In this document: one piece after another, positions 1-51,205 of the stretch
Position numbering within the stretch: the stretch's first letter is position 1
Layout of the letters: each line of letters starts with the position of its first letter
NCBI GenBank assembly: GCA_028821605.1
Contig: JAPPFM010000029.1
Location: forward strand, 1-51,205
Direction of reading: 5' to 3'
Source of the DNA: Candidatus Poribacteria bacterium
Lineage (GTDB): Bacteria > Poribacteria > WGA-4E > WGA-3G
Length of the DNA: 51,205 bases
Notes under the pieces: generated by a model
The model's input: only the letters and a program-made list of their open reading frames with translations
What the model was told of the DNA's origin: nothing
The model's database searches: none
Translations under genes and position numbers: made by a program

Positions 1-293
1 TAGAGATCGAGTTCAAACCGGACCTTGAGCAGGATACCTTTCTCTAAAATACCGGGCTTGACATCAGGGTGTCCGATTGCGCCGAGGTAGATAGCGTCTA
101 ATCCGCGAAGTTCTTCTAAGACTGAATCTGGTAGCACCTCACCGGTCGCAAGATACCGGTCGCCACCGACATCGTATTCGACTGTCTCGTATTGGATGCC
201 TGCTTGTGCGGCTGCTGCCCCGAAGACCTTCATTGCTTCGCGCGTCACTTCGGGGCCGATTCCATCGCCGGGGATGAGGCCGATTTTATACAT
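1..293 (-). CDS. leuB: 3-isopropylmalate dehydrogenase-like protein, N-terminal part (runs off window)
   Basis: Reading the minus strand from the ATG at 291-293 gives about 97 residues open to the window edge, starting [16 protein letters not shown]. That GDGIGPEV motif is the NAD-binding start of the isocitrate/isopropylmalate dehydrogenase family. Further on are [20 protein letters not shown] and [11 protein letters not shown], followed by [10 protein letters not shown], the beginning of the substrate-binding LRxxFDLYxNLRP region. The enzyme would oxidise and decarboxylate 3-isopropylmalate in leucine synthesis. The closely related tartrate and D-malate dehydrogenases cannot be excluded because the C-terminal two thirds are missing. 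The gene is divergent from the PfkB kinase, sharing a 212-base intergenic region. Confidence 0.85.
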
Positions 294-401
294 AGATTTT
301 CTCCTAACATGTTCGTATCATGAGTTTTGATTCCTTATATTTTACCACATCTGGCGTGATATTGCAAATTGGGTGTATTTCGTGAGTATTCGAGCGACTA
401 C

Positions 402-433
402 ATGGTAAATCGAGCAGTAAAAGAATTTACCAT
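402..433. promoter_or_regulatory. inverted repeat, candidate operator
   Basis: ATGGTAAAT at 402-410 is a perfect inverted repeat of ATTTACCAT at 425-433, with a 14-base spacer. It lies between the divergent leuB-like and kinase genes, about 20 bases upstream of a good -10 element. This is a plausible dimeric-regulator site; the regulator is unknown. Confidence 0.35.
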
Positions 434-452
434 TCCCCTAAAAACAGGACCG

Positions 453-461
453 TGCTATAAT
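453..461 (+). promoter_or_regulatory. extended -10 promoter for the kinase/nitroreductase pair
   Basis: The sequence TGCTATAAT is a consensus extended -10 (TGnTATAAT) for the housekeeping sigma factor. It sits 45 bases before the TTG start at 506, and no good -35 box is visible at the right distance. The inverted repeat at 402-433 lies just upstream. Confidence 0.5.
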
Positions 462-505
462 GGTTATCCGTGTAGCGGTGTATTCGGTGGCATTGGAGGA
501 ACACC

Positions 506-1549
506 TTGATTAGTGAAGCGCGCCTAAAAACAATTCTCAATCAATTTCACGACCAACGTATCCTTGTTATTGGGGATTTTTATCTTGATGCCTACTGGTC
601 CATAGACAAAGTCCGATCGACGCTGTCATTGGAAACGCCGTGGCATACGAATCCGGTTGTCGAGCAACGTTATAGCCCCGGCGCGGCAGGCACTGTCACA
701 AATAACCTGAAAGCATTGGGTGTCGGAACAGTTTATACACTCGGTGTCATCGGTGAAGATGGGTTCGGAGGGACGCTGCTGAATTGCTTACAGGCGAACG
801 GGTGCCGGACGGATTTTATGATACAGGTGCCAAATTGGGTGACACCTACCTATCTTAAACCGATTCACCGTGGCTATGAAGGCGTGGAGACAGAGGGACC
901 GCGGTTTGATATTGAGAACCAATCCGCAATGGAAGAAGAAGTTGAGACTGCCGTTATCAATGCTCTACAAAACTGTATTCCGCTTGTTGATGGTATAATT
1001 GTCGGTGATCAGATGCCGATTGAGAACTTGGGGGTTGTCACCAATCGAGTGAGAGAAAAATTGTGTGAGTTGGCAGTGGCGTTTCCTAAAAAGTTTTTTT
1101 TCGCTGATTCCCGCACACGGATTGGCGCGTACCGGAATGTGATTATTAAGCCAAATCGATTTGAGGCGAAGCGTGCTGTGCAACCGGCGTGGAACGGGCA
1201 GGAGGTTGACATGGCAGAGGCGAAGCGGTGCGCTGTTATACTCTCTGAACGGACACAAAACACGGTGTACGTCACCCTCGGTGAGAACGGGATTCTTGTC
1301 TATTGTAAGGGGGAGTTCACCCACATTCCGGGCATCCCAATTGATGATGAGACCGATCCTGTTGGGGCAGGGGACAGCGTTTCGGCAGGACTTGTAACAA
1401 CGCTCTGTAGTCTTGGCGTTGGTGCCGTTGTTGATGCCGCGTATATTGGGAATTTGGTGGCTTCAATTACTGTCACCAAAATCGGTACGACTGGCACAGC
1501 CTCATCGCCAGAAATCCTTGAACGCCATCGGGAGTTTGCGAATTTATGA
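506..1549 (+). CDS. PfkB-family carbohydrate kinase (RfaE/HldE kinase-like)
   Basis: This 347-residue sugar kinase has the ribokinase/PfkB fold: RILVIGDFYLDAYW near residues 18-31, a GAAGTVTNN substrate-loop motif near 59, and the PfkB signature DPVGAGDSVSAGL near 284-296. Asp290 of the GAGD motif is the expected catalytic base. The N-terminal pattern is like the kinase domain of heptose-7-phosphate kinase (HldE/RfaE), but no nucleotidyltransferase domain follows, so the substrate is uncertain. The start is TTG at 506, chosen because GGAGGA at 495-500 is a strong ribosome binding site at the right spacing. The stop overlaps the start of the nitroreductase gene (ATGA), indicating translational coupling. 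Confidence 0.85.
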   Translation: MISEARLKTILNQFHDQRILVIGDFYLDAYWSIDKVRSTLSLETPWHTNPVVEQRYSPGAAGTVTNNLKALGVGTVYTLGVIGEDGFGGTLLNCLQANGCRTDFMIQVPNWVTPTYLKPIHRGYEGVETEGPRFDIENQSAMEEEVETAVINALQNCIPLVDGIIVGDQMPIENLGVVTNRVREKLCELAVAFPKKFFFADSRTRIGAYRNVIIKPNRFEAKRAVQPAWNGQEVDMAEAKRCAVILSERTQNTVYVTLGENGILVYCKGEFTHIPGIPIDDETDPVGAGDSVSAGLVTTLCSLGVGAVVDAAYIGNLVASITVTKIGTTGTASSPEILERHREFANL

Positions 1550-2316
1550 ACGTTTTTGATGCGATAATACAGCGCCGAAGCCATCGCGCAACATTTCAGA
1601 AACGTGCGATAGATGCTGCTGACCTTGAGAAACTCATTGAAGCGGCGCGGTGGACCCCCTCGCCGTTCAATGTCCAACCTTGGGAACTGCTGCTCATTCA
1701 GGAAGCGGAGGGTAAAACAGCACTCGCCGATGTCACAGAGCGTTCTGTTGTTGACCAATTCAAAGATGCAAAATTCCTGGATGACAACAGCCGATGGATG
1801 CGTCTGACAGAGGCGGAATGGTGGGAACACGGCGACGGTGTTCTGCTCGAAGAACACGTCACGCTACCGAAACCACTTCAGGACGCGCCTGAAAAGTTAT
1901 TGCAAAGCCTACTAAAAAATGCGAAATCTTTCACGCTTTTGGGACATTTAGGGGCAGGAAAGATACCGGCTAAAGAGATTGCGGCACAGGTTCGAGAGGC
2001 TCCGTTGCTTATGTTGATTACGATGAATTGTAAAAGATACCCACCCGGTGAGGGGGGAACTCGATGGATGTGGTTGAGCATGGGGATGTTGATCCAAAAT
2101 GTGCTCCTTGCTGCAACTGCTTTGGACATCGGTGTGCAGTTTGTGAGTCCACCTTTGGAGCGTGCCACAGACCGTGAACAGGTTCGCCAACTTTTCAACA
2201 TTCCTACCTTTCATGAGGTGATTACACTGCTCAGGATGGGATATATGGAGGAGAGTGGTGGGAACTCTGTCAGGTTACAATCGTCAGAGTTTGTGCACTT
2301 TGAAAAGGTAGTATAG
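1546..2316 (+). CDS. nitroreductase-family flavoprotein
   Basis: The 256-residue protein starts MNVFDAIIQRRSHRATF, followed by ARWTPSPFNVQPWELLLI, the FMN-phosphate-binding N-terminal pattern of the nitroreductase superfamily (NAD(P)H:FMN oxidoreductases). A middle insertion of about 60 residues (around 85-140) separates this from the conserved core. The C-terminal half has GMLIQNVLLAATALDIGVQF, the usual dimer-interface helix, and ends with EVITLLRMGYMEE. Its ATG overlaps the stop of the upstream kinase by 4 bases, so the two are one transcription unit. The substrate cannot be told from sequence. Confidence 0.8.
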   Translation: MNVFDAIIQRRSHRATFQKRAIDAADLEKLIEAARWTPSPFNVQPWELLLIQEAEGKTALADVTERSVVDQFKDAKFLDDNSRWMRLTEAEWWEHGDGVLLEEHVTLPKPLQDAPEKLLQSLLKNAKSFTLLGHLGAGKIPAKEIAAQVREAPLLMLITMNCKRYPPGEGGTRWMWLSMGMLIQNVLLAATALDIGVQFVSPPLERATDREQVRQLFNIPTFHEVITLLRMGYMEESGGNSVRLQSSEFVHFEKVV

Positions 2317-2341
2317 GCGGGCACAACAACCCGCCGCCATC

Positions 2342-2459
2342 TATAGTAAAACCTACAATTAATTAGACATCGTGGAAGGGCGAGGATACAAACCTCGCCA
2401 GCGAAGGAGAGGTGTTTTGTGTTTTCCAAAGTGCCCTGTTATTTTCCGGTTTTACTATA
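2342..2459. mobile_element. MITE-like element, family 1, copy A
   Basis: This 118-base non-coding element has perfect 12-base terminal inverted repeats: TATAGTAAAACC at 2342-2353 and GGTTTTACTATA at 2448-2459. Inside is a GGCGAGG/CCTCGCC hairpin. Related copies lie at 39490-39615 and 42522-42640, with a partial copy from 10183. It has no coding capacity, so any transposase would act in trans. Confidence 0.75.
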
Positions 2460-2470
2460 AATTTTGTATA

Positions 2471-2590
2471 TTATGCACCGCGATTCTGTAACAATTCTTT
2501 CAATGCCGCTTTCTTTTTTTTCACTCGCCGTTGTTGGCGTTGGCGGATTTGTGTCCGACGCCGGACCTGTCCGCTTTTACTTCGTGGCAT
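2471..2590 (-). CDS. small highly basic protein, 39 residues
   Basis: On the minus strand an ATG at 2588-2590 opens a 39-residue frame beginning MPRSKSGQVRRRTQIR and ending AALKELLQNRGA. About 40 percent of residues are Lys or Arg, including RRVKKKK. AAGGGGGT just upstream is an excellent ribosome binding site, formed by the last codons of the preceding 413-residue gene, whose stop is only 3 bases from this start. The genes are therefore almost certainly translationally coupled. The composition suggests RNA or ribosome binding, like small ribosome-associated proteins, but I recognise no family. It is too short for usual ORF length cutoffs. Confidence 0.6.
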   Translation of the reverse strand: MPRSKSGQVRRRTQIRQRQQRRVKKKKAALKELLQNRGA

Positions 2591-2593
2591 AGT

Positions 2594-3835
2594 TTACCCC
2601 CTTTCTTCGATCGTTTTGGCGAGGTACATAACTGCTGATGTACACTGCGCTTCTACCTCTGCCATTGCAATAGTAAGCTCTGCTTCTGAGCGTGCGTGTA
2701 CCTGCAGCCGCTCTTCGGTCACTGTGATATAACGTTCGTTCTCTACATCGACAAATTCGACCTGTTGTTCGTTTTCATTCACCAAAGCGTAGTTGGTAAG
2801 TCCTTCTTGTGAAGAAGCGTCGTCTGTCTGTTCCTCAAAATTCTCTTTTATTGCCAAGCCATTGAAATTTTTATAAAGTGCCCGAGCGGGAAGTTCATCG
2901 GGGGATACTGATGGTATTATTATCTCTGAGACAGATGGATCTGAAGGTGGCACAGGGTCCTCCACAATAGCGGTTGAAGTCTGTTCCTTATCGGTTACTT
3001 CTGCATCTACCGTGTCTGAATGTGAAGAAGCCAATTCAGGTAGATCAGATTTGGGAGCTTCTTCCTTGGGGAGTGCTTCGTCTCTTCCGGTGTCTGAAAA
3101 GAGGGAAACCCGTTGAGATTGATACACTTCTGAATCTTTGTATTCCAGAACATCCGAAAGGATGTCTTTGACATCCTCAGTACCATCGATGATGTCCAGT
3201 TCTTCCACAAGGACTCGTAGGGTTTCAATACCAATGGTTTGAATCATTGGGTGAAACGCCAGTATTTCGGGTGGGGCTTTCTCAAAAAGCGTGCGGGTAA
3301 CAGAAGCCACCTCTGCAAGTTCTCGGTTGCCTGTCAGTTTGAGGCGGGTTTCACATGCTGTAAGTGCCTGCCCTAATCTTTGCATAAAGTCTGGTGTAAC
3401 GAGATGTGGCAGCACTTCTAACTGGAAATGTTCGCATGCCTGTTCTGCTTCTGGCAAAGCGTTGAGTTGTTCCTCACCGGCTACTGTTTCGTATATAGCA
3501 CTTGTTAAATGGGTGGAATCTTCAGGCGGTTCAAGAAAATCCTCTGATTCGTCTGTAGGTACGTCTGTTCTGTCTACCTCAGGATTACTGAGTGATTGCG
3601 TTACCCGTTTGTAGGTGAGTTCAAAATCGAAAAGTACGCCTTCAAGTTCCGGCTCGTCCAGAAGTTGTTGGCTCTGTGAGATACAAGCGTGTAAATGCTC
3701 TTCTTCCGATTTTTCGTAAAGCTGTCTGCGTTGCTTTTCAACAGCAAGTTGTTTTTGTCTGAATTTCCGGTCGCGATTTCGTTTTTCACGCTTCCGTGCC
3801 ACTTTTATGGAGCGGCGGCCCTTTTTCTTTGCCAT
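2594..3835 (-). CDS. unknown acidic protein with a basic N-terminal tail
   Basis: I do not recognise this family. The chosen start is the ATG at 3833-3835 (413 residues); an in-frame TTG at 3856 would add seven residues, and neither has a clear ribosome binding site. The first 40 residues are very basic (MAKKKGRRSIKVARKREKR and on) and are predicted to be a helical, RNA-binding-like tail. The rest is Glu/Asp-rich, with probable helical stretches around residues 120-220 and a low-complexity Ser/Pro/Glu linker around 235-300. No signal peptide or membrane segment is seen. It is followed after 3 bases by a 39-residue basic protein, and the charge contrast makes a joint complex conceivable, which is inference only. 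Confidence 0.65.
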   Translation of the reverse strand: MAKKKGRRSIKVARKREKRNRDRKFRQKQLAVEKQRRQLYEKSEEEHLHACISQSQQLLDEPELEGVLFDFELTYKRVTQSLSNPEVDRTDVPTDESEDFLEPPEDSTHLTSAIYETVAGEEQLNALPEAEQACEHFQLEVLPHLVTPDFMQRLGQALTACETRLKLTGNRELAEVASVTRTLFEKAPPEILAFHPMIQTIGIETLRVLVEELDIIDGTEDVKDILSDVLEYKDSEVYQSQRVSLFSDTGRDEALPKEEAPKSDLPELASSHSDTVDAEVTDKEQTSTAIVEDPVPPSDPSVSEIIIPSVSPDELPARALYKNFNGLAIKENFEEQTDDASSQEGLTNYALVNENEQQVEFVDVENERYITVTEERLQVHARSEAELTIAMAEVEAQCTSAVMYLAKTIEERG

Positions 3836-3856
3836 GGTAGTGTTTTTTAAGGTCAA

Positions 3857-4245
3857 TGTAGTTATTTGATGAACTCTAATTCCAAATGGGACGCAACGTC
3901 AAATTTCGTATGCTATTAAGTATACATCAACGCGAATTTATTGTCAAACTTAATATTGAAGTCATATTGAGTAAACATAAGGATGTGATAAAATAGGAAA
4001 AGATACGGCGATAATTTGTGTCCTGTTCTTTCCGCTTCAGATCCGCATGGACTTTATAATAAGTAATAATCCAAGGGTTCACCTAAAGGGTTGGGTCTTG
4101 GAGTGAAGCATGATAATTTGTTATTATTTATGTACATAATTTGCCATAATTTGATTAATTGTGTACATAATTTGCTTAATAGCGTACCATCGGGTATAAT
4201 TATAGAAGTGGAAGCGTGAGTTATTAACTGTGCTTCATGTTTTCC
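3857..4245. other. AT-rich non-coding region
   Basis: No gene is supported here. Visible contents are an imperfect palindrome at 4071-4101 (CCAAG and CTTGG flanking ACCTAAAGGGTTGGG), weakly like the IS605-type ends seen at 11187 and 12621, and the TGTACATAATTTGC direct repeats listed separately. The region separates the divergent 413-residue gene and the first TonB-dependent receptor. Confidence 0.5.
4131..4175. promoter_or_regulatory. paired TGTACATAATTTGC direct repeats, candidate operator
   Basis: TGTACATAATTTGC occurs at 4131-4144 and again at 4162-4175. The centre-to-centre spacing of 31 bases is close to three helical turns. Each copy contains the palindrome TGTACA. The position, roughly 280 bases upstream of a TonB-dependent receptor, fits a regulator binding on one face of the DNA; the regulator is not identified. 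Confidence 0.35.
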
Positions 4246-4385
4246 ATGCGATTTAAATTGTTATTTCCAATAAGGTTGTTGCTTTCATCATAGGTTCACT
4301 TTCATCGCATGCAATGTTTACGGGCTGCGATACGAAAGATGAAAAGATACCACACCCGAAACCCAGTAGGGCGGTAGGCGTATAG
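4246..4385 (+). pseudogene. possible lipoprotein N-terminus remnant
   Basis: An ATG at 4246 opens MRFKLLFPIRLLLSS and stops. A shift of one frame around 4272-4275 continues VVAFIIGSLSS and then AMFTGCDTKDEK before a stop at 4383-4385. The FTGC motif after a hydrophobic stretch looks like a lipobox, so this may be the relic of a secreted lipoprotein. The frame break and short length make this tentative. Confidence 0.25.
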
Positions 4386-4455
4386 AAAGTTTGTTTAGGT
4401 TATATAGCAGTTTTCAATGTCTGACCTTCACGTTAAAATTAAAGGGGAAAATTGT

Positions 4456-7149
4456 ATGTATTATAGTAAATACATTAAACCGATTGTTTTCGCGCTCACT
4501 ATTTTTATAGGCATTTTGATGTGCGCGTTTGCGACGGTTATAGCAGATGAACACTCTGAAGAACCGGAAGAAGCAGAAACGACGAACGATGCTGAAACGG
4601 CTGAAGAGTCATCTGAAGCGGATGCTCCTGTGAGACTTGAGAGTCTCGTTGTTGTGGGTACCCGTGCACAACCGCGCTCTGTCTTGGATTCGGCAGTACC
4701 GATCGATATTGTGTCAAACGAGGCTTTTGAAAAGCAGGGGGGCGCGGATCTACCGGATTTGCTGAGAACTTTGGTCCCATCTTATAACGTCAATACGCAG
4801 CCGATTAGTGATGCGTCAACAGTGGTGCGTCCGGCGAATTTACGGGGACTTGCCCCTGACCATACACTGGTGCTCGTCAATAACAAACGGCGACACCGTG
4901 CCGCAGTGATTCACTGGCTCGGAAATGGTCTGTCTGATGGCTCCCAGGGACCTGACCTGGCACCGATTCCCGCAATTGCGCTGCAACAGGTAGAGGTCCT
5001 CCGTGATGGTGCCTCCGCACAATACGGTTCTGATGCCATCGCTGGTGTGATGAATTTTCAATTGAAAGACAACTACGAAGGCGGTTCGTTTGAATTTAAA
5101 CCCGGTATCTACCAATACGGCGACGGTAGGCAATTTGCGCTCGCTGGCAACATCGGTTTAGGGAATCCAGACGCATGGAGTAGCCTCAGTTTTGAATACG
5201 GTGGCGCAGATCCGACCATCCGGTCTGTCCAACGTAATGATGCCATAAGGTTGATTAATGCAGGCAATTTTAGTGTGAAAGACCCGGCGCAAATTTGGGG
5301 ACAGCCGATTATCGAGAATGATGTCAAATTGTTTGCCAACTACGGTGCCACCCTCACAGATACCATCAAGTTCTATGGGCATGCCAACTACGCCCGCAAG
5401 CGGGTTGAAGGCGGATTCTATTTCCGAAATCCAAACACTCGCAATGGCGTGTTTAGCCCAAGCGGGAAGGATGGTACGTTGCTCGTCGGAGATCTGCGGG
5501 GTTTGTCAGCCGAGATGTCGGAGTGGGAAGCCAGAAAGGCGGCAGCGGAAGCTGCAGGACAGGAGTTCACCGAACTCTCACCTCACGACGCTGACGATAT
5601 CCCGATAGTCAATGACGTTCCTGATCCCGAACGGTTGCAAGCCGTCAAGAATGACCCAAATCTATTCAATTTCCAAGAGATGTTCCCAGGCGGGTTCACA
5701 CCCAGATTTGGTGCATTCATGTGGGATAGTTCCGTGGTCGTTGGTGTTAAAGGCACCGCGCTCAAAGACACATTGGGTAAGGACTTAACGTGGGATCTGA
5801 GCGGTTCTTTTGGACGCAACCATGCTGATTTCTTTATCTTCAACACTGTTAATGCTTCGCTCGGTCCAGATACACCGACATATTTTGATCCGGGTGACTA
5901 TATCCAGACGGATTATAACCTCAACTTTGATGTAACCTATCCGCTCAGCGACATGGTGTTCCTCGCTTCTGGTTTGGAATATCGGGACGAAGGATTTGAA
6001 ATCATAGAGGGCGAACGCGAGTCGCATCAGATCGGGCCCCTCGCAGCGCAAGGCTTCACTGCCGCATCCAATGGATTTTCGGGGTTCAGCCCGGTTGCAG
6101 CAGGCAAGTGGTACCGTTCCAACGTTGCGATGTATCTGGAAAGTGAAATCAGACCGATTGATCCGCTCCTGATCGCGCTCGCTGTGCGCGGTGAACAATT
6201 TGAGATTTTCGGTAGCACCCTGAACTACAAAGCCGCCGCAAACTACAAGGTTACGGAAACGATGCGGTTGCGGGGAAGTTATAGTACCGGGTTCCGCGCA
6301 CCGACACCCGGACAGCAAAATACGTTCAACATTACCACTGAATACGATTTTGCGAAGGGTGATCTCGTTAATAAAGGGACAATTCCTTCCACCAACCCCG
6401 CTGTTGATGTTGTGACAGGTAAGGAAGATAACTCGCTTGACCCGGAAACATCAAATAACTTCACAGGTGGATTTACCGTTGATATTTTGGGCGTAAATTT
6501 CACAGTGGACTTTTTTGATATTCGGCTGAAAAACCGGTTATCGGTGTCACAACACTTTCAATTGACTGACGCGCAGAAGGCGCAACTCATCTCCGCAGGT
6601 GTAACCAGCGCAGCGAATCTGGAAACATTCCAGTTCTTTATCAACGACTTCAGTACCACAACCAACGGTATTGACTTTGTTGTTACAGCACCAATACCCA
6701 ACGGAAACCTCATCGCCGTGTATAACTTCACGAACACCACGGTTACCGATCACAATCCGGACACACTGGACGATCATCGAATCAGGGAACTGCAAGAGAA
6801 TTTACCCGCACACCGCGGCAGCCTGACTGTTGCTCAATCCATAACGGATGCGTGGGGGGTGCTCGGGCGCGCCAGTTATTTCAGTGGTTGGTTCGATTCT
6901 GAAGATTACTTACAGAATCCAGATGTAGAAGGCACTGGAGAATACACTGGAAGGGTTATTTTCGACTTAGAAACCACTTACGCCGTGGGGGCCGGATTGA
7001 CGCTCACGCTCGGTGGAAGAAATATCCTTAATACCTATCCCGATGAAAATCCGAATGGTGCTGATTCTGTCGGTAACAAATATGGGCAGTTCAGTCCGTT
7101 CGGTTTTGATGGGGCGTTCTGGTATGCTAAAGTTGGATACAGTTTCTAA
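4456..7149 (+). CDS. TonB-dependent outer-membrane receptor (first of a tandem pair)
   Basis: This TonB-dependent receptor would import an iron chelate or other scarce nutrient across the outer membrane, powered by TonB. The start is the ATG at 4456 (897 residues), preferred over 4417 because AAAGGGG lies just upstream and MYYSKYIKPIVFALTIFIG then forms the signal peptide. After an acidic linker comes a TonB-box-like LESLVVVGTRA. The plug domain (about residues 60-200) includes LRGLAPDHTLVLVN and VEVLRDGASAQYGSDAIAGV. The remainder is the beta barrel, ending in the terminal aromatic WYAKVGYSF typical of Bam-assembled barrels. It is clearly paralogous along its length to the receptor at 7434-10145. 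The substrate is unknown. Confidence 0.92.
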   Translation: MYYSKYIKPIVFALTIFIGILMCAFATVIADEHSEEPEEAETTNDAETAEESSEADAPVRLESLVVVGTRAQPRSVLDSAVPIDIVSNEAFEKQGGADLPDLLRTLVPSYNVNTQPISDASTVVRPANLRGLAPDHTLVLVNNKRRHRAAVIHWLGNGLSDGSQGPDLAPIPAIALQQVEVLRDGASAQYGSDAIAGVMNFQLKDNYEGGSFEFKPGIYQYGDGRQFALAGNIGLGNPDAWSSLSFEYGGADPTIRSVQRNDAIRLINAGNFSVKDPAQIWGQPIIENDVKLFANYGATLTDTIKFYGHANYARKRVEGGFYFRNPNTRNGVFSPSGKDGTLLVGDLRGLSAEMSEWEARKAAAEAAGQEFTELSPHDADDIPIVNDVPDPERLQAVKNDPNLFNFQEMFPGGFTPRFGAFMWDSSVVVGVKGTALKDTLGKDLTWDLSGSFGRNHADFFIFNTVNASLGPDTPTYFDPGDYIQTDYNLNFDVTYPLSDMVFLASGLEYRDEGFEIIEGERESHQIGPLAAQGFTAASNGFSGFSPVAAGKWYRSNVAMYLESEIRPIDPLLIALAVRGEQFEIFGSTLNYKAAANYKVTETMRLRGSYSTGFRAPTPGQQNTFNITTEYDFAKGDLVNKGTIPSTNPAVDVVTGKEDNSLDPETSNNFTGGFTVDILGVNFTVDFFDIRLKNRLSVSQHFQLTDAQKAQLISAGVTSAANLETFQFFINDFSTTTNGIDFVVTAPIPNGNLIAVYNFTNTTVTDHNPDTLDDHRIRELQENLPAHRGSLTVAQSITDAWGVLGRASYFSGWFDSEDYLQNPDVEGTGEYTGRVIFDLETTYAVGAGLTLTLGGRNILNTYPDENPNGADSVGNKYGQFSPFGFDGAFWYAKVGYSF

Positions 7150-7185
7150 ACCTATTTCCTGAAAAGGCTATATGCTTTTCGCAAA

Positions 7186-7206
7186 CGGCGCGGTTTTCAA
7201 CCGCGC
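7186..7206 (+). terminator. stem-loop after the first receptor gene
   Basis: GGCGCGGTT, the loop TTC, and AACCGCGCC form a perfect 9-bp stem about 40 bases after the receptor stop. A short AT-rich tract follows (TATTCAATTT) but not a clean T-run, so termination may be weak. It also resembles the dispersed GC-rich palindromes of this window. Confidence 0.5.
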
Positions 7207-7215
7207 CTATTCAAT

Positions 7216-7263
7216 TTATATAAGTTGTGTATGTAAATTTTATATAAGTTGTGTATGTAAATT
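7216..7263. repeat. two-copy tandem repeat, 24-base unit
   Basis: A 24-base unit containing TTATATAAGTTGTGTATG is repeated head to tail twice between the two receptor genes. TGTATGTAAATT within the unit loosely resembles the TGTACATAATTT repeats upstream of the first receptor. It could be a regulatory site or simple duplication. Confidence 0.6.
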
Positions 7264-7295
7264 ATGCTTTAGATGCGGGTGTTTTCTTAAGTAAC

Positions 7296-7408
7296 AGGAC
7301 TTACTCAATTTTCTGATGACTACGGACATTCCACACGCCGCTGGCGAGGTTTCTATCGGAAATACCTCAGCAAAAACACCTCGCCAGCAACGGAGCTGCG
7401 TAAGTCCT
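7296..7408. mobile_element. MITE-like element, family 2, copy A
   Basis: The element begins AGGACTTACTCAATTTTC and ends GCTGCGTAAGTCCT, so the terminal AGGACTTAC/GTAAGTCCT is an inverted repeat. It carries the core GCCGCTGGCGAGGTTTCTA and ACACCTCGCCAGC. Copies of the family lie at 24231-24353, 29057-29169, 37733-37842 and 39230-39298. It ends only 26 bases before the second receptor's ATG, so it is part of that gene's 5' leader. Confidence 0.75.
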
Positions 7409-7433
7409 GAGTAAAAAATGAAGGAGTTCATTT

Positions 7434-10145
7434 ATGAAAGTCGCACTTGCTTTTAAAACGTTACTGCTTCTGATGTATGGTGTTTTAGTTATTTTTATAG
7501 GTTTGGCATCTATAGCAGTAGCACAAGAGGCTGAAAGGGAATCAAGCGACGCAGCATCTGAACAGGAGATCATAACGCTTGAGGGGGTAGTTGTGGTCGG
7601 AACGCGTGCGAAACCGCGTTCGGTGCTTGAATCTGCTGTCCCGATTGATGTTTTACCGAGTGATGATTTCGTCAAACAGGGAAGCACGGATTTGCCGGAC
7701 CTGTTAAGAAACTTAGTCCCCTCTTATAATGTTAATGCGCAGCCCATCGCCGATGCGGCTACTGTCGTCCGCCCAGCGAATCTGCGCGGATTGGCACCAG
7801 ATCACACGTTGTTACTGGTTAATGGTAAACGCCGCCACCGTGCCTCCGTCATTGCTTGGCTCGGAAATGGGTTGTCCGATGGTGGGCAAGGTGCTGATCT
7901 TTCTCCTATCCCGTCGATCGCACTGAAACAGGTGGAGGTGCTACGAGATGGAGCGTCGGCGCAATACGGTTCTGATGCAATCGCGGGTGTCATGAACCTG
8001 CAGCTCAAAGACAGTTATGAAGGCGGATCTGTTGAAATCAAACCGGGTATTTTCCAAGCCGGTGACGGTCTTACCTACGCTCTCGCTGGGAACATCGGTT
8101 TAGGTCAAGAAGATCTCTGGACAAATCTCAGTTTAGAATACGGTGGCATGAACGAGACAGACCGCTCGGTACAACGGGATGATGCCGCTGCGCTTATCGG
8201 TGCTGGGAATACGGATGTCGCTGACCCGGCGCAACCGTGGGGACACCCTATTATTAGAAACGACATCAAACTTTTTGCAAACTATGGGGCAAGCGTTACT
8301 GATGACATTAAGTTCTACGGTCATGCGAATTACGCACAGAAAGAGGTTGAAGGTGGTTTCTACTTCCGAAATCCCAATACCCGAGGTGCTGTGTTTAGTA
8401 ATGATGGCGGTGAGACGCTGCTTGTCGGAAATCTACGAGGTTTGACAGCGGAAATGGCGAAATGGGAAACCCGAAAGGCGGAGTGGGAAACCCAAAATGT
8501 GGCAGCAGTGGAAGCCGGGGAGGCGTTCCCCGAACCGTCGCCTCACGATGCTGACGATATTCCTATAAACAACAACGTTCCTGATCCGGTTGCCTTACAA
8601 CAGGTATCCAGTGACCCGAATCTTTTCACATTCCAAGAACTCTTTCCGGGTGGGTTTACCCCTCGCTTTGGTGCCGATACTCAAGATGCTTCGCTCCTCA
8701 TTGGTCTGAAGGGAACAATCGCGGACGACTTAGGGTGGGATTTAAGTGCTTCCTACGGACGGCACGCCTCCGATTTCTTTATCAGAAATACGGTCAATGC
8801 CTCGCTTGGACCGGACACACCGACTGAATTTGATCCAGGTGATTATATCCAAGCAGATACGAACATTAACCTTGACTTAACCTATCCACTGCACGATATG
8901 GTGTTCCTCGCTTCTGGGCTGGAATATCGAACAGAAACGTTTGAGATTGTGCAGGGACAGATTGAGTCTTGGGAGATCGGTCCGTTGGCAAGCCAAGGAT
9001 TTAGTTCAGGATCCAACGGGTTCCCCGGCTTCAGTGACATTGCCGAAGGGAGTTGGACCCGGTCTAACTTTGCGGGTTATTTGGAAAGTGAGTTAAGACC
9101 TCTTGGTTTCTGGACGGTTAGTGCTGCTGTTCGTGGTGAGTATTTTGATGATTTTGGGAGCACAATTAACTACAAAATCGCAACGAACTATGGCATTGCT
9201 GACACACTCAAATCACTGCTTTCGGTTGATCCTGGTGTTGATCTGAGGGCACGCGGTAGTTACAGCACCGGTTTCAGAGCACCCACACCTGGACAGCAGA
9301 ATGCCTTTAATGTCACAACGGAGTTCGGTGAGAACAATACGTTAGTCAATAAGGGGACGATTCCTTCCACACATGGTGCCGCACGTTTGGTAGGTGGTAA
9401 GGCACTTGAACCGGAAAAGTCGAAGAATTTCACGGTTGGAACGGTGGTCAGTCACGCTATTGCGAGTATCACGATCGACTATTTCAACATCAAAGTAGAA
9501 GATCGGTTGGCACCTTCACGTGACTTCAACCGTGGCACAGATATTACCGAAGCACAAATCGAGCAGCTTGTCGCTGAAGGTATCACGAGTGCAGGGAACT
9601 TACAGGAATTCCGATTCTTTACCAACGAATTTGAAACAAGCACTCAAGGGATTGATGTGATTCTTACGGCACCTATACTGGATGGTGCACTCAGCGTTGC
9701 TTACAACTGGACTGAAACAGAGGTAACCAAACACAATCCCGATATTCTCAACGAAGTCCGTATCAACCTAATACAAGAAGGAATACCACGGCATCGTGGA
9801 AATGTGACATTGACCCAAGCTATCGGCAATAGTTTGGGTGTATTGGGCAGAGTTAATTATTACGGTCCTTGGTACGAGAATGCGGTAGGCGCGCAAACTT
9901 ACAATGAAGCGTTTTTGGTGGACTTTGAATTCAGTTACGCAATCGTTGAAAACTTGGGCATCACAATCGGTGTGAATAATGTCCTCAATGTTGAACCGGA
10001 TAATATTACTGAGGCAGAGGGCCCTGACGTACCCTTTGATATTAAAGAGTTTCCTGCCAGAATCGTTGGTAGACCTTTCGGCGAGTATAGTCCGTATGGG
10101 TTTGGCGGCGCGTTCTGGTATACCAAAGTTAGTTATAGTTTTTAG
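7434..10145 (+). CDS. TonB-dependent outer-membrane receptor (second of a tandem pair)
   Basis: This 903-residue receptor parallels its upstream neighbour throughout. It has a signal peptide ending near IAVAQEAE, a TonB-box-like LEGVVVVGTRA, a plug with LRGLAPDHTLLLVNGKRRHR and DGASAQYGSDAIAGVMN, and a barrel ending FWYTKVSYSF. It differs by short insertions, for example around residues 345-360 (WETQNVAAVEAGEAF) and 590-605 (ADTLKSLLSVDPGVDLRA), which probably lie in loops. The start is fixed by AAGGAG ten bases before the ATG. Tandem duplication with divergence suggests related but different ligands. A MITE sits immediately upstream, so it may have its own promoter. Confidence 0.92.
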   Translation: MKVALAFKTLLLLMYGVLVIFIGLASIAVAQEAERESSDAASEQEIITLEGVVVVGTRAKPRSVLESAVPIDVLPSDDFVKQGSTDLPDLLRNLVPSYNVNAQPIADAATVVRPANLRGLAPDHTLLLVNGKRRHRASVIAWLGNGLSDGGQGADLSPIPSIALKQVEVLRDGASAQYGSDAIAGVMNLQLKDSYEGGSVEIKPGIFQAGDGLTYALAGNIGLGQEDLWTNLSLEYGGMNETDRSVQRDDAAALIGAGNTDVADPAQPWGHPIIRNDIKLFANYGASVTDDIKFYGHANYAQKEVEGGFYFRNPNTRGAVFSNDGGETLLVGNLRGLTAEMAKWETRKAEWETQNVAAVEAGEAFPEPSPHDADDIPINNNVPDPVALQQVSSDPNLFTFQELFPGGFTPRFGADTQDASLLIGLKGTIADDLGWDLSASYGRHASDFFIRNTVNASLGPDTPTEFDPGDYIQADTNINLDLTYPLHDMVFLASGLEYRTETFEIVQGQIESWEIGPLASQGFSSGSNGFPGFSDIAEGSWTRSNFAGYLESELRPLGFWTVSAAVRGEYFDDFGSTINYKIATNYGIADTLKSLLSVDPGVDLRARGSYSTGFRAPTPGQQNAFNVTTEFGENNTLVNKGTIPSTHGAARLVGGKALEPEKSKNFTVGTVVSHAIASITIDYFNIKVEDRLAPSRDFNRGTDITEAQIEQLVAEGITSAGNLQEFRFFTNEFETSTQGIDVILTAPILDGALSVAYNWTETEVTKHNPDILNEVRINLIQEGIPRHRGNVTLTQAIGNSLGVLGRVNYYGPWYENAVGAQTYNEAFLVDFEFSYAIVENLGITIGVNNVLNVEPDNITEAEGPDVPFDIKEFPARIVGRPFGEYSPYGFGGAFWYTKVSYSF

Positions 10146-10149
10146 GAAT

Positions 10150-10284
10150 TATACGATTCATATTTTGTGTTGGGAAGCGGTTTATAGTAAAACCCGTAAT
10201 TATCTATACACCAACGCAAGGGCGAGGATACAATCCTCGCTAGCGGTGGTATACGATTCATATTTTGTGTTGGGAAGTGGTTTA
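10150..10284. repeat. 35-base direct repeats flanking a truncated family-1 MITE (copy B)
   Basis: A 35-base segment starting TATACGATTCATATTTTGTG occurs at 10150-10184 and again at 10250-10284 with one mismatch, exactly 100 bases apart. Between them TATAGTAAAACCCG (from 10183) begins a family-1 MITE with the GGCGAGG/CCTCGC core, but its right terminal repeat is missing. The arrangement looks like a local duplication that removed or replaced the MITE's right end. It fills the gap between the receptor and the first methyltransferase. Confidence 0.65.
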
Positions 10285-10344
10285 AAACCGTTGCTCAACG
10301 CGAAGAGCAGTCTTTATGTTATTTTCTCAAAAGTGAGGTAATTA

Positions 10345-11181
10345 ATGAGCAATCAGAGCAGAGATGCAGAATATACAATGGGCCGCAGTGAGGAAGAGAC
10401 ACAACGCTTGATCGAACAATCGCAGCTTTATGACGATGTAACACGCCGCTTTTTCCTCAGAAGCGGTATCGCTAAAGGCATGAAAGTACTTGATGTCGGT
10501 AGCGGGGCAGGTGATGTGGCACTCACGCTTGCTGAATTTGTGGGTACCGAAGGGAACGTCGTTGGTGTAGATGTCAACCCTGATGTTCTCAAAACAGCAC
10601 AGGCTCGCGCAGAGGCATCCGGTTTTTCAAACGTTGAATTCATTGCCGGTGATGCCCGAACGCTTGTACTTCCAGACGACTTTGATGCCATCGTCGGTAG
10701 ACTTGTCCTGCTGTATATGTCGGACCCGGCAGAGGCACTTAAAACGTTGATCACGCGTCTTCGCCCCGGCGGAATTGTCGCCTTTCAGGATACTGAACTC
10801 GAGCTCTACCGGACGGTTATACATCCGGATACACCTTTGATAAATCAGTTGGTTGAATGGGGGCTGACAGTGTTTGAACGTTCAGGCGCACATCTCAATA
10901 TGGGTATGGAACTCTACCGGGTATTCGTTGATGCAGGTCTGCCTGAGCCTACCTTACACTTTGAGGCTCCTATGGGCGGTCCTGAGGGCTGGCCCGGGTT
11001 TGAGTATCTCGCCAACAGTTTTCGGAGCCTCGTTCCACTCATGGAGGCGTATGGCATAGCGACAAGTGAAGAGGTAGATATCGACACACTTGCAGATCGG
11101 ATTCAAGCGGAAGTCACGACCTCAAAACGACCGCTCCTGTTGCCGCCGCACATTACAGCGTATGCCTCCCTACCGATGTGA
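10345..11181 (+). CDS. class I SAM-dependent methyltransferase (first paralogue)
   Basis: This 278-residue protein has the UbiE/COQ5-like SAM-binding core: VLDVGSGAGDVALTLAE (motif I, near residues 49-65), VVGVDVNPDVL (motif II, acidic residue for the ribose), and AGDARTL with the following DAIVGRLVLLYM and LRPGGIVAFQD. The methyl acceptor is not predictable. AGTGAGGT precedes the ATG. It is closely similar to the gene at 12676-13545 over its whole length, so the two arose by duplication. The TnpB element now lies between them, its right end directly after this gene's TGA without damaging it. Confidence 0.85.
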   Translation: MSNQSRDAEYTMGRSEEETQRLIEQSQLYDDVTRRFFLRSGIAKGMKVLDVGSGAGDVALTLAEFVGTEGNVVGVDVNPDVLKTAQARAEASGFSNVEFIAGDARTLVLPDDFDAIVGRLVLLYMSDPAEALKTLITRLRPGGIVAFQDTELELYRTVIHPDTPLINQLVEWGLTVFERSGAHLNMGMELYRVFVDAGLPEPTLHFEAPMGGPEGWPGFEYLANSFRSLVPLMEAYGIATSEEVDIDTLADRIQAEVTTSKRPLLLPPHITAYASLPM

Positions 11182-11186
11182 TACCA

Positions 11187-11301
11187 CCCAACGCCTAAAG
11201 GTGTGGGCTTCGGTTTCATAGACAATAGCGGTTTTCCCGAAGGTCTACCGTCTTATGTTGTCTCCACCAGCAGGCAATTCCCTGAAACTCTGAAACGAGT
11301 A
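11187..11301 (-). ncRNA. candidate omega RNA / right end of the TnpB element
   Basis: Immediately downstream of the tnpB stop on the minus strand are about 115 non-coding bases. They include GACAACATAAGACGGTAG, a GGGAAAACC loop region and the terminal hairpin CCCACACCTTTAGGCGTTGGG. In IS605-family elements this 3' region is known to yield the guide-scaffold (omega) RNA that TnpB uses, with the guide coming from DNA just outside the right end. Here the guide would be read from the 3' end of the first methyltransferase gene. The boundaries are approximate. Confidence 0.45.
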
Positions 11302-12478
11302 TCAGGCATATCGTGCGGAAACTTTCACGGGTATCCCTGCCTGCAATATATTTATAGCAGCGTTTATGTCTCGATCGTGGTGTGAACCACATTCCGGACA
11401 TGTCCACTGCCTATCAGAGAGTGTTAGGGTTTGGTTATGAAAACCACAATCGCTACAAGGTTTTGTTGTCGCTGTCCATTGATCAACTCGTTTTAGAAGA
11501 CGCTTATGTTTGCTACACTTATACTTCAATATCTCAACAAGCTGGTAGAAGGCGAGGTCAGAGACTTTACGCCCCCAGAGGCGTTTCATGCCATCAAGGT
11601 TCAAAGTTTCAAGGACAATCGTATCAAACTTCTTACAGAGTTCAGAGGCAAGTTGCCAATGAAAGTCTTTGCGTTGGTTCGTGATTTTCCGATAGAGACG
11701 GGCAATCTGTCTCACACAACGCCACCAGCGATTAGAACCTTTTTGCTTACGGCTTAATGCTTTGTTAAGGGTTCGCAGTTTCGTCAAGTTGGATTTCAAA
11801 GGTTGTGGGTGTTGTATCTTCTCACCCGTACTGAGCGTCAAATATGCGTCTTTCATACCATAGTCTGCCCCAACACTCTTACCCGTTGTTGGCAGAGGTT
11901 TCGTCTCTACGAAATCCGTGAGGATGTAGAGCCAATAATCACCGCATGAGGATGTAGAGCCAATAATCACCGCAAGCGTCACGCTTGATCGTGATACGAC
12001 TGATATTTCCATAAAACTCACGGTGTTTATGAAAAGTATAAGCGACTTTATCATATCGCCATTTGCCATTCTCCCATTTACGAAAGGTGAGGGTAATGCG
12101 ATTGTCCTTCAAAGACCAGCCTGTTTGTTTCAGCGTGAAGGATTTAAACTTATGCCGTCTTTTGATTTTCGGTCTGCCACCGAGTTTCTTGAAAAATCGG
12201 TCATACGCCAAGTGAATGCGTTTGAGTTCTTCTTGGATCGCTTGGCTCGGCAACGCATTCCAATGTGGGTATGTCGTCTCTTTCAACTCGGTCAGGTGCA
12301 GACACATTGCCTCGTAGTTGGCATACGGCAGTCTGTCCTTATACCGTTGACGTTGCCACTTATGGAAATACTCGTGAACCTGCCACATATCGTCAAGCAA
12401 GTTGCCAAGTCGAATACAATTCGATTGATCGCTAAACTTATACTTATACGTTTTCATAGGTTTATCCGTTATCCGCAT
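11302..12478 (-). pseudogene. tnpB: TnpB RNA-guided nuclease, frameshifted
   Basis: Two overlapping frames together give one TnpB. The N-terminal part (from ATG 12476-12478; an upstream in-frame ATG is at 12508) begins MRITDKPMKTYKYKF and ends DACGDYWLYIL near 11950. The C-terminal part continues TDFVETKPLPTTGKSVGADYG. The RuvC-like residues are all present: Asp in VGADYGMKDAYL, Glu in VLETLNLDGM, and Asp in SHHDRDINAAINI, plus the four-Cys zinc motif CSDCG and CPECG. The only visible lesion is a 28-bp tandem duplication at 11919-11974 (28 is not a multiple of 3). Removing one copy restores the frame exactly, so inactivation looks recent. Confidence 0.85.
11919..11974. repeat. 28-bp perfect tandem duplication inside tnpB
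   Basis: Bases 11919-11946 and 11947-11974 are identical. Each copy contains GAGGATGTAGAGCCAATAAT. The second copy shifts the tnpB frame by one base. Confidence 0.9.
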
Positions 12479-12675
12479 TTTACCCCGTTCAAGTGGGGAG
12501 GCAGACACATAACCTTGCGATTATGCTTGAACTGTCTGCCAACGGATACTTTAATTATACTACATTTTTGGGTCAATGTCAAATTTATTTTTTGGGATTA
12601 CGTCCTTAGCAGGCTTATATCCCAACCCTAAAGGATTGGGCTTTACGCACGAATCCTCGTAAAAGGGATCAATGT

Positions 12676-13545
12676 ATGGCGAAAGATCACACGAAGAATT
12701 TGCCCGCGTCAAATAGCGATGCTACCTATACGTTAGGACGCACCTCCCACGAAACAACACGTCTCATTGAGCAGTCAAGAATCTACGGAGAATCAACGCA
12801 ACGTCTCTGCAAGCGAGCTGGTATCAGGGAAGGGATGCGGGTGCTTGAAATCGGTAGTGGTGCTGGTGACGTTGCCCTCATGCTTGCTGAACTCGTCGGG
12901 CAAGAAGGACGGGTTGTCGGTGTGGATGTCAATCCGGTAATCCTGGAAACGGCACGCCAGCGCGCAACCGAAGCGGGTATTCGGAACGTTGAATTCATTG
13001 CTGGCGATGCGCGGACGCTTGCCTTTGCAGATAAATTCGACGCTATTGTCGGACGATTTGTGTTGATGTATATGGCGGATCCGGGGGAAGCATTCGCTAA
13101 GCTTATAACGTATTTGAACCCTGGGGGTATTGTCGCATTTCAGGAGCCGGAATACACGCTTTATCCAGCACTCTTGCATCCGGACACGCCCCTCATGAAC
13201 CAACTTATTGAGTGGATCTTGGATGTATTTGAACATTCGGGAGCACATCTTGACATGGGCATTGGGCTTTATCGCGCTTTTGTTGATGTGGGTTTGCCGC
13301 CGCCAACGATGCATCTTGAATCTCCAATTGGTGCCGCCGAAACGTGGGCAGGTTACCGATATATGGCGACCATCTTTCAGAGTCTTCTTCCACTCTTAGG
13401 AAAATATGGTCTTGCGACAGCAGAACAGGTAGATGTGGGGACGTTAGCCGCGCGGCTTCGACAAGAGGTCCTCACATCGAAACGTCCGTTTTTCTTACCG
13501 TTACATATAACTGCGCATGCAGTACGCTCAACCTCAATTAAATGA
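12676..13545 (+). CDS. class I SAM-dependent methyltransferase (second paralogue)
   Basis: This 289-residue methyltransferase has motif I VLEIGSGAGDVALMLAE, motif II VVGVDVNPVIL, AGDARTLAF, DAIVGRFVLMYM and LNPGGIVAFQEPE. It matches the 10345-11181 product along its length, including the shared N-terminal TLGR/TMGR-containing segment and C-terminal SKRPFFLP. A ribosome binding site AAAGGG at 12662-12667 precedes the ATG and lies at the border of the TnpB element, so the insertion may have rebuilt this gene's leader. The substrate is unknown. Confidence 0.85.
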   Translation: MAKDHTKNLPASNSDATYTLGRTSHETTRLIEQSRIYGESTQRLCKRAGIREGMRVLEIGSGAGDVALMLAELVGQEGRVVGVDVNPVILETARQRATEAGIRNVEFIAGDARTLAFADKFDAIVGRFVLMYMADPGEAFAKLITYLNPGGIVAFQEPEYTLYPALLHPDTPLMNQLIEWILDVFEHSGAHLDMGIGLYRAFVDVGLPPPTMHLESPIGAAETWAGYRYMATIFQSLLPLLGKYGLATAEQVDVGTLAARLRQEVLTSKRPFFLPLHITAHAVRSTSIK

Positions 13546-13700
13546 GGGCGGGTTGGAACGCGCCGTTTCAGTATATGCTCTACCTCAAAGGCGGTTCTTG
13601 TTAGGAGTCGTATTCCTGTAGCAACAATTTCTGATGATAAGAACCGATGGCTGATGACCGGTAACTGAAAACTGAAAACGATAAAAAATGTAATTTTTGG

Positions 13701-13729
13701 TTGATATACGAATTGAAATGTGGTATAAT
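13701..13729 (+). promoter_or_regulatory. strong sigma-70-type promoter of the rpsF operon
   Basis: TTGATA at 13701-13706 and TATAAT at 13724-13729 are separated by exactly 17 bases. The promoter lies about 150 bases before the rpsF start, leaving a long structured leader. The rest of 13546-13700 holds only low-complexity CTGATGA/AACTGAAAACTGA sequence of the leader-repeat type. Confidence 0.75.
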
Positions 13730-13757
13730 TTATAAATAAAATTAACTTAACATAATT

Positions 13758-13853
13758 CCATCTAATTTGTAATTGCGCTTTTGGTGCGCGTGCGTCAGAT
13801 GGGGTTCACTTAATTAATCTCTGCTCCCTGCTTTTATTGCAATAGCAGTGGAG
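13758..13853 (+). promoter_or_regulatory. structured rpsF leader, candidate S6:S18 autoregulatory RNA
   Basis: Two stem-loops lie between the promoter and rpsF. One is closed by CCATCT/AGATGG (13758-13802) with an inner GCGC stem. The other pairs CTCC-CTGCT with AGCAG-GGAG (13824-13853) and is followed by CAGTCCG. In many bacteria the S6:S18 complex represses this operon by binding an rpsF leader containing a CCG bulge. The CCG at 13862-13864 is suggestive, but I cannot fit the full motif by eye. Confidence 0.35.
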
Positions 13854-13881
13854 CCATCAGTCCGAAGAGAGGCATGAAAAT

Positions 13882-14352
13882 TTGAAACCTTATGAACTGC
13901 TGCTTATCATCACGCCTGACCACGATGAAAACGAAGCAGAGGCTCTTACGAATCAAGTAAAGAGCATCATTGAAAACGGTGGGACTCTCCTAAAAGTTGA
14001 TCCGTGGGGAAAGAAGCGACTCGCCTATCCGATCCGGAAACGGAGTGAAGGCTATTATGTGCTCTACATTTTTGAGAGTGCACCGAGTTTTGTCGCCGAA
14101 CTGAACCAATCCTTGCATGTCATTGAAGCGATTTTGCGCTATATGGTCGTCCAATACGAGGATGATATTGAAAAGTTAAAAGCGGAATTCGCCAGCAAGA
14201 CAGTCGAAGATAAGGAATCGACACCAGATGAGGAACCCGCATCGGATGAAGGATCAACACCGAGTGAAGATTCGACATCGGATGATGATACAGCGACTGA
14301 AGATACAACAGATGATGATGCAGAGGCTGAAGGTACAACAGAATCTGCCTAA
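13882..14352 (+). CDS. rpsF: 30S ribosomal protein S6 with long acidic tail
   Basis: Residues 1-100 are a standard S6, starting (M)KPYELLLIITPDHDE with GGTLLKVDPWGKKRLAYPI, KRSEGYYVLYIF and VIEAILRYMVV. It binds S18 on the 30S platform. The start is TTG at 13882, preceded by GAGAGG, and homology begins right there. The protein is 156 residues. The last 50 or so are almost only Asp, Glu, Ser and Thr, far beyond the common S6 length; E. coli adds glutamates to S6 after translation, whereas here acidity is encoded. It is the first gene of the rpsF-ssb-rpsR-rplI-dnaB operon. Confidence 0.95.
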   Translation: MKPYELLLIITPDHDENEAEALTNQVKSIIENGGTLLKVDPWGKKRLAYPIRKRSEGYYVLYIFESAPSFVAELNQSLHVIEAILRYMVVQYEDDIEKLKAEFASKTVEDKESTPDEEPASDEGSTPSEDSTSDDDTATEDTTDDDAEAEGTTESA

Positions 14353-14436
14353 ATAAGCGTCATCTAAATTTTGAGCGAGTTTTTGGATTGTAGGCAACCT
14401 CCAAAGGTTCGAGCCTACAGATGAAGAGGAGAAATC

Positions 14437-14913
14437 ATGGCAAGTTACAACAAGGTCATCCTAATGGGCAATTTGACCCGCGACCCCGAAATGAAGTACA
14501 TTCCGAGTGGGAGTGCCGTTACAAATTTTGGACTCGCTGTGAATGAGCGATACACAGACCGGCAAACGGGTGAGCAGAAAGAGAATACCTGCTTTGTTGA
14601 GATTGAGGCATGGGGCAGGCAAGCCGAAGTGGCCAATGAGTACTTAAGCAAAGGGCGACCTGTCTTCATTGAGGGTGCTCTCAAGTTTGATTCTTGGGAA
14701 ACTGAGGACGGCAGTAAAAGGAGCAGACTCTCGGTTCGCGTCTTTCGGCTTCAATTAATGGGCGGCAGGCGTGATGAAGATGAAATGGGTGGTGGTTACG
14801 CGGATGCCCAACCTGCAGCGGCACCAACACAGTCCGCTTCTTATGAAGATGCGCCTGCAGCACCTGAACCGAGTAGCGCGCCTTCCGCAACAGAAGACGA
14901 CATCCCGTTTTGA
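14437..14913 (+). CDS. ssb: single-stranded DNA-binding protein
   Basis: This 158-residue SSB begins ASYNKVILMGNLTRDPEMKY, with the OB-fold core up to about residue 108 (AVNERYTDRQTG, FVEIEAWGRQAEV, YLSKGRPVFIEG). A Gly/Pro/Ala-rich linker follows, and it ends in the conserved acidic tip EDDIPF used to recruit repair and replication proteins. Length and order are typical. AAGAGGAG precedes the ATG. It lies between rpsF and the group II intron in the rpsF operon. Confidence 0.96.
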   Translation: MASYNKVILMGNLTRDPEMKYIPSGSAVTNFGLAVNERYTDRQTGEQKENTCFVEIEAWGRQAEVANEYLSKGRPVFIEGALKFDSWETEDGSKRSRLSVRVFRLQLMGGRRDEDEMGGGYADAQPAAAPTQSASYEDAPAAPEPSSAPSATEDDIPF

Positions 14914-15423
14914 GCGTTCTAACAAGCGGTAGCGGAATGTCAGTGAAAACCTGACTCGGTGAACCTAACACCGCATATCTCACCCTAACTGCTTCACTGA
15001 AAACGGTGTCGTGGAAAGCAAGGGGAAATGACGCATGTATGAGGATAGAGCAATCTCTTAACAGAGAATCCAAAAGAGACACGTCCGATAACACTGACAA
15101 GGATAAGCGAAAGCTCAATGCAACGCAAGCCTCAAGAACGTCGATATAGATGCTCTGAAAAACTATATGCGATTGAAAGTGAAAACTTGAATGATTATTG
15201 TAGAACGTAATAATCATATTAGGCTTACCAATCGCAACGTTATGCTTCATAACGAATTGGGGTATAGTTCAATCCTAAATCAGTACTAAATGTCCGCTAC
15301 AAGGAAGTTAGAAAGAACCTAAATGGACTCACGTAGCCCACAAGGTTGAGGAGAACGTCTAAAGCACGTTCAGATACATTCTTTATCCTAAATCTAAAGT
15401 ATTTCAACTAAAAAGGTGAAATC

Positions 15424-17256
15424 GTGGATACACGCCACTTATTAGTAGATGACATATTCGGAATAGATAACATTAGAAACTGTGAAGAATATGTCCTCTC
15501 AATACAAAGACGACTGGATAAAGCGGTTGCTGATGATGACACCAAAGGTATTCGTGAAACCTTTGACCTCTTGGCTAAAAGGTCAATGGCTGTAAAAATC
15601 TTGGCAATAAAACGGATTACCTCCGATAATAAAGGCAAGTATACAGCAGGAGTAGACGGAATAGCAATGCCAAAAGATGATAGGCAACTTCAGAATCAAA
15701 TGCGTCTAAAACTTTTAGACAAAATTGACATAATGAAGAAACCTAACGAAATCAAACGCATATACATTCCTAAACCCAACGGTAAGAAACGACCATTGGG
15801 AATACCTACTCTCATTGACAGAATTATCCAAGATATTCTCAGGACAGCGTTAGAACCAATAGTAGAATATCACTTCAGCAAGAACAGTTATGGCTTCAGA
15901 CCTAAGAAAAGTTGCCAAGACGCACAAGCACATCTTTTCAAGAAACTGGGACGAACTACCAGTCCCAAATATGTAGTTGAAGGAGATATAAAAGGGTGCT
16001 TTGATAATATAAATCACGAACATATTATCAACACTCTTTTAGAATGGCAAGTGCCGATATGGGCAACAGAAGTCATAATGAAAATGCTAAAATCAGATAT
16101 ATTCCACAATGGTGAAGTGTATGACAACGATACTGGGACTCCACAAGGCGGTGTAATATCACCATTACTCGCCAATGTAGCACTCACAACCCTTGACAAC
16201 TTTTGCGAAGAAAGATACGGGAATAAACAATGGAAAAACAAAAACACAGGTTTTTACGTTGTAAACCCTATCATCAGATATGCGGACGACTTCATAATCG
16301 TCAGTAAATCAGAACTTGAAGCAAAAGAAATAAAAAGGGAAATTGCCAAACACTTATCCGACAAAGTGGGACTAACCCTATCTGTAGAAAAGACAAAAAT
16401 CACTCATATAAAACATGGATTCAACTTTTTAGGATTCAACTTTAGGAAATATAAACCTAAAGGTAAAACAAGAACTCCAATAAAGAAATCCAAAAAGAGT
16501 GATTATGTCATGTTGATAGCACCTGAAAAGGATAAAGTCAAAAACCTCCTCCGAAGTATAAAGGATGTTTTAGACAAGAATAAATCTGCCACTCAAAAGG
16601 CGATAATTCATATTCTGAATCCCAAACTAAGAGGTTGGGGAATGTATTACAGATTTGTCTCAAGCAAAAAGGCATTTGCCAAAATTGACCATGAAGTTTG
16701 GCTAAAAACTTTCTGGTGGGCAAAGAGACGACATCCCAATAAATCAAAAGGTTGGGTAATTAGAAAATACTTTTCAGGTAAAGTAAAGAATCGTAAAGCA
16801 GTATTCAAGGATACTATTAGCAACTACGATATATTTACTTTAGCATATATACCTATCAAAAGACATGTCTTAGTCAACGGCAATATGAGGGTATATGACC
16901 AAAACCCTCATACTATAGAATACTGGAGGAAACGTGAATACACTAACGCATTCAAACAAATTGAAAGCGTCAGAATAGAAAAACTCTATAAAAGGCAAAA
17001 TGGTATCTGTGATTATTGTAATAAACCTATTACAACCACAGACATAAAAGAAAGAGAAATTCATATTCACCACATGAAACCTCGTTCTTTTGGTGGAAAC
17101 GAAAGTTATAGCAACCTAAAACTTCTCCACTCTGAATGCCATAGAGAACTTCACGTAAAACTCTCTCGTAAATATATGAGTGATTTAGTAGACAAAAAGG
17201 TAAAATACCTTATGTCTGAAAACATCGTCAATGTGTTGGAGAGCCGTGTGCGGTGA
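15424..17256 (+). CDS. ltrA: group II intron-encoded reverse transcriptase/maturase with HNH endonuclease
   Basis: The 610-residue protein starts at GTG 15424 with AGGTG upstream. The RT N-terminal motif KAVADDDTKGIRETFDLLAK leads to RT domains including KRPLGIPTLIDRIIQDILRT, YGFRPKKSCQDAQ, DIKGCFDNINH, GTPQGGVISPLLAN and the catalytic YADD near residues 286-289. The maturase X domain follows (residues about 370-460, with LRGWGMYYRF). The C-terminal HNH domain has CDYC, the IHIHHMKPRSFGG motif and SECHRELH (about 529-577). All key residues are present, so mobility and splicing look intact. Its last codons (ESRVR, stop) run into intron domain V. Confidence 0.93.
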   Translation: MDTRHLLVDDIFGIDNIRNCEEYVLSIQRRLDKAVADDDTKGIRETFDLLAKRSMAVKILAIKRITSDNKGKYTAGVDGIAMPKDDRQLQNQMRLKLLDKIDIMKKPNEIKRIYIPKPNGKKRPLGIPTLIDRIIQDILRTALEPIVEYHFSKNSYGFRPKKSCQDAQAHLFKKLGRTTSPKYVVEGDIKGCFDNINHEHIINTLLEWQVPIWATEVIMKMLKSDIFHNGEVYDNDTGTPQGGVISPLLANVALTTLDNFCEERYGNKQWKNKNTGFYVVNPIIRYADDFIIVSKSELEAKEIKREIAKHLSDKVGLTLSVEKTKITHIKHGFNFLGFNFRKYKPKGKTRTPIKKSKKSDYVMLIAPEKDKVKNLLRSIKDVLDKNKSATQKAIIHILNPKLRGWGMYYRFVSSKKAFAKIDHEVWLKTFWWAKRRHPNKSKGWVIRKYFSGKVKNRKAVFKDTISNYDIFTLAYIPIKRHVLVNGNMRVYDQNPHTIEYWRKREYTNAFKQIESVRIEKLYKRQNGICDYCNKPITTTDIKEREIHIHHMKPRSFGGNESYSNLKLLHSECHRELHVKLSRKYMSDLVDKKVKYLMSENIVNVLESRVR

Positions 17257-17315
17257 AAGTCGCACGCACGGTTCGGTGAGGGCTGTAGAGGGGCAACCCT
17301 CTACGGCTACTCTAC
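17241..17315 (+). ncRNA. group II intron domains V and VI
   Basis: GAGCCGTGTGCGGTGAAAGT begins the 34-base domain V hairpin (17241-17274), with the AGC catalytic triad, a GAAA tetraloop and the matching 3' arm ending ACGGTTC. Domain VI follows as the GTAGAGGG/CCCTCTAC stem with a GCAA loop. A 3' splice site after CTACTCTAC is likely. The RT ORF's TGA at 17254-17256 is inside the domain V loop region. Confidence 0.88.
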
Positions 17316-17372
17316 AAATATGGCTATCAGCCGGCGGCGATCAGTCATCAGTCTATTAATCATCGGTTCTCT

Positions 17373-17411
17373 ATCAGCAAAGACCGCGTTGACGACGCGA
17401 TCTTTGCTGAT
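17373..17411. repeat. long imperfect hairpin in the rpsR leader
   Basis: ATCAGCAAAGA...CGCGT pairs with ACGCG...TCTTTGCTGAT, giving a stem of about 16-17 base pairs with one small mismatch region. It is flanked by CAGTCATCAGTC- and TGATTGTTGATTGC-type low-complexity repeats like those before rpsF and dprA. It lies between the intron's 3' splice site and rpsR, so it would be in the spliced mRNA. Confidence 0.6.
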
Positions 17412-17462
17412 TGTTGATTGCTGACCACTGACGGCTTTACTAAAAAAAGGAACAGAACTGAT

Positions 17463-17663
17463 ATGGCATTCCGTCGTAGGCAGCGCTACCACAAAATCGA
17501 ATCTTTCGATTACAAAGATGTGGATACGCTGCGAAAATTTATTAATGAGCGTGGCAAAATTGTGAGTCGTCGGGTCACTGGACTCTCGGCGAAACAACAG
17601 CGAATGGTGACGCGTGCAGTGAAGCGCGCACGTAATATGGCACTGTTGCCGTTTACACGATAA
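17463..17663 (+). CDS. rpsR: 30S ribosomal protein S18
   Basis: The ATG at 17463 gives 66 residues beginning [19 protein letters not shown]. The S18 core follows with [20 protein letters not shown] and [20 protein letters not shown], ending LLPFTR. An in-frame upstream TTG at 17418 would add 15 non-homologous residues and is not used here. S18 pairs with S6 on the 30S platform, and S6 is encoded upstream in the same operon beyond the intron. It is slightly shorter than the common 70-80 residues because of a short N-terminus. Confidence 0.95.
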
Positions 17664-17725
17664 AAGTAGGGTTTATTAGGCGTAGAAGCCTGATTTCCCT
17701 ACTGAAATAGCGTAGGAATTCAATT

Positions 17726-18172
17726 ATGGAAGTAATTCTAAAGAAAAGTGTTGAAGGGCTTGGCGCGCCGGGGGATGTATTAAAGGTCGCAGATGGTTAT
17801 GCGCGTAACTATCTTCTCCCGATGCAACTGGCGGTGCATGCAACGGAACGGAACCGTCGCCACCTTGAGCACCAAAAACGAGTAATTGATCATCAAGAAG
17901 CGAAGGATAAAGAACGGGCACTTGAGATCGCCTCACAGGTTACTGGTGTTACATGCACACTGAGCAGGCGTGCTGGTGAAAATGACCGTCTCTTCGGATC
18001 TGTCACTTCTATGGATATTGCAGAGAGTTTACGAGCTCAAGGGTTTGATCTGGAACGACGGTTTTTTGAACTTGCAGAACCGATCCGTGAACTTGGTGTG
18101 TTCATGGTGCCAGTCAAGTTGCATACGGATGTTGTTGTTGAACTCCAGATTGTTGTTGAACGTGAAGAGTAA
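17726..18172 (+). CDS. rplI: 50S ribosomal protein L9
   Basis: This 148-residue protein starts MEVILKKSVEGLGAPGDVLK and continues VADGYARNYLLPMQLAV, the conserved L9 N-terminal 23S rRNA-binding domain. A connecting helix (NRRHLEHQKRVIDHQEAKDK) leads to a C-terminal domain with NDRLFGSVTSMDIAESL. The length is exactly typical. TAGGAAT precedes the ATG, and dnaB starts 3 bases after the stop. Confidence 0.97.
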   Translation: MEVILKKSVEGLGAPGDVLKVADGYARNYLLPMQLAVHATERNRRHLEHQKRVIDHQEAKDKERALEIASQVTGVTCTLSRRAGENDRLFGSVTSMDIAESLRAQGFDLERRFFELAEPIRELGVFMVPVKLHTDVVVELQIVVEREE

Positions 18173-18174
18173 TT

Positions 18175-19506
18175 ATGCAGGTGCAAGCGATAGACACCCT
18201 TTCTGACAAGGAAGCTGAACAGGCAGTGCTTGGCGCGATGATGACTGAAAAGTCGGTAATTCCTCAGGTAATTAATCTACTCGGGCATACCTCTGACGCA
18301 TTTTTTACGACCGACCATCAGCTTATCTACGCAGCCATCCTTGCTGTATATGACCGCGTTAGCAATGCGGATCCGCTTCTTGTTGCCGATGAATTGAAAC
18401 GGACGGATCAAATCAATCGGGCGGGGGGTGCTGGCTACCTGTATGAACTCCAAGCCCCCATTGTGGAGACGGAAAGTACGGAGTTTTATGCGGATATTTT
18501 GCATGAGAAGGCGACGCGGCGTCGGTTGACCCAAGCGGGAGGGCAGATTCGTGAACTTGCTCAGGATGAAACCGTAGAACTGACAGAGATTCTCAATCAA
18601 TCGCAGGAAGCCGTCTTTGAACTCGGGCAAAATGACTCCCAACGCGGATTTCATTCTATCCGTCCGTTGATTACAACGAGTATAGATGCAATAGAAAAAC
18701 TCTACCACAAAGCCGATCGGTTCTTAGGGGTGCCGACCGGCTTTATGGATTTTGACCACATGACATCGGGGTTGCAACCGGGTAATTTTATCATCATCGC
18801 TGCGCGACCGAGTATGGGAAAAACGACCTTAGTGCTAAATATGGCACAAAACGTCGCTCTTGAACAGGAGCGTCCAGTTGCCATCTTTAGCCTTGAGATG
18901 CCTGCCCAGGATATTGTCATGCGGATGTTATCCGCGGAAGCCCGCATTGATTTTGGACGGCTCCGAACCGGTAATTTCAGTGAAGATTATTGGAGACCCT
19001 TAACCGAAGGCGCGAGTCGGTTGGCTGAAGCACCTATCCTCATTAACGATAACCGGGGACTTACCGTTCAGGGACTACGCGCCGAAGGGCGACGGTTGAA
19101 AGGCGAACACAATGATCTCGCACTCATTATCGTTGACTACCTGCAGTTGTTAAGAGGGACGGGCAGATATAACGCTCGCGAACAGGAGATTTCCGAAATT
19201 TCACGTGCTTTGAAAGTCCTCGCGTGGGAACTCAATGTTCCGATTATTGCTTGCTCGCAGTTGAGCCGTGAAGTTGAACGTCGTCCGGATAAGCAACCGC
19301 AGCTTTCAGATTTACGCGAATCCGGGGCAATTGAGCAGGATGCTGACATCGTTGCATTTTTGTACCGAGAAGATTATTACGAAGAAGAAGATGCCGGAGA
19401 TAGGGTTGAAGCGAACCTGATGATTAAGAAACAGCGTAACGGGCCAACCGGTACAGTCGTTCTTTATTTTACTAAAAAGCAGATGCGATTTGAAAATCCT
19501 AATTAG
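18175..19506 (+). CDS. dnaB: replicative DNA helicase DnaB
   Basis: DnaB is the ring helicase that unwinds DNA at the replication fork. The 443 residues have the N-terminal collar domain (EAEQAVLGAMMTE and FTTDHQLIYAAI) and the RecA-like domain with Walker A AARPSMGKTTLVLNMA near residues 209-224, Walker B LIIVDYLQLL, and ACSQLSREVERRPDKQPQLSDLRESGAIEQD, the DnaB motifs 4-5 region. No intein is present. It follows rplI closely, as in many bacteria. Confidence 0.96.
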   Translation: MQVQAIDTLSDKEAEQAVLGAMMTEKSVIPQVINLLGHTSDAFFTTDHQLIYAAILAVYDRVSNADPLLVADELKRTDQINRAGGAGYLYELQAPIVETESTEFYADILHEKATRRRLTQAGGQIRELAQDETVELTEILNQSQEAVFELGQNDSQRGFHSIRPLITTSIDAIEKLYHKADRFLGVPTGFMDFDHMTSGLQPGNFIIIAARPSMGKTTLVLNMAQNVALEQERPVAIFSLEMPAQDIVMRMLSAEARIDFGRLRTGNFSEDYWRPLTEGASRLAEAPILINDNRGLTVQGLRAEGRRLKGEHNDLALIIVDYLQLLRGTGRYNAREQEISEISRALKVLAWELNVPIIACSQLSREVERRPDKQPQLSDLRESGAIEQDADIVAFLYREDYYEEEDAGDRVEANLMIKKQRNGPTGTVVLYFTKKQMRFENPN

Positions 19507-19514
19507 ACAAAAAT

Positions 19515-20339
19515 ATGAATCAGCAATCCACTACAAGTGAAGCCTCTGGTGGTTTCCCTGATTTAATTAAGATTCGGTTGCATAATGTGCTTTCCGAGAT
19601 AGGACAAGCCTTTACGCTCTTTTTTCAAACCCTTATTCAAATTTTCCGTCCTCCTTTTCAATTCGATCTGTTAGTTAAGCAGTTATTGTTAATCGGTTTC
19701 AACTCTTTGGCTGTTGTCATTGTCTCGGGGTTCTTCACGGGAATGGTGTTGGGTGTGCAGGGGTACATTCAACTCAAACCTTATGCGGTGGAAGGCTCGG
19801 TAGCGAGATTTGTCTGTGTGTCAGTTGTGAAAGAACTCGGTCCGATGATTACGGCGTTCGTGCTTGCGGGACGTATCGGGGCATCGATTACTGCTGAACT
19901 TTCAACGATGAAGGTTACGGAACAAATTGATGCGCTTGAGGTGATGGGTACAAATCCGGTCAAGTATTTGGTTGTGCCGCGTTTTCTTGCTTGTTCTATG
20001 ATGTTACCGACGCTTACCATCTACTCAACGTTTGCAGGCATCGCTGGGGGTTTTATTGCTGTTGTCACCCTATTCGATGTAAATGGATACTTTTTCCTCT
20101 TGGAAGTACAAAAGAATCTTTTTGTTGGAAGCGTTCTCATTAGTTTAATTAAAGCAACCTCTTTTGGGATGGCAATTGCTGCAGTCGGATGCTATAAGGG
20201 TTTCAGTATCCCGACTGCGGGTGGTGCTGAAGGTGTTGGCACTGCTACAACGGGTTCTGCTGTTATTTCACTTGTTGCTATTCTTGTTCTGGATTTTGTC
20301 TTGAATCATATCCTCTTTAATATCCTGGGGTTGGTATAA
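19515..20339 (+). CDS. mlaE: MlaE-family lipid ABC transporter permease
   Basis: The 274-residue inner-membrane protein has the MlaE/YrbE fold with about five to six membrane segments. The signature region reads VKELGPMITAFVLAGRIGAS followed by ITAELSTMKVTEQIDALEVMG, including the conserved EQIDAL. It is the permease of a complex moving phospholipids between inner and outer membranes. It starts 8 bases after dnaB and is followed by the ATPase and the MCE protein. That order is standard, and the operon appears complete for the inner-membrane part; MlaB and MlaC are not seen. Confidence 0.93.
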   Translation: MNQQSTTSEASGGFPDLIKIRLHNVLSEIGQAFTLFFQTLIQIFRPPFQFDLLVKQLLLIGFNSLAVVIVSGFFTGMVLGVQGYIQLKPYAVEGSVARFVCVSVVKELGPMITAFVLAGRIGASITAELSTMKVTEQIDALEVMGTNPVKYLVVPRFLACSMMLPTLTIYSTFAGIAGGFIAVVTLFDVNGYFFLLEVQKNLFVGSVLISLIKATSFGMAIAAVGCYKGFSIPTAGGAEGVGTATTGSAVISLVAILVLDFVLNHILFNILGLV

Positions 20340-20433
20340 TCAGCGCGGATTCGCCCAGAGTTTACCCTACGAGGACATCGGACCCGCGAAAATAAATGTT
20401 TCTTGTTTCATTTCTTGCGCTAAGGCAAAAAAT

Positions 20434-21213
20434 ATGATTTCGATTAAAAATGTCGCTAAAAATTTTGGGGGCAAAAACGTTTTGAACGGGCTGAGTCTTG
20501 AGATTCCGCGTGGTGAGACGCTCGTGATTATGGGACAAAGTGGGTGTGGTAAAAGTGTACTTCTCAAAATTATCACAGGGTTAATTCCCGCCGATTCCGG
20601 TGAAATTTGGTTTGATGGTACAGAAATATCAAATCTGAAAACGAAAAAAATGAATGTCCTCCGCCGCAAAATTGGGATGCTGTTTCAGTCTGCTGCCCTT
20701 TTTGATTCCATGACTGTCGCGGAAAACATCGCTTTTATGCTTGATCAACATACAAATCTTGGCAAGCAAGAGATGCGTAAGGTTGTTGATGAAAAGCTCA
20801 GCCTTGTTGATTTAGAGGGGGTTCAAGACTTACGACCCGCCGAATTAAGCGGTGGCATGCGGAAACGGGTTGGTCTCGCGCGTGCGCTCGCGTTTGAACC
20901 GGAAGTTATTCTTTATGATGAACCCACAACCGGACTTGATCCGGTTACCTGTACTGAGATTAATCAATTGATTAGTGACCTCCACGAAAGGCTGCAAGTC
21001 ACCTCCGTTGTGGTGACGCATGATATGCACAGTGCCTTCAGTGTTGCTACACGAATGGCTATGATTCATGATGGTGAAAAGATCGCGGACGGCAGCCCAG
21101 ATGAGATCATTAACATCGATAATCCGATTTTGCAACAGTTCATCCTATTTGGAGCACCAGACCAGATTCTGAACATGGAAAATCCCATTTTGAAAACATA
21201 TTTGGGGAGATAG
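20434..21213 (+). CDS. mlaF: MlaF-family ABC transporter ATP-binding protein
   Basis: The 259-residue ATPase has Walker A GQSGCGKSVLLK, Q-loop MLFQSAALFDSMTV, signature LSGGMRKRVGLARAL, Walker B VILYDEPTTGLDP and the switch His in VVVTHDM. The match to the Mla/Ttg2A subfamily is good (SAALFDSMTVAENIAF). AAGG lies about 10 bases before the ATG at 20434. The C-terminus contains a duplicated short segment (NIDNPILQQFILFGAPDQ and NMENPILKTYLGR), which may be a lineage-specific extension. Confidence 0.93.
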   Translation: MISIKNVAKNFGGKNVLNGLSLEIPRGETLVIMGQSGCGKSVLLKIITGLIPADSGEIWFDGTEISNLKTKKMNVLRRKIGMLFQSAALFDSMTVAENIAFMLDQHTNLGKQEMRKVVDEKLSLVDLEGVQDLRPAELSGGMRKRVGLARALAFEPEVILYDEPTTGLDPVTCTEINQLISDLHERLQVTSVVVTHDMHSAFSVATRMAMIHDGEKIADGSPDEIINIDNPILQQFILFGAPDQILNMENPILKTYLGR

Positions 21214-21219
21214 GATCGT

Positions 21220-22782
21220 ATGAACTTTTGGACCGCATCTGTAAAAGTCGGTGTAATGATTCTAATAGCGGTCGTCTTCTTGACGATCCTCCTTACAAAT
21301 GCTGAGAATTGGCCGTGGGCGACTGCTGGAGATGACTTGAGTTTCCAATTTCGATCTGTCAATGGGCTTTATGTCGGGGCAGGTGTTTACCTATCTGGTG
21401 TCTCTATCGGCAAAGTGACGGCTATTGAGCTCCGCCCTGAGACTGATAATGTTCACATCAGGGCGAAAGTCAAAAACGGATTTGAATGGCTGAGAGAGGG
21501 GTGTGGTGCCAGGATTTCTATGAATGGGTTTGTCGGTGAAATTTATATCGCCCTTGACAATGGACCGATTGGGAATCCACTTTTAAAACCGGCGAATCTC
21601 CCAATTGTCGGCAAAGACCCGGTTAATGCTTTGGAACTTCTCGAACAGACAAGTGCTGGCATGACGCAGGCAATTGAACTTACAACTGCTGCAAATGAGG
21701 TGCTCCAAGCAAATCAAGAAGCAATTCAGCTCGCCATCAAGGAAATTCGGGAAGTTGTCGCACTTACCGGTAAGACTATTGAGAATTTGAGTATTGATTC
21801 TCAAAAGACGGTAGACACGTTAACAAAACTTGCTTTAGAAAACGACAAACGCTTTCAGGACACCCTTTTAAAAGTAAATAGCCTTATTACGCAGTTGGAG
21901 GGGGATTCGCTCATGGTGAGCAGCCACGTGACGGACATTACACGTGAGCTCCTGCGATTGCTCAATCAGAATTCGCCGAAACTCAATACTATCTTTACTG
22001 ATATCCGTGCGACGACATCAGAATTTCGGCAGATAGCACAGAATTTTCGGATGGATTTTAACACGTTAGCTGCTCAGGTTTCCGCGCTTGTTTCACAAAG
22101 CAGTGATGCTATTAAAACGGGAGAAGCCAACATTGAACCAATCTTAGAAAACCTGCGAACAACAACAGCCGCAGTCGCTTCATTGGAGGCAAATATCAGT
22201 CGTCTCCTTGATACATTGAACGAAGGAGAAGGCACCGTTGCGAAACTCTTGAACACATCGGAGCCTCTTGAAGATGTCCAGCGCACCTTGCAAGATTTCG
22301 GTCAAGCGATGAACGCAGTAACAGAACTCTCTCAACGAACCGAAGAACGGTTACAGATTTTTGAACTACCACAAGTCAGATGGGATTACGAACTCCGCTA
22401 TTTAAGTCTCGAAGAGCGACTCTATAACGAATTGGCATTTTCACTCTTTCAGCGACCCAATGCGCGGTATAGGTTCGGGGTGGGTATTCGGGACGAGAAG
22501 GCTCGATTTGAACTTCAGTATGAACACGATGTGACCGATTTTCTCCGCGCACGTGCCGGAATCATGCGTGCCAAAGTCGGTGCTGGCTTGGATTTGTGGT
22601 TGTGGTCCCGACGCTTCGGTATCAGCGTGGAAGGAGTGGGATTGACGAGTAGGGAACCGGAACTGAACACAGAAGTGGCATTCCGGTTTTTCCGATATGG
22701 ACAATTTCTTGTTGGAGCCGAAAATTTGACGGGTGAACGACGTTGGACGACAGGATTCCGTTTTTTCACGGGTGAGTGGTAG
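21220..22782 (+). CDS. mlaD: MlaD-family MCE protein with long helical and beta-rich C-terminus
   Basis: The 520-residue protein has an N-terminal anchor (VKVGVMILIAVVFLTILL) and one MCE domain (about residues 42-120, with VNGLYVGAGVYLSGVSIGKV and GFVGEIYIALDNG). Residues about 140-375 form a long helical, needle-like segment (repeated heptad-like TTAAN, LTGKTIENLS and similar). The C-terminal 140 residues are beta-rich with alternating aromatic residues (ELAFSLFQRPNARYRFGVG, FRFFRYGQFLVGAENLTG) and end in an aromatic residue, reminiscent of an outer-membrane barrel segment. It is much longer than E. coli MlaD (183 residues). This may bridge the periplasm, an inference from the layout. Confidence 0.85.
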   Translation: MNFWTASVKVGVMILIAVVFLTILLTNAENWPWATAGDDLSFQFRSVNGLYVGAGVYLSGVSIGKVTAIELRPETDNVHIRAKVKNGFEWLREGCGARISMNGFVGEIYIALDNGPIGNPLLKPANLPIVGKDPVNALELLEQTSAGMTQAIELTTAANEVLQANQEAIQLAIKEIREVVALTGKTIENLSIDSQKTVDTLTKLALENDKRFQDTLLKVNSLITQLEGDSLMVSSHVTDITRELLRLLNQNSPKLNTIFTDIRATTSEFRQIAQNFRMDFNTLAAQVSALVSQSSDAIKTGEANIEPILENLRTTTAAVASLEANISRLLDTLNEGEGTVAKLLNTSEPLEDVQRTLQDFGQAMNAVTELSQRTEERLQIFELPQVRWDYELRYLSLEERLYNELAFSLFQRPNARYRFGVGIRDEKARFELQYEHDVTDFLRARAGIMRAKVGAGLDLWLWSRRFGISVEGVGLTSREPELNTEVAFRFFRYGQFLVGAENLTGERRWTTGFRFFTGEW

Positions 22783-22856
22783 TGTTAGCAATGGGCTTTT
22801 GGGAAGATACTCTGTTTCAAACCACATCAATAACGACGTGATTGGTAACATCGCAG

Positions 22857-24218
22857 ATGGCACGAGAGAAACGTAAATTTGTCTGTCAAGAATGTGGATA
22901 TATAACCCCAAAGACACTGGGACGGTGTCCAAGTTGTAGGAGTTGGCAAAGCTTTGCCGAAGAGATAGAGACGCTTGACACGCCATCAAAACATCGCGGT
23001 ATTGGACAAGCCGCTCGTGGTCCTGAACCTATCTCGAAAGTTACAGCGAACGAAGTAGAACGGCATCTAACTGGGATGTTGGAGTTTGACAGGGTACTCG
23101 GTGGCGGAATTGTGCCTGGCTCTGTGGTACTCATTGGTGGTGACCCAGGAATAGGCAAATCTACGTTGTTACTACAAGCGGGTGATGCGCTAAGCCAGAA
23201 CTATGGAGATGTACTTTACGTTTCTGGTGAGGAATCTGTTAGCCAAACGAAACTCCGGGCGAATCGACTCGGTGTTGTGTCTGATACGCTTTATGTATTA
23301 TGTGAAAATAATTTGGAGCAGATTCAGAAATATATTGAGGAACGAGAACCGAAAGTCGTCATCGTAGATTCTATCCAGACGGTTTATTTATCAAATATTC
23401 CATCGGCACCTGGGAGTGTTACACAGATTCGTGAGTGTGCTGGGCATCTCTTGATTTGTGCAAAGAATCGGAATATTCCAGTATTTCTCGTTGGGCATGT
23501 AACGAAGGAGGGAGCACTCGCTGGTCCTCGTGTCTTGGAACACATGGTGGATACCGTTCTCTATTTTGAAGGCGAACAACATCACATCTATCGTATTCTC
23601 AGAGCGATCAAGAATCGATTCGGTTCGACGAATGAACTGGGTATCTTTGAAATGCAGAGTACAGGGCTTGCAGATGTGATGAACCCGTCGGAACTTTTTT
23701 TGAGTAACAGAGAGGAAGAGGTTTCAGGTTCTGTCGTTGTTTCAAGTATGGAGGGAACACGTCCTTTGCTCATGGAGGTGCAGGCACTCGTTGTACCTAC
23801 CAACCACGGAAATCCTCGTAATACAGCAACTGGGGTAGATCGGCATCGGATTGCCTTATTCATCGCTGTACTCAACAAACGCGTGGGGATTGATGTAGGA
23901 GATGCTGATGTTTTTGTTAACATTACTGGTGGATTGCGCATTGATGAACCCGGTATTGATCTGGGTGTTCTGATGGCGATATCCTCAAGCCATCGGGATA
24001 TTCCTGTGGATAGACACACTGTTGTGATTGGAGAGGTTGGGCTTGGTGGCGAGATTCGACCCGTAACACATGTTGAGAGACGAATTCGAGAAGCCGCAAA
24101 GTTAGGTTTCAGACGAGTTGTCTTTCCCGAATACAACCGTAAAGGTTTGGAAATTGATGAGAATATTGAACTGGTGGGTGTCAGTGACGTATATGACAGT
24201 TTAGGTGCTTTACTATAA
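22857..24218 (+). CDS. radA: DNA repair protein RadA (Sms)
   Basis: RadA is a RecA/DnaB-like helicase for recombination branch migration. The ATG at 22857 (453 residues) is preferred to the TTG at 22842, because the family begins just before the zinc motif. Features are the C4 zinc finger CQECGYITPKTLGRCPSC, Walker A GGDPGIGKSTLL near residues 94-105, the RadA-specific KNRFG near 251 and a Lon-type C-terminal domain with RIALFIAVLNKRVGIDVGD. All expected motifs are present. It begins the radA-yacL-ispD-ispF-cysS cluster known from Firmicutes and others. Confidence 0.95.
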   Translation: MAREKRKFVCQECGYITPKTLGRCPSCRSWQSFAEEIETLDTPSKHRGIGQAARGPEPISKVTANEVERHLTGMLEFDRVLGGGIVPGSVVLIGGDPGIGKSTLLLQAGDALSQNYGDVLYVSGEESVSQTKLRANRLGVVSDTLYVLCENNLEQIQKYIEEREPKVVIVDSIQTVYLSNIPSAPGSVTQIRECAGHLLICAKNRNIPVFLVGHVTKEGALAGPRVLEHMVDTVLYFEGEQHHIYRILRAIKNRFGSTNELGIFEMQSTGLADVMNPSELFLSNREEEVSGSVVVSSMEGTRPLLMEVQALVVPTNHGNPRNTATGVDRHRIALFIAVLNKRVGIDVGDADVFVNITGGLRIDEPGIDLGVLMAISSSHRDIPVDRHTVVIGEVGLGGEIRPVTHVERRIREAAKLGFRRVVFPEYNRKGLEIDENIELVGVSDVYDSLGALL

Positions 24219-24230
24219 ATAGAACTTACG

Positions 24231-24353
24231 CGATTTTCTGATAACTACGGACATTCCACACGCCGCTGGCGAGGTTTCTAGAGGAAATCCGCAGAAATAC
24301 GCAGAAACACCCAAGCAAAAACACCTCGCCAGCAACGGAGCTGCGTAAGTCCT
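24231..24353. mobile_element. MITE-like element, family 2, copy B
   Basis: It starts AGAACTTACGCGATTTTCTG and ends GCTGCGTAAGTCCT, so the terminal inverted repeat matches the family with two changes. The core GCCGCTGGCGAGGTTTCTAG is followed by an insertion containing CGCAGAAATACGCAGAAACAC before ACACCTCGCCAGC. It begins 12 bases after the radA stop. Confidence 0.75.
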
Positions 24354-24417
24354 GATAAACTGTTTTTCAGGTTACTTTTGGAGGCAGAGAGCCGAAAGGT
24401 CATTACCTGTTTTTCTT

Positions 24418-24596
24418 ACAGCACCGGGTCAGGTCTCAATAGTCTATAGTGCGAGTCGGACGAACAGAAGCAGCCCACTGGGAGAAATCGCCCACGAGTT
24501 TGTGGCGAAAAAACAACTCGTCCCCTTACGGGGAATCTATACGAAAAGGAGGCAGGCATTCCTCCCAAGCATAAATGCTTGGGTTTTCTGCCCGAA
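24418..24596 (+). mobile_element. solitary IS200/IS605-type end (omega-RNA-like remnant)
   Basis: The stretch carries AGTCGGACGAACAGAAGCAG, GAAATCGCCCACGAGTTTGT and a CCCCTTACGGGG stem, and ends with the perfect palindrome CCCAAGCATAAATGCTTGGG (24564-24583) plus TTTTCTGCCC. This resembles the right-end/guide-scaffold region of TnpB elements, but no tnpB is nearby. It may be a decayed copy or a short non-autonomous palindrome-ended element. It forms the leader of the following gene. The assignment is by appearance only. Confidence 0.45.
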
Positions 24597-24603
24597 GATT
24601 TTG

Positions 24604-25632
24604 ATGAAAATTTGGGGTATTCGTTTCTTTTTTATAATTGCGAGTGTGGGAAGCTGCTATATCGTGTATAACGATCTATTTGCTGTAGTTGCTGGTCTGG
24701 TCGTGGCATTACTTCTTGTTGGTGCAGAATTTTGCCTACATATACCTAATGTGCGTAGCATTGCCGCGAGTTTTATAGGACTCTTTGTAGGTTTATTAGT
24801 TTCTCTCGGTATGCTATCTCTTCTCTCACAATCGGGAAGCAATCTAAAGATAGCGATCGTTCTCAGTTTAGGTTATGTGGGTATGATGAGTGGGTACTAT
24901 CTCTCTACGACGTTGAGTTTAACCCAACTGTTGGGATCAAAGGGTCCTGCCCGATCTGGAGAGTCTGGGTCAGTTCAGGTTGCAAGTAACTTCAAAATTT
25001 TAGACACGAGTGTTATTATTGATGGCAGAATCCTTGAAATCTGTCAAACGAAATTCATTGAAGGTACACTCGTTATTCCACGCTTTGTTCTCAATGAGTT
25101 GCAGCATATTGCTGATTCAACGGAGCCGCTTCGGAGAAATAAGGGGCGGCGTGGTTTTGATATCCTCCGTGCACTTCAGACCAATCCTGCGATTGAAGTT
25201 GAAATCTCGGAGGAAGAGGTGCCTCATCTGCCAGAAGTCGATGCAAAGTTAGTTTATCTTGCGCAGAAGCGAGGCGCGACGATTATCACAAACGATTTAA
25301 ATCTCAATAAAGTCGCCGAATTGCAGAGTGTGAAGGTTCTCAATATCAATGAGTTGTCAAATGCCGTCCGTCCTGTTGTCATCGCTGGTGAGGCGATCCA
25401 AGTACTTCTCCTTAAAGAGGGGAAGGAACCGAATCAAGGGGTTGGTTACCTTGACGATGGAACAATGGTCATTGTTGAAGATGGGAAGCCGTACATTGGG
25501 AGTACGCTTAACGTTGAAGTTACACAGATGTTACGGACGAGTGCGGGGCAGATGATTTTCACACGAATCAAAGAAGATGAAATGGACCTTGATGAACAAC
25601 AAGGTATGCACCCTTATTCCCGCAGCTGGTAA
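24604..25632 (+). CDS. PIN/TRAM-domain membrane protein (YacL-like)
   Basis: The ATG at 24604 (342 residues) starts MKIWGIRFFFIIASVGSCY. An ORF open from 24502 would add 34 residues encoded by the IS605-like sequence and is rejected. Four probable membrane helices (residues about 5-130) precede a PIN nuclease domain beginning FKILDTSVIIDGRILEI, with further acidic residues in VLNELQHIAD and ATIITNDLNLNKVAEL. A TRAM domain follows (GVGYLDDGTMVIVEDG). The arrangement equals Bacillus YacL. It is probably a membrane-anchored RNase or RNA-binding protein; the substrate is unknown. It sits between radA and ispD as in Firmicutes. Confidence 0.88.
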   Translation: MKIWGIRFFFIIASVGSCYIVYNDLFAVVAGLVVALLLVGAEFCLHIPNVRSIAASFIGLFVGLLVSLGMLSLLSQSGSNLKIAIVLSLGYVGMMSGYYLSTTLSLTQLLGSKGPARSGESGSVQVASNFKILDTSVIIDGRILEICQTKFIEGTLVIPRFVLNELQHIADSTEPLRRNKGRRGFDILRALQTNPAIEVEISEEEVPHLPEVDAKLVYLAQKRGATIITNDLNLNKVAELQSVKVLNINELSNAVRPVVIAGEAIQVLLLKEGKEPNQGVGYLDDGTMVIVEDGKPYIGSTLNVEVTQMLRTSAGQMIFTRIKEDEMDLDEQQGMHPYSRSW

Positions 25633-26293
25633 AGGGAGCCGGATGGCGCATTCGGTTAAAAAGCCGTACTTGGAATTGGCGCGAAAACCGATTTTGGCAC
25701 ATACTATTCAGCGGTTTGAGCAAAATAGTGCCGTAGATGCAATTTTCGTCATTGTTGACCAATCGGATTTTAGCGAGTGTCACGCCACCGTGTTGGGTCC
25801 CTACGCTTTTACCAAGGTGCAGAAACTTGTTGAGGGAGGCGAGACTCGACAGATGTCTGTCTACAACGGTATACGCGCCCTGTCGGCAGATGTCGATTTT
25901 GTGATTGTCCATGATGGCGTGCGTCCTTTTGTGACAGATGAAGTTATTTTTGCGTGTCTCGCCGCCGCAGACGAATGCGGTGCTGCTGTTGCTGCTGTTC
26001 CAGTCAAGGACACAATCAAGATTGCAAACACGGACGGTTTCATTGTTGAGACACCGGCACGTGAGCAGCTTTGGGCGGTGCAAACACCTCAGGTCTTTCG
26101 TAAATCTCTTTTAGAGGAGGCACATCAGGCAGCACAAGCACAGCAGCTCACGGCAACCGATGATGCCTCTCTTGTCGAGCAACTCGGCTTTCCTGTCAAA
26201 TTGGTGAAGGGAAGTTACGCGAATTTGAAGATAACTACGCCCGTTGATTTACAGATTGCTGAGGTATTACTCTCGGATGCCACGCTTTGGTAG
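25592..26293 (+). CDS. ispD: 2-C-methyl-D-erythritol 4-phosphate cytidylyltransferase
   Basis: IspD joins CTP to MEP in the non-mevalonate isoprenoid pathway. The start is placed at ATG 25592 (233 residues), reading MNNKVCTLIPAAGKGSRM, where homology begins. ATG 25577 is an in-frame alternative, and both overlap the end of the PIN/TRAM gene. Motifs are PAAGKGSRM (CTP-binding loop with the catalytic Lys), EGGETRQMSVYNGI, VHDGVRPFV and VPVKDTIK, and LWAVQTPQVF near residue 160. The ispF gene follows after 58 bases. Confidence 0.94.
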   Translation: MNNKVCTLIPAAGKGSRMAHSVKKPYLELARKPILAHTIQRFEQNSAVDAIFVIVDQSDFSECHATVLGPYAFTKVQKLVEGGETRQMSVYNGIRALSADVDFVIVHDGVRPFVTDEVIFACLAAADECGAAVAAVPVKDTIKIANTDGFIVETPAREQLWAVQTPQVFRKSLLEEAHQAAQAQQLTATDDASLVEQLGFPVKLVKGSYANLKITTPVDLQIAEVLLSDATLW

Positions 26294-26351
26294 GCGGTTT
26301 TGCTTTCTTCCTTCTGTATAAATCTACTGTGATGGAAATGTGTAAGAAAAA

Positions 26352-26825
26352 ATGCGAGTAGGTATTGGTTACGACGTTCATCGATTAGTCCGTGGTAGAA
26401 GACTGATTTTGGGCGGCGTTGAGATCCCGTATCATTTGGGATTGTTGGGACATTCAGATGCGGATGTTTTGATACACGCAATTGTGGACGCGATTTTGGG
26501 AGCTGCTGCACTCGGTGATATCGGCACACATTTTCCTGATACAGATGATCATTATGAAGGGATGGACAGTCTTGTTTTTCTCAGTGATGTCGCTGCGAAA
26601 GTAGGGCAGTGTGGCTACCAGATTGAGAATGTAGATAGTACAGTTATCGCACAGTCTCCGAAATTGGCACCTTACATTTCGGAGATGCGAGCGAAGCTTG
26701 CCAAAACACTTAATATTGACGTGAGGCAGATAAACATTAAGGCGACTACAGCGGAAGAATTGGGCATTGTTGGCGAAGGAAAAGCGATTGTTGCTCACGC
26801 TATCGCCTTACTTTCCCGGCTATAA
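26352..26825 (+). CDS. ispF: 2-C-methyl-D-erythritol 2,4-cyclodiphosphate synthase
   Basis: IspF cyclises CDP-ME-2-phosphate to MEcPP. The 157-residue protein starts [20 protein letters not shown], with the metal ligands Asp8 and His10 in GYDVH, His at [12 protein letters not shown], and [12 protein letters not shown]. The substrate motif [17 protein letters not shown] near the C-terminus is complete. Length and sequence are typical, and it works with IspD encoded just upstream. Confidence 0.96.
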
Positions 26826-26870
26826 GTATCTTTTGTGGGCAGTGTCAACAGGAGTCTGACATACAGAAAA

Positions 26871-28292
26871 ATGGGAATGAAAATCTATAACTCAATGAGC
26901 CGACAGTTGGAAGATTTTGTGCCCCTAAACCCCGAACAGGTGTCGATTTACAGTTGCGGTCCGACTGTTTACGATTACATTCACATGGGCAACGCACGCA
27001 CGGCTTTAGTGACAGATATTATTCGACGCTATCTGGTATATAGGGGATACAAGGTCAAACTGGTTCAAAATTTGACGGATATTGATGATAAGATTATCAA
27101 TCGCGCAGCAGCGTTAGGTGTCAGTGCAAAGCAGCTTGCATACGAGAACAGCGAAGCGTTCTTTGAGGACTCGGAACGTCTCGGTATCCACCCGGCGGAT
27201 GTTCACCCGAAAGCGACTGACCACATCCCTGAGATGATAAATTTGATTCAGACGCTGCTTGACAAGGGAGCGGCTTATGTCATTGATGGAAGTGTTTATT
27301 ACCGCGTGAATCAGTTTGCTGAGTACGGGAAGCTTTCCCATCGAAAACCGGAAGATCTACTGGCTGGGGCACGGGTTGAAGTTGATGAACGGAAAGAAGA
27401 TCCGCGTGATTTTGATATGTGGAAAGCGGCGAAACCCGGAGAACCCTCTTGGGAAAGCCCGTGGGGCAGAGGTAGACCCGGATGGCATATAGAATGTTCT
27501 GCCATGGCGATGAAGCATCTCGGTGAAACGATTGATATCCATGCTGGCGGAGAAGATTTGCAATTCCCACATCATGAAAATGAGATTGCACAGAGTGAAT
27601 TAGCCACTGGATGCACTTTCGCACGTTACTGGATACATGTGGCTTTTTTAAAGATTGATGGCAGACGGATGGGCAAATCGGAACAGAACTTTATCCTCCT
27701 CCGAGACGCTCTCGACAATTATCCCACTGAAGTGATTCGTCATTTTCTTATTTCAGCGCACTATCGGCATCCGCTTGACTACAATCCAGAGAGTTTGATG
27801 AAATCGGAAGGTGCCCTCAGACGTTTGAACAATTGTTTGGACGCATTAAAAAAATATGATGGGCAATTTGAATCGAACGGAACCGGGCCTTCATCCCTTC
27901 AGGACGCGGTCCAGACGATGAAATCGCAGTTTACCGATGCGATGGATACGGACTTTAACACTGCACAGGCACTCGGTGCTATTTTCACCCTTGTTAGCGA
28001 AGTCAACAGATCACTCAGTGCTTCCAATGAAGCAGATGCTCCGGCTCTCGCGCAGGCGTATGAGGTACTGACTGAAACTTGTGAAGTGCTCGGGATTTAC
28101 AGTTTGGATGCCCAAGATAGCAATAATGTGGATCAACGCGACCAACTCGTCGATCTCCTTTTGGAAGTAAGGCAGGATGCTCGAAGCCGCAAAGATTGGG
28201 ACACATCCGACAAGATTCGAGACAGGCTTAAAGAACTCAACATTGAAATTCAGGACACCCGTGAAGGTGCCACTTGGAAAATTGTATCGTAA
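26871..28292 (+). CDS. cysS: cysteinyl-tRNA synthetase
   Basis: The enzyme charges tRNA-Cys with cysteine. The start is placed at ATG 26871 (473 residues); the ATG at 26877 (MKIYNSMSRQLE) is equally possible, while GTG 26835 would add unrelated residues. Motifs are YSCGPTVYDYIHMGNAR (zinc Cys plus HIGH as HMGN), GWHIECSAMAMKHLG, IHAGGEDLQFPHHENEIAQ and the KMSKS loop as RRMGKSEQNF, a Ser-to-Gly variation. The C-terminal anticodon-binding part ends with a DALR-type helical domain. It is the end of the radA-isp cluster. Confidence 0.95.
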   Translation: MGMKIYNSMSRQLEDFVPLNPEQVSIYSCGPTVYDYIHMGNARTALVTDIIRRYLVYRGYKVKLVQNLTDIDDKIINRAAALGVSAKQLAYENSEAFFEDSERLGIHPADVHPKATDHIPEMINLIQTLLDKGAAYVIDGSVYYRVNQFAEYGKLSHRKPEDLLAGARVEVDERKEDPRDFDMWKAAKPGEPSWESPWGRGRPGWHIECSAMAMKHLGETIDIHAGGEDLQFPHHENEIAQSELATGCTFARYWIHVAFLKIDGRRMGKSEQNFILLRDALDNYPTEVIRHFLISAHYRHPLDYNPESLMKSEGALRRLNNCLDALKKYDGQFESNGTGPSSLQDAVQTMKSQFTDAMDTDFNTAQALGAIFTLVSEVNRSLSASNEADAPALAQAYEVLTETCEVLGIYSLDAQDSNNVDQRDQLVDLLLEVRQDARSRKDWDTSDKIRDRLKELNIEIQDTREGATWKIVS

Positions 28293-28359
28293 GATGAGTG
28301 AACAGAAGGTTTGACGCACGAAGGTTTCTGCCTGCGTGCGGTATCAAAGGAGTAAAAAG

Positions 28360-29001
28360 ATGATTTATCGATTCACTGTCCTCTTTGCCCTGTTCTGCTT
28401 GGTTTCCGTTGTTCTAACAGGATGCAGCGCACTCTTTTCAGAACAGGAGTGGAGCGAAAATTATGCCCTTATGGAAGGTGTACAGTCAACAGTTCCACAA
28501 GCAATTGATGGTAAGTTAAACACTATGGGTGAAACGACTTTCCCCACGGGTATGGAAGGGTTTATGGGGGCGAACGCCGCATCGCAAGTTATAATTACGT
28601 TGCCAGAAAAAAAGGTTATCCGTCGAATTGTGATACACTCGGATAATTTGTCGCAGTTTGATGTTTATGCCGATAAGGGAAGCATCACAGCGAATGAAGA
28701 CTGGCAGCTCATTAAAGATGTGAAGAGCGTCAAAGAGCATCCGATTAAGGTTTCGCTATTGGTTCCATTCCCAACGGATCGAATTCGGTTGCGTGTTTTG
28801 GGGACCAAAGATGACGCGCTTCTGAATCGGCAGCGACGCGCAAGATCAGGCGGATTCCGTGGATGGGATGCTAACCGTCGCGCAGCCGCTAAGATCCGAG
28901 AAATTGAACTTTACGGCTATAAGACCGCTGAGCAGGTGGAAGAAGAACAAGCTACCGATAAGCGTGAAAAAGAACTTGATGATTTACTCCAATTGGAGTA
29001 A
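28360..29001 (+). CDS. unknown lipoprotein, possible discoidin-like fold (first)
   Basis: The ATG at 28360 (213 residues) is chosen because AAAGGAG lies at 28346-28352. The signal sequence MIYRFTVLFALFCLVSVVL ends in the lipobox LTGC, so the mature protein starts at that Cys and would be lipid-anchored. The mature region has AIDGKLNTMGETTFPTG, then VIITLPEKKVIRRIVIHSDN, and EIELYGYKT near the C-terminus. That pattern (ligand loop, beta strands, final ELxxYG) is like F5/8 type C discoidin carbohydrate-binding domains. It is similar in plan to the lipoprotein at 29224. Function is unknown. Confidence 0.7.
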   Translation: MIYRFTVLFALFCLVSVVLTGCSALFSEQEWSENYALMEGVQSTVPQAIDGKLNTMGETTFPTGMEGFMGANAASQVIITLPEKKVIRRIVIHSDNLSQFDVYADKGSITANEDWQLIKDVKSVKEHPIKVSLLVPFPTDRIRLRVLGTKDDALLNRQRRARSGGFRGWDANRRAAAKIREIELYGYKTAEQVEEEQATDKREKELDDLLQLE

Positions 29002-29056
29002 CATGGAGGAAAACACCACCAAGATGGCTGGTTTACAATACTGCTTTAACTTCATC

Positions 29057-29169
29057 AGGACTTACGGAAAATTGAACCGAAATGCCTATCTTCGGACAGT
29101 ACAAACACTTACCGTTATAGGACCGGTGCGGTTGCAAACCGCACCTACCAGGGAAGTGCGTAAGTTCTA
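29057..29169. mobile_element. MITE-like element, family 2, copy C (variant core)
   Basis: The terminal repeats AGGACTTACGGAAAATT (29057) and GTGCGTAAGTTCT (ending 29169) belong to family 2. The core differs, having GGTGCGGTTGCAAACCGCACC as a hairpin in place of the GGCGAGG core. It lies between the two lipoprotein genes. Confidence 0.6.
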
Positions 29170-29223
29170 TGCATATTATAGTGAACGGCATCAGCACCGT
29201 TCTCAGCAACAAGGAGGTAATAT

Positions 29224-29814
29224 ATGCGTTTTGGATTATTTGCAATAATCCTCTGTGTGGTGGTTGGAATGTCGGGCTGTATTCTCGCGTCAAATCCTGC
29301 GATTAACCGGAGCAAAAACATCGCACTTGACGCTACAAGCGAGGATACCAAGTTCCATGACGACAACATCCACACCCGAGGAGAAACTGGTCCTATTCTC
29401 GAAGATGAGAAGGATGAGGCATCACAACGGGAATCAGATAACTATACCGAAGCTGTTCTCAAATGGCGGCAGCCTCAGACGATTCAACAGGTCGTGGTGA
29501 AAGCCGAACCGGGTCAATTGGAGTTCTTTGCGGTTCAGTACGGGAATAAAGATGGTGAGTGGGTCACGGTCAAAGAGGTACGGGACAATATGCGTCCAAT
29601 TTACACGTTTACTTTGAATAAACCGATTGTGACAACGAAGTTTCGTCTCAAGGTTCCGCGCCGTTGGGATTCGCGTCGGGTCGGCGGGCAGAAACGCTCA
29701 ACCCGCGGTGAAACTGGAGCACCCAGTGCACAGGAATATAAGAAGATTCAAGAGATTGAACTCTATTACGCACTCCCACCAGATCCAATGGAAGCTGGAA
29801 CAGTGGAACAGTAG
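29224..29814 (+). CDS. unknown lipoprotein, possible discoidin-like fold (second)
   Basis: This 196-residue protein has a strong ribosome binding site (AAGGAGGT before ATG 29224), signal MRFGLFAIILCVVVG and lipobox MSGC. The mature part starts ILASNPAINRSKNIALD, then has LKWRQPQTIQQVVVKAEPGQ and ends KKIQEIELYYALP. Like the upstream lipoprotein it looks like a discoidin-type beta domain (QEIELYY near the end), though overall identity is low. An acidic, Arg/Gly-containing segment (TRGETGP) is repeated near residues 50 and 160. Probably envelope-located; function unknown. Confidence 0.7.
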   Translation: MRFGLFAIILCVVVGMSGCILASNPAINRSKNIALDATSEDTKFHDDNIHTRGETGPILEDEKDEASQRESDNYTEAVLKWRQPQTIQQVVVKAEPGQLEFFAVQYGNKDGEWVTVKEVRDNMRPIYTFTLNKPIVTTKFRLKVPRRWDSRRVGGQKRSTRGETGAPSAQEYKKIQEIELYYALPPDPMEAGTVEQ

Positions 29815-29825
29815 CAGAGTCGCTG

Positions 29826-29920
29826 TCAGTTATCGGGGGAATGGCTATCAGTTATCAGTTATCAGTTAAGAGGACTCTTGTAACTGACGACTCTTAAGAC
29901 TGACGACTGATAACTGACAA
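29826..29920. repeat. TATCAGT heptamer array and inverted copy upstream of dprA
   Basis: TATCAGT is repeated three times in tandem at 29846-29866, and related ACTGAYAAC units follow in inverse orientation (29881-29920: AACTGACGACT, ACTGACGACTGATAACTGAC). The two halves can pair into a long, imperfect hairpin ending just before the dprA start. Similar ACTGA/TCAGT arrays occur before rpsF (13640-13675), rpsR (17330-17440), nuoI (37868-37900) and xdhC (43930-43955). Confidence 0.65.
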
Positions 29921-29929
29921 CTATTAAAA

Positions 29930-31141
29930 ATGCTGTCTAACGAGACGATTAGTCTAATTCATTTAAATCTAATTCAAGGTGTCGGACTAAAAACCGTTCA
30001 AATTTTGCGCGACGTTTTTGGTAGCGCGGAAAGGGCACTTCAGGCGACACCGGACGAACTGAAAAAGAACGATCAACTTTCGCCGACCGTATGTGATCTC
30101 CTAACTCACAAACCTGTTTTGTATCCAATAGAGCATGAACTTGAGTTGATACGCAAGTACGGGTGTCAGGTTATAACGCTCTATGATCCTGCATATCCAC
30201 CCCACTTGAAGCAGATCGATACTCCACCACTTGTATTGTATGTCAAGGGGGAACTTGTGCCAGAAGACGCACTGAGCCTTTCCTTCGTCGGTTCCCGAAA
30301 TGCGAAAGACTACGGACGAAAGGTAAGTTATCGCCTGAGTTATCAACTCGCGCAGCGCGGGTTAACAGTGGTTAGCGGATTTGCCAAGGGTATTGATACT
30401 GCAGCCCATCGCGGCGCGCTTGAAGCGGGTGGTAGAACAATCGCAGTGATGGGAAACGGGTTGAGCCTTATCTATCCTGCAACCAACAAAGACCTTGCTG
30501 AAAAAATTACAGAATCCGGTGCGTTGATTTCTGAATTCCCGATGGGTGCCAAACCGAAACCGAGGAATTTTCCACGTCGTAACCGCATCATTAGTGGTTT
30601 GACACTCGGAACTGTTGTCGTAGAGGCATCAAACCGTAGTGGTGCATTGATTACCGCACGCCTCGCAGGCGAACAAGGCAGAGAAGTCTTTGCTGTACCC
30701 GGGGAAATCTTTTCAGAACTCTCAACCGGCACGCACAAATTGATTAATAACGGCGCGAAGCTTATCAACACCGTGGACGATCTACTCAATGAACTCCCGC
30801 CGTATGTATTAAGTCAGGTACAGTCCGAGACATCACCCGTGCCGGATATGGAGACGGAACCTACGCAAGAGGCATCTGTTGAGAAGAGTCCTGCAGAACC
30901 TGTCCCTTCGCAACCTTCCTTTGAAGCGCAGCAACCTGTTCCTCCACCTCCTCCACCGGATTTAACCCCAGATGAAAAGACTATTTTTGATGCCATTGAA
31001 ATGCCATCTTCACATATTGATACCATCGTTCGGACGACGCAACTACCGATTAGTCAGGTTTCAAGTGTGCTTTTGATGCTGGAGCTTAAGGGAGTCGTTC
31101 AGCAGTTGCCGGGGAAACAATTTACTAAGTCTAATCAATAA
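29930..31141 (+). CDS. dprA: DNA processing protein DprA
   Basis: DprA protects incoming single-stranded DNA and loads RecA during natural transformation. The 403-residue protein has an N-terminal SAM/HhH-like region (LNLIQGVGLKTVQILRDVFG), the Rossmann-like core with VGSRNAKDYGRKVSYRL, VVSGFAKGIDTAAHRGAL and VMGNGLSLIYPATNKDL, then RFPRRNRIISGL-type motif (here NFPRRNRIISGL) and SGALITARLAGEQGREVFAVPG. A Pro/Glu-rich linker (about residues 300-345) joins a C-terminal winged helix. The ATG follows the heptamer-repeat leader with no obvious ribosome binding site. Confidence 0.94.
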   Translation: MLSNETISLIHLNLIQGVGLKTVQILRDVFGSAERALQATPDELKKNDQLSPTVCDLLTHKPVLYPIEHELELIRKYGCQVITLYDPAYPPHLKQIDTPPLVLYVKGELVPEDALSLSFVGSRNAKDYGRKVSYRLSYQLAQRGLTVVSGFAKGIDTAAHRGALEAGGRTIAVMGNGLSLIYPATNKDLAEKITESGALISEFPMGAKPKPRNFPRRNRIISGLTLGTVVVEASNRSGALITARLAGEQGREVFAVPGEIFSELSTGTHKLINNGAKLINTVDDLLNELPPYVLSQVQSETSPVPDMETEPTQEASVEKSPAEPVPSQPSFEAQQPVPPPPPPDLTPDEKTIFDAIEMPSSHIDTIVRTTQLPISQVSSVLLMLELKGVVQQLPGKQFTKSNQ

Positions 31142-31166
31142 CTTATTTCACAACAAAGGCGAGAAA

Positions 31167-31736
31167 ATGGCTGGATATTCCAAAATTTATTGTATCGGGG
31201 GCGAAGGTGGATTCTTGGGTGCCGACGGCATGAACCCTATTGATTTCCAAATTCTCGTTGGTGATGGAAATCGACAGTGGTTAGAAGTGCGTTATTTTAG
31301 TAGAGACATTAGGCCCATGGCGAAAATTAAGGTGATTATTCCGTCAGGTCCAGATCATCCAAATTCCCTGATTGACGCATGTCTGGCATTTTTTCCTGGG
31401 TACTTTGAGTCATGTCCATCACTGGCACAGGTTGTTGAAGGACTTGGAAATGTGTCAAGGATTGACTTTCATTTTGACGGTGAACCATCTGGCTGGGCGC
31501 AACTTCGAGAAGAAGCAAAACCGCTGTTCAAATACCTTGTGATTTATAAGGCGGAGTTACAGAAAGTAAATGGAGTGGAACAATCAATGTCAGGGTGGCG
31601 GTTTTTTGGAGAAGATGAGAACACTATTCACGATGATGAAGAGTATAAAAATCCTTATCAACAATGGCAAGAAAAACAGGCACAGCGAAGAAGAATACAG
31701 CGTGCAAACCGTCAAAAAAACACAAAAAATGTCTAA
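31167..31736 (+). CDS. unknown protein, 189 residues
   Basis: I do not recognise this family. The protein starts MAGYSKIYCIGGEGGFLGAD, with ILVGDGNRQWLEVRYFSRD and HFDGEPSGWAQLREE. It looks like a compact alpha/beta domain for residues 1-145, followed by a charged tail (PYQQWQEKQAQRRRIQRANR). There is no signal peptide or membrane segment. AAGGCGAG precedes the ATG, and it lies 25 bases after dprA. Confidence 0.7.
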   Translation: MAGYSKIYCIGGEGGFLGADGMNPIDFQILVGDGNRQWLEVRYFSRDIRPMAKIKVIIPSGPDHPNSLIDACLAFFPGYFESCPSLAQVVEGLGNVSRIDFHFDGEPSGWAQLREEAKPLFKYLVIYKAELQKVNGVEQSMSGWRFFGEDENTIHDDEEYKNPYQQWQEKQAQRRRIQRANRQKNTKNV

Positions 31737-31786
31737 CATTTGAACCATAATGAGAGTCTGAACTTAATCATCTGTTGTTAAGAATT

Positions 31787-32116
31787 ATGAATTTCTTTCC
31801 ATGTCCTTATCTGGATAGCGATGTTGAGTTGACAGATGAGCGTGAATATCATATTACTTTACGTCATCCAGATCTTCTACCAATGTATCAACAATGCATT
31901 CCTGATACATTGATGCTTCCGGATGAAGTCCGTCGGAGTTCTCGTATTGGAAATTCTCGGTTATTTAGCCGTTGGTTTGAGTGGTTACGTGGTGGTAAGT
32001 ACGTCGTTGTTGTTGTGGTTAGTAGCCCTATCCCAACAGAACGTCATTGGATTGTCACTGCTTATATGACGAATAGGCTTACAAGAGGAGGAGGCATTGA
32101 ATGGGAACGAACTTGA
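31787..32116 (+). CDS. probable PBECR-type nuclease-fold protein, partner of the DUF2283 gene
   Basis: ATG 31787 gives 109 residues; TTG 31775 is an alternative. The sequence MNFFPCPYLDSDVELTDERE leads to ITLRHPDLLPMYQ, LPDEVRRSS, RLFSRWFEWLRGGKYVVVVV and HWIVTAYMTNRL, ending GGIEWER. The alternation of ExRxxHI..HP, DEVRxS, KYVVVV and HWIVTAY resembles small barnase/RelE-like nuclease-fold proteins (PBECR group). I assign this by appearance only. Its end overlaps the start of the DUF2283 gene by 16 bases, and the pair is a candidate toxin-antitoxin-like module. It is inserted between the 189-residue unknown gene and tsaD. Confidence 0.55.
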   Translation: MNFFPCPYLDSDVELTDEREYHITLRHPDLLPMYQQCIPDTLMLPDEVRRSSRIGNSRLFSRWFEWLRGGKYVVVVVVSSPIPTERHWIVTAYMTNRLTRGGGIEWERT

Positions 32117-32340
32117 CTTTCCAGTATGACAGGGATGCTGATATTCTGTACGTAAACACTTGTGCACCGTATCCTGAGCAGGAGAGCGAGGAACTTGATG
32201 ATGAAATCATTGCGCGTTTCAACCCAGATACAAGGGACATCGAAAACCTTGAAGTTTTATTTTTCTCAACGCGCTTGTTACGCGAAGAACTCTTTCATCT
32301 TCCAATTTCTGCTCGTTTGCAGTTAAACAAAGAATTATGA
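32101..32340 (+). CDS. DUF2283-domain protein
   Basis: This 79-residue protein reads LTFQYDRDADILYVNTCAPY, then EELDDEIIARFNPDTRDIENL and EVLFFSTRLL. That is the DUF2283 pattern (D..D.LYI.., E...D.I...., I.NLEIL). Members are small and sometimes sit next to toxin-like genes. Here the start overlaps the preceding nuclease-fold-like gene and its stop overlaps the tsaD start (ATGA), so all three are probably co-translated. Confidence 0.75.
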   Translation: MGTNLTFQYDRDADILYVNTCAPYPEQESEELDDEIIARFNPDTRDIENLEVLFFSTRLLREELFHLPISARLQLNKEL

Positions 32341-33401
32341 AAATACTCGGCATTGATACCTCATGTGATGAAACCGCTGCTGCAGTTGTTGCTGATGGCA
32401 AAGAAGTGCTTTCTAATGTTGTGGCTTCACAGGTGGAAGCGCACCAAGAATATGGCGGCGTTGTACCCGAACTTGCATCCCGTAAACATATCGAAGCGAT
32501 CAACTATATCGTGAGTAGGGCATTGGCAGAAGCGGATGTCACGTTTAAGGATTTGGAAGCGATAGCGGTAACGAATCGTCCCGGATTAATCGGAGCGTTA
32601 CTTGTTGGGGTCGCGGCGGCGAAAAGTCTTGCTTATTGCAACAATCTTCCGTTGCTGGGTATCAACCATATTGAAGGACATATCTACGCCAACTATATGG
32701 TGCATGATACCCTAACATTTCCGCATATCTGCCTCACGGTTTCTGGAGGACACACACAACTCGTTGAAGTTCACGAGGGGTGGCAATACAAGGTATTGGG
32801 TGGTACCCAAGACGATGCCGCCGGTGAGGTCTATGATAAGGTCGCGAAATATCTCGGACTCGGTTTCCCCGGGGGTAAAGTTATTGACGATCTTGCTCAA
32901 AAAGGCGACCCGTCGGCGATAAAATTTCCCAGACCGATGCGCAACAGCGGGGACTATCAATTCAGTTTTAGCGGCATCAAAACGTCAGTACGTTATTTTG
33001 TGGAGAAGGCGCGGCGGGCAGGCATACTTGTGGAAGTAGGGGTTGGGTTACCCAACCCCTACAAGGATACAAATCCTGATATGGTAACTGTTGAAGACAT
33101 TGCCGCGAGTTTTCAAGCTGCTGTTGTTGATGTGCTTGTTTACAAATCACTCCATGCAGCCAAAGCTACTGGTGCTAAGGCAATAACATTGACCGGCGGC
33201 GTTGCTGCGAATAGCCAGCTTCGCGCTTCGCTGAAAGCTGCCGCTACGGAGATTGGCGCGGAAGTCTACTACCCACCGATGAGTTTGTGTACGGATAACG
33301 GCGCGATGATCGCAGGGATTGCTTACGAAAAATATCAGCAGGGACTCCGAGATGGGCTTTCTCTCAACGCCGCAGCGAACGGTTCTATTGTTGATGTCTA
33401 A
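32337..33401 (+). CDS. tsaD: tRNA N6-threonylcarbamoyladenosine synthase subunit TsaD
   Basis: TsaD transfers threonylcarbamoyl to A37 of ANN-decoding tRNAs, with TsaB and TsaE. The 354-residue ASKHA protein starts MKILGIDTSCDETAAAVV, with the metal-binding His pair at 111 and 115 in NHIEGH, VSGGHTQLVEV, DDAAGEVYDKVAKYLGLGFPG and the C-terminal CTDNGAMIAGIAYEK. All core motifs are intact. Residues about 234-242 (VGVGLPNPY) come from a perfect palindrome inserted in frame, in a region that is a surface segment in known structures. tsaC follows after 15 bases. Confidence 0.95.
   Translation: MKILGIDTSCDETAAAVVADGKEVLSNVVASQVEAHQEYGGVVPELASRKHIEAINYIVSRALAEADVTFKDLEAIAVTNRPGLIGALLVGVAAAKSLAYCNNLPLLGINHIEGHIYANYMVHDTLTFPHICLTVSGGHTQLVEVHEGWQYKVLGGTQDDAAGEVYDKVAKYLGLGFPGGKVIDDLAQKGDPSAIKFPRPMRNSGDYQFSFSGIKTSVRYFVEKARRAGILVEVGVGLPNPYKDTNPDMVTVEDIAASFQAAVVDVLVYKSLHAAKATGAKAITLTGGVAANSQLRASLKAAATEIGAEVYYPPMSLCTDNGAMIAGIAYEKYQQGLRDGLSLNAAANGSIVDV
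33036..33062. repeat. perfect palindrome in frame inside tsaD
   Basis: GTAGGGGTTGGG (33036-33047), TTA, then CCCAACCCCTAC (33051-33062) form a 12-bp perfect inverted repeat. It lies in frame and encodes VGVGLPNPY. It looks like a mobile palindromic unit that entered a coding gene without breaking it. Confidence 0.75.
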
Positions 33402-33416
33402 CAGAGGAGACGGATT

Positions 33417-34028
33417 TTGGAAATAGACGTGTGTGTTGAAGCTGTCGAATGCCTGAGATCAGGTGGTATTATCGCTATTCCTACCGACACAGTCTATGGG
33501 TTGGGTGCCGACCCGTTTAATGCGAGTGCCGTGCAAAAACTCTACACATTCAAGGGACGACCAGACGGGAAACCGATTCCGCTTATCCTCGGTTCAGTTG
33601 AGGATATCCATAGCGTCGCTCAAAACTTACCCGAATTTTTCTTCCATCTCACAGATCGATTTTGGCCCGGCGGTTTGACGATCGTCGTTGAAAGCAAAGA
33701 CTTACTGCCAGTGTTGACAGCCGGTGGTAACACTGTCGGGATACGGATTCCAGACAATCCACTGCTTTTGAAAATTCTCCAAGCGTTTGGTGGACCGATG
33801 GCGATAACGAGTGCGAATCTCTCTGGCGAACCGCCAGCCACCTCTGTCCAAGAAATTGGTGAAGAACTTTCATCGCGAATTGATGTGATCGTTGATGGCG
33901 GTAAAACGCCGGGACCTGTCCCTTCAACAGTTTATGACATTTCTGTCTCACCACCTATCGTTCGGCGGCAGGGTGTGATTTCAGAAGAAACCCTCGCCAA
34001 GGAGTTCGCGTGCTACAACAAGCATTAA
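33417..34028 (+). CDS. tsaC: L-threonylcarbamoyladenylate synthase (Sua5/YrdC/YciO family)
   Basis: The enzyme makes threonylcarbamoyl-AMP for t6A. The 203-residue protein uses a TTG start at 33417 with GAGGAG upstream. Motifs are IIAIPTDTVYGLGADPFN, KLYTFKGRPDGKPIPLIL (the KxR...SxN-type nucleotide site), FWPGGLTIVVE, VGIRIPDNP, MAITSANLSGEPPAT and GPVPSTVYDI. No Sua5 C-terminal domain, so it is the short form. Its end overlaps the next gene by 19 bases, and it follows tsaD, which completes the same pathway. Confidence 0.94.
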   Translation: MEIDVCVEAVECLRSGGIIAIPTDTVYGLGADPFNASAVQKLYTFKGRPDGKPIPLILGSVEDIHSVAQNLPEFFFHLTDRFWPGGLTIVVESKDLLPVLTAGGNTVGIRIPDNPLLLKILQAFGGPMAITSANLSGEPPATSVQEIGEELSSRIDVIVDGGKTPGPVPSTVYDISVSPPIVRRQGVISEETLAKEFACYNKH

Positions 34029-34594
34029 AGCAAATCCTTCAATTCTTAGCCACTCCGACCGGAAATTGGGTGATGTTTGGCTTGGTTAGTTTTGTAGCGT
34101 TGGCGATTGTCTATAACAGAAAAAGACAGATTCCGGGGCTGACTGTGGAGGTTATCGCAGAGGATACGTGGTTTATCAACCGTGATGATAATCACCGCCT
34201 CGCTATTGTTGTATCATTGCACCTGATTAACAAATCAAGCGCGCCCATCCGCATTCGGAATTGTAAACTGAGTGGGTATTCACCTAAACCGCCGCCTGAA
34301 AAGTTACTTTTACAAGGGCACGATACGAGTGTTGAACTTGCGTATCCAGAGCATGATCTCTTTGTTGATGTCGGGGCACATCCTTCTGAGCATACTTCGG
34401 AGTACGTTCTCAACCCTTACACGGAACAACGCATGTGGGCTTTTTATCACTCCGGCATTGTCACGATGACCAATATGCTTCGCGCACCGATTGTACTCAG
34501 GGATGTGAATCGGAAGCGGAAGTCTATCCAGATAGCGGTGCCTCGCAATATGGAGCAGATTCAACTCTATCGCGAGGCAGCAATGCGGTGGTAA
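34010..34594 (+). CDS. unknown membrane-anchored protein, 194 residues
   Basis: The GTG start at 34010 overlaps tsaC by 19 bases in another frame, suggesting coupling. An N-terminal membrane helix (WVMFGLVSFVALAIVYN, near residues 20-36) is followed by a mostly beta soluble domain (VEVIAEDTWFINRDDNHRLA, IVVSLHLINKSSAPIRI, VDVGAHPSE). It may face the cytoplasm or periplasm. I do not recognise the family. It ends one base before the convergent Gfo/Idh gene, with no terminator. Confidence 0.65.
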   Translation: MLQQALKQILQFLATPTGNWVMFGLVSFVALAIVYNRKRQIPGLTVEVIAEDTWFINRDDNHRLAIVVSLHLINKSSAPIRIRNCKLSGYSPKPPPEKLLLQGHDTSVELAYPEHDLFVDVGAHPSEHTSEYVLNPYTEQRMWAFYHSGIVTMTNMLRAPIVLRDVNRKRKSIQIAVPRNMEQIQLYREAAMRW

Positions 34595-34595
34595 T

Positions 34596-35639
34596 CTAAG
34601 CGAGTTCGGACAATTTAACGGTTCTGCCACCCGCCTCTGCCGACATATCGGCGGCAAAGACAACGCGATGCGTTTCAAACGCCGTGTCAAAATCGGTCAG
34701 CGGCATCGGTTCGTTTCGCCCGATGCTATCTATAAACGCTTGGAATTGTGGTTCATAGGGGTGGTCGCTGACATCACCAGAATCGATGAGTGAGGTCTCA
34801 AGTTCACTCCATCTGCTTTTGTCCATGCCTTTAAGTTTTGCGGAATAGATACGATTGTCAAGCAGACTCCCTTCACTTCCGACAAGGTGAATGTGGAAGT
34901 AGTAGGGCTGTAAGCAGTCAACACAGGAGGTGACTTTCCCAATCTTTCCACCGCCCTCAAACTTAAGAAGACTCACACTCGTTGTTTTGTACTCGTAAGG
35001 TTGGAAATCGGCACCTGTAGATTGCGTGTGATAACCCGTCACCTCTTCGACGTTTCCATCCATAAAGAAGAGGAGCGCATCGAGGGCATGACACCCAGCA
35101 GTAAGTAGGGTACTACCGCCGAAGTCCTTTTTGATGTTCCATTCGTATTGTCCGTACCAAGGTCCGATGCCGTGGTAGTAGTCAACTTCAGCGTAGTGGA
35201 GTTCGCCGAGCAATCCGTTGTCGATTACCGAGCGGATCATCGTAAAATGCGCGCTGTATCGGCACTCAAAGCAGACGCAAACGTTGACCCCTGTACTTCT
35301 GACAGCATCACGGATAGCTTTTGCATCTTCATACGTAAGACAGATCGGTTTTTCTATGATGAGATGTTTTCCCGCTTCTGCAGCGGCGATGGCTTGTTCA
35401 GCATGAAAAGGGTGTGGCGTACAAATATCAATGATATGCACATCCGGATCTGCAAGCATCTTATCAAAATCGGTGTAGGCTTTGAGAGGTGTCCCATAAG
35501 TCTCTGCCAATACAGATTCATCGTGTTCTCGGCGTGAGCAGATAGCAGTGACATCTGAACCTGTAACGGCTTTGAAGGCTTCAATATGAGCACCGGCTAC
35601 CCAACCAAGCCCGACAATTCCAACGTTTAAGTTATCCAT
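34596..35639 (-). CDS. Gfo/Idh/MocA-family oxidoreductase
   Basis: The 347-residue NAD(P)-dependent enzyme reads [18 protein letters not shown] at the Rossmann N-terminus, then [19 protein letters not shown], and [17 protein letters not shown], with the family Lys in EKP. The C-terminal domain (beta sheet) includes [19 protein letters not shown] and [14 protein letters not shown], with the His-containing GxHxxD motif. These enzymes oxidise or reduce sugars, inositols and similar compounds; the substrate here is unknown. AAAAGGAG precedes the ATG. It is transcribed towards the tsaC operon. Confidence 0.88.
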
Positions 35640-35769
35640 TTTATACTCCTTTTGAGTCCCGTAGGTACTGGGTGGGCGTAATTTTTCAAGCCCGTATTAG
35701 GAAGTCCAGACGTACACGGGTAATTGAGAATAGTATATCATAGGTGTGGATTTTTTAGGGAAAAATTGG

Positions 35770-35798
35770 TTGCCATAATTTTCGTTTTCTTGTATAAT
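35770..35798 (+). promoter_or_regulatory. sigma-70-type promoter upstream of the coiled-coil gene and guaB
   Basis: TTGCCA at 35770-35775 and TATAAT at 35793-35798 are 17 bases apart, a near-consensus promoter. It is 88 bases before the coiled-coil gene, and guaB is probably read from the same transcript. Confidence 0.65.
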
Positions 35799-35885
35799 TA
35801 AACAGAATAGGGTTTACGCCTCATCGGTTTTTAACATACACTCTGAAGGGTCGGCAAAACACACGGAGCAGAACAGAGGCAGAAA

Positions 35886-36206
35886 ATGAATCAAGAGAAG
35901 TTTGAAGAACTCATATTAAATCAACTCTCTGAGATAAGTGGCAGGATGTCGTCTATGGATGAGAGGATGTCATCTATGGATGAGAGAATGTCGTCTATGG
36001 ATGAGAGAATGTCGTCTGTTGAAAATAGGATCTCATCGTTGGATGAGAGGATGTCGTCTGTTGAAAACAGGATCTCATCGCTTGAGCAAGGAATGGCATG
36101 GGTGCGCGGGAAGCTTGAAGGACGGAGCGAATTCTGGGCGGACATAAAGTCTTGGATCGCCCTCGTTGTTGCGATCGCAGCCATAATTTTTACATGGCTA
36201 AAATAA
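35886..36206 (+). CDS. heptad-repeat coiled-coil protein with C-terminal membrane anchor
   Basis: This 106-residue protein starts MNQEKFEELILNQLSEISG, then seven exact or near-exact heptads of the RMSSMDE/RMSSVEN/RISSLDE type (35943-36089), with hydrophobic residues at positions a and d. A linker (GMAWVRGKLEGRSEFWADIK) leads to a membrane helix (SWIALVVAIAAIIFTWL) at the very C-terminus, so it is tail-anchored, with the coiled coil in the cytoplasm or periplasm. It probably forms an oligomer; the partner is unknown. It lies directly before guaB. The near-identical nucleotide repeats imply recent expansion. Confidence 0.7.
   Translation: MNQEKFEELILNQLSEISGRMSSMDERMSSMDERMSSMDERMSSVENRISSLDERMSSVENRISSLEQGMAWVRGKLEGRSEFWADIKSWIALVVAIAAIIFTWLK
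35943..36089. repeat. seven 21-base tandem repeats (coding)
   Basis: Units such as AGGATGTCGTCTATGGATGA (one 21-base heptad codon set) repeat seven times with few differences. The repeats encode coiled-coil heptads. Copy number may vary by slippage in steps of seven residues without breaking the frame. Confidence 0.85.
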
Positions 36207-36226
36207 TGGAAAAGGAGATGATCCCG

Positions 36227-37726
36227 ATGGAGACCAAAATTTCCGATGTCTTCCCCCCGAAATTCGCAAAAGAAGGGTTAACTTTTGACGATGTTTTGCT
36301 GATTCCGGCTGAATCGGATGTGCTACCGGATCAAGTGGATACAAGTACGCAGCTGACGCGTAATCTGCGGCTGAACATTCCTATCTGCAGTGCTCCTATG
36401 GATACTGTCACCGAATCTACCCTTGCCATTGCGATCGCACGCGAGGGAGGCATCGGAATAATTCACTACAATTGCACTATTGACGAACAGGTATCTGAGG
36501 TTGATCGGGTGAAACGGTCGGAAAGCGGTATGATTACCGATCCAATTACACTGACGAAAGATAAGACAATCCGAGACGCGTTAGCGGTGACAGCACGCTA
36601 CCATATCGGTGGCGTACCTATCGTTACCACAGATGGGTATCTCGTCGGTTTAATTACCAATCGCGATCTCAAGTATGAAGATAATCTTGATCTTCCTGTA
36701 ACCGAACGGATGACACCAAAAGAGAGACTGATTACTGCTGCAGAAGGAATTACACTCGATAAAGCGAAAGAAATACTCCACAGATCTCGGAAAGAAAAAC
36801 TGCCGATTGTGGATGAAGATTTTCGGCTCTGTGGGTTGATTACTATCAAAGATATTGACAAAGTGCAGATGTTTCCACAAGCGTGTAAGGACAGTGCTGG
36901 ACGTTTACGTGTTGGTGCCGCTGTTCTGCCCTCAACTCCATTGGAAAATGTTGACAGATTGGTGGAAGCTGGCGTGGATGTGCTTGTATTAGATACGGCA
37001 CACGGTCATTCCAAAAACGTAATCCGCTCGACAGAATACATCAAATCACATTTTCCAGATGTTGAACTCGCCGCTGGGAATGTTGTTACACCTGAAGGGA
37101 CACGAAGCCTTATTGATGCGGGGGCAGACGCAGTGAAGATCGGTGTTGGTCCGGGTTCTATTTGCACAACCCGTGTTGTGGCAGGGGTCAGTATTCCTCA
37201 GATCACAGCAATTTACGATTGTGCGCAGGAAGCGGATAAAGCAGACGTACCAATTATCGCCGATGGTGGTATCCGCTATTCTGGAGACATCGCGAAAGCC
37301 ATTGGGGCTGGTGCCAGTTCTGTGATGATCGGCAGTTTGCTCGCTGGAACTGATGAAAGCCCTGGAGATACCGTCATCTATCAGGGAAGAACATATAAGA
37401 TTCACCGCGGAATGGGTTCGTTAGGCGCGTTACGGAAGCGAAGTGCTCAACTCTCAGACGATGGTAGCGAAGATGTGTCTAAACTTGTGCCGCGTGGCAT
37501 TGAAGGACGTGTTCCACACAAGGGCAAACTCAGCAATTTTGTTTATCAATTAGTTGGTGGTATCCGTTCTGCAATGGGGTATTGCGGAGCTTCGGATATT
37601 GAGGTGTTACGGCGGGATACCCAATTTGTGCGGATGTCGAGCAGCGGTTACCGCGAAAGCCATCCCCACGATATTGATATTACCGAGGAAGCACCCAATT
37701 ACACGGTAGCGAACCTTAACTCATAA
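36227..37726 (+). CDS. guaB: inosine-5'-monophosphate dehydrogenase
   Basis: IMPDH oxidises IMP to XMP, the committed step of GMP synthesis. ATG 36227 (499 residues) is chosen because AAAAGGAG at 36210-36216 is well spaced. Features are [38 protein letters not shown], two CBS domains (about residues 95-215), [14 protein letters not shown], and the active-site Cys (near residue 313) in [16 protein letters not shown]. Then come [17 protein letters not shown] and the flap [12 protein letters not shown]. Length is typical. Confidence 0.96.
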
Positions 37727-37732
37727 CTATTT

Positions 37733-37842
37733 AGGATTTATGCAGCTCCCTTGCTGGCGAGGTTTCTAGAGGAAATACCCCAGCAAAAACACTCGCCAGC
37801 GGCGTGTGGGATGTCCGTAGTTATCAGAAAATTGCGTAAGTC
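37733..37842. mobile_element. MITE-like element, family 2, copy D (reverse orientation)
   Basis: It carries the family core in the opposite orientation: TTGCTGGCGAGGTTTCTAGA, then CACTCGCCAGCGGCGTGTGG, TGTCCGTAGTTATCAGAAAA and TTGCGTAAGTC at the right end. The left terminal repeat is degraded (AGGATTTATGCAG). It begins 7 bases after guaB. The rest of the gap to nuoI holds only a TGATGACTGATGACTGAC-like repeat. Confidence 0.7.
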
Positions 37843-38019
37843 ATAACTATTGTTTGGATGCTCCTTTCATTGTACTGTTGATGACTGATGACTGACTGCT
37901 AATGTAAAAATGGATGTGTACGTTACGGTGACAGTTCAACTTCACCGGAAACCTGTCCGAAACGAAATGGAAAGATTTGCTTGGGCGTTTCTTTAGCCTA
38001 GGAGGTCAGAATTTAAAAA

Positions 38020-38568
38020 ATGAAAGTTAACGAAGAGATGTCGTTTTGGGATAGACTCTATATCCCTGCGTTGATTAAGGGGATGTTTACCACGTTGAAG
38101 CATATCCCGAAAAAGAAGTTGACATATCAATACCCTGAAGATCCGAGGAGTGTGGATGAACGGAACGATCGGTATCGCGGCATTCACAAACTGACGACAA
38201 CAGAAAAAGATGAGATTAAATGCGTCGCATGTTTCTTGTGCGCGACTGCCTGTCCTGCTGATTGTATCACGATTCAGGCGGCACCGGCACCGGAAGGTTG
38301 GCAAACCAAAGAGGGGTATCAGCGTGAAAAATACCCCGATGTTTTTGAAATCAACATGTTGCGTTGTATCTTTTGTGGGTATTGTGTAGAGGCTTGCCCT
38401 GAAGATGCTATCCGAATGACAGGCTTAACGCTCCCGCAATATTTCCGTGAACGTCAAAAAGAGGGAGAAAGTCTTGGAAGTTCCCGCAATGACTTCATCT
38501 TTGATCGGGATATGCTCGTCGCTAACAACGACATCCCGCAAGAGGGACTTAGTGTGGAAGCGAAGTAG
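38020..38568 (+). CDS. nuoI: NADH-quinone oxidoreductase subunit I (ferredoxin-like)
   Basis: The 182-residue subunit has two 4Fe-4S motifs: CVACFLCATACP near residues 68-79 and CIFCGYCVEACP near 116-127, with the NuoI-type YPEDPRSVDERNDRYRGIH stretch before them. It would carry electrons between peripheral-arm clusters of complex I. AGGAGGT lies 13 bases before the ATG. No other nuo gene is in the window, so the gene is isolated from the usual cluster here. An MT-A70 gene starts directly after its stop. Confidence 0.93.
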   Translation: MKVNEEMSFWDRLYIPALIKGMFTTLKHIPKKKLTYQYPEDPRSVDERNDRYRGIHKLTTTEKDEIKCVACFLCATACPADCITIQAAPAPEGWQTKEGYQREKYPDVFEINMLRCIFCGYCVEACPEDAIRMTGLTLPQYFRERQKEGESLGSSRNDFIFDRDMLVANNDIPQEGLSVEAK

Positions 38569-39150
38569 GTGGACCGGTCGAAGAAATTGATGGCATCATA
38601 CGCTCCGTTCCCGAATAAGAAGTACGATATTATATATGCGGATCCTCCGTGGGACTATAAGGGGCAGCTCCAACACACGGGAAGTGGTGGTAAAGACAGC
38701 GGCGGCGCGATTCGACATTATCCCACTGTACCCGTATCGGAGATGAAAACGTGGGATGTCGCTTCAATCAGCAAAGAGAATTGTCTGCTTTTTATGTGGA
38801 GTTCCTCTCCGCATCTTGATCAGGCAATTCAGCTTGGTAAGGCGTGGGGGTTTCGGTGGGCAACAGTTGCCTTCGTCTGGGATAAGCAACGCCCAAACCC
38901 TGGGTTCTATACGATGAGTCAGTGCGAATTATGCCTCGTTTTTAGACGCGGTAGAATTCCGCAACCGCGAGGTGCGAGAAATATGAGGCAACTCGTTCAG
39001 GTTAAACGGACACGCCATTCTGAAAAGCCCGATGCCGTGCGCGAACGAATTGAGAAAATGTTTCCACACCAGTGTAAGATTGAATTGTTCGCGCGAAAAC
39101 AGTTCCAAGGTTGGGACGCATGGGGACTTGAGATTCTTGAGTCTTCGTGA
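38569..39150 (+). CDS. MT-A70-family N6-adenine methyltransferase
   Basis: The DPPW catalytic motif (residues 25-28, in IIYADPPWDYKG) with SEMKTWDVASISKENCLLFMW identifies an MT-A70/IME4-type methyltransferase. In bacteria such proteins are mostly DNA m6A enzymes, often of phage origin. The rest (WGFRWATVAFVWDKQRPNPG, RPQPRGARNMRQLV-like) fits the family. The start is GTG 38569, directly after the nuoI stop; ATG 38590 (MASYAPFPNKKYDIIYADP) is possible. No restriction enzyme neighbour is seen, so it is an orphan. Target sequence unknown. Confidence 0.88.
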   Translation: MDRSKKLMASYAPFPNKKYDIIYADPPWDYKGQLQHTGSGGKDSGGAIRHYPTVPVSEMKTWDVASISKENCLLFMWSSSPHLDQAIQLGKAWGFRWATVAFVWDKQRPNPGFYTMSQCELCLVFRRGRIPQPRGARNMRQLVQVKRTRHSEKPDAVRERIEKMFPHQCKIELFARKQFQGWDAWGLEILESS

Positions 39151-39229
39151 AATCTGCTGTGCCACTGACCTATTCACTGAGCCGATAAGGCAGGAGCAGA
39201 AGTATAAATTTTTTAGTTATAACTTTGGT

Positions 39230-39298
39230 AGGACTTACGCAATTTTCTTAGGAATAGCGACTACTAGACGCCGCTGGCGAGGAAGCTGCGTAAGTCCT
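39230..39298. mobile_element. MITE-like element, family 2, copy E (internally deleted)
   Basis: AGGACTTACGCAATTTTCTT opens the element and AGCTGCGTAAGTCCT closes it, with only GACGCCGCTGGCGAGG between, so most of the core is lost (69 bases). Terminal repeats are the best preserved in the family. Confidence 0.75.
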
Positions 39299-39489
39299 GT
39301 TTGGTTGATATAAGCAAAAGACTTGAATTATAGAGGAACCTTCAGTTAAAGTTGGGGTTACATCCATATCATCGAACTTTCATAACCACCACTTTAGCGA
39401 TTGCTCTATACAAAATGTGACACATCTTGTGTTTTACAGGCTGTCAACCTACTAATTTATTTAGCCGACTGGGCATGACGTTTTGAATT
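39299..39489. other. non-coding, AT-rich spacer
   Basis: Between two MITE copies nothing is recognised beyond AT-rich sequence. No ORF with a ribosome binding site is present. Confidence 0.5.
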
Positions 39490-39615
39490 TATAGTAAAAC
39501 CTACAATTAATTAGACATTGGCGGTGGGCGAGGTTACTAGAAGAAACACCTCACCAGCGGCGGTGGGGATCTTGTTCGCTAAAAAACTGTCTACATATTT
39601 TTAGGTTTTACCATA
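39490..39615. mobile_element. MITE-like element, family 1, copy C
   Basis: TATAGTAAAACC at 39490-39501 and GGTTTTACCATA at 39604-39615 are inverted repeats with one mismatch. The core GGGCGAGGTTACTAGAAGAA with CACCTCACCAGCGGCGG is clearly related to the family-2 core (GGCGAGGTTTCTAGAGGAAA). Confidence 0.75.
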
Positions 39616-39705
39616 ATTGCACAATGGAATCGTTGTGTTTTCACCGGTCATTCACAAATTTATTTGCCTAAATTTATTTGAAAGGCACACAATCGAATCG
39701 ACCCA

Positions 39706-42504
39706 ATGCAAGGATTATCGCTTAATTTTCGTTCAGAAACGCTTTTTGCGTTGACTGATAAAATCAAATCCAGTATTGAGGGACGGATGAGTTGGGGAGA
39801 TACCTTTGGCTTAGGACTCGGTGTGAAATCGGATAAGCATCTGATTGTTTGGACACCGAAGGAGAGTTCAGAGGGTGCCATTCTACCCGGTTTCGACTCA
39901 GAAGATGGCGAGCTTACGGTAAAGATGCGACCCCGTCCGGGGGCATGGGTTTCTTGGATTGACGAAGCGAAAGTTACTGCTGAAACGCACGACGACTATG
40001 ACCGGGTCCACAGAAGCATACAGGAATTGGAACGGAATGCACGCCAGATTACAGATTTCGCCGATGGTGTTGTTTCGGAAATCGCCATTCAAAACCTCGG
40101 GAAGACCCTGACGCTCTCCGAACTCACTCAGGAAGTTTTGAAAGCACGACTAACAATACCCAGCACCATCAAAGCTGGTGGTTATGTGCTCGCAAAAGTT
40201 GATGACACGAATACTGAGGAGATACCTCCAGCGACTGTTATTATCCCGGAGCAAACCCATATTCATCGCGTTCATCTCAATGAAGATGCTCTTTTTGATC
40301 AAATACTAACCGAGAACTATAATTTACTCCTTGTAGTCCTCAGAACCCATATTAAGCAGTATCCCGATCTAATTGATTTGGGATACAGTTTAACGCTGCA
40401 TAATCGGTTATCTGATGCTTTGGCTGATGCAGATGAAGAGACACCGGATGCGCTTAAAGACCTTAATCCCGTTCAAGTGCTTGCCACGGCGGCGATTTAC
40501 GATCCTCTTGAACCGGAGACGCTTCAGTTAGTGCCTATCGCGTTCGACGCACCCGCAGAAGAAATTGAGTCCGCAATTAGTGAGAGTTCAAAGAAAATCG
40601 AAGGGTACACGGTGAAAGCCAACCAGCACGCCTACCAGCTCATGGCGCAATTTCAACAGGGTGTGGAAACCCGTTTGAAGGCACTTGTGCTTGGACCTGG
40701 ACAGCGCGTTCATAATAAGGTGTGGGACGATCTGGTGATCCGTGAATTACGGAATACGATGCTCGCTTTTGTCGAATTCTATGGGGAATATCTCGCTGAA
40801 CATTTTGAGGAAGCAATCGCGGCGGCGAAAACCGACGCACTCACACAAAATATTGACCCCATGATAGAGTTTTGGCAGCTACAGGACAATCAGCAGTTAA
40901 CGCTGAATCACCTCATTCAATCCTCTTACAAATTAGCGAATCAGGTGTTGGATCGAGCAGCAGGGTTGTTTCATGATCTGGTGTTTGAACAGGATTTCAT
41001 TGAAACGGGGCTTGTCAAGCAGGTTGAGTTCTCAACTTTTGAGAACAACGAACTCTTAGACGAAATTTACTTGCCGAAGTGGACGCGCGGGGCGGTACGT
41101 GAAAAAATGGCAGGTATCGCGCTTCGCTCGACTTTACATGCTACCCAAGTCGAACGTTTGACAACTATCTGGCTGGAATTGCTGGAACTCGCGAACTTCG
41201 CGAGTCAGCACAAGCAGGATTTTGAAAATGTTATTCAACCGTTAGTTGATCTCCTCTTAGCAGCCAAAACCGTACAAACGCAGCGACGGGGTCAGCAGGC
41301 ACAGCAACGGGGGAATACCGCTTTTCCCGGTTTTGAAATTCCTGATGACACCTTTGAACAGTTACTCGATCATGTAAAGTTGTATTTACCAACTATAAGG
41401 CAGTGGTTGGAAAATATCCCTCCAACGGTGGATGAGCAACAGCATTACGCAACTTTGTGGACATTAGTGCTTGATGGTAAACTGCGTGAACGACTCCTTG
41501 CCAATGTTCAACCTACTTGTGATATTAATCTCAGTGTACCCGACCAGACGAAGCGGTTAATCAATCTCATGTTGGAAAGTACACTGATTATCCAAGCTGA
41601 AAAGGACCGCAAGTCAATAGAGCGCAACCTGAATCGGGCGATTATCTCGAAGACCGGGCACGAGTTGTCCAATATCACCACGGCTTCGATGCTTGCTATT
41701 CATGGAGACACTCTGCTCGCAATGCTCCACGAGGAATTGCTGGGGTATCACGGCACTTTGGTGAAGCGGGTAAATAGACTCACGAATGCCCCTCAAAAAG
41801 GGAAAAAGCGGAAACGTGGGCAGTCGCAGAATGGCGATGCAGCAAACGCCGAAGCGGTTGAGGCGGAACAGCAAAAAGTTGAGGAACTCATGTCTTTCCT
41901 GAGACCCTACCGCCAAGAGGAGGTTATCGTCACCTTAGCGGACGCTGGACTTGATCCGCGCGCGACGAACCTTGAAGAGATTCGCAAGCAGCAGGTACTC
42001 AGTTTCGATGTAAGTGATTTGCCTCCAATAGGTGAAACGTGGCTTGGTGATAGTAAGGGTGTTGAAGATTATCCAAATTTGCGGATGTTCCTTTTACAGA
42101 ACCAGCTTCCAATATCGACAACCGGCAGGTTGCTTATGGAATTGCGGCAGCAATTTCCAGATGAACTCTTCAATCACGTCTTAGGGCTTATCCAAGAGGT
42201 TAAAGCACTTCAAGGCACCGATTATAAGGGAGATCTGCTTGATCAGTTTGTCACTTACATCTCCGAAAAGGTCTGGCGATGGGAATTAACCCAGATTACG
42301 GAATCTGAACTCCCGCTCTTCTTGAAAGAGAAGGTGCTCGCCTCTGCAATCTGCTATGAAAAAGAGGTTGATACTTTGCTTGAGTACGTTGAACGTTATG
42401 ATGATTTAGTATCTACGAAACTGGCAGCAGGTTCGGAAATGGACAATCACCGTCAATATATTGAGGAGCAATTTCAGGCAATCGTTGAAACCCTTTTGGT
42501 GTAA
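39706..42504 (+). CDS. large unknown protein, 932 residues
   Basis: I do not recognise any family. There is no signal peptide or membrane segment, so it is probably cytoplasmic. Residues 1-100 look beta-rich (MQGLSLNFRSETLFALTDKI, FGLGLGVKSDKHLIVWTPKE). The rest is long and helical, Gln/Glu/Leu-rich (for example QLMAQFQQGVETRLKALVLG, LDRAAGLFHDLVFEQDFIET). A basic linker (PQKGKKRKRGQSQNGD, about residues 700-715) precedes more helix. No nucleotide-binding loop or catalytic motif was found. It is flanked by MITEs and appears complete; the ATG has no good ribosome binding site nearby (AAAGG about 20 bases upstream). Confidence 0.7.
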   Translation: MQGLSLNFRSETLFALTDKIKSSIEGRMSWGDTFGLGLGVKSDKHLIVWTPKESSEGAILPGFDSEDGELTVKMRPRPGAWVSWIDEAKVTAETHDDYDRVHRSIQELERNARQITDFADGVVSEIAIQNLGKTLTLSELTQEVLKARLTIPSTIKAGGYVLAKVDDTNTEEIPPATVIIPEQTHIHRVHLNEDALFDQILTENYNLLLVVLRTHIKQYPDLIDLGYSLTLHNRLSDALADADEETPDALKDLNPVQVLATAAIYDPLEPETLQLVPIAFDAPAEEIESAISESSKKIEGYTVKANQHAYQLMAQFQQGVETRLKALVLGPGQRVHNKVWDDLVIRELRNTMLAFVEFYGEYLAEHFEEAIAAAKTDALTQNIDPMIEFWQLQDNQQLTLNHLIQSSYKLANQVLDRAAGLFHDLVFEQDFIETGLVKQVEFSTFENNELLDEIYLPKWTRGAVREKMAGIALRSTLHATQVERLTTIWLELLELANFASQHKQDFENVIQPLVDLLLAAKTVQTQRRGQQAQQRGNTAFPGFEIPDDTFEQLLDHVKLYLPTIRQWLENIPPTVDEQQHYATLWTLVLDGKLRERLLANVQPTCDINLSVPDQTKRLINLMLESTLIIQAEKDRKSIERNLNRAIISKTGHELSNITTASMLAIHGDTLLAMLHEELLGYHGTLVKRVNRLTNAPQKGKKRKRGQSQNGDAANAEAVEAEQQKVEELMSFLRPYRQEEVIVTLADAGLDPRATNLEEIRKQQVLSFDVSDLPPIGETWLGDSKGVEDYPNLRMFLLQNQLPISTTGRLLMELRQQFPDELFNHVLGLIQEVKALQGTDYKGDLLDQFVTYISEKVWRWELTQITESELPLFLKEKVLASAICYEKEVDTLLEYVERYDDLVSTKLAAGSEMDNHRQYIEEQFQAIVETLLV

Positions 42505-42521
42505 TTTAGAGTTATCAGTTT

Positions 42522-42640
42522 TATAGTAAAATCCGAAAATATATTTACAGTTCGTCAGGGTACAAACACCCCGCCGCCGCTGGCGAGATTTGTAACCTCG
42601 CCCTTGCTTTGGTGTATAGGTAATTACGGATTTCACTATA
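42522..42640. mobile_element. MITE-like element, family 1, copy D
   Basis: TATAGTAAAATCCG at 42522 and CGGATTTCACTATA ending 42640 form inverted repeats of 14 bases with one mismatch. The core GCCGCCGCTGGCGAGATTTG and AACCTCGCCCTTGC is again the shared GGCGAG type. It begins 18 bases after the 932-residue gene, so could act as part of its 3' end. Confidence 0.75.
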
Positions 42641-42653
42641 AGTTTTACCTATT

Positions 42654-42832
42654 TGTAGCATAAACTTTCAGTTTGTGCCATCTGGTGGACGATAACGGAA
42701 ACCTTAGGATATTTAAAAGTGTTCGATTGATTCTAAATCTACCGTAGTTAAACGTGAGTTTGATAAAAGCATATTGTGGCGCGAACTTTCCAGTTCGCGC
42801 CATAGTACACAAACTGGAAAGTTTGTGCTACA
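42654..42832. repeat. cluster of three GCGCAAACTTTCCAGTTTGCGC-type palindromes
   Basis: Copies are TGTAGCATAAACTTTCAGTT (42654-42680), TGGCGCGAACTTTCCAGTTC (42777-42802) and CACAAACTGGAAAGTTTGTG (42807-42832). Two more, one degraded, lie at 50527-50551 and 50556-50583. Each is a near-perfect palindrome of about 22-26 bases that could form an RNA or DNA hairpin. The rest of the gap to 42966 is unassigned. Confidence 0.7.
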
Positions 42833-42966
42833 GGGTCGTAAGGTGGACCTTCGGAGAAAGGACCTATTATTGAATGCACATCATTTGTTATCAAACTGGC
42901 GTTAATTAACCGAAAGTCTGCGCGAAACGAAGTAGAGCGCAGCTCAGAAGCCCATAATTAAAAAAA

Positions 42967-43878
42967 ATGAAAATAGCTTTATTGGGCAACAGTCAGTTAG
43001 CCGTCTCGACTGCCTGGGGCTTAAGTCAATTAGAGTCGGCGCGTGAAATTGTATTTGTGTCGGATGCGACATCGAAAAAAAACAGATTCGTTCCACCAAA
43101 AGGGGGTGCACCCGGAAGTCTCCGAGACCTTGTGGAAGCAAACGCTTTAAGTGGCAGTGATACTGCGATTTCCTTTTCCGATTCGTTAGAGAGCTTGTCT
43201 GGCGCGGATGTGATTGTGCTGATGCCACCGATGGGGCAATCTGGTTTCCGTTCTCCTCAAGCGGTGAAGACAACAGGCATTGCACTTACACGGCGATTTG
43301 TAACTGGAATTCAGCAACATGCATTGGATGCCAAGATTCTGGTGGCAATGTCGCCCACGAATTACATCGCCTCGTGGATCCATCAGACGCTCGGTGGTGG
43401 GCAAATCATCGGTCTCGGAAACGGAGCTGCTACGGCGCACTTAACCGCTGAAATTGCGAAACGCGTTGAGGTCTCAGTGCAGGATGTGATGGCTTTGGCG
43501 ATCGGGAGCGACCAAGAGACGTATCCGCTCCCGCAATACTGCCGAGTGAACGGTATCCCACTTGCCCAACTGATGTCTGAAGTTGACATCGAAAGCCTCT
43601 GTGAAGCCGTTGCACAGCGTTGCCTGTATACCACAAACAACGAATGGACATTGGTGAGTTATATTTTGCAGGTTGTTTCAGCCATTGCGCTTGATAAAAG
43701 ACGAGTGATGAGTGTTGGCACCCATATATCAGCGGGTGAGACCTCGGTTTACCTGAACGTTCCGGCGCAAGTCGGACACGATGGCGTTGCTTCCATTGTC
43801 CCACTTGAGTTGACTGAACAACAACGCCAGCAATTTAGACAATTGGTCGTGCAGAGTGCTGAAGACCAAGCGTCGTGA
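42967..43878 (+). CDS. divergent malate/lactate dehydrogenase-like protein
   Basis: The 303-residue protein follows the LDH/MDH fold: KIALLGNSQLAVSTAWGLSQ at the Rossmann N-terminus, ADVIVLMPPMGQSGFRSP where the substrate loop is, MSPTNYIASWIHQTLGGGQI (position of the NPVD motif) and GLGNGAATAHLTAEIA (normally GTGTVLDTARFR). The catalytic site normally includes Arg in DTAR and His in GEHGD. Here those stretches read ATAH and GSDQETYP, so both residues seem replaced. NAD binding is likely, but standard dehydrogenase activity is doubtful. Substrate and role are unknown. Confidence 0.7.
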   Translation: MKIALLGNSQLAVSTAWGLSQLESAREIVFVSDATSKKNRFVPPKGGAPGSLRDLVEANALSGSDTAISFSDSLESLSGADVIVLMPPMGQSGFRSPQAVKTTGIALTRRFVTGIQQHALDAKILVAMSPTNYIASWIHQTLGGGQIIGLGNGAATAHLTAEIAKRVEVSVQDVMALAIGSDQETYPLPQYCRVNGIPLAQLMSEVDIESLCEAVAQRCLYTTNNEWTLVSYILQVVSAIALDKRRVMSVGTHISAGETSVYLNVPAQVGHDGVASIVPLELTEQQRQQFRQLVVQSAEDQAS

Positions 43879-43958
43879 TATTTTCGATGTTCAGTCATCG
43901 TGGGTTGAACGGCGTGAAACCCAACGATTTTCTAACTGCTGACTGCTAAAATAAAAAC

Positions 43959-45080
43959 ATGAGAGAAATATACCAGAAAATTCCAGAACTAATTGAATCC
44001 GCTCAGGTCGGTGCCTATTGCACTGTTGTGGAGACGAAAGGTTCGACCCCACAAAAGCCCGGCTCAAAGCTCTTAATTCTCCCAGATTTGCGGAATATCG
44101 GCACACTCGGTGGTGGGTGTGTTGAGGCGGAAGCGCGTCGGCAAGCCATAGGCTTGATGCAGGACGGTGTACCGCGGCTACTTGAGTTTCAATTGGATAG
44201 CGATTACGGCTGGGACGATGGACTCATCTGCGGCGGGAATATGAAAATCTTCATTGATCTGCCGAAAACGCACGCCGAAGCAGAAATGTTTGAGCGACTC
44301 CAAGCCTTGAACAGTGAGAAAACACCGATCGTCTGTGCAACGGTTGTGACGAGTGCTAAACAGGGCATTGATGTCGGTATGAAGATGATCTTCGCCACCA
44401 CAGGTGAACGTATCGGCACGTTGGGCGATCCGGCTTTGGAAGCGGCAGTGGAGGAGCAGACTCCTGAGATACTTAAGAAGAACCTTGCAGGCTTGTTTCG
44501 CGAGGACGAGACAGCATCCGTCTTTTTAGAGCCGTTACAACCTCGCCCGACTTTACTCATCGCGGGAGCGGGTCATGTTGGACAGGCACTCTGTCATCTC
44601 GGTAGTTGGTTGGATTTTGACATCGCTATTGTTGACGATCGCGCCGACTTCGCTTCCACCGAAAGGTTACCAGAAGCAGACGAGATTATCATCGGCGATA
44701 TCGCCACGGAACTCCGAAACTATCCGATTACGCCACTGACATACGTTGTGATTGTCACCCGTGGACACCAGCACGATGAATCGGCGTTACACAGTGTTGT
44801 TGAATCGGATGCCGGTTACATTGGATTGATAGGGAGCCGTCGCAAGATTAAACTGATATTCGACGATCTAATGGAGGCTGGGATTTCTACGGAGAGACTC
44901 CAACGGGTTTATGCACCCATCGGGCTGGATATTAACTCAAAAACCGTGCCGGAAATTGCTGTCAGTATCGCATCGCAACTTATCCAGATCCGTAATGCCG
45001 CTGACACTGTTCACACTTTTGATGCACAGCCCGTACGAATGCCTACCGTTAAAGTAGCAGGAGGGGGAAAAAATGAGTGA
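43959..45080 (+). CDS. xdhC: XdhC/CoxI-family molybdenum-enzyme maturation protein
   Basis: XdhC-type proteins bind the molybdenum cofactor and help sulfurate and insert it into xanthine dehydrogenase-type enzymes. The 373 residues have the N-terminal domain ETKGSTPQKPGSKLLILPD, GTLGGGCVEAEARRQAI and CGGNMKIFIDL, and a C-terminal Rossmann domain PTLLIAGAGHVGQALCHLGS with YVVIVTRGHQHDESALHSVV and GLIGSRRKIKLIF. No molybdenum hydroxylase subunit gene is in the window, so its client is elsewhere. An ACTGCTGACTGC repeat precedes the ATG. The stop overlaps the next gene by 8 bases. Confidence 0.9.
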   Translation: MREIYQKIPELIESAQVGAYCTVVETKGSTPQKPGSKLLILPDLRNIGTLGGGCVEAEARRQAIGLMQDGVPRLLEFQLDSDYGWDDGLICGGNMKIFIDLPKTHAEAEMFERLQALNSEKTPIVCATVVTSAKQGIDVGMKMIFATTGERIGTLGDPALEAAVEEQTPEILKKNLAGLFREDETASVFLEPLQPRPTLLIAGAGHVGQALCHLGSWLDFDIAIVDDRADFASTERLPEADEIIIGDIATELRNYPITPLTYVVIVTRGHQHDESALHSVVESDAGYIGLIGSRRKIKLIFDDLMEAGISTERLQRVYAPIGLDINSKTVPEIAVSIASQLIQIRNAADTVHTFDAQPVRMPTVKVAGGGKNE

Positions 45081-45762
45081 TGCTTATATACATATACCGG
45101 ATGTTGCCCACATTGATCAACCCGCCGAACTGGAAGGTATACGACTCAATTGGGGTCCATCAATATTTCGTAAAACTCGCCAAGGGCCCCGCGACCTCCG
45201 CGCTGCCCCCGCTACTCCGGAGTTTTGGGAGGTTTGGAAGCGGAACAAGGAGGCTCTTAAAACCGCCGGTATCTCCTGCACCCGCGACGAGTCAGGTGAC
45301 TGGTGGGTAGAATGGTGGATCGACGTTTCGGGTGATCGAACTGATGTAACACCAGTGGATGATATACCTGAAGACGAATCTTATGCACTCAGCTCCGATC
45401 ATATAACACCAGTGGATGATATTGATATACCTGAAGACGAATCTTATACACTCGGCGAAGTCATTGACCTTGTCCAGCGGACATTGGACAAAGTTAAGGA
45501 ACACGCCCAGCACAACGAACTTCAATATTGGTCCAAGGATGTCTATTTTCTCTTGTATGATATGCTTCGGTATGTGAATCAGAATGTCTCAGGTGTGTTT
45601 GTACTTCGACAAATCCAAAAAGACACGTACCGAGTGAAATATATGGCTGAAGATTTTTCAAAACAGAGATCAAGTAGAAAACTCAAGGAAGAAGTAAACC
45701 AAACGGCGCGTTATCTTGAAGAGTTGACTGGTCGAAAGCCATCATGGGGTGACAAAGAGTAG
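45073..45762 (+). CDS. unknown protein, 229 residues, with internal duplication
   Basis: I recognise no family. It begins MSDAYIHIPDVAHIDQPAEL and has WEVWKRNKEALKTAG. A segment is duplicated in tandem: DVTPVDDIPEDESYAL, then HITPVDDIDIPEDESYTL (DNA 45347-45390 and 45404-45453), the second copy having 6 extra bases. The C-terminal part (about residues 130-225) is helical (EVIDLVQRTLDKVKEHAQHN). No signal peptide. AGGAGGGGG precedes the ATG, and the start overlaps xdhC. Confidence 0.65.
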   Translation: MSDAYIHIPDVAHIDQPAELEGIRLNWGPSIFRKTRQGPRDLRAAPATPEFWEVWKRNKEALKTAGISCTRDESGDWWVEWWIDVSGDRTDVTPVDDIPEDESYALSSDHITPVDDIDIPEDESYTLGEVIDLVQRTLDKVKEHAQHNELQYWSKDVYFLLYDMLRYVNQNVSGVFVLRQIQKDTYRVKYMAEDFSKQRSSRKLKEEVNQTARYLEELTGRKPSWGDKE

Positions 45763-45819
45763 CCGGTGGTAATGGGTATTCCCAATGAATAGCGTGTTAT
45801 GAAATAAGGAGAGTATTTC

Positions 45820-46722
45820 GTGAATCCAGAACCTAAAGTAATAGTTGAAGATATTGAGATGTCCGTGGATGCATTAGATGTTCAAAAAGCTGCAGATATT
45901 TTTGAGGAACACGGGTGTCTTGTCGTCCGTGGACTGATGGCACCGTATATCAAAGCACTTCATCAGGATATTGAGGCAGCCGCGGCGGAGTCCATATCGT
46001 TGCTTGACAAGGCGGAACGGATTGTTGAAGGGTGGCGTACACCGAACGGCACGCTGTTCCTACCAGCACCAGAAGGCTATAAACGCGACAAACAGATCAT
46101 GGTACTGTCGATAGGCTATCAGACGAGTGCTGCGTTTTTCCAATCCGCTCTTGATGAAACCACAGTCAATATCGTAGAGGCGATCTTGGGACCCAATGTG
46201 GAGATCTTCGGCAACGGTCAGTGTCTCTATAAGGAGCCGGTCGGTGGACACCCGAAGCACCTCCATCAGGATTCTGCGTATTTTGAACACCGCTATCAGG
46301 GACCCGTCGGCATTCTGAGTTATGTTGTAGACACTGACTTGGTAAATGGGGCGTTACACGTTGTACCGGGTTCACACAAACTCGGACAACTCAAGCATAT
46401 TGATACGTTCTCGCATCTCGGTTTGGAGGAGGATGAGTGGCCCTGGGAGAGCGCGCTCCCAGTTGTTGGAAACGCTGGTGATTCGATCTTCTTTAACGTC
46501 AAGACCATTCACGGTTCCAAACAGAATATGTCGGACAAACCGCGTCCGATTTTCATCAACCGCTATCGCCGAACAGACGATTTCGTGGTCATCGGTGGGA
46601 CGACCACGACGAACCGTGCAGAGGCAGAGAAGCGTGCCGCTGCAGCTGAGGAAGCGAAGAAATCTAATAGTGATCGAGGTTTGATGTTGCGAGGGTTCCG
46701 TCCGTTTGATTCGCAGGATTAA
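45820..46722 (+). CDS. phytanoyl-CoA dioxygenase (PhyH) family protein, copy 1
   Basis: The 300-residue protein is an Fe(II)/2-oxoglutarate-dependent oxygenase. It begins at GTG 45820 with AAGGAG upstream. The iron facial triad is probably His and Asp in HLHQDSAYF (near residues 147-155) and the distal His in KTIHGSKQNM, and the 2-oxoglutarate-binding Arg is in FINRYRRT. GALHVVPGSHKLGQL is the usual double-stranded beta-helix stretch. Substrate unknown; PhyH families are often expanded in sponge-associated bacteria. A terminator follows. Confidence 0.85.
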   Translation: MNPEPKVIVEDIEMSVDALDVQKAADIFEEHGCLVVRGLMAPYIKALHQDIEAAAAESISLLDKAERIVEGWRTPNGTLFLPAPEGYKRDKQIMVLSIGYQTSAAFFQSALDETTVNIVEAILGPNVEIFGNGQCLYKEPVGGHPKHLHQDSAYFEHRYQGPVGILSYVVDTDLVNGALHVVPGSHKLGQLKHIDTFSHLGLEEDEWPWESALPVVGNAGDSIFFNVKTIHGSKQNMSDKPRPIFINRYRRTDDFVVIGGTTTTNRAEAEKRAAAAEEAKKSNSDRGLMLRGFRPFDSQD

Positions 46723-46754
46723 ACTTGCTTTTCCGAGTGTTTTAACGCTCTAAA

Positions 46755-46781
46755 TTCCCCTTAATAGGGGGATTTTTTTGT
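46755..46781. terminator. rho-independent terminator after the PhyH gene
   Basis: TCCCCTTAATAGGGGGA forms a short stem followed by TTTTTTT, a good intrinsic terminator for the plus strand. It sits between convergent genes, so could also limit transcription from the minus-strand DUF420 gene. Confidence 0.8.
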
Positions 46782-46806
46782 CTAAAGTGGAACAGCTTCT
46801 TCGGTT

Positions 46807-47223
46807 CTACAACTGATACAGCATCAGATAGATAATCACGCCTGTTACCGAGACATACAACCAAATCGGGAAAGTAATCTTCGCGATGCGACGGTGTTTC
46901 TCAAACCGCTCACGCCACGCCAAATAGAGGGTGCGTAACGCCAATGGCACGATGACGAACGCTAAAAGGATGTGTGAAATCAGGATAGTAAAATAGACAG
47001 GACGAATCCATCCGTGTTTTGTGAATGGTTTTGAACCGGCGTTGGCGTGATAGATAACGTAACTGATGAGGAAAAGCACGGACACACCAAAAGCTGCGAG
47101 CATGCAGTTTTTATGTGCCGTGATTTTTTGTTGTCGGATTTGCACATATCCGATCGTTAGTAGGATACCACTGATTGTATTCAGGGTTGCATTGACCGTC
47201 GGTAGGTCTGAGATCTCAAGCAC
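46807..47223 (-). CDS. DUF420 membrane protein
   Basis: This 138-residue protein has four membrane helices: LNTISGILLTIGYVQI, MLAAFGVSVLFLISYVIYHA, YFTILISHILLAFVIVPLAL and the terminal ITFPIWLYVSVTGVIIYLML. Conserved His residues (IYHANAG, ISHILLA) match DUF420 (YozB-like), a family found next to cytochrome oxidase and cytochrome assembly genes. Function is unproven; a role in haem-copper oxidase assembly is suggested for relatives. CATTTTCCTCCTAC on the plus strand shows a GGAGG site before its ATG. Confidence 0.8.
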   Translation of the reverse strand: MLEISDLPTVNATLNTISGILLTIGYVQIRQQKITAHKNCMLAAFGVSVLFLISYVIYHANAGSKPFTKHGWIRPVYFTILISHILLAFVIVPLALRTLYLAWRERFEKHRRIAKITFPIWLYVSVTGVIIYLMLYQL

Positions 47224-47274
47224 ATTTTCCTCCTACGTCCTTGCTTCGGCACAACGGCGTGTGCCTGCTACTTT

Positions 47275-48153
47275 CTACCGGGGCCATCGGTAGGCTTGCG
47301 CGCCCTTAGAATTCTCTAACGCAAATTCCCACCGTTGACACCATGTTTCATATTGCGTGTTACCGGCTTCAGGTCGCAGACGACTCCGCATGAGGAATGC
47401 AGGATAGAAGGGTCTCCCTGTCGGCTGATAGACATCGTGGTAACGCAGATCGAAACTCCACCGGACACTCTCCGATTCATTCGGTTTCGCGCTGTGGAGT
47501 GTGTAATTATGGAACAGAATAACGCCACCTGCTCGGATCGGTAGTGCCTTCGGTGTGAGGTTAGATGGTTGATTTTCCGACGTGACCGCTAATCCCCCTT
47601 CGGTCCAGTCATGTTTGTAAAGCCCCATCTTATGACTACCCGGCATCACCTGTAGGCATCCGTTTTCCAACGTCGCATCCACAATCGGAATCCAGACAGT
47701 GAGCATGAAATACGGGTCCGTATCGGGCCAGCACACACCTGCGTCCTGATGCCAAGGTGTAGGTGCCCGTTGTGAACTTTTTTTCGGCAGGACTGCCCGG
47801 ATATGTTGGATCGGGTTACAGATAATCTCGGAACCCACAAAGGATTCTGCGATGTCGAGGATTTTGGGGTTCTTGAGGAAGTTGAACGTCGCTTCACCGC
47901 GCGCTTGCATAATGTCCAGATTTGCTGTTACTTCTTGTGTTTCATTCGAGAGGTGAAGCAGTCGTTCCGTGAAGGGTTTGTCGGCGTATGTGTCGCTCAC
48001 TTTCCCTTCTGCGTGCAATTTCTCAGCACGTTCCTCAATAATTCCCTTGTATTCATCAATGACGGGACCGAGGTCGTTTTCATCAAGTGCATCTTCAAGC
48101 AGTAGATATCCGTTGTCGTGGAAGAAGGAAACTTGAGATTCGGTTAAACGCAT
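47275..48153 (-). CDS. phytanoyl-CoA dioxygenase (PhyH) family protein, copy 2
   Basis: ATG 48153 (292 residues) is chosen over the upstream ATG at 48213, because GGAGG stands 7 bases before it and MRLTESQVSFFHDNGYLLLE is the normal PhyH start. The iron-binding His/Asp are in PTPWHQDAGVCWPDTDP, the distal His in YTLHSAKPNES, and the Arg region in SVRWSFDLRYHDVY. The fold stretch GCLQVMPGSHKMGLYKHDW is clear. Substrate unknown. The stop of copy 3 is at 48179-48181, so the two genes form one minus-strand transcription unit. Confidence 0.87.
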   Translation of the reverse strand: MRLTESQVSFFHDNGYLLLEDALDENDLGPVIDEYKGIIEERAEKLHAEGKVSDTYADKPFTERLLHLSNETQEVTANLDIMQARGEATFNFLKNPKILDIAESFVGSEIICNPIQHIRAVLPKKSSQRAPTPWHQDAGVCWPDTDPYFMLTVWIPIVDATLENGCLQVMPGSHKMGLYKHDWTEGGLAVTSENQPSNLTPKALPIRAGGVILFHNYTLHSAKPNESESVRWSFDLRYHDVYQPTGRPFYPAFLMRSRLRPEAGNTQYETWCQRWEFALENSKGAQAYRWPR

Positions 48154-48178
48154 AATTGCGTCCTCCTTGCGTTGTGTA

Positions 48179-48982
48179 CTATCCCCATCGCTGTTCGGGT
48201 GGATCGAAGACAAATCCGTGGAAAAACTTTCGCTGTTCGGGTGAGAGTTCCTTGTTGTAGAAGTCTTTGGGATATCCCCAATGTTCCTGTGAGGCGATCA
48301 TCCATGGGTGTTCGTAAGCGTAATAGAGCATTTCGCGGCGGCTGTCCGTTTTGGTAAAGATACCAGCGGAATGCCAAACGGCGTTATGGAACAGAATAGC
48401 ACTCCCGGGTGGCGCGCACACCTCAAGCGCACCCGGATATTCATAAGGATACCGCAGGTCTTCGTGATTCGGGTCATACATCGCCGTGTGGCTGCCCGGT
48501 ATGAGCCACAGATTTCCCTGACCGCCTTTTGTCATGTCTGTCAGGTAATAGCCGATTTTGAGCTGCAAAAATGGAATTGGACGTAGGTTACGATAACCTT
48601 CATCGTGTCCATCGATGTGCCAGCCCATTGAACGTTCCATTAAATCCGAAGCGTGTTCAACGATGGCATCCGATGCATGATGGTGCGGCATCTTATTGAG
48701 CAATCCTGTGACATAAGGCAGAATCGGTTGCCAATCCAGAAGTTCCAAGAACGCAGGATGGTCACCGAGGATATAGAAGATACGGGTGCTTTTCTCGCCG
48801 TGAATGTGTGTCATTCCGGTTTGGGGTAACCCTTTCTCCTCACGTTCGCGCCGGTTCTCAATGACTTCAGCGAGAGCACTCTTGAGTATTGCAACGTGTG
48901 AAGGTGTGAGAAAATCTTCTAAGACAAGATAGCCGTTATTTTCAAAGAAAAACTTTTCGGCATCAGTCAGTTCGTGTGGCAT
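48179..48982 (-). CDS. phytanoyl-CoA dioxygenase (PhyH) family protein, copy 3
   Basis: The 267-residue protein begins MPHELTDAEKFFFENNGYLVL, with AGAGGA before the ATG. The iron His/Asp are in GWHIDGHDEGYRNL, the distal His in FHNAVWHSAGIFTK, and GQGNLWLIPGSHTAMYD is the conserved beta-helix motif. It is divergent from copies 1 and 2, so the three are separate members of the family rather than a recent triplication. It is downstream of the amidohydrolase, with about 34 bases between. Confidence 0.87.
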   Translation of the reverse strand: MPHELTDAEKFFFENNGYLVLEDFLTPSHVAILKSALAEVIENRREREEKGLPQTGMTHIHGEKSTRIFYILGDHPAFLELLDWQPILPYVTGLLNKMPHHHASDAIVEHASDLMERSMGWHIDGHDEGYRNLRPIPFLQLKIGYYLTDMTKGGQGNLWLIPGSHTAMYDPNHEDLRYPYEYPGALEVCAPPGSAILFHNAVWHSAGIFTKTDSRREMLYYAYEHPWMIASQEHWGYPKDFYNKELSPEQRKFFHGFVFDPPEQRWG

Positions 48983-49016
48983 ATCGTAAATCCTCTTTTC
49001 TTTACTGACGAGGTTC

Positions 49017-49988
49017 TCAATTTAAATCAAACAATTCTATGGCGTTTTCAGCAAAAATTCGTGCTTTATCTGCTTCAGGGATGGGTAACTCTTCAATCAA
49101 GCGGACAAACCGTGGCATATCCACCCATGGGTGGTCTGTCCCAAACAGCAGACGATCCGCACCAGAATACTCATAAGCGTACTGCAGTGCTTGTGTTGAT
49201 GGCGACACGGTGTCCAAATAGATTCGTCGTAGATACGCGCTTGGCGGTTGCGTGATGTGTTCTCTGGCTCTCCCTAACACTTCGGTCTGATGGTCAATCC
49301 TGCCGCTCATATATGGAAGGATACCTCCAACGTGCGGCATCACGAGTTGGAGATGTGGATGGCGTTCAAGAATCCCGCTCAGGATTAATCGCAGTAGCGC
49401 GAAACTGTTATCTACCTGTAAGCCCATCATACCGATCATCCAGTGGTCTTTGATTGCATCGCCCCAGGTCGGGACGGTGGGATGCATGACAATCGGCATC
49501 TGTAGTGTTTCGGTATGTGCGTAGACCGGTTCAAACTGTGGTGCATCAACGGATTCACCGCCGATATGCGAATAGAGCATTATCCCGCGAAACCCCAACT
49601 GTTTCACCCGATCCATCTCTGTGATTGCTTCGTCTGGATTTTGCCACGGGAGGCATGCCAATCCTGCAAACCGATCTGGATGTGCGTCCACGAGTTCGGC
49701 GATGGCATTGTTGATCGCTTGCGCGCCTTTATTGCCTAATTCGGGGGCAAGCATGCACGGCGGAGGGATATTGGTGCTGAGCAGCGCCATGTCAACACCT
49801 GCTTCGTCCATATCCTTGAGTTTCCGCTTTGGATCATAGGCATCGTCTTGTAGGCGGAACGTTTGGACATCGCCGTATGTAACGACAGCCTCGCCGCCAC
49901 GACGGATAACTTGCGGAGGGTGTGGGTTCTGTGCGAGGATTTCGATATAGGCGTTTGGAAATATGTGGCTCTGGCAATCGATTCGCAT
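49017..49988 (-). CDS. amidohydrolase-2 (ACMSD-like) family protein
   Basis: The start is taken as ATG 49988 (323 residues); TTG 50000 is possible. The fold motifs are IDCQSHIFPNAY at the N-terminus, VMHPTVPTWGD (His), LVMPHVGGILPYMSGRID (His) and LLFGTDHPWVDMP (Asp). Family members often have HxH at the start; here the first His is Gln (QSH), as in several related groups, so metal binding may be altered. Decarboxylase or hydrolase activity is plausible; the substrate is unknown. It is in one unit with the two PhyH genes downstream. Confidence 0.85.
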   Translation of the reverse strand: MRIDCQSHIFPNAYIEILAQNPHPPQVIRRGGEAVVTYGDVQTFRLQDDAYDPKRKLKDMDEAGVDMALLSTNIPPPCMLAPELGNKGAQAINNAIAELVDAHPDRFAGLACLPWQNPDEAITEMDRVKQLGFRGIMLYSHIGGESVDAPQFEPVYAHTETLQMPIVMHPTVPTWGDAIKDHWMIGMMGLQVDNSFALLRLILSGILERHPHLQLVMPHVGGILPYMSGRIDHQTEVLGRAREHITQPPSAYLRRIYLDTVSPSTQALQYAYEYSGADRLLFGTDHPWVDMPRFVRLIEELPIPEADKARIFAENAIELFDLN

Positions 49989-50000
49989 TTTTTGAGTCAA

Positions 50001-50751
50001 AAATGTTCATTTTTATATGTCTTTTAGTATGCCATGTCTAACCCTTTTTTATCAAGGAATCTTTTTTACCGTATATGTAAATATTTTGTCAACATGAGTT
50101 TGAGAAAAAGCAAGTTTTGATGGCAGGTTTATTTTTGGGAGGTCAATTACCAGAGAAGCGTTGGGAATCGAAACTCCATCCTGCAATCGTAAACCACTGT
50201 CTTGTGATTTTTTTCATAGGATGTAACGTTTGGTGAAAAAATTGTGTCTTTAATATTGGAACGTAAGTTTGATAAATATGCCTTCTAACTTCTAAAACTT
50301 TTTTCAAACTTACATTTTGTCAAGAGTTAGGGTTGAGATGCGTTCTCTCAGAGGTTTTCCTGTCTGAATCGCGGATTACACGGATGACGCGGATTTTAAG
50401 ACATCCTCCTATCAAATCATAGTTTCTCTATCGGGGTTGGAAACCTTCCTAACGTCAGTTTGATTAAACATTTCGGTTGTGTTGCAATCTCCATCTTGAA
50501 GGTTTGGGCACGCCAAAGGCAAGGATTGTAGCACAAACTTTGTGTGTGGCATATCTGGCGCAAACTGGAAAGTTTGCGCTACATTTATCAAGTTCACGTT
50601 TCCTACAAAAGTTTGGAAGTCATTGGTGTCAGAGACCTTACACACCCGAAATAATTCTTGCATTTCGCGACACTTGGTGCTATCATTTAAAATACGCAAA
50701 CCAATCGCCAATTAACCGCTTGATGCAAGGTTTGTTTTCAAAGGATCCGGT
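50001..50751. other. long non-coding region with palindromes
   Basis: No ORF is convincing here. It holds GCGGATTACACGGATGACGC (50373-50392, a quasi-repeat GCGGAT unit) and two GCGCAAACTTTCCAGTTTGCGC-type palindromes (50527-50551 degraded, 50556-50583). The short ORFs on both strands (for example minus 50412-50711) run through these repeats without a start signal and are rejected. It separates the amidohydrolase from the antitoxin module. Confidence 0.6.
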
Positions 50752-50853
50752 ATGAGAGGGCGCGAACAAGAGCATGAGGTAAAACCTATAATTTGGGTGC
50801 GTTCATTGCATAAGGATTTGGAAATCGCTCAAGACTTAGCGGAAGGCGGATAA
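50752..50853 (+). pseudogene. truncated HigB/Gp49-like toxin fragment
   Basis: The 33-residue frame MRGREQEHEVKPIIWVRSLH and onward ends at TAA 50851-50853. KPIIWVRSLHKDLE resembles the first strand and helix of Gp49/HigB-like RelE-superfamily toxins (KPIxWVGxSxxxLxxF), which are normally about 110 residues and directly precede an antitoxin gene. Here it stops 3 bases before the HigA-like gene, so most of the toxin is missing. Identification rests on a short motif. Confidence 0.4.
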
Positions 50854-50856
50854 ACG

Positions 50857-51150
50857 ATGGCAGACTATACCCCCAGTTCAGGAAACGTTTTTGAGGATTT
50901 AGAGCTTCCGGCTCCCGAGGAGAGGTTGGAAAAAGTGAAGTTGGCATATAAGATTAATCGTTTAATTACCACCCGAGGCATGACGCAAAAGGCAGCGGCT
51001 GATTTTTTGCGGATACGTAGATCTAAAATGAGCGATCTGAGAAATGGGCGGTTGCAGGATTTTACCATCAATTACTTGTCCTTTCTATTGGAGAAGCTCG
51101 AAGATCACATTGAGTGTCCTCCAGAAGTGATCCCGGAAGAACTATCATGA
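50857..51150 (+). CDS. higA: XRE-family antitoxin (HigA-like)
   Basis: The 97-residue protein has NVFEDLELPAPEERLEKVKL at the N-terminus and a helix-turn-helix (ITTRGMTQKAAADFLRIRRS followed by KMSDLRNGRLQDFTINYLSFL), typical of HigA-type antitoxins of the XRE/HTH_37 family, which repress their own operon. It is complete. The matching toxin upstream is reduced to 33 residues, so it may be an orphan antitoxin. Confidence 0.8.
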   Translation: MADYTPSSGNVFEDLELPAPEERLEKVKLAYKINRLITTRGMTQKAAADFLRIRRSKMSDLRNGRLQDFTINYLSFLLEKLEDHIECPPEVIPEELS

Positions 51151-51161
51151 ATGGTCAATAA

Positions 51162-51185
51162 CCCCAAGCTAAAGCATGGGGCTTG
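51162..51185. mobile_element. IS200/IS605-like terminal palindrome at window edge
   Basis: CCCCAAGCTAAAGCATGGGG followed by CTTG is a subterminal palindrome of the kind at the ends of IS605-type elements (compare 11187-11207, 12621-12640, 24564-24583). It lies 11 bases after the antitoxin stop. An element may continue beyond the window. Confidence 0.5.
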
Positions 51186-51205
51186 TGAATATCCGTAGCC
51201 ACACG

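Follow-up and report, generated by a model that had tools for sequence, protein, structure and literature searches.

Bacterial group II introns mostly shun housekeeping genes (PMC4424553), and the preliminary description of the locus studied here had likewise stated that such introns are usually found in mobile or non-essential sites. This holds as a rule, but an exception in an essential gene has been published: in the accounts given in later papers, A.v.I1 is a group II intron located in the termination codon of Azotobacter groEL (Ferat, Le Gouar and Michel 2003, Mol Microbiol 49:1407; via PMC10012718, PMC4465626 and PMC8283771), and one of these accounts assigns the groEL intron to a subset whose 5' extremity bears a large insertion (PMC4465626).

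The locus considered here lies in a 51,205-nt stretch of DNA from a Candidatus Poribacteria bacterium (hereafter, the window). This stretch is one contig (G000:C29) of a draft genome that comprises 6.0 Mb in 60 contigs. It contains a group II intron of 2404 nt (14912..17315, + strand) that interrupts the stop codon of ssb as T^AA and is identified by the empty sites of relatives, a match to RF00029 and EBS/IBS pairings. The same flank without the intron is present in several relatives, where the empty site reads CCGTTTTAAATATGGCTATCAGCC (e.g. L050; L038 deviates upstream only), and the junctions in the window are CCGTTTT / GAGCG...CTAC / AAATATGGCTATCAGCC. Written in codons, L050 and L038 have CCG TTT TAA ATATGGCTATCAGCC, and the window has CCG TTT T/GAGCG...CTAC/AA ATATGGCTATCAGCC. 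Because these empty sites match across the junction, the boundaries of the intron can be read directly as 14912 and 17315, between T and AA of the stop codon. The preliminary description, which had proposed alignment to intron-less relatives for fixing the boundaries, was thus correct about the 3' end (17315), but the 5' end that it gave (14929) was 17 nt off and shifts to 14912. Similarly, its placement of the intron between ssb and rpsR is valid for the coding parts of the two genes, but the insertion actually lies within the ssb stop codon and not in the spacer. In the 29 relatives of the same genus, ssb is directly followed by rpsR, and the intron is present in none (0/29). Their spacers measure 82-164 nt, except for a single one of 394 nt (28 versus 1 relative). 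A search with the spanning stretch across 59 genomes of the host's family found no other genome in which the end of ssb is joined to the 5' part of the intron. The remaining ssb-rpsR spacer of 147 nt (17316..17462, + strand) matches that of intron-less relatives.

The catalytic parts of the intron are intact. Domains V (17239..17274, + strand) and VI (17278..17312, + strand) give a match to Rfam RF00029 at 17239-17315 on the + strand with 67.9 bits (gathering score 40), and together they fold with a z-score of -6.7 relative to shuffled sequences. In the fold of domain VI, the branch-point A at 17309 is bulged and lies 7 nt before the intron 3' end, within the expected 7-8 nt, and an A at -7 is kept in most of the intron copies compared. 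The 3' end, AC, fits AY, and the 5' end, GAGCG (14912..14916, + strand), is one change from GUGYG. The intron-encoded protein (IEP) has 610 aa with an RVT_N-RT-maturase(X)-HNH layout (15424..17256, + strand), starts with GTG preceded by AAAGGTG and carries, in one ORF, matches to RVT_N (PF13655), RT (RVT_1, PF00078), maturase (GIIM, PF08388) and HNH (PF01844) profiles, with TIGR04416 above its cutoff. Both the YADD and HNH motifs reported earlier are kept, and the domain V/VI match and the RT/maturase/HNH ORF, all on the + strand, bear out the description of the group II intron as complete and as lying on the operon strand. The IEP stop codon falls inside domain V (17239-17256; ..SRVR and stop from GAGAGCCGTGTGCGGTGA), as it also does in L067 and L069, so that translation to the end of the IEP would enter this catalytic domain.

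In the IEP tree, the clade to which this protein belongs has a support of 100/100 and, within the set of sequences compared, is restricted to the family of the host. Searches of the genome contigs with the IEP alignment as a query returned only relatives of <=40% identity, and a single IEP used as a query gave no match in the contigs. The same genome harbors a second group II intron, L066 (G000:C3:130611-132854), which is sister to that of the window by IEP phylogeny. Its 5' end is not recognisable, and it is probably truncated. Six short copies of ~690-720 nt (L074, L076, L078, L081, L083 and L092) have no ORF, and their ends are intact, with a matching EBS1 loop in most of them; they are presumably mobilised by the proteins of other copies.

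The recognition of the target site can be followed base by base. IBS1, the exon hexamer CGTTTT (14906..14911, + strand), ends exactly at the 5' splice site and pairs with EBS1 AGAACG (15202..15207, + strand), located in a hairpin loop (hairpin fold z -3.5), through five Watson-Crick pairs and one G-U pair, compared with 7/7 Watson-Crick EBS1-IBS1 pairs in many other copies. Exon bases -14 to -9, IBS2 CGACAT (14898..14903, + strand), fall within the SSB-tail codons and form five of six pairs with EBS2 ACGTCG (15138..15143, + strand), with one mismatch. These pairings, directly visible in the window, were also assessed for covariation in an alignment of 16 introns (that of the window and 15 from related genomes), in which the IBS1-EBS1 column reached 0.74 of full pairing and the six bases of IBS2-EBS2 reached 0.63, above the null of <=0.55 from exon permutations (n=100); three tRNA-inserted copies are poorly aligned in these columns. 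Another EBS1 candidate, AAAACGG at intron nt 89, offers seven perfect pairs and was rejected, as its position is unused in any other copy, most of which have their match in the hairpin loop at nt 264-340. Since the IBS bases are codons of the conserved SSB tail, the intron appears to be aimed at a highly conserved peptide. SSB-tail codons can therefore act as a target for intron homing, as may also happen in other bacteria.

Other members of this IEP clade interrupt tRNA genes. L070 (G017:C1:2171755-2174834) and L071 (G025:C77:46527-49910) are group II introns in tRNA-Arg(CCT), and L072 (G053:C6:7195-9531) is one in tRNA-Arg(ACG), all three inserted at an identical D-arm position. This site looks unusual, given that a 2014 review places bacterial tRNA group I and II introns at position 37/38 only (PMC4033280). 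In silico removal of the introns yields perfect tRNAs in all three genomes. No uninterrupted copy of the interrupted tRNA-Arg was found in G017, G025 or G053, and such copies are present in the other genomes searched. Judged from these assemblies, which are drafts, the tRNA-Arg introns must splice; because they occupy the only tRNA-Arg genes with the respective anticodon found in these genomes, the family would be expected to splice efficiently. If confirmed, they would represent natural cases of bacterial dependence on group II splicing.

At the ssb locus, the intron meets the coding sequence at the stop codon. The ssb gene (14437..14913, + strand; TIGR00621, 1e-44) ends in ...EDDIPF, and in the precursor its stop codon is TGA, with T from the exon and GA from the intron. 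Both stop codons are directly evident from the joined and the unjoined sequence: computed translations read TTT TGA in unspliced RNA and TTT TAA in spliced RNA, and SSB ends in EDDIPF in both. The GA is provided by the change of the second intron base (U2A): all 20 other copies with a readable 5' end from related genomes start with GTGCG, and GAGCG occurs in the copy of the window alone. With a hypothetical GTGCG start, the computed unspliced product would be EDDIPFCAF, with CAF added. The nearest IEP relative, L069, is inserted in a repeat-protein-like ORF, 2 nt ahead of its stop codon, and keeps GTGCG, so that its unspliced host product should gain a few extra residues. When 85 genomes of the phylum were searched by pattern for further introns in the ssb stop codon, the sole match, in G002, was rejected, since its TGAGCG is an ordinary stop codon at a site without an intron.

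In bacteria, translation outpaces splicing, and ribosomes arrive at the end of ssb before the intron 3' end has been transcribed. An intron-supplied stop codon would for this reason protect SSB. Partners such as DnaG contact SSB at the carboxylate of its final Phe (PMC5872125), and because the tip binds its partners in this way, a tail of three added residues should matter. We give an even chance to the reading that the otherwise invariant second base of the intron has been adapted to this site, producing a two-way stop codon with correct SSB whether the RNA is spliced or unspliced. Selection of U2A for its effect on the stop codon is suggested by a single case; as one observation in one draft assembly, the change could have arisen by drift. 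It lies outside the GUGYG consensus, and splicing might suffer from it, although the model intron ai5-gamma likewise starts with GAGCG. If the two-way stop codon is real, it would decouple host fitness from splicing and allow the intron to persist in an essential operon.

As a whole, we consider it probable that a mobile group II intron has retrohomed into the end of ssb and is nearly neutral there owing to the dual stop codon. In this scenario, EBS1 and EBS2 would have paired with the SSB-tail codons GAC GAC ATC CCG TTT T, followed by insertion between T and AA. If 14912-17315 were excised, the joined exons would again read ...CCG TTT TAA; without splicing, the first intron bases, GA instead of the usual GU, would complete UGA and give a normal SSB ending in DDIPF even from ribosomes that arrive at the junction before transcription of the intron is finished. 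The genes rpsR, rplI and dnaB would be supplied from the rpsF promoter by read-through and presumably splicing, and the insertion would hence be close to neutral for the host. For the ssb intron itself, we infer mobility and splicing in vivo, the latter on good indirect evidence. Even a group II intron that splices well endangers the protein when it lies within or close to a bacterial gene, and here splicing should hardly matter to the host.

This raises the question of whether the intron splices at all. It could have lost this ability and remain permanently in the mRNA, tolerated between the coding sequences, with U2A having made the unspliced state harmless. Such a state is suggested by U2A itself, which is off consensus and exactly what an unspliced intron requires, and by rpsR having its own ribosome-binding sequence, so that nothing needs splicing for translation. 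However, an insertion that no longer functions should decay, and this one keeps domains V and VI, the branch-point A and the EBS pairings, and its 610-aa IEP is intact; moreover, its kin in sole tRNA genes apparently must splice. We therefore regard permanent retention as unlikely, though worth keeping in mind, and return to retrohoming of an active intron as the preferred reading.

How the downstream genes are expressed depends on the organization of the operon. The preliminary description had named rpsF, ssb, rpsR, rplI and dnaB, and profile matches confirm all of them: in addition to ssb, these are rpsF (S6; 13882..14352; PF01250, 8e-28, TIGR00166), rpsR (S18; 17463..17663; PF01084), rplI (L9; 17726..18172; TIGR00158) and dnaB (18175..19506; TIGR00665), all on the + strand. 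The single strong promoter-like site of the operon is directly observed upstream of rpsF (13701..13729, + strand): TTGATA-17-TATAAT with an extended -10 (TG before the -10) and 11/12 consensus matches, its hexamers and spacing being identical in 26/26 relatives with enough upstream sequence. It is separated from rpsF by a long leader (13730-13881), which is also present in relatives, at about 125-260 nt, and is a candidate site of S6:S18 autoregulation. The rpsR and dnaB genes are sole copies, no second copy of either being found in the genome. Because the sole strong promoter precedes rpsF and rpsR and dnaB are single-copy, S18, L9 and DnaB should need transcription through the intron. The start of rpsR lies 147 nt 3' of the intron and has its own Shine-Dalgarno-like sequence, AAGGAAC; since the intron sits between coding sequences and the ssb stop codon is kept, unspliced RNA should be translatable as well. 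Thus, of the earlier claim that S18, L9 and DnaB expression hinges on reading through or splicing the intron, transcription through the intron is upheld, but dependence on splicing is not, given the kept ssb stop codon and the AAGGAAC of rpsR.

The earlier claim carried the proviso of a new downstream promoter, and the lack of + strand promoter-like sites from 16030 to rpsR removes it from that interval. More broadly, a promoter in or after the intron could serve the downstream genes and split the operon functionally in two. The intron is AT-rich and has several weak + strand consensus matches (e.g. 15601-15630 and 16001-16028); however, the 16 matches in the region represent a moderate excess over shuffled sequences (10.7, sd 3.1), the stretch from 16030 to rpsR contributes none on the + strand, and the spacer 3' of the intron is ancestral. 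We consider this arrangement improbable and retain supply from the rpsF promoter. A terminator-like sequence at 17385-17399 was rejected as a barrier, as its T run is poor and it does not belong to the intron, being also found in empty-site relatives. It falls in a region (17374-17462) with a strong hairpin, CAGCAAAGAcCGCG...CGCGaTCTTTGCTG, which recurs together with an adjoining stretch at many places in the genomes of the genus; by this recurrence, the hairpin is recognisable as a dispersed palindromic spacer repeat that predates the intron here. Finally, an artefactual joining of the intron into the ssb locus, conceivable in a draft genome of 60 contigs, is very improbable indeed, as the EBS sequences of the intron fit this very site, the junction is exact to the base, and the other copies in the same genome and in relatives are ~67% identical, which leaves no repeat to cause a misjoin.

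Compared with known systems, the closest solved relative of the IEP is the maturase reverse transcriptase of PDB 6me0 (E 6.6e-96 over residues 24-579), with the same RT-X-HNH layout; this structure is the T.el4h group IIB intron RNP of Thermosynechococcus. It is distant, and unlike it, the IEP of the ssb intron belongs to a clade seen only in the host's family among the sequences compared. A distant group II intron also interrupts ssb in the Candidatus Binatia MAG L173 (JAJDXX010000043.1, 1044-3923), but it is located mid-gene, after the OB fold and ahead of the SSB tail EDPPF, which can be made only if the intron is spliced out; with group-II-D1D4-7, it scores 119.7 bits versus 20 for the intron in the window. 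Like A.v.I1, as that intron is described in the papers cited above, the ssb intron sits in the stop codon of an essential gene, and its joined exons give TAA; unlike A.v.I1, its host gene is ssb rather than groEL, in another lineage. The large 5' insertion reported for the groEL lineage is missing from the ssb intron, whose GAGCG directly adjoins the exon, just as GTGCG does in the other copies; it thus resembles the groEL intron in its mode of action but falls outside that lineage. Therefore, a stop-codon group II intron is, on these accounts, of an already known kind, and a mobile self-splicing RNA, a genetic parasite, with a harmless seat in a vital operon is not unprecedented; the part that may be new is the two-way stop codon.
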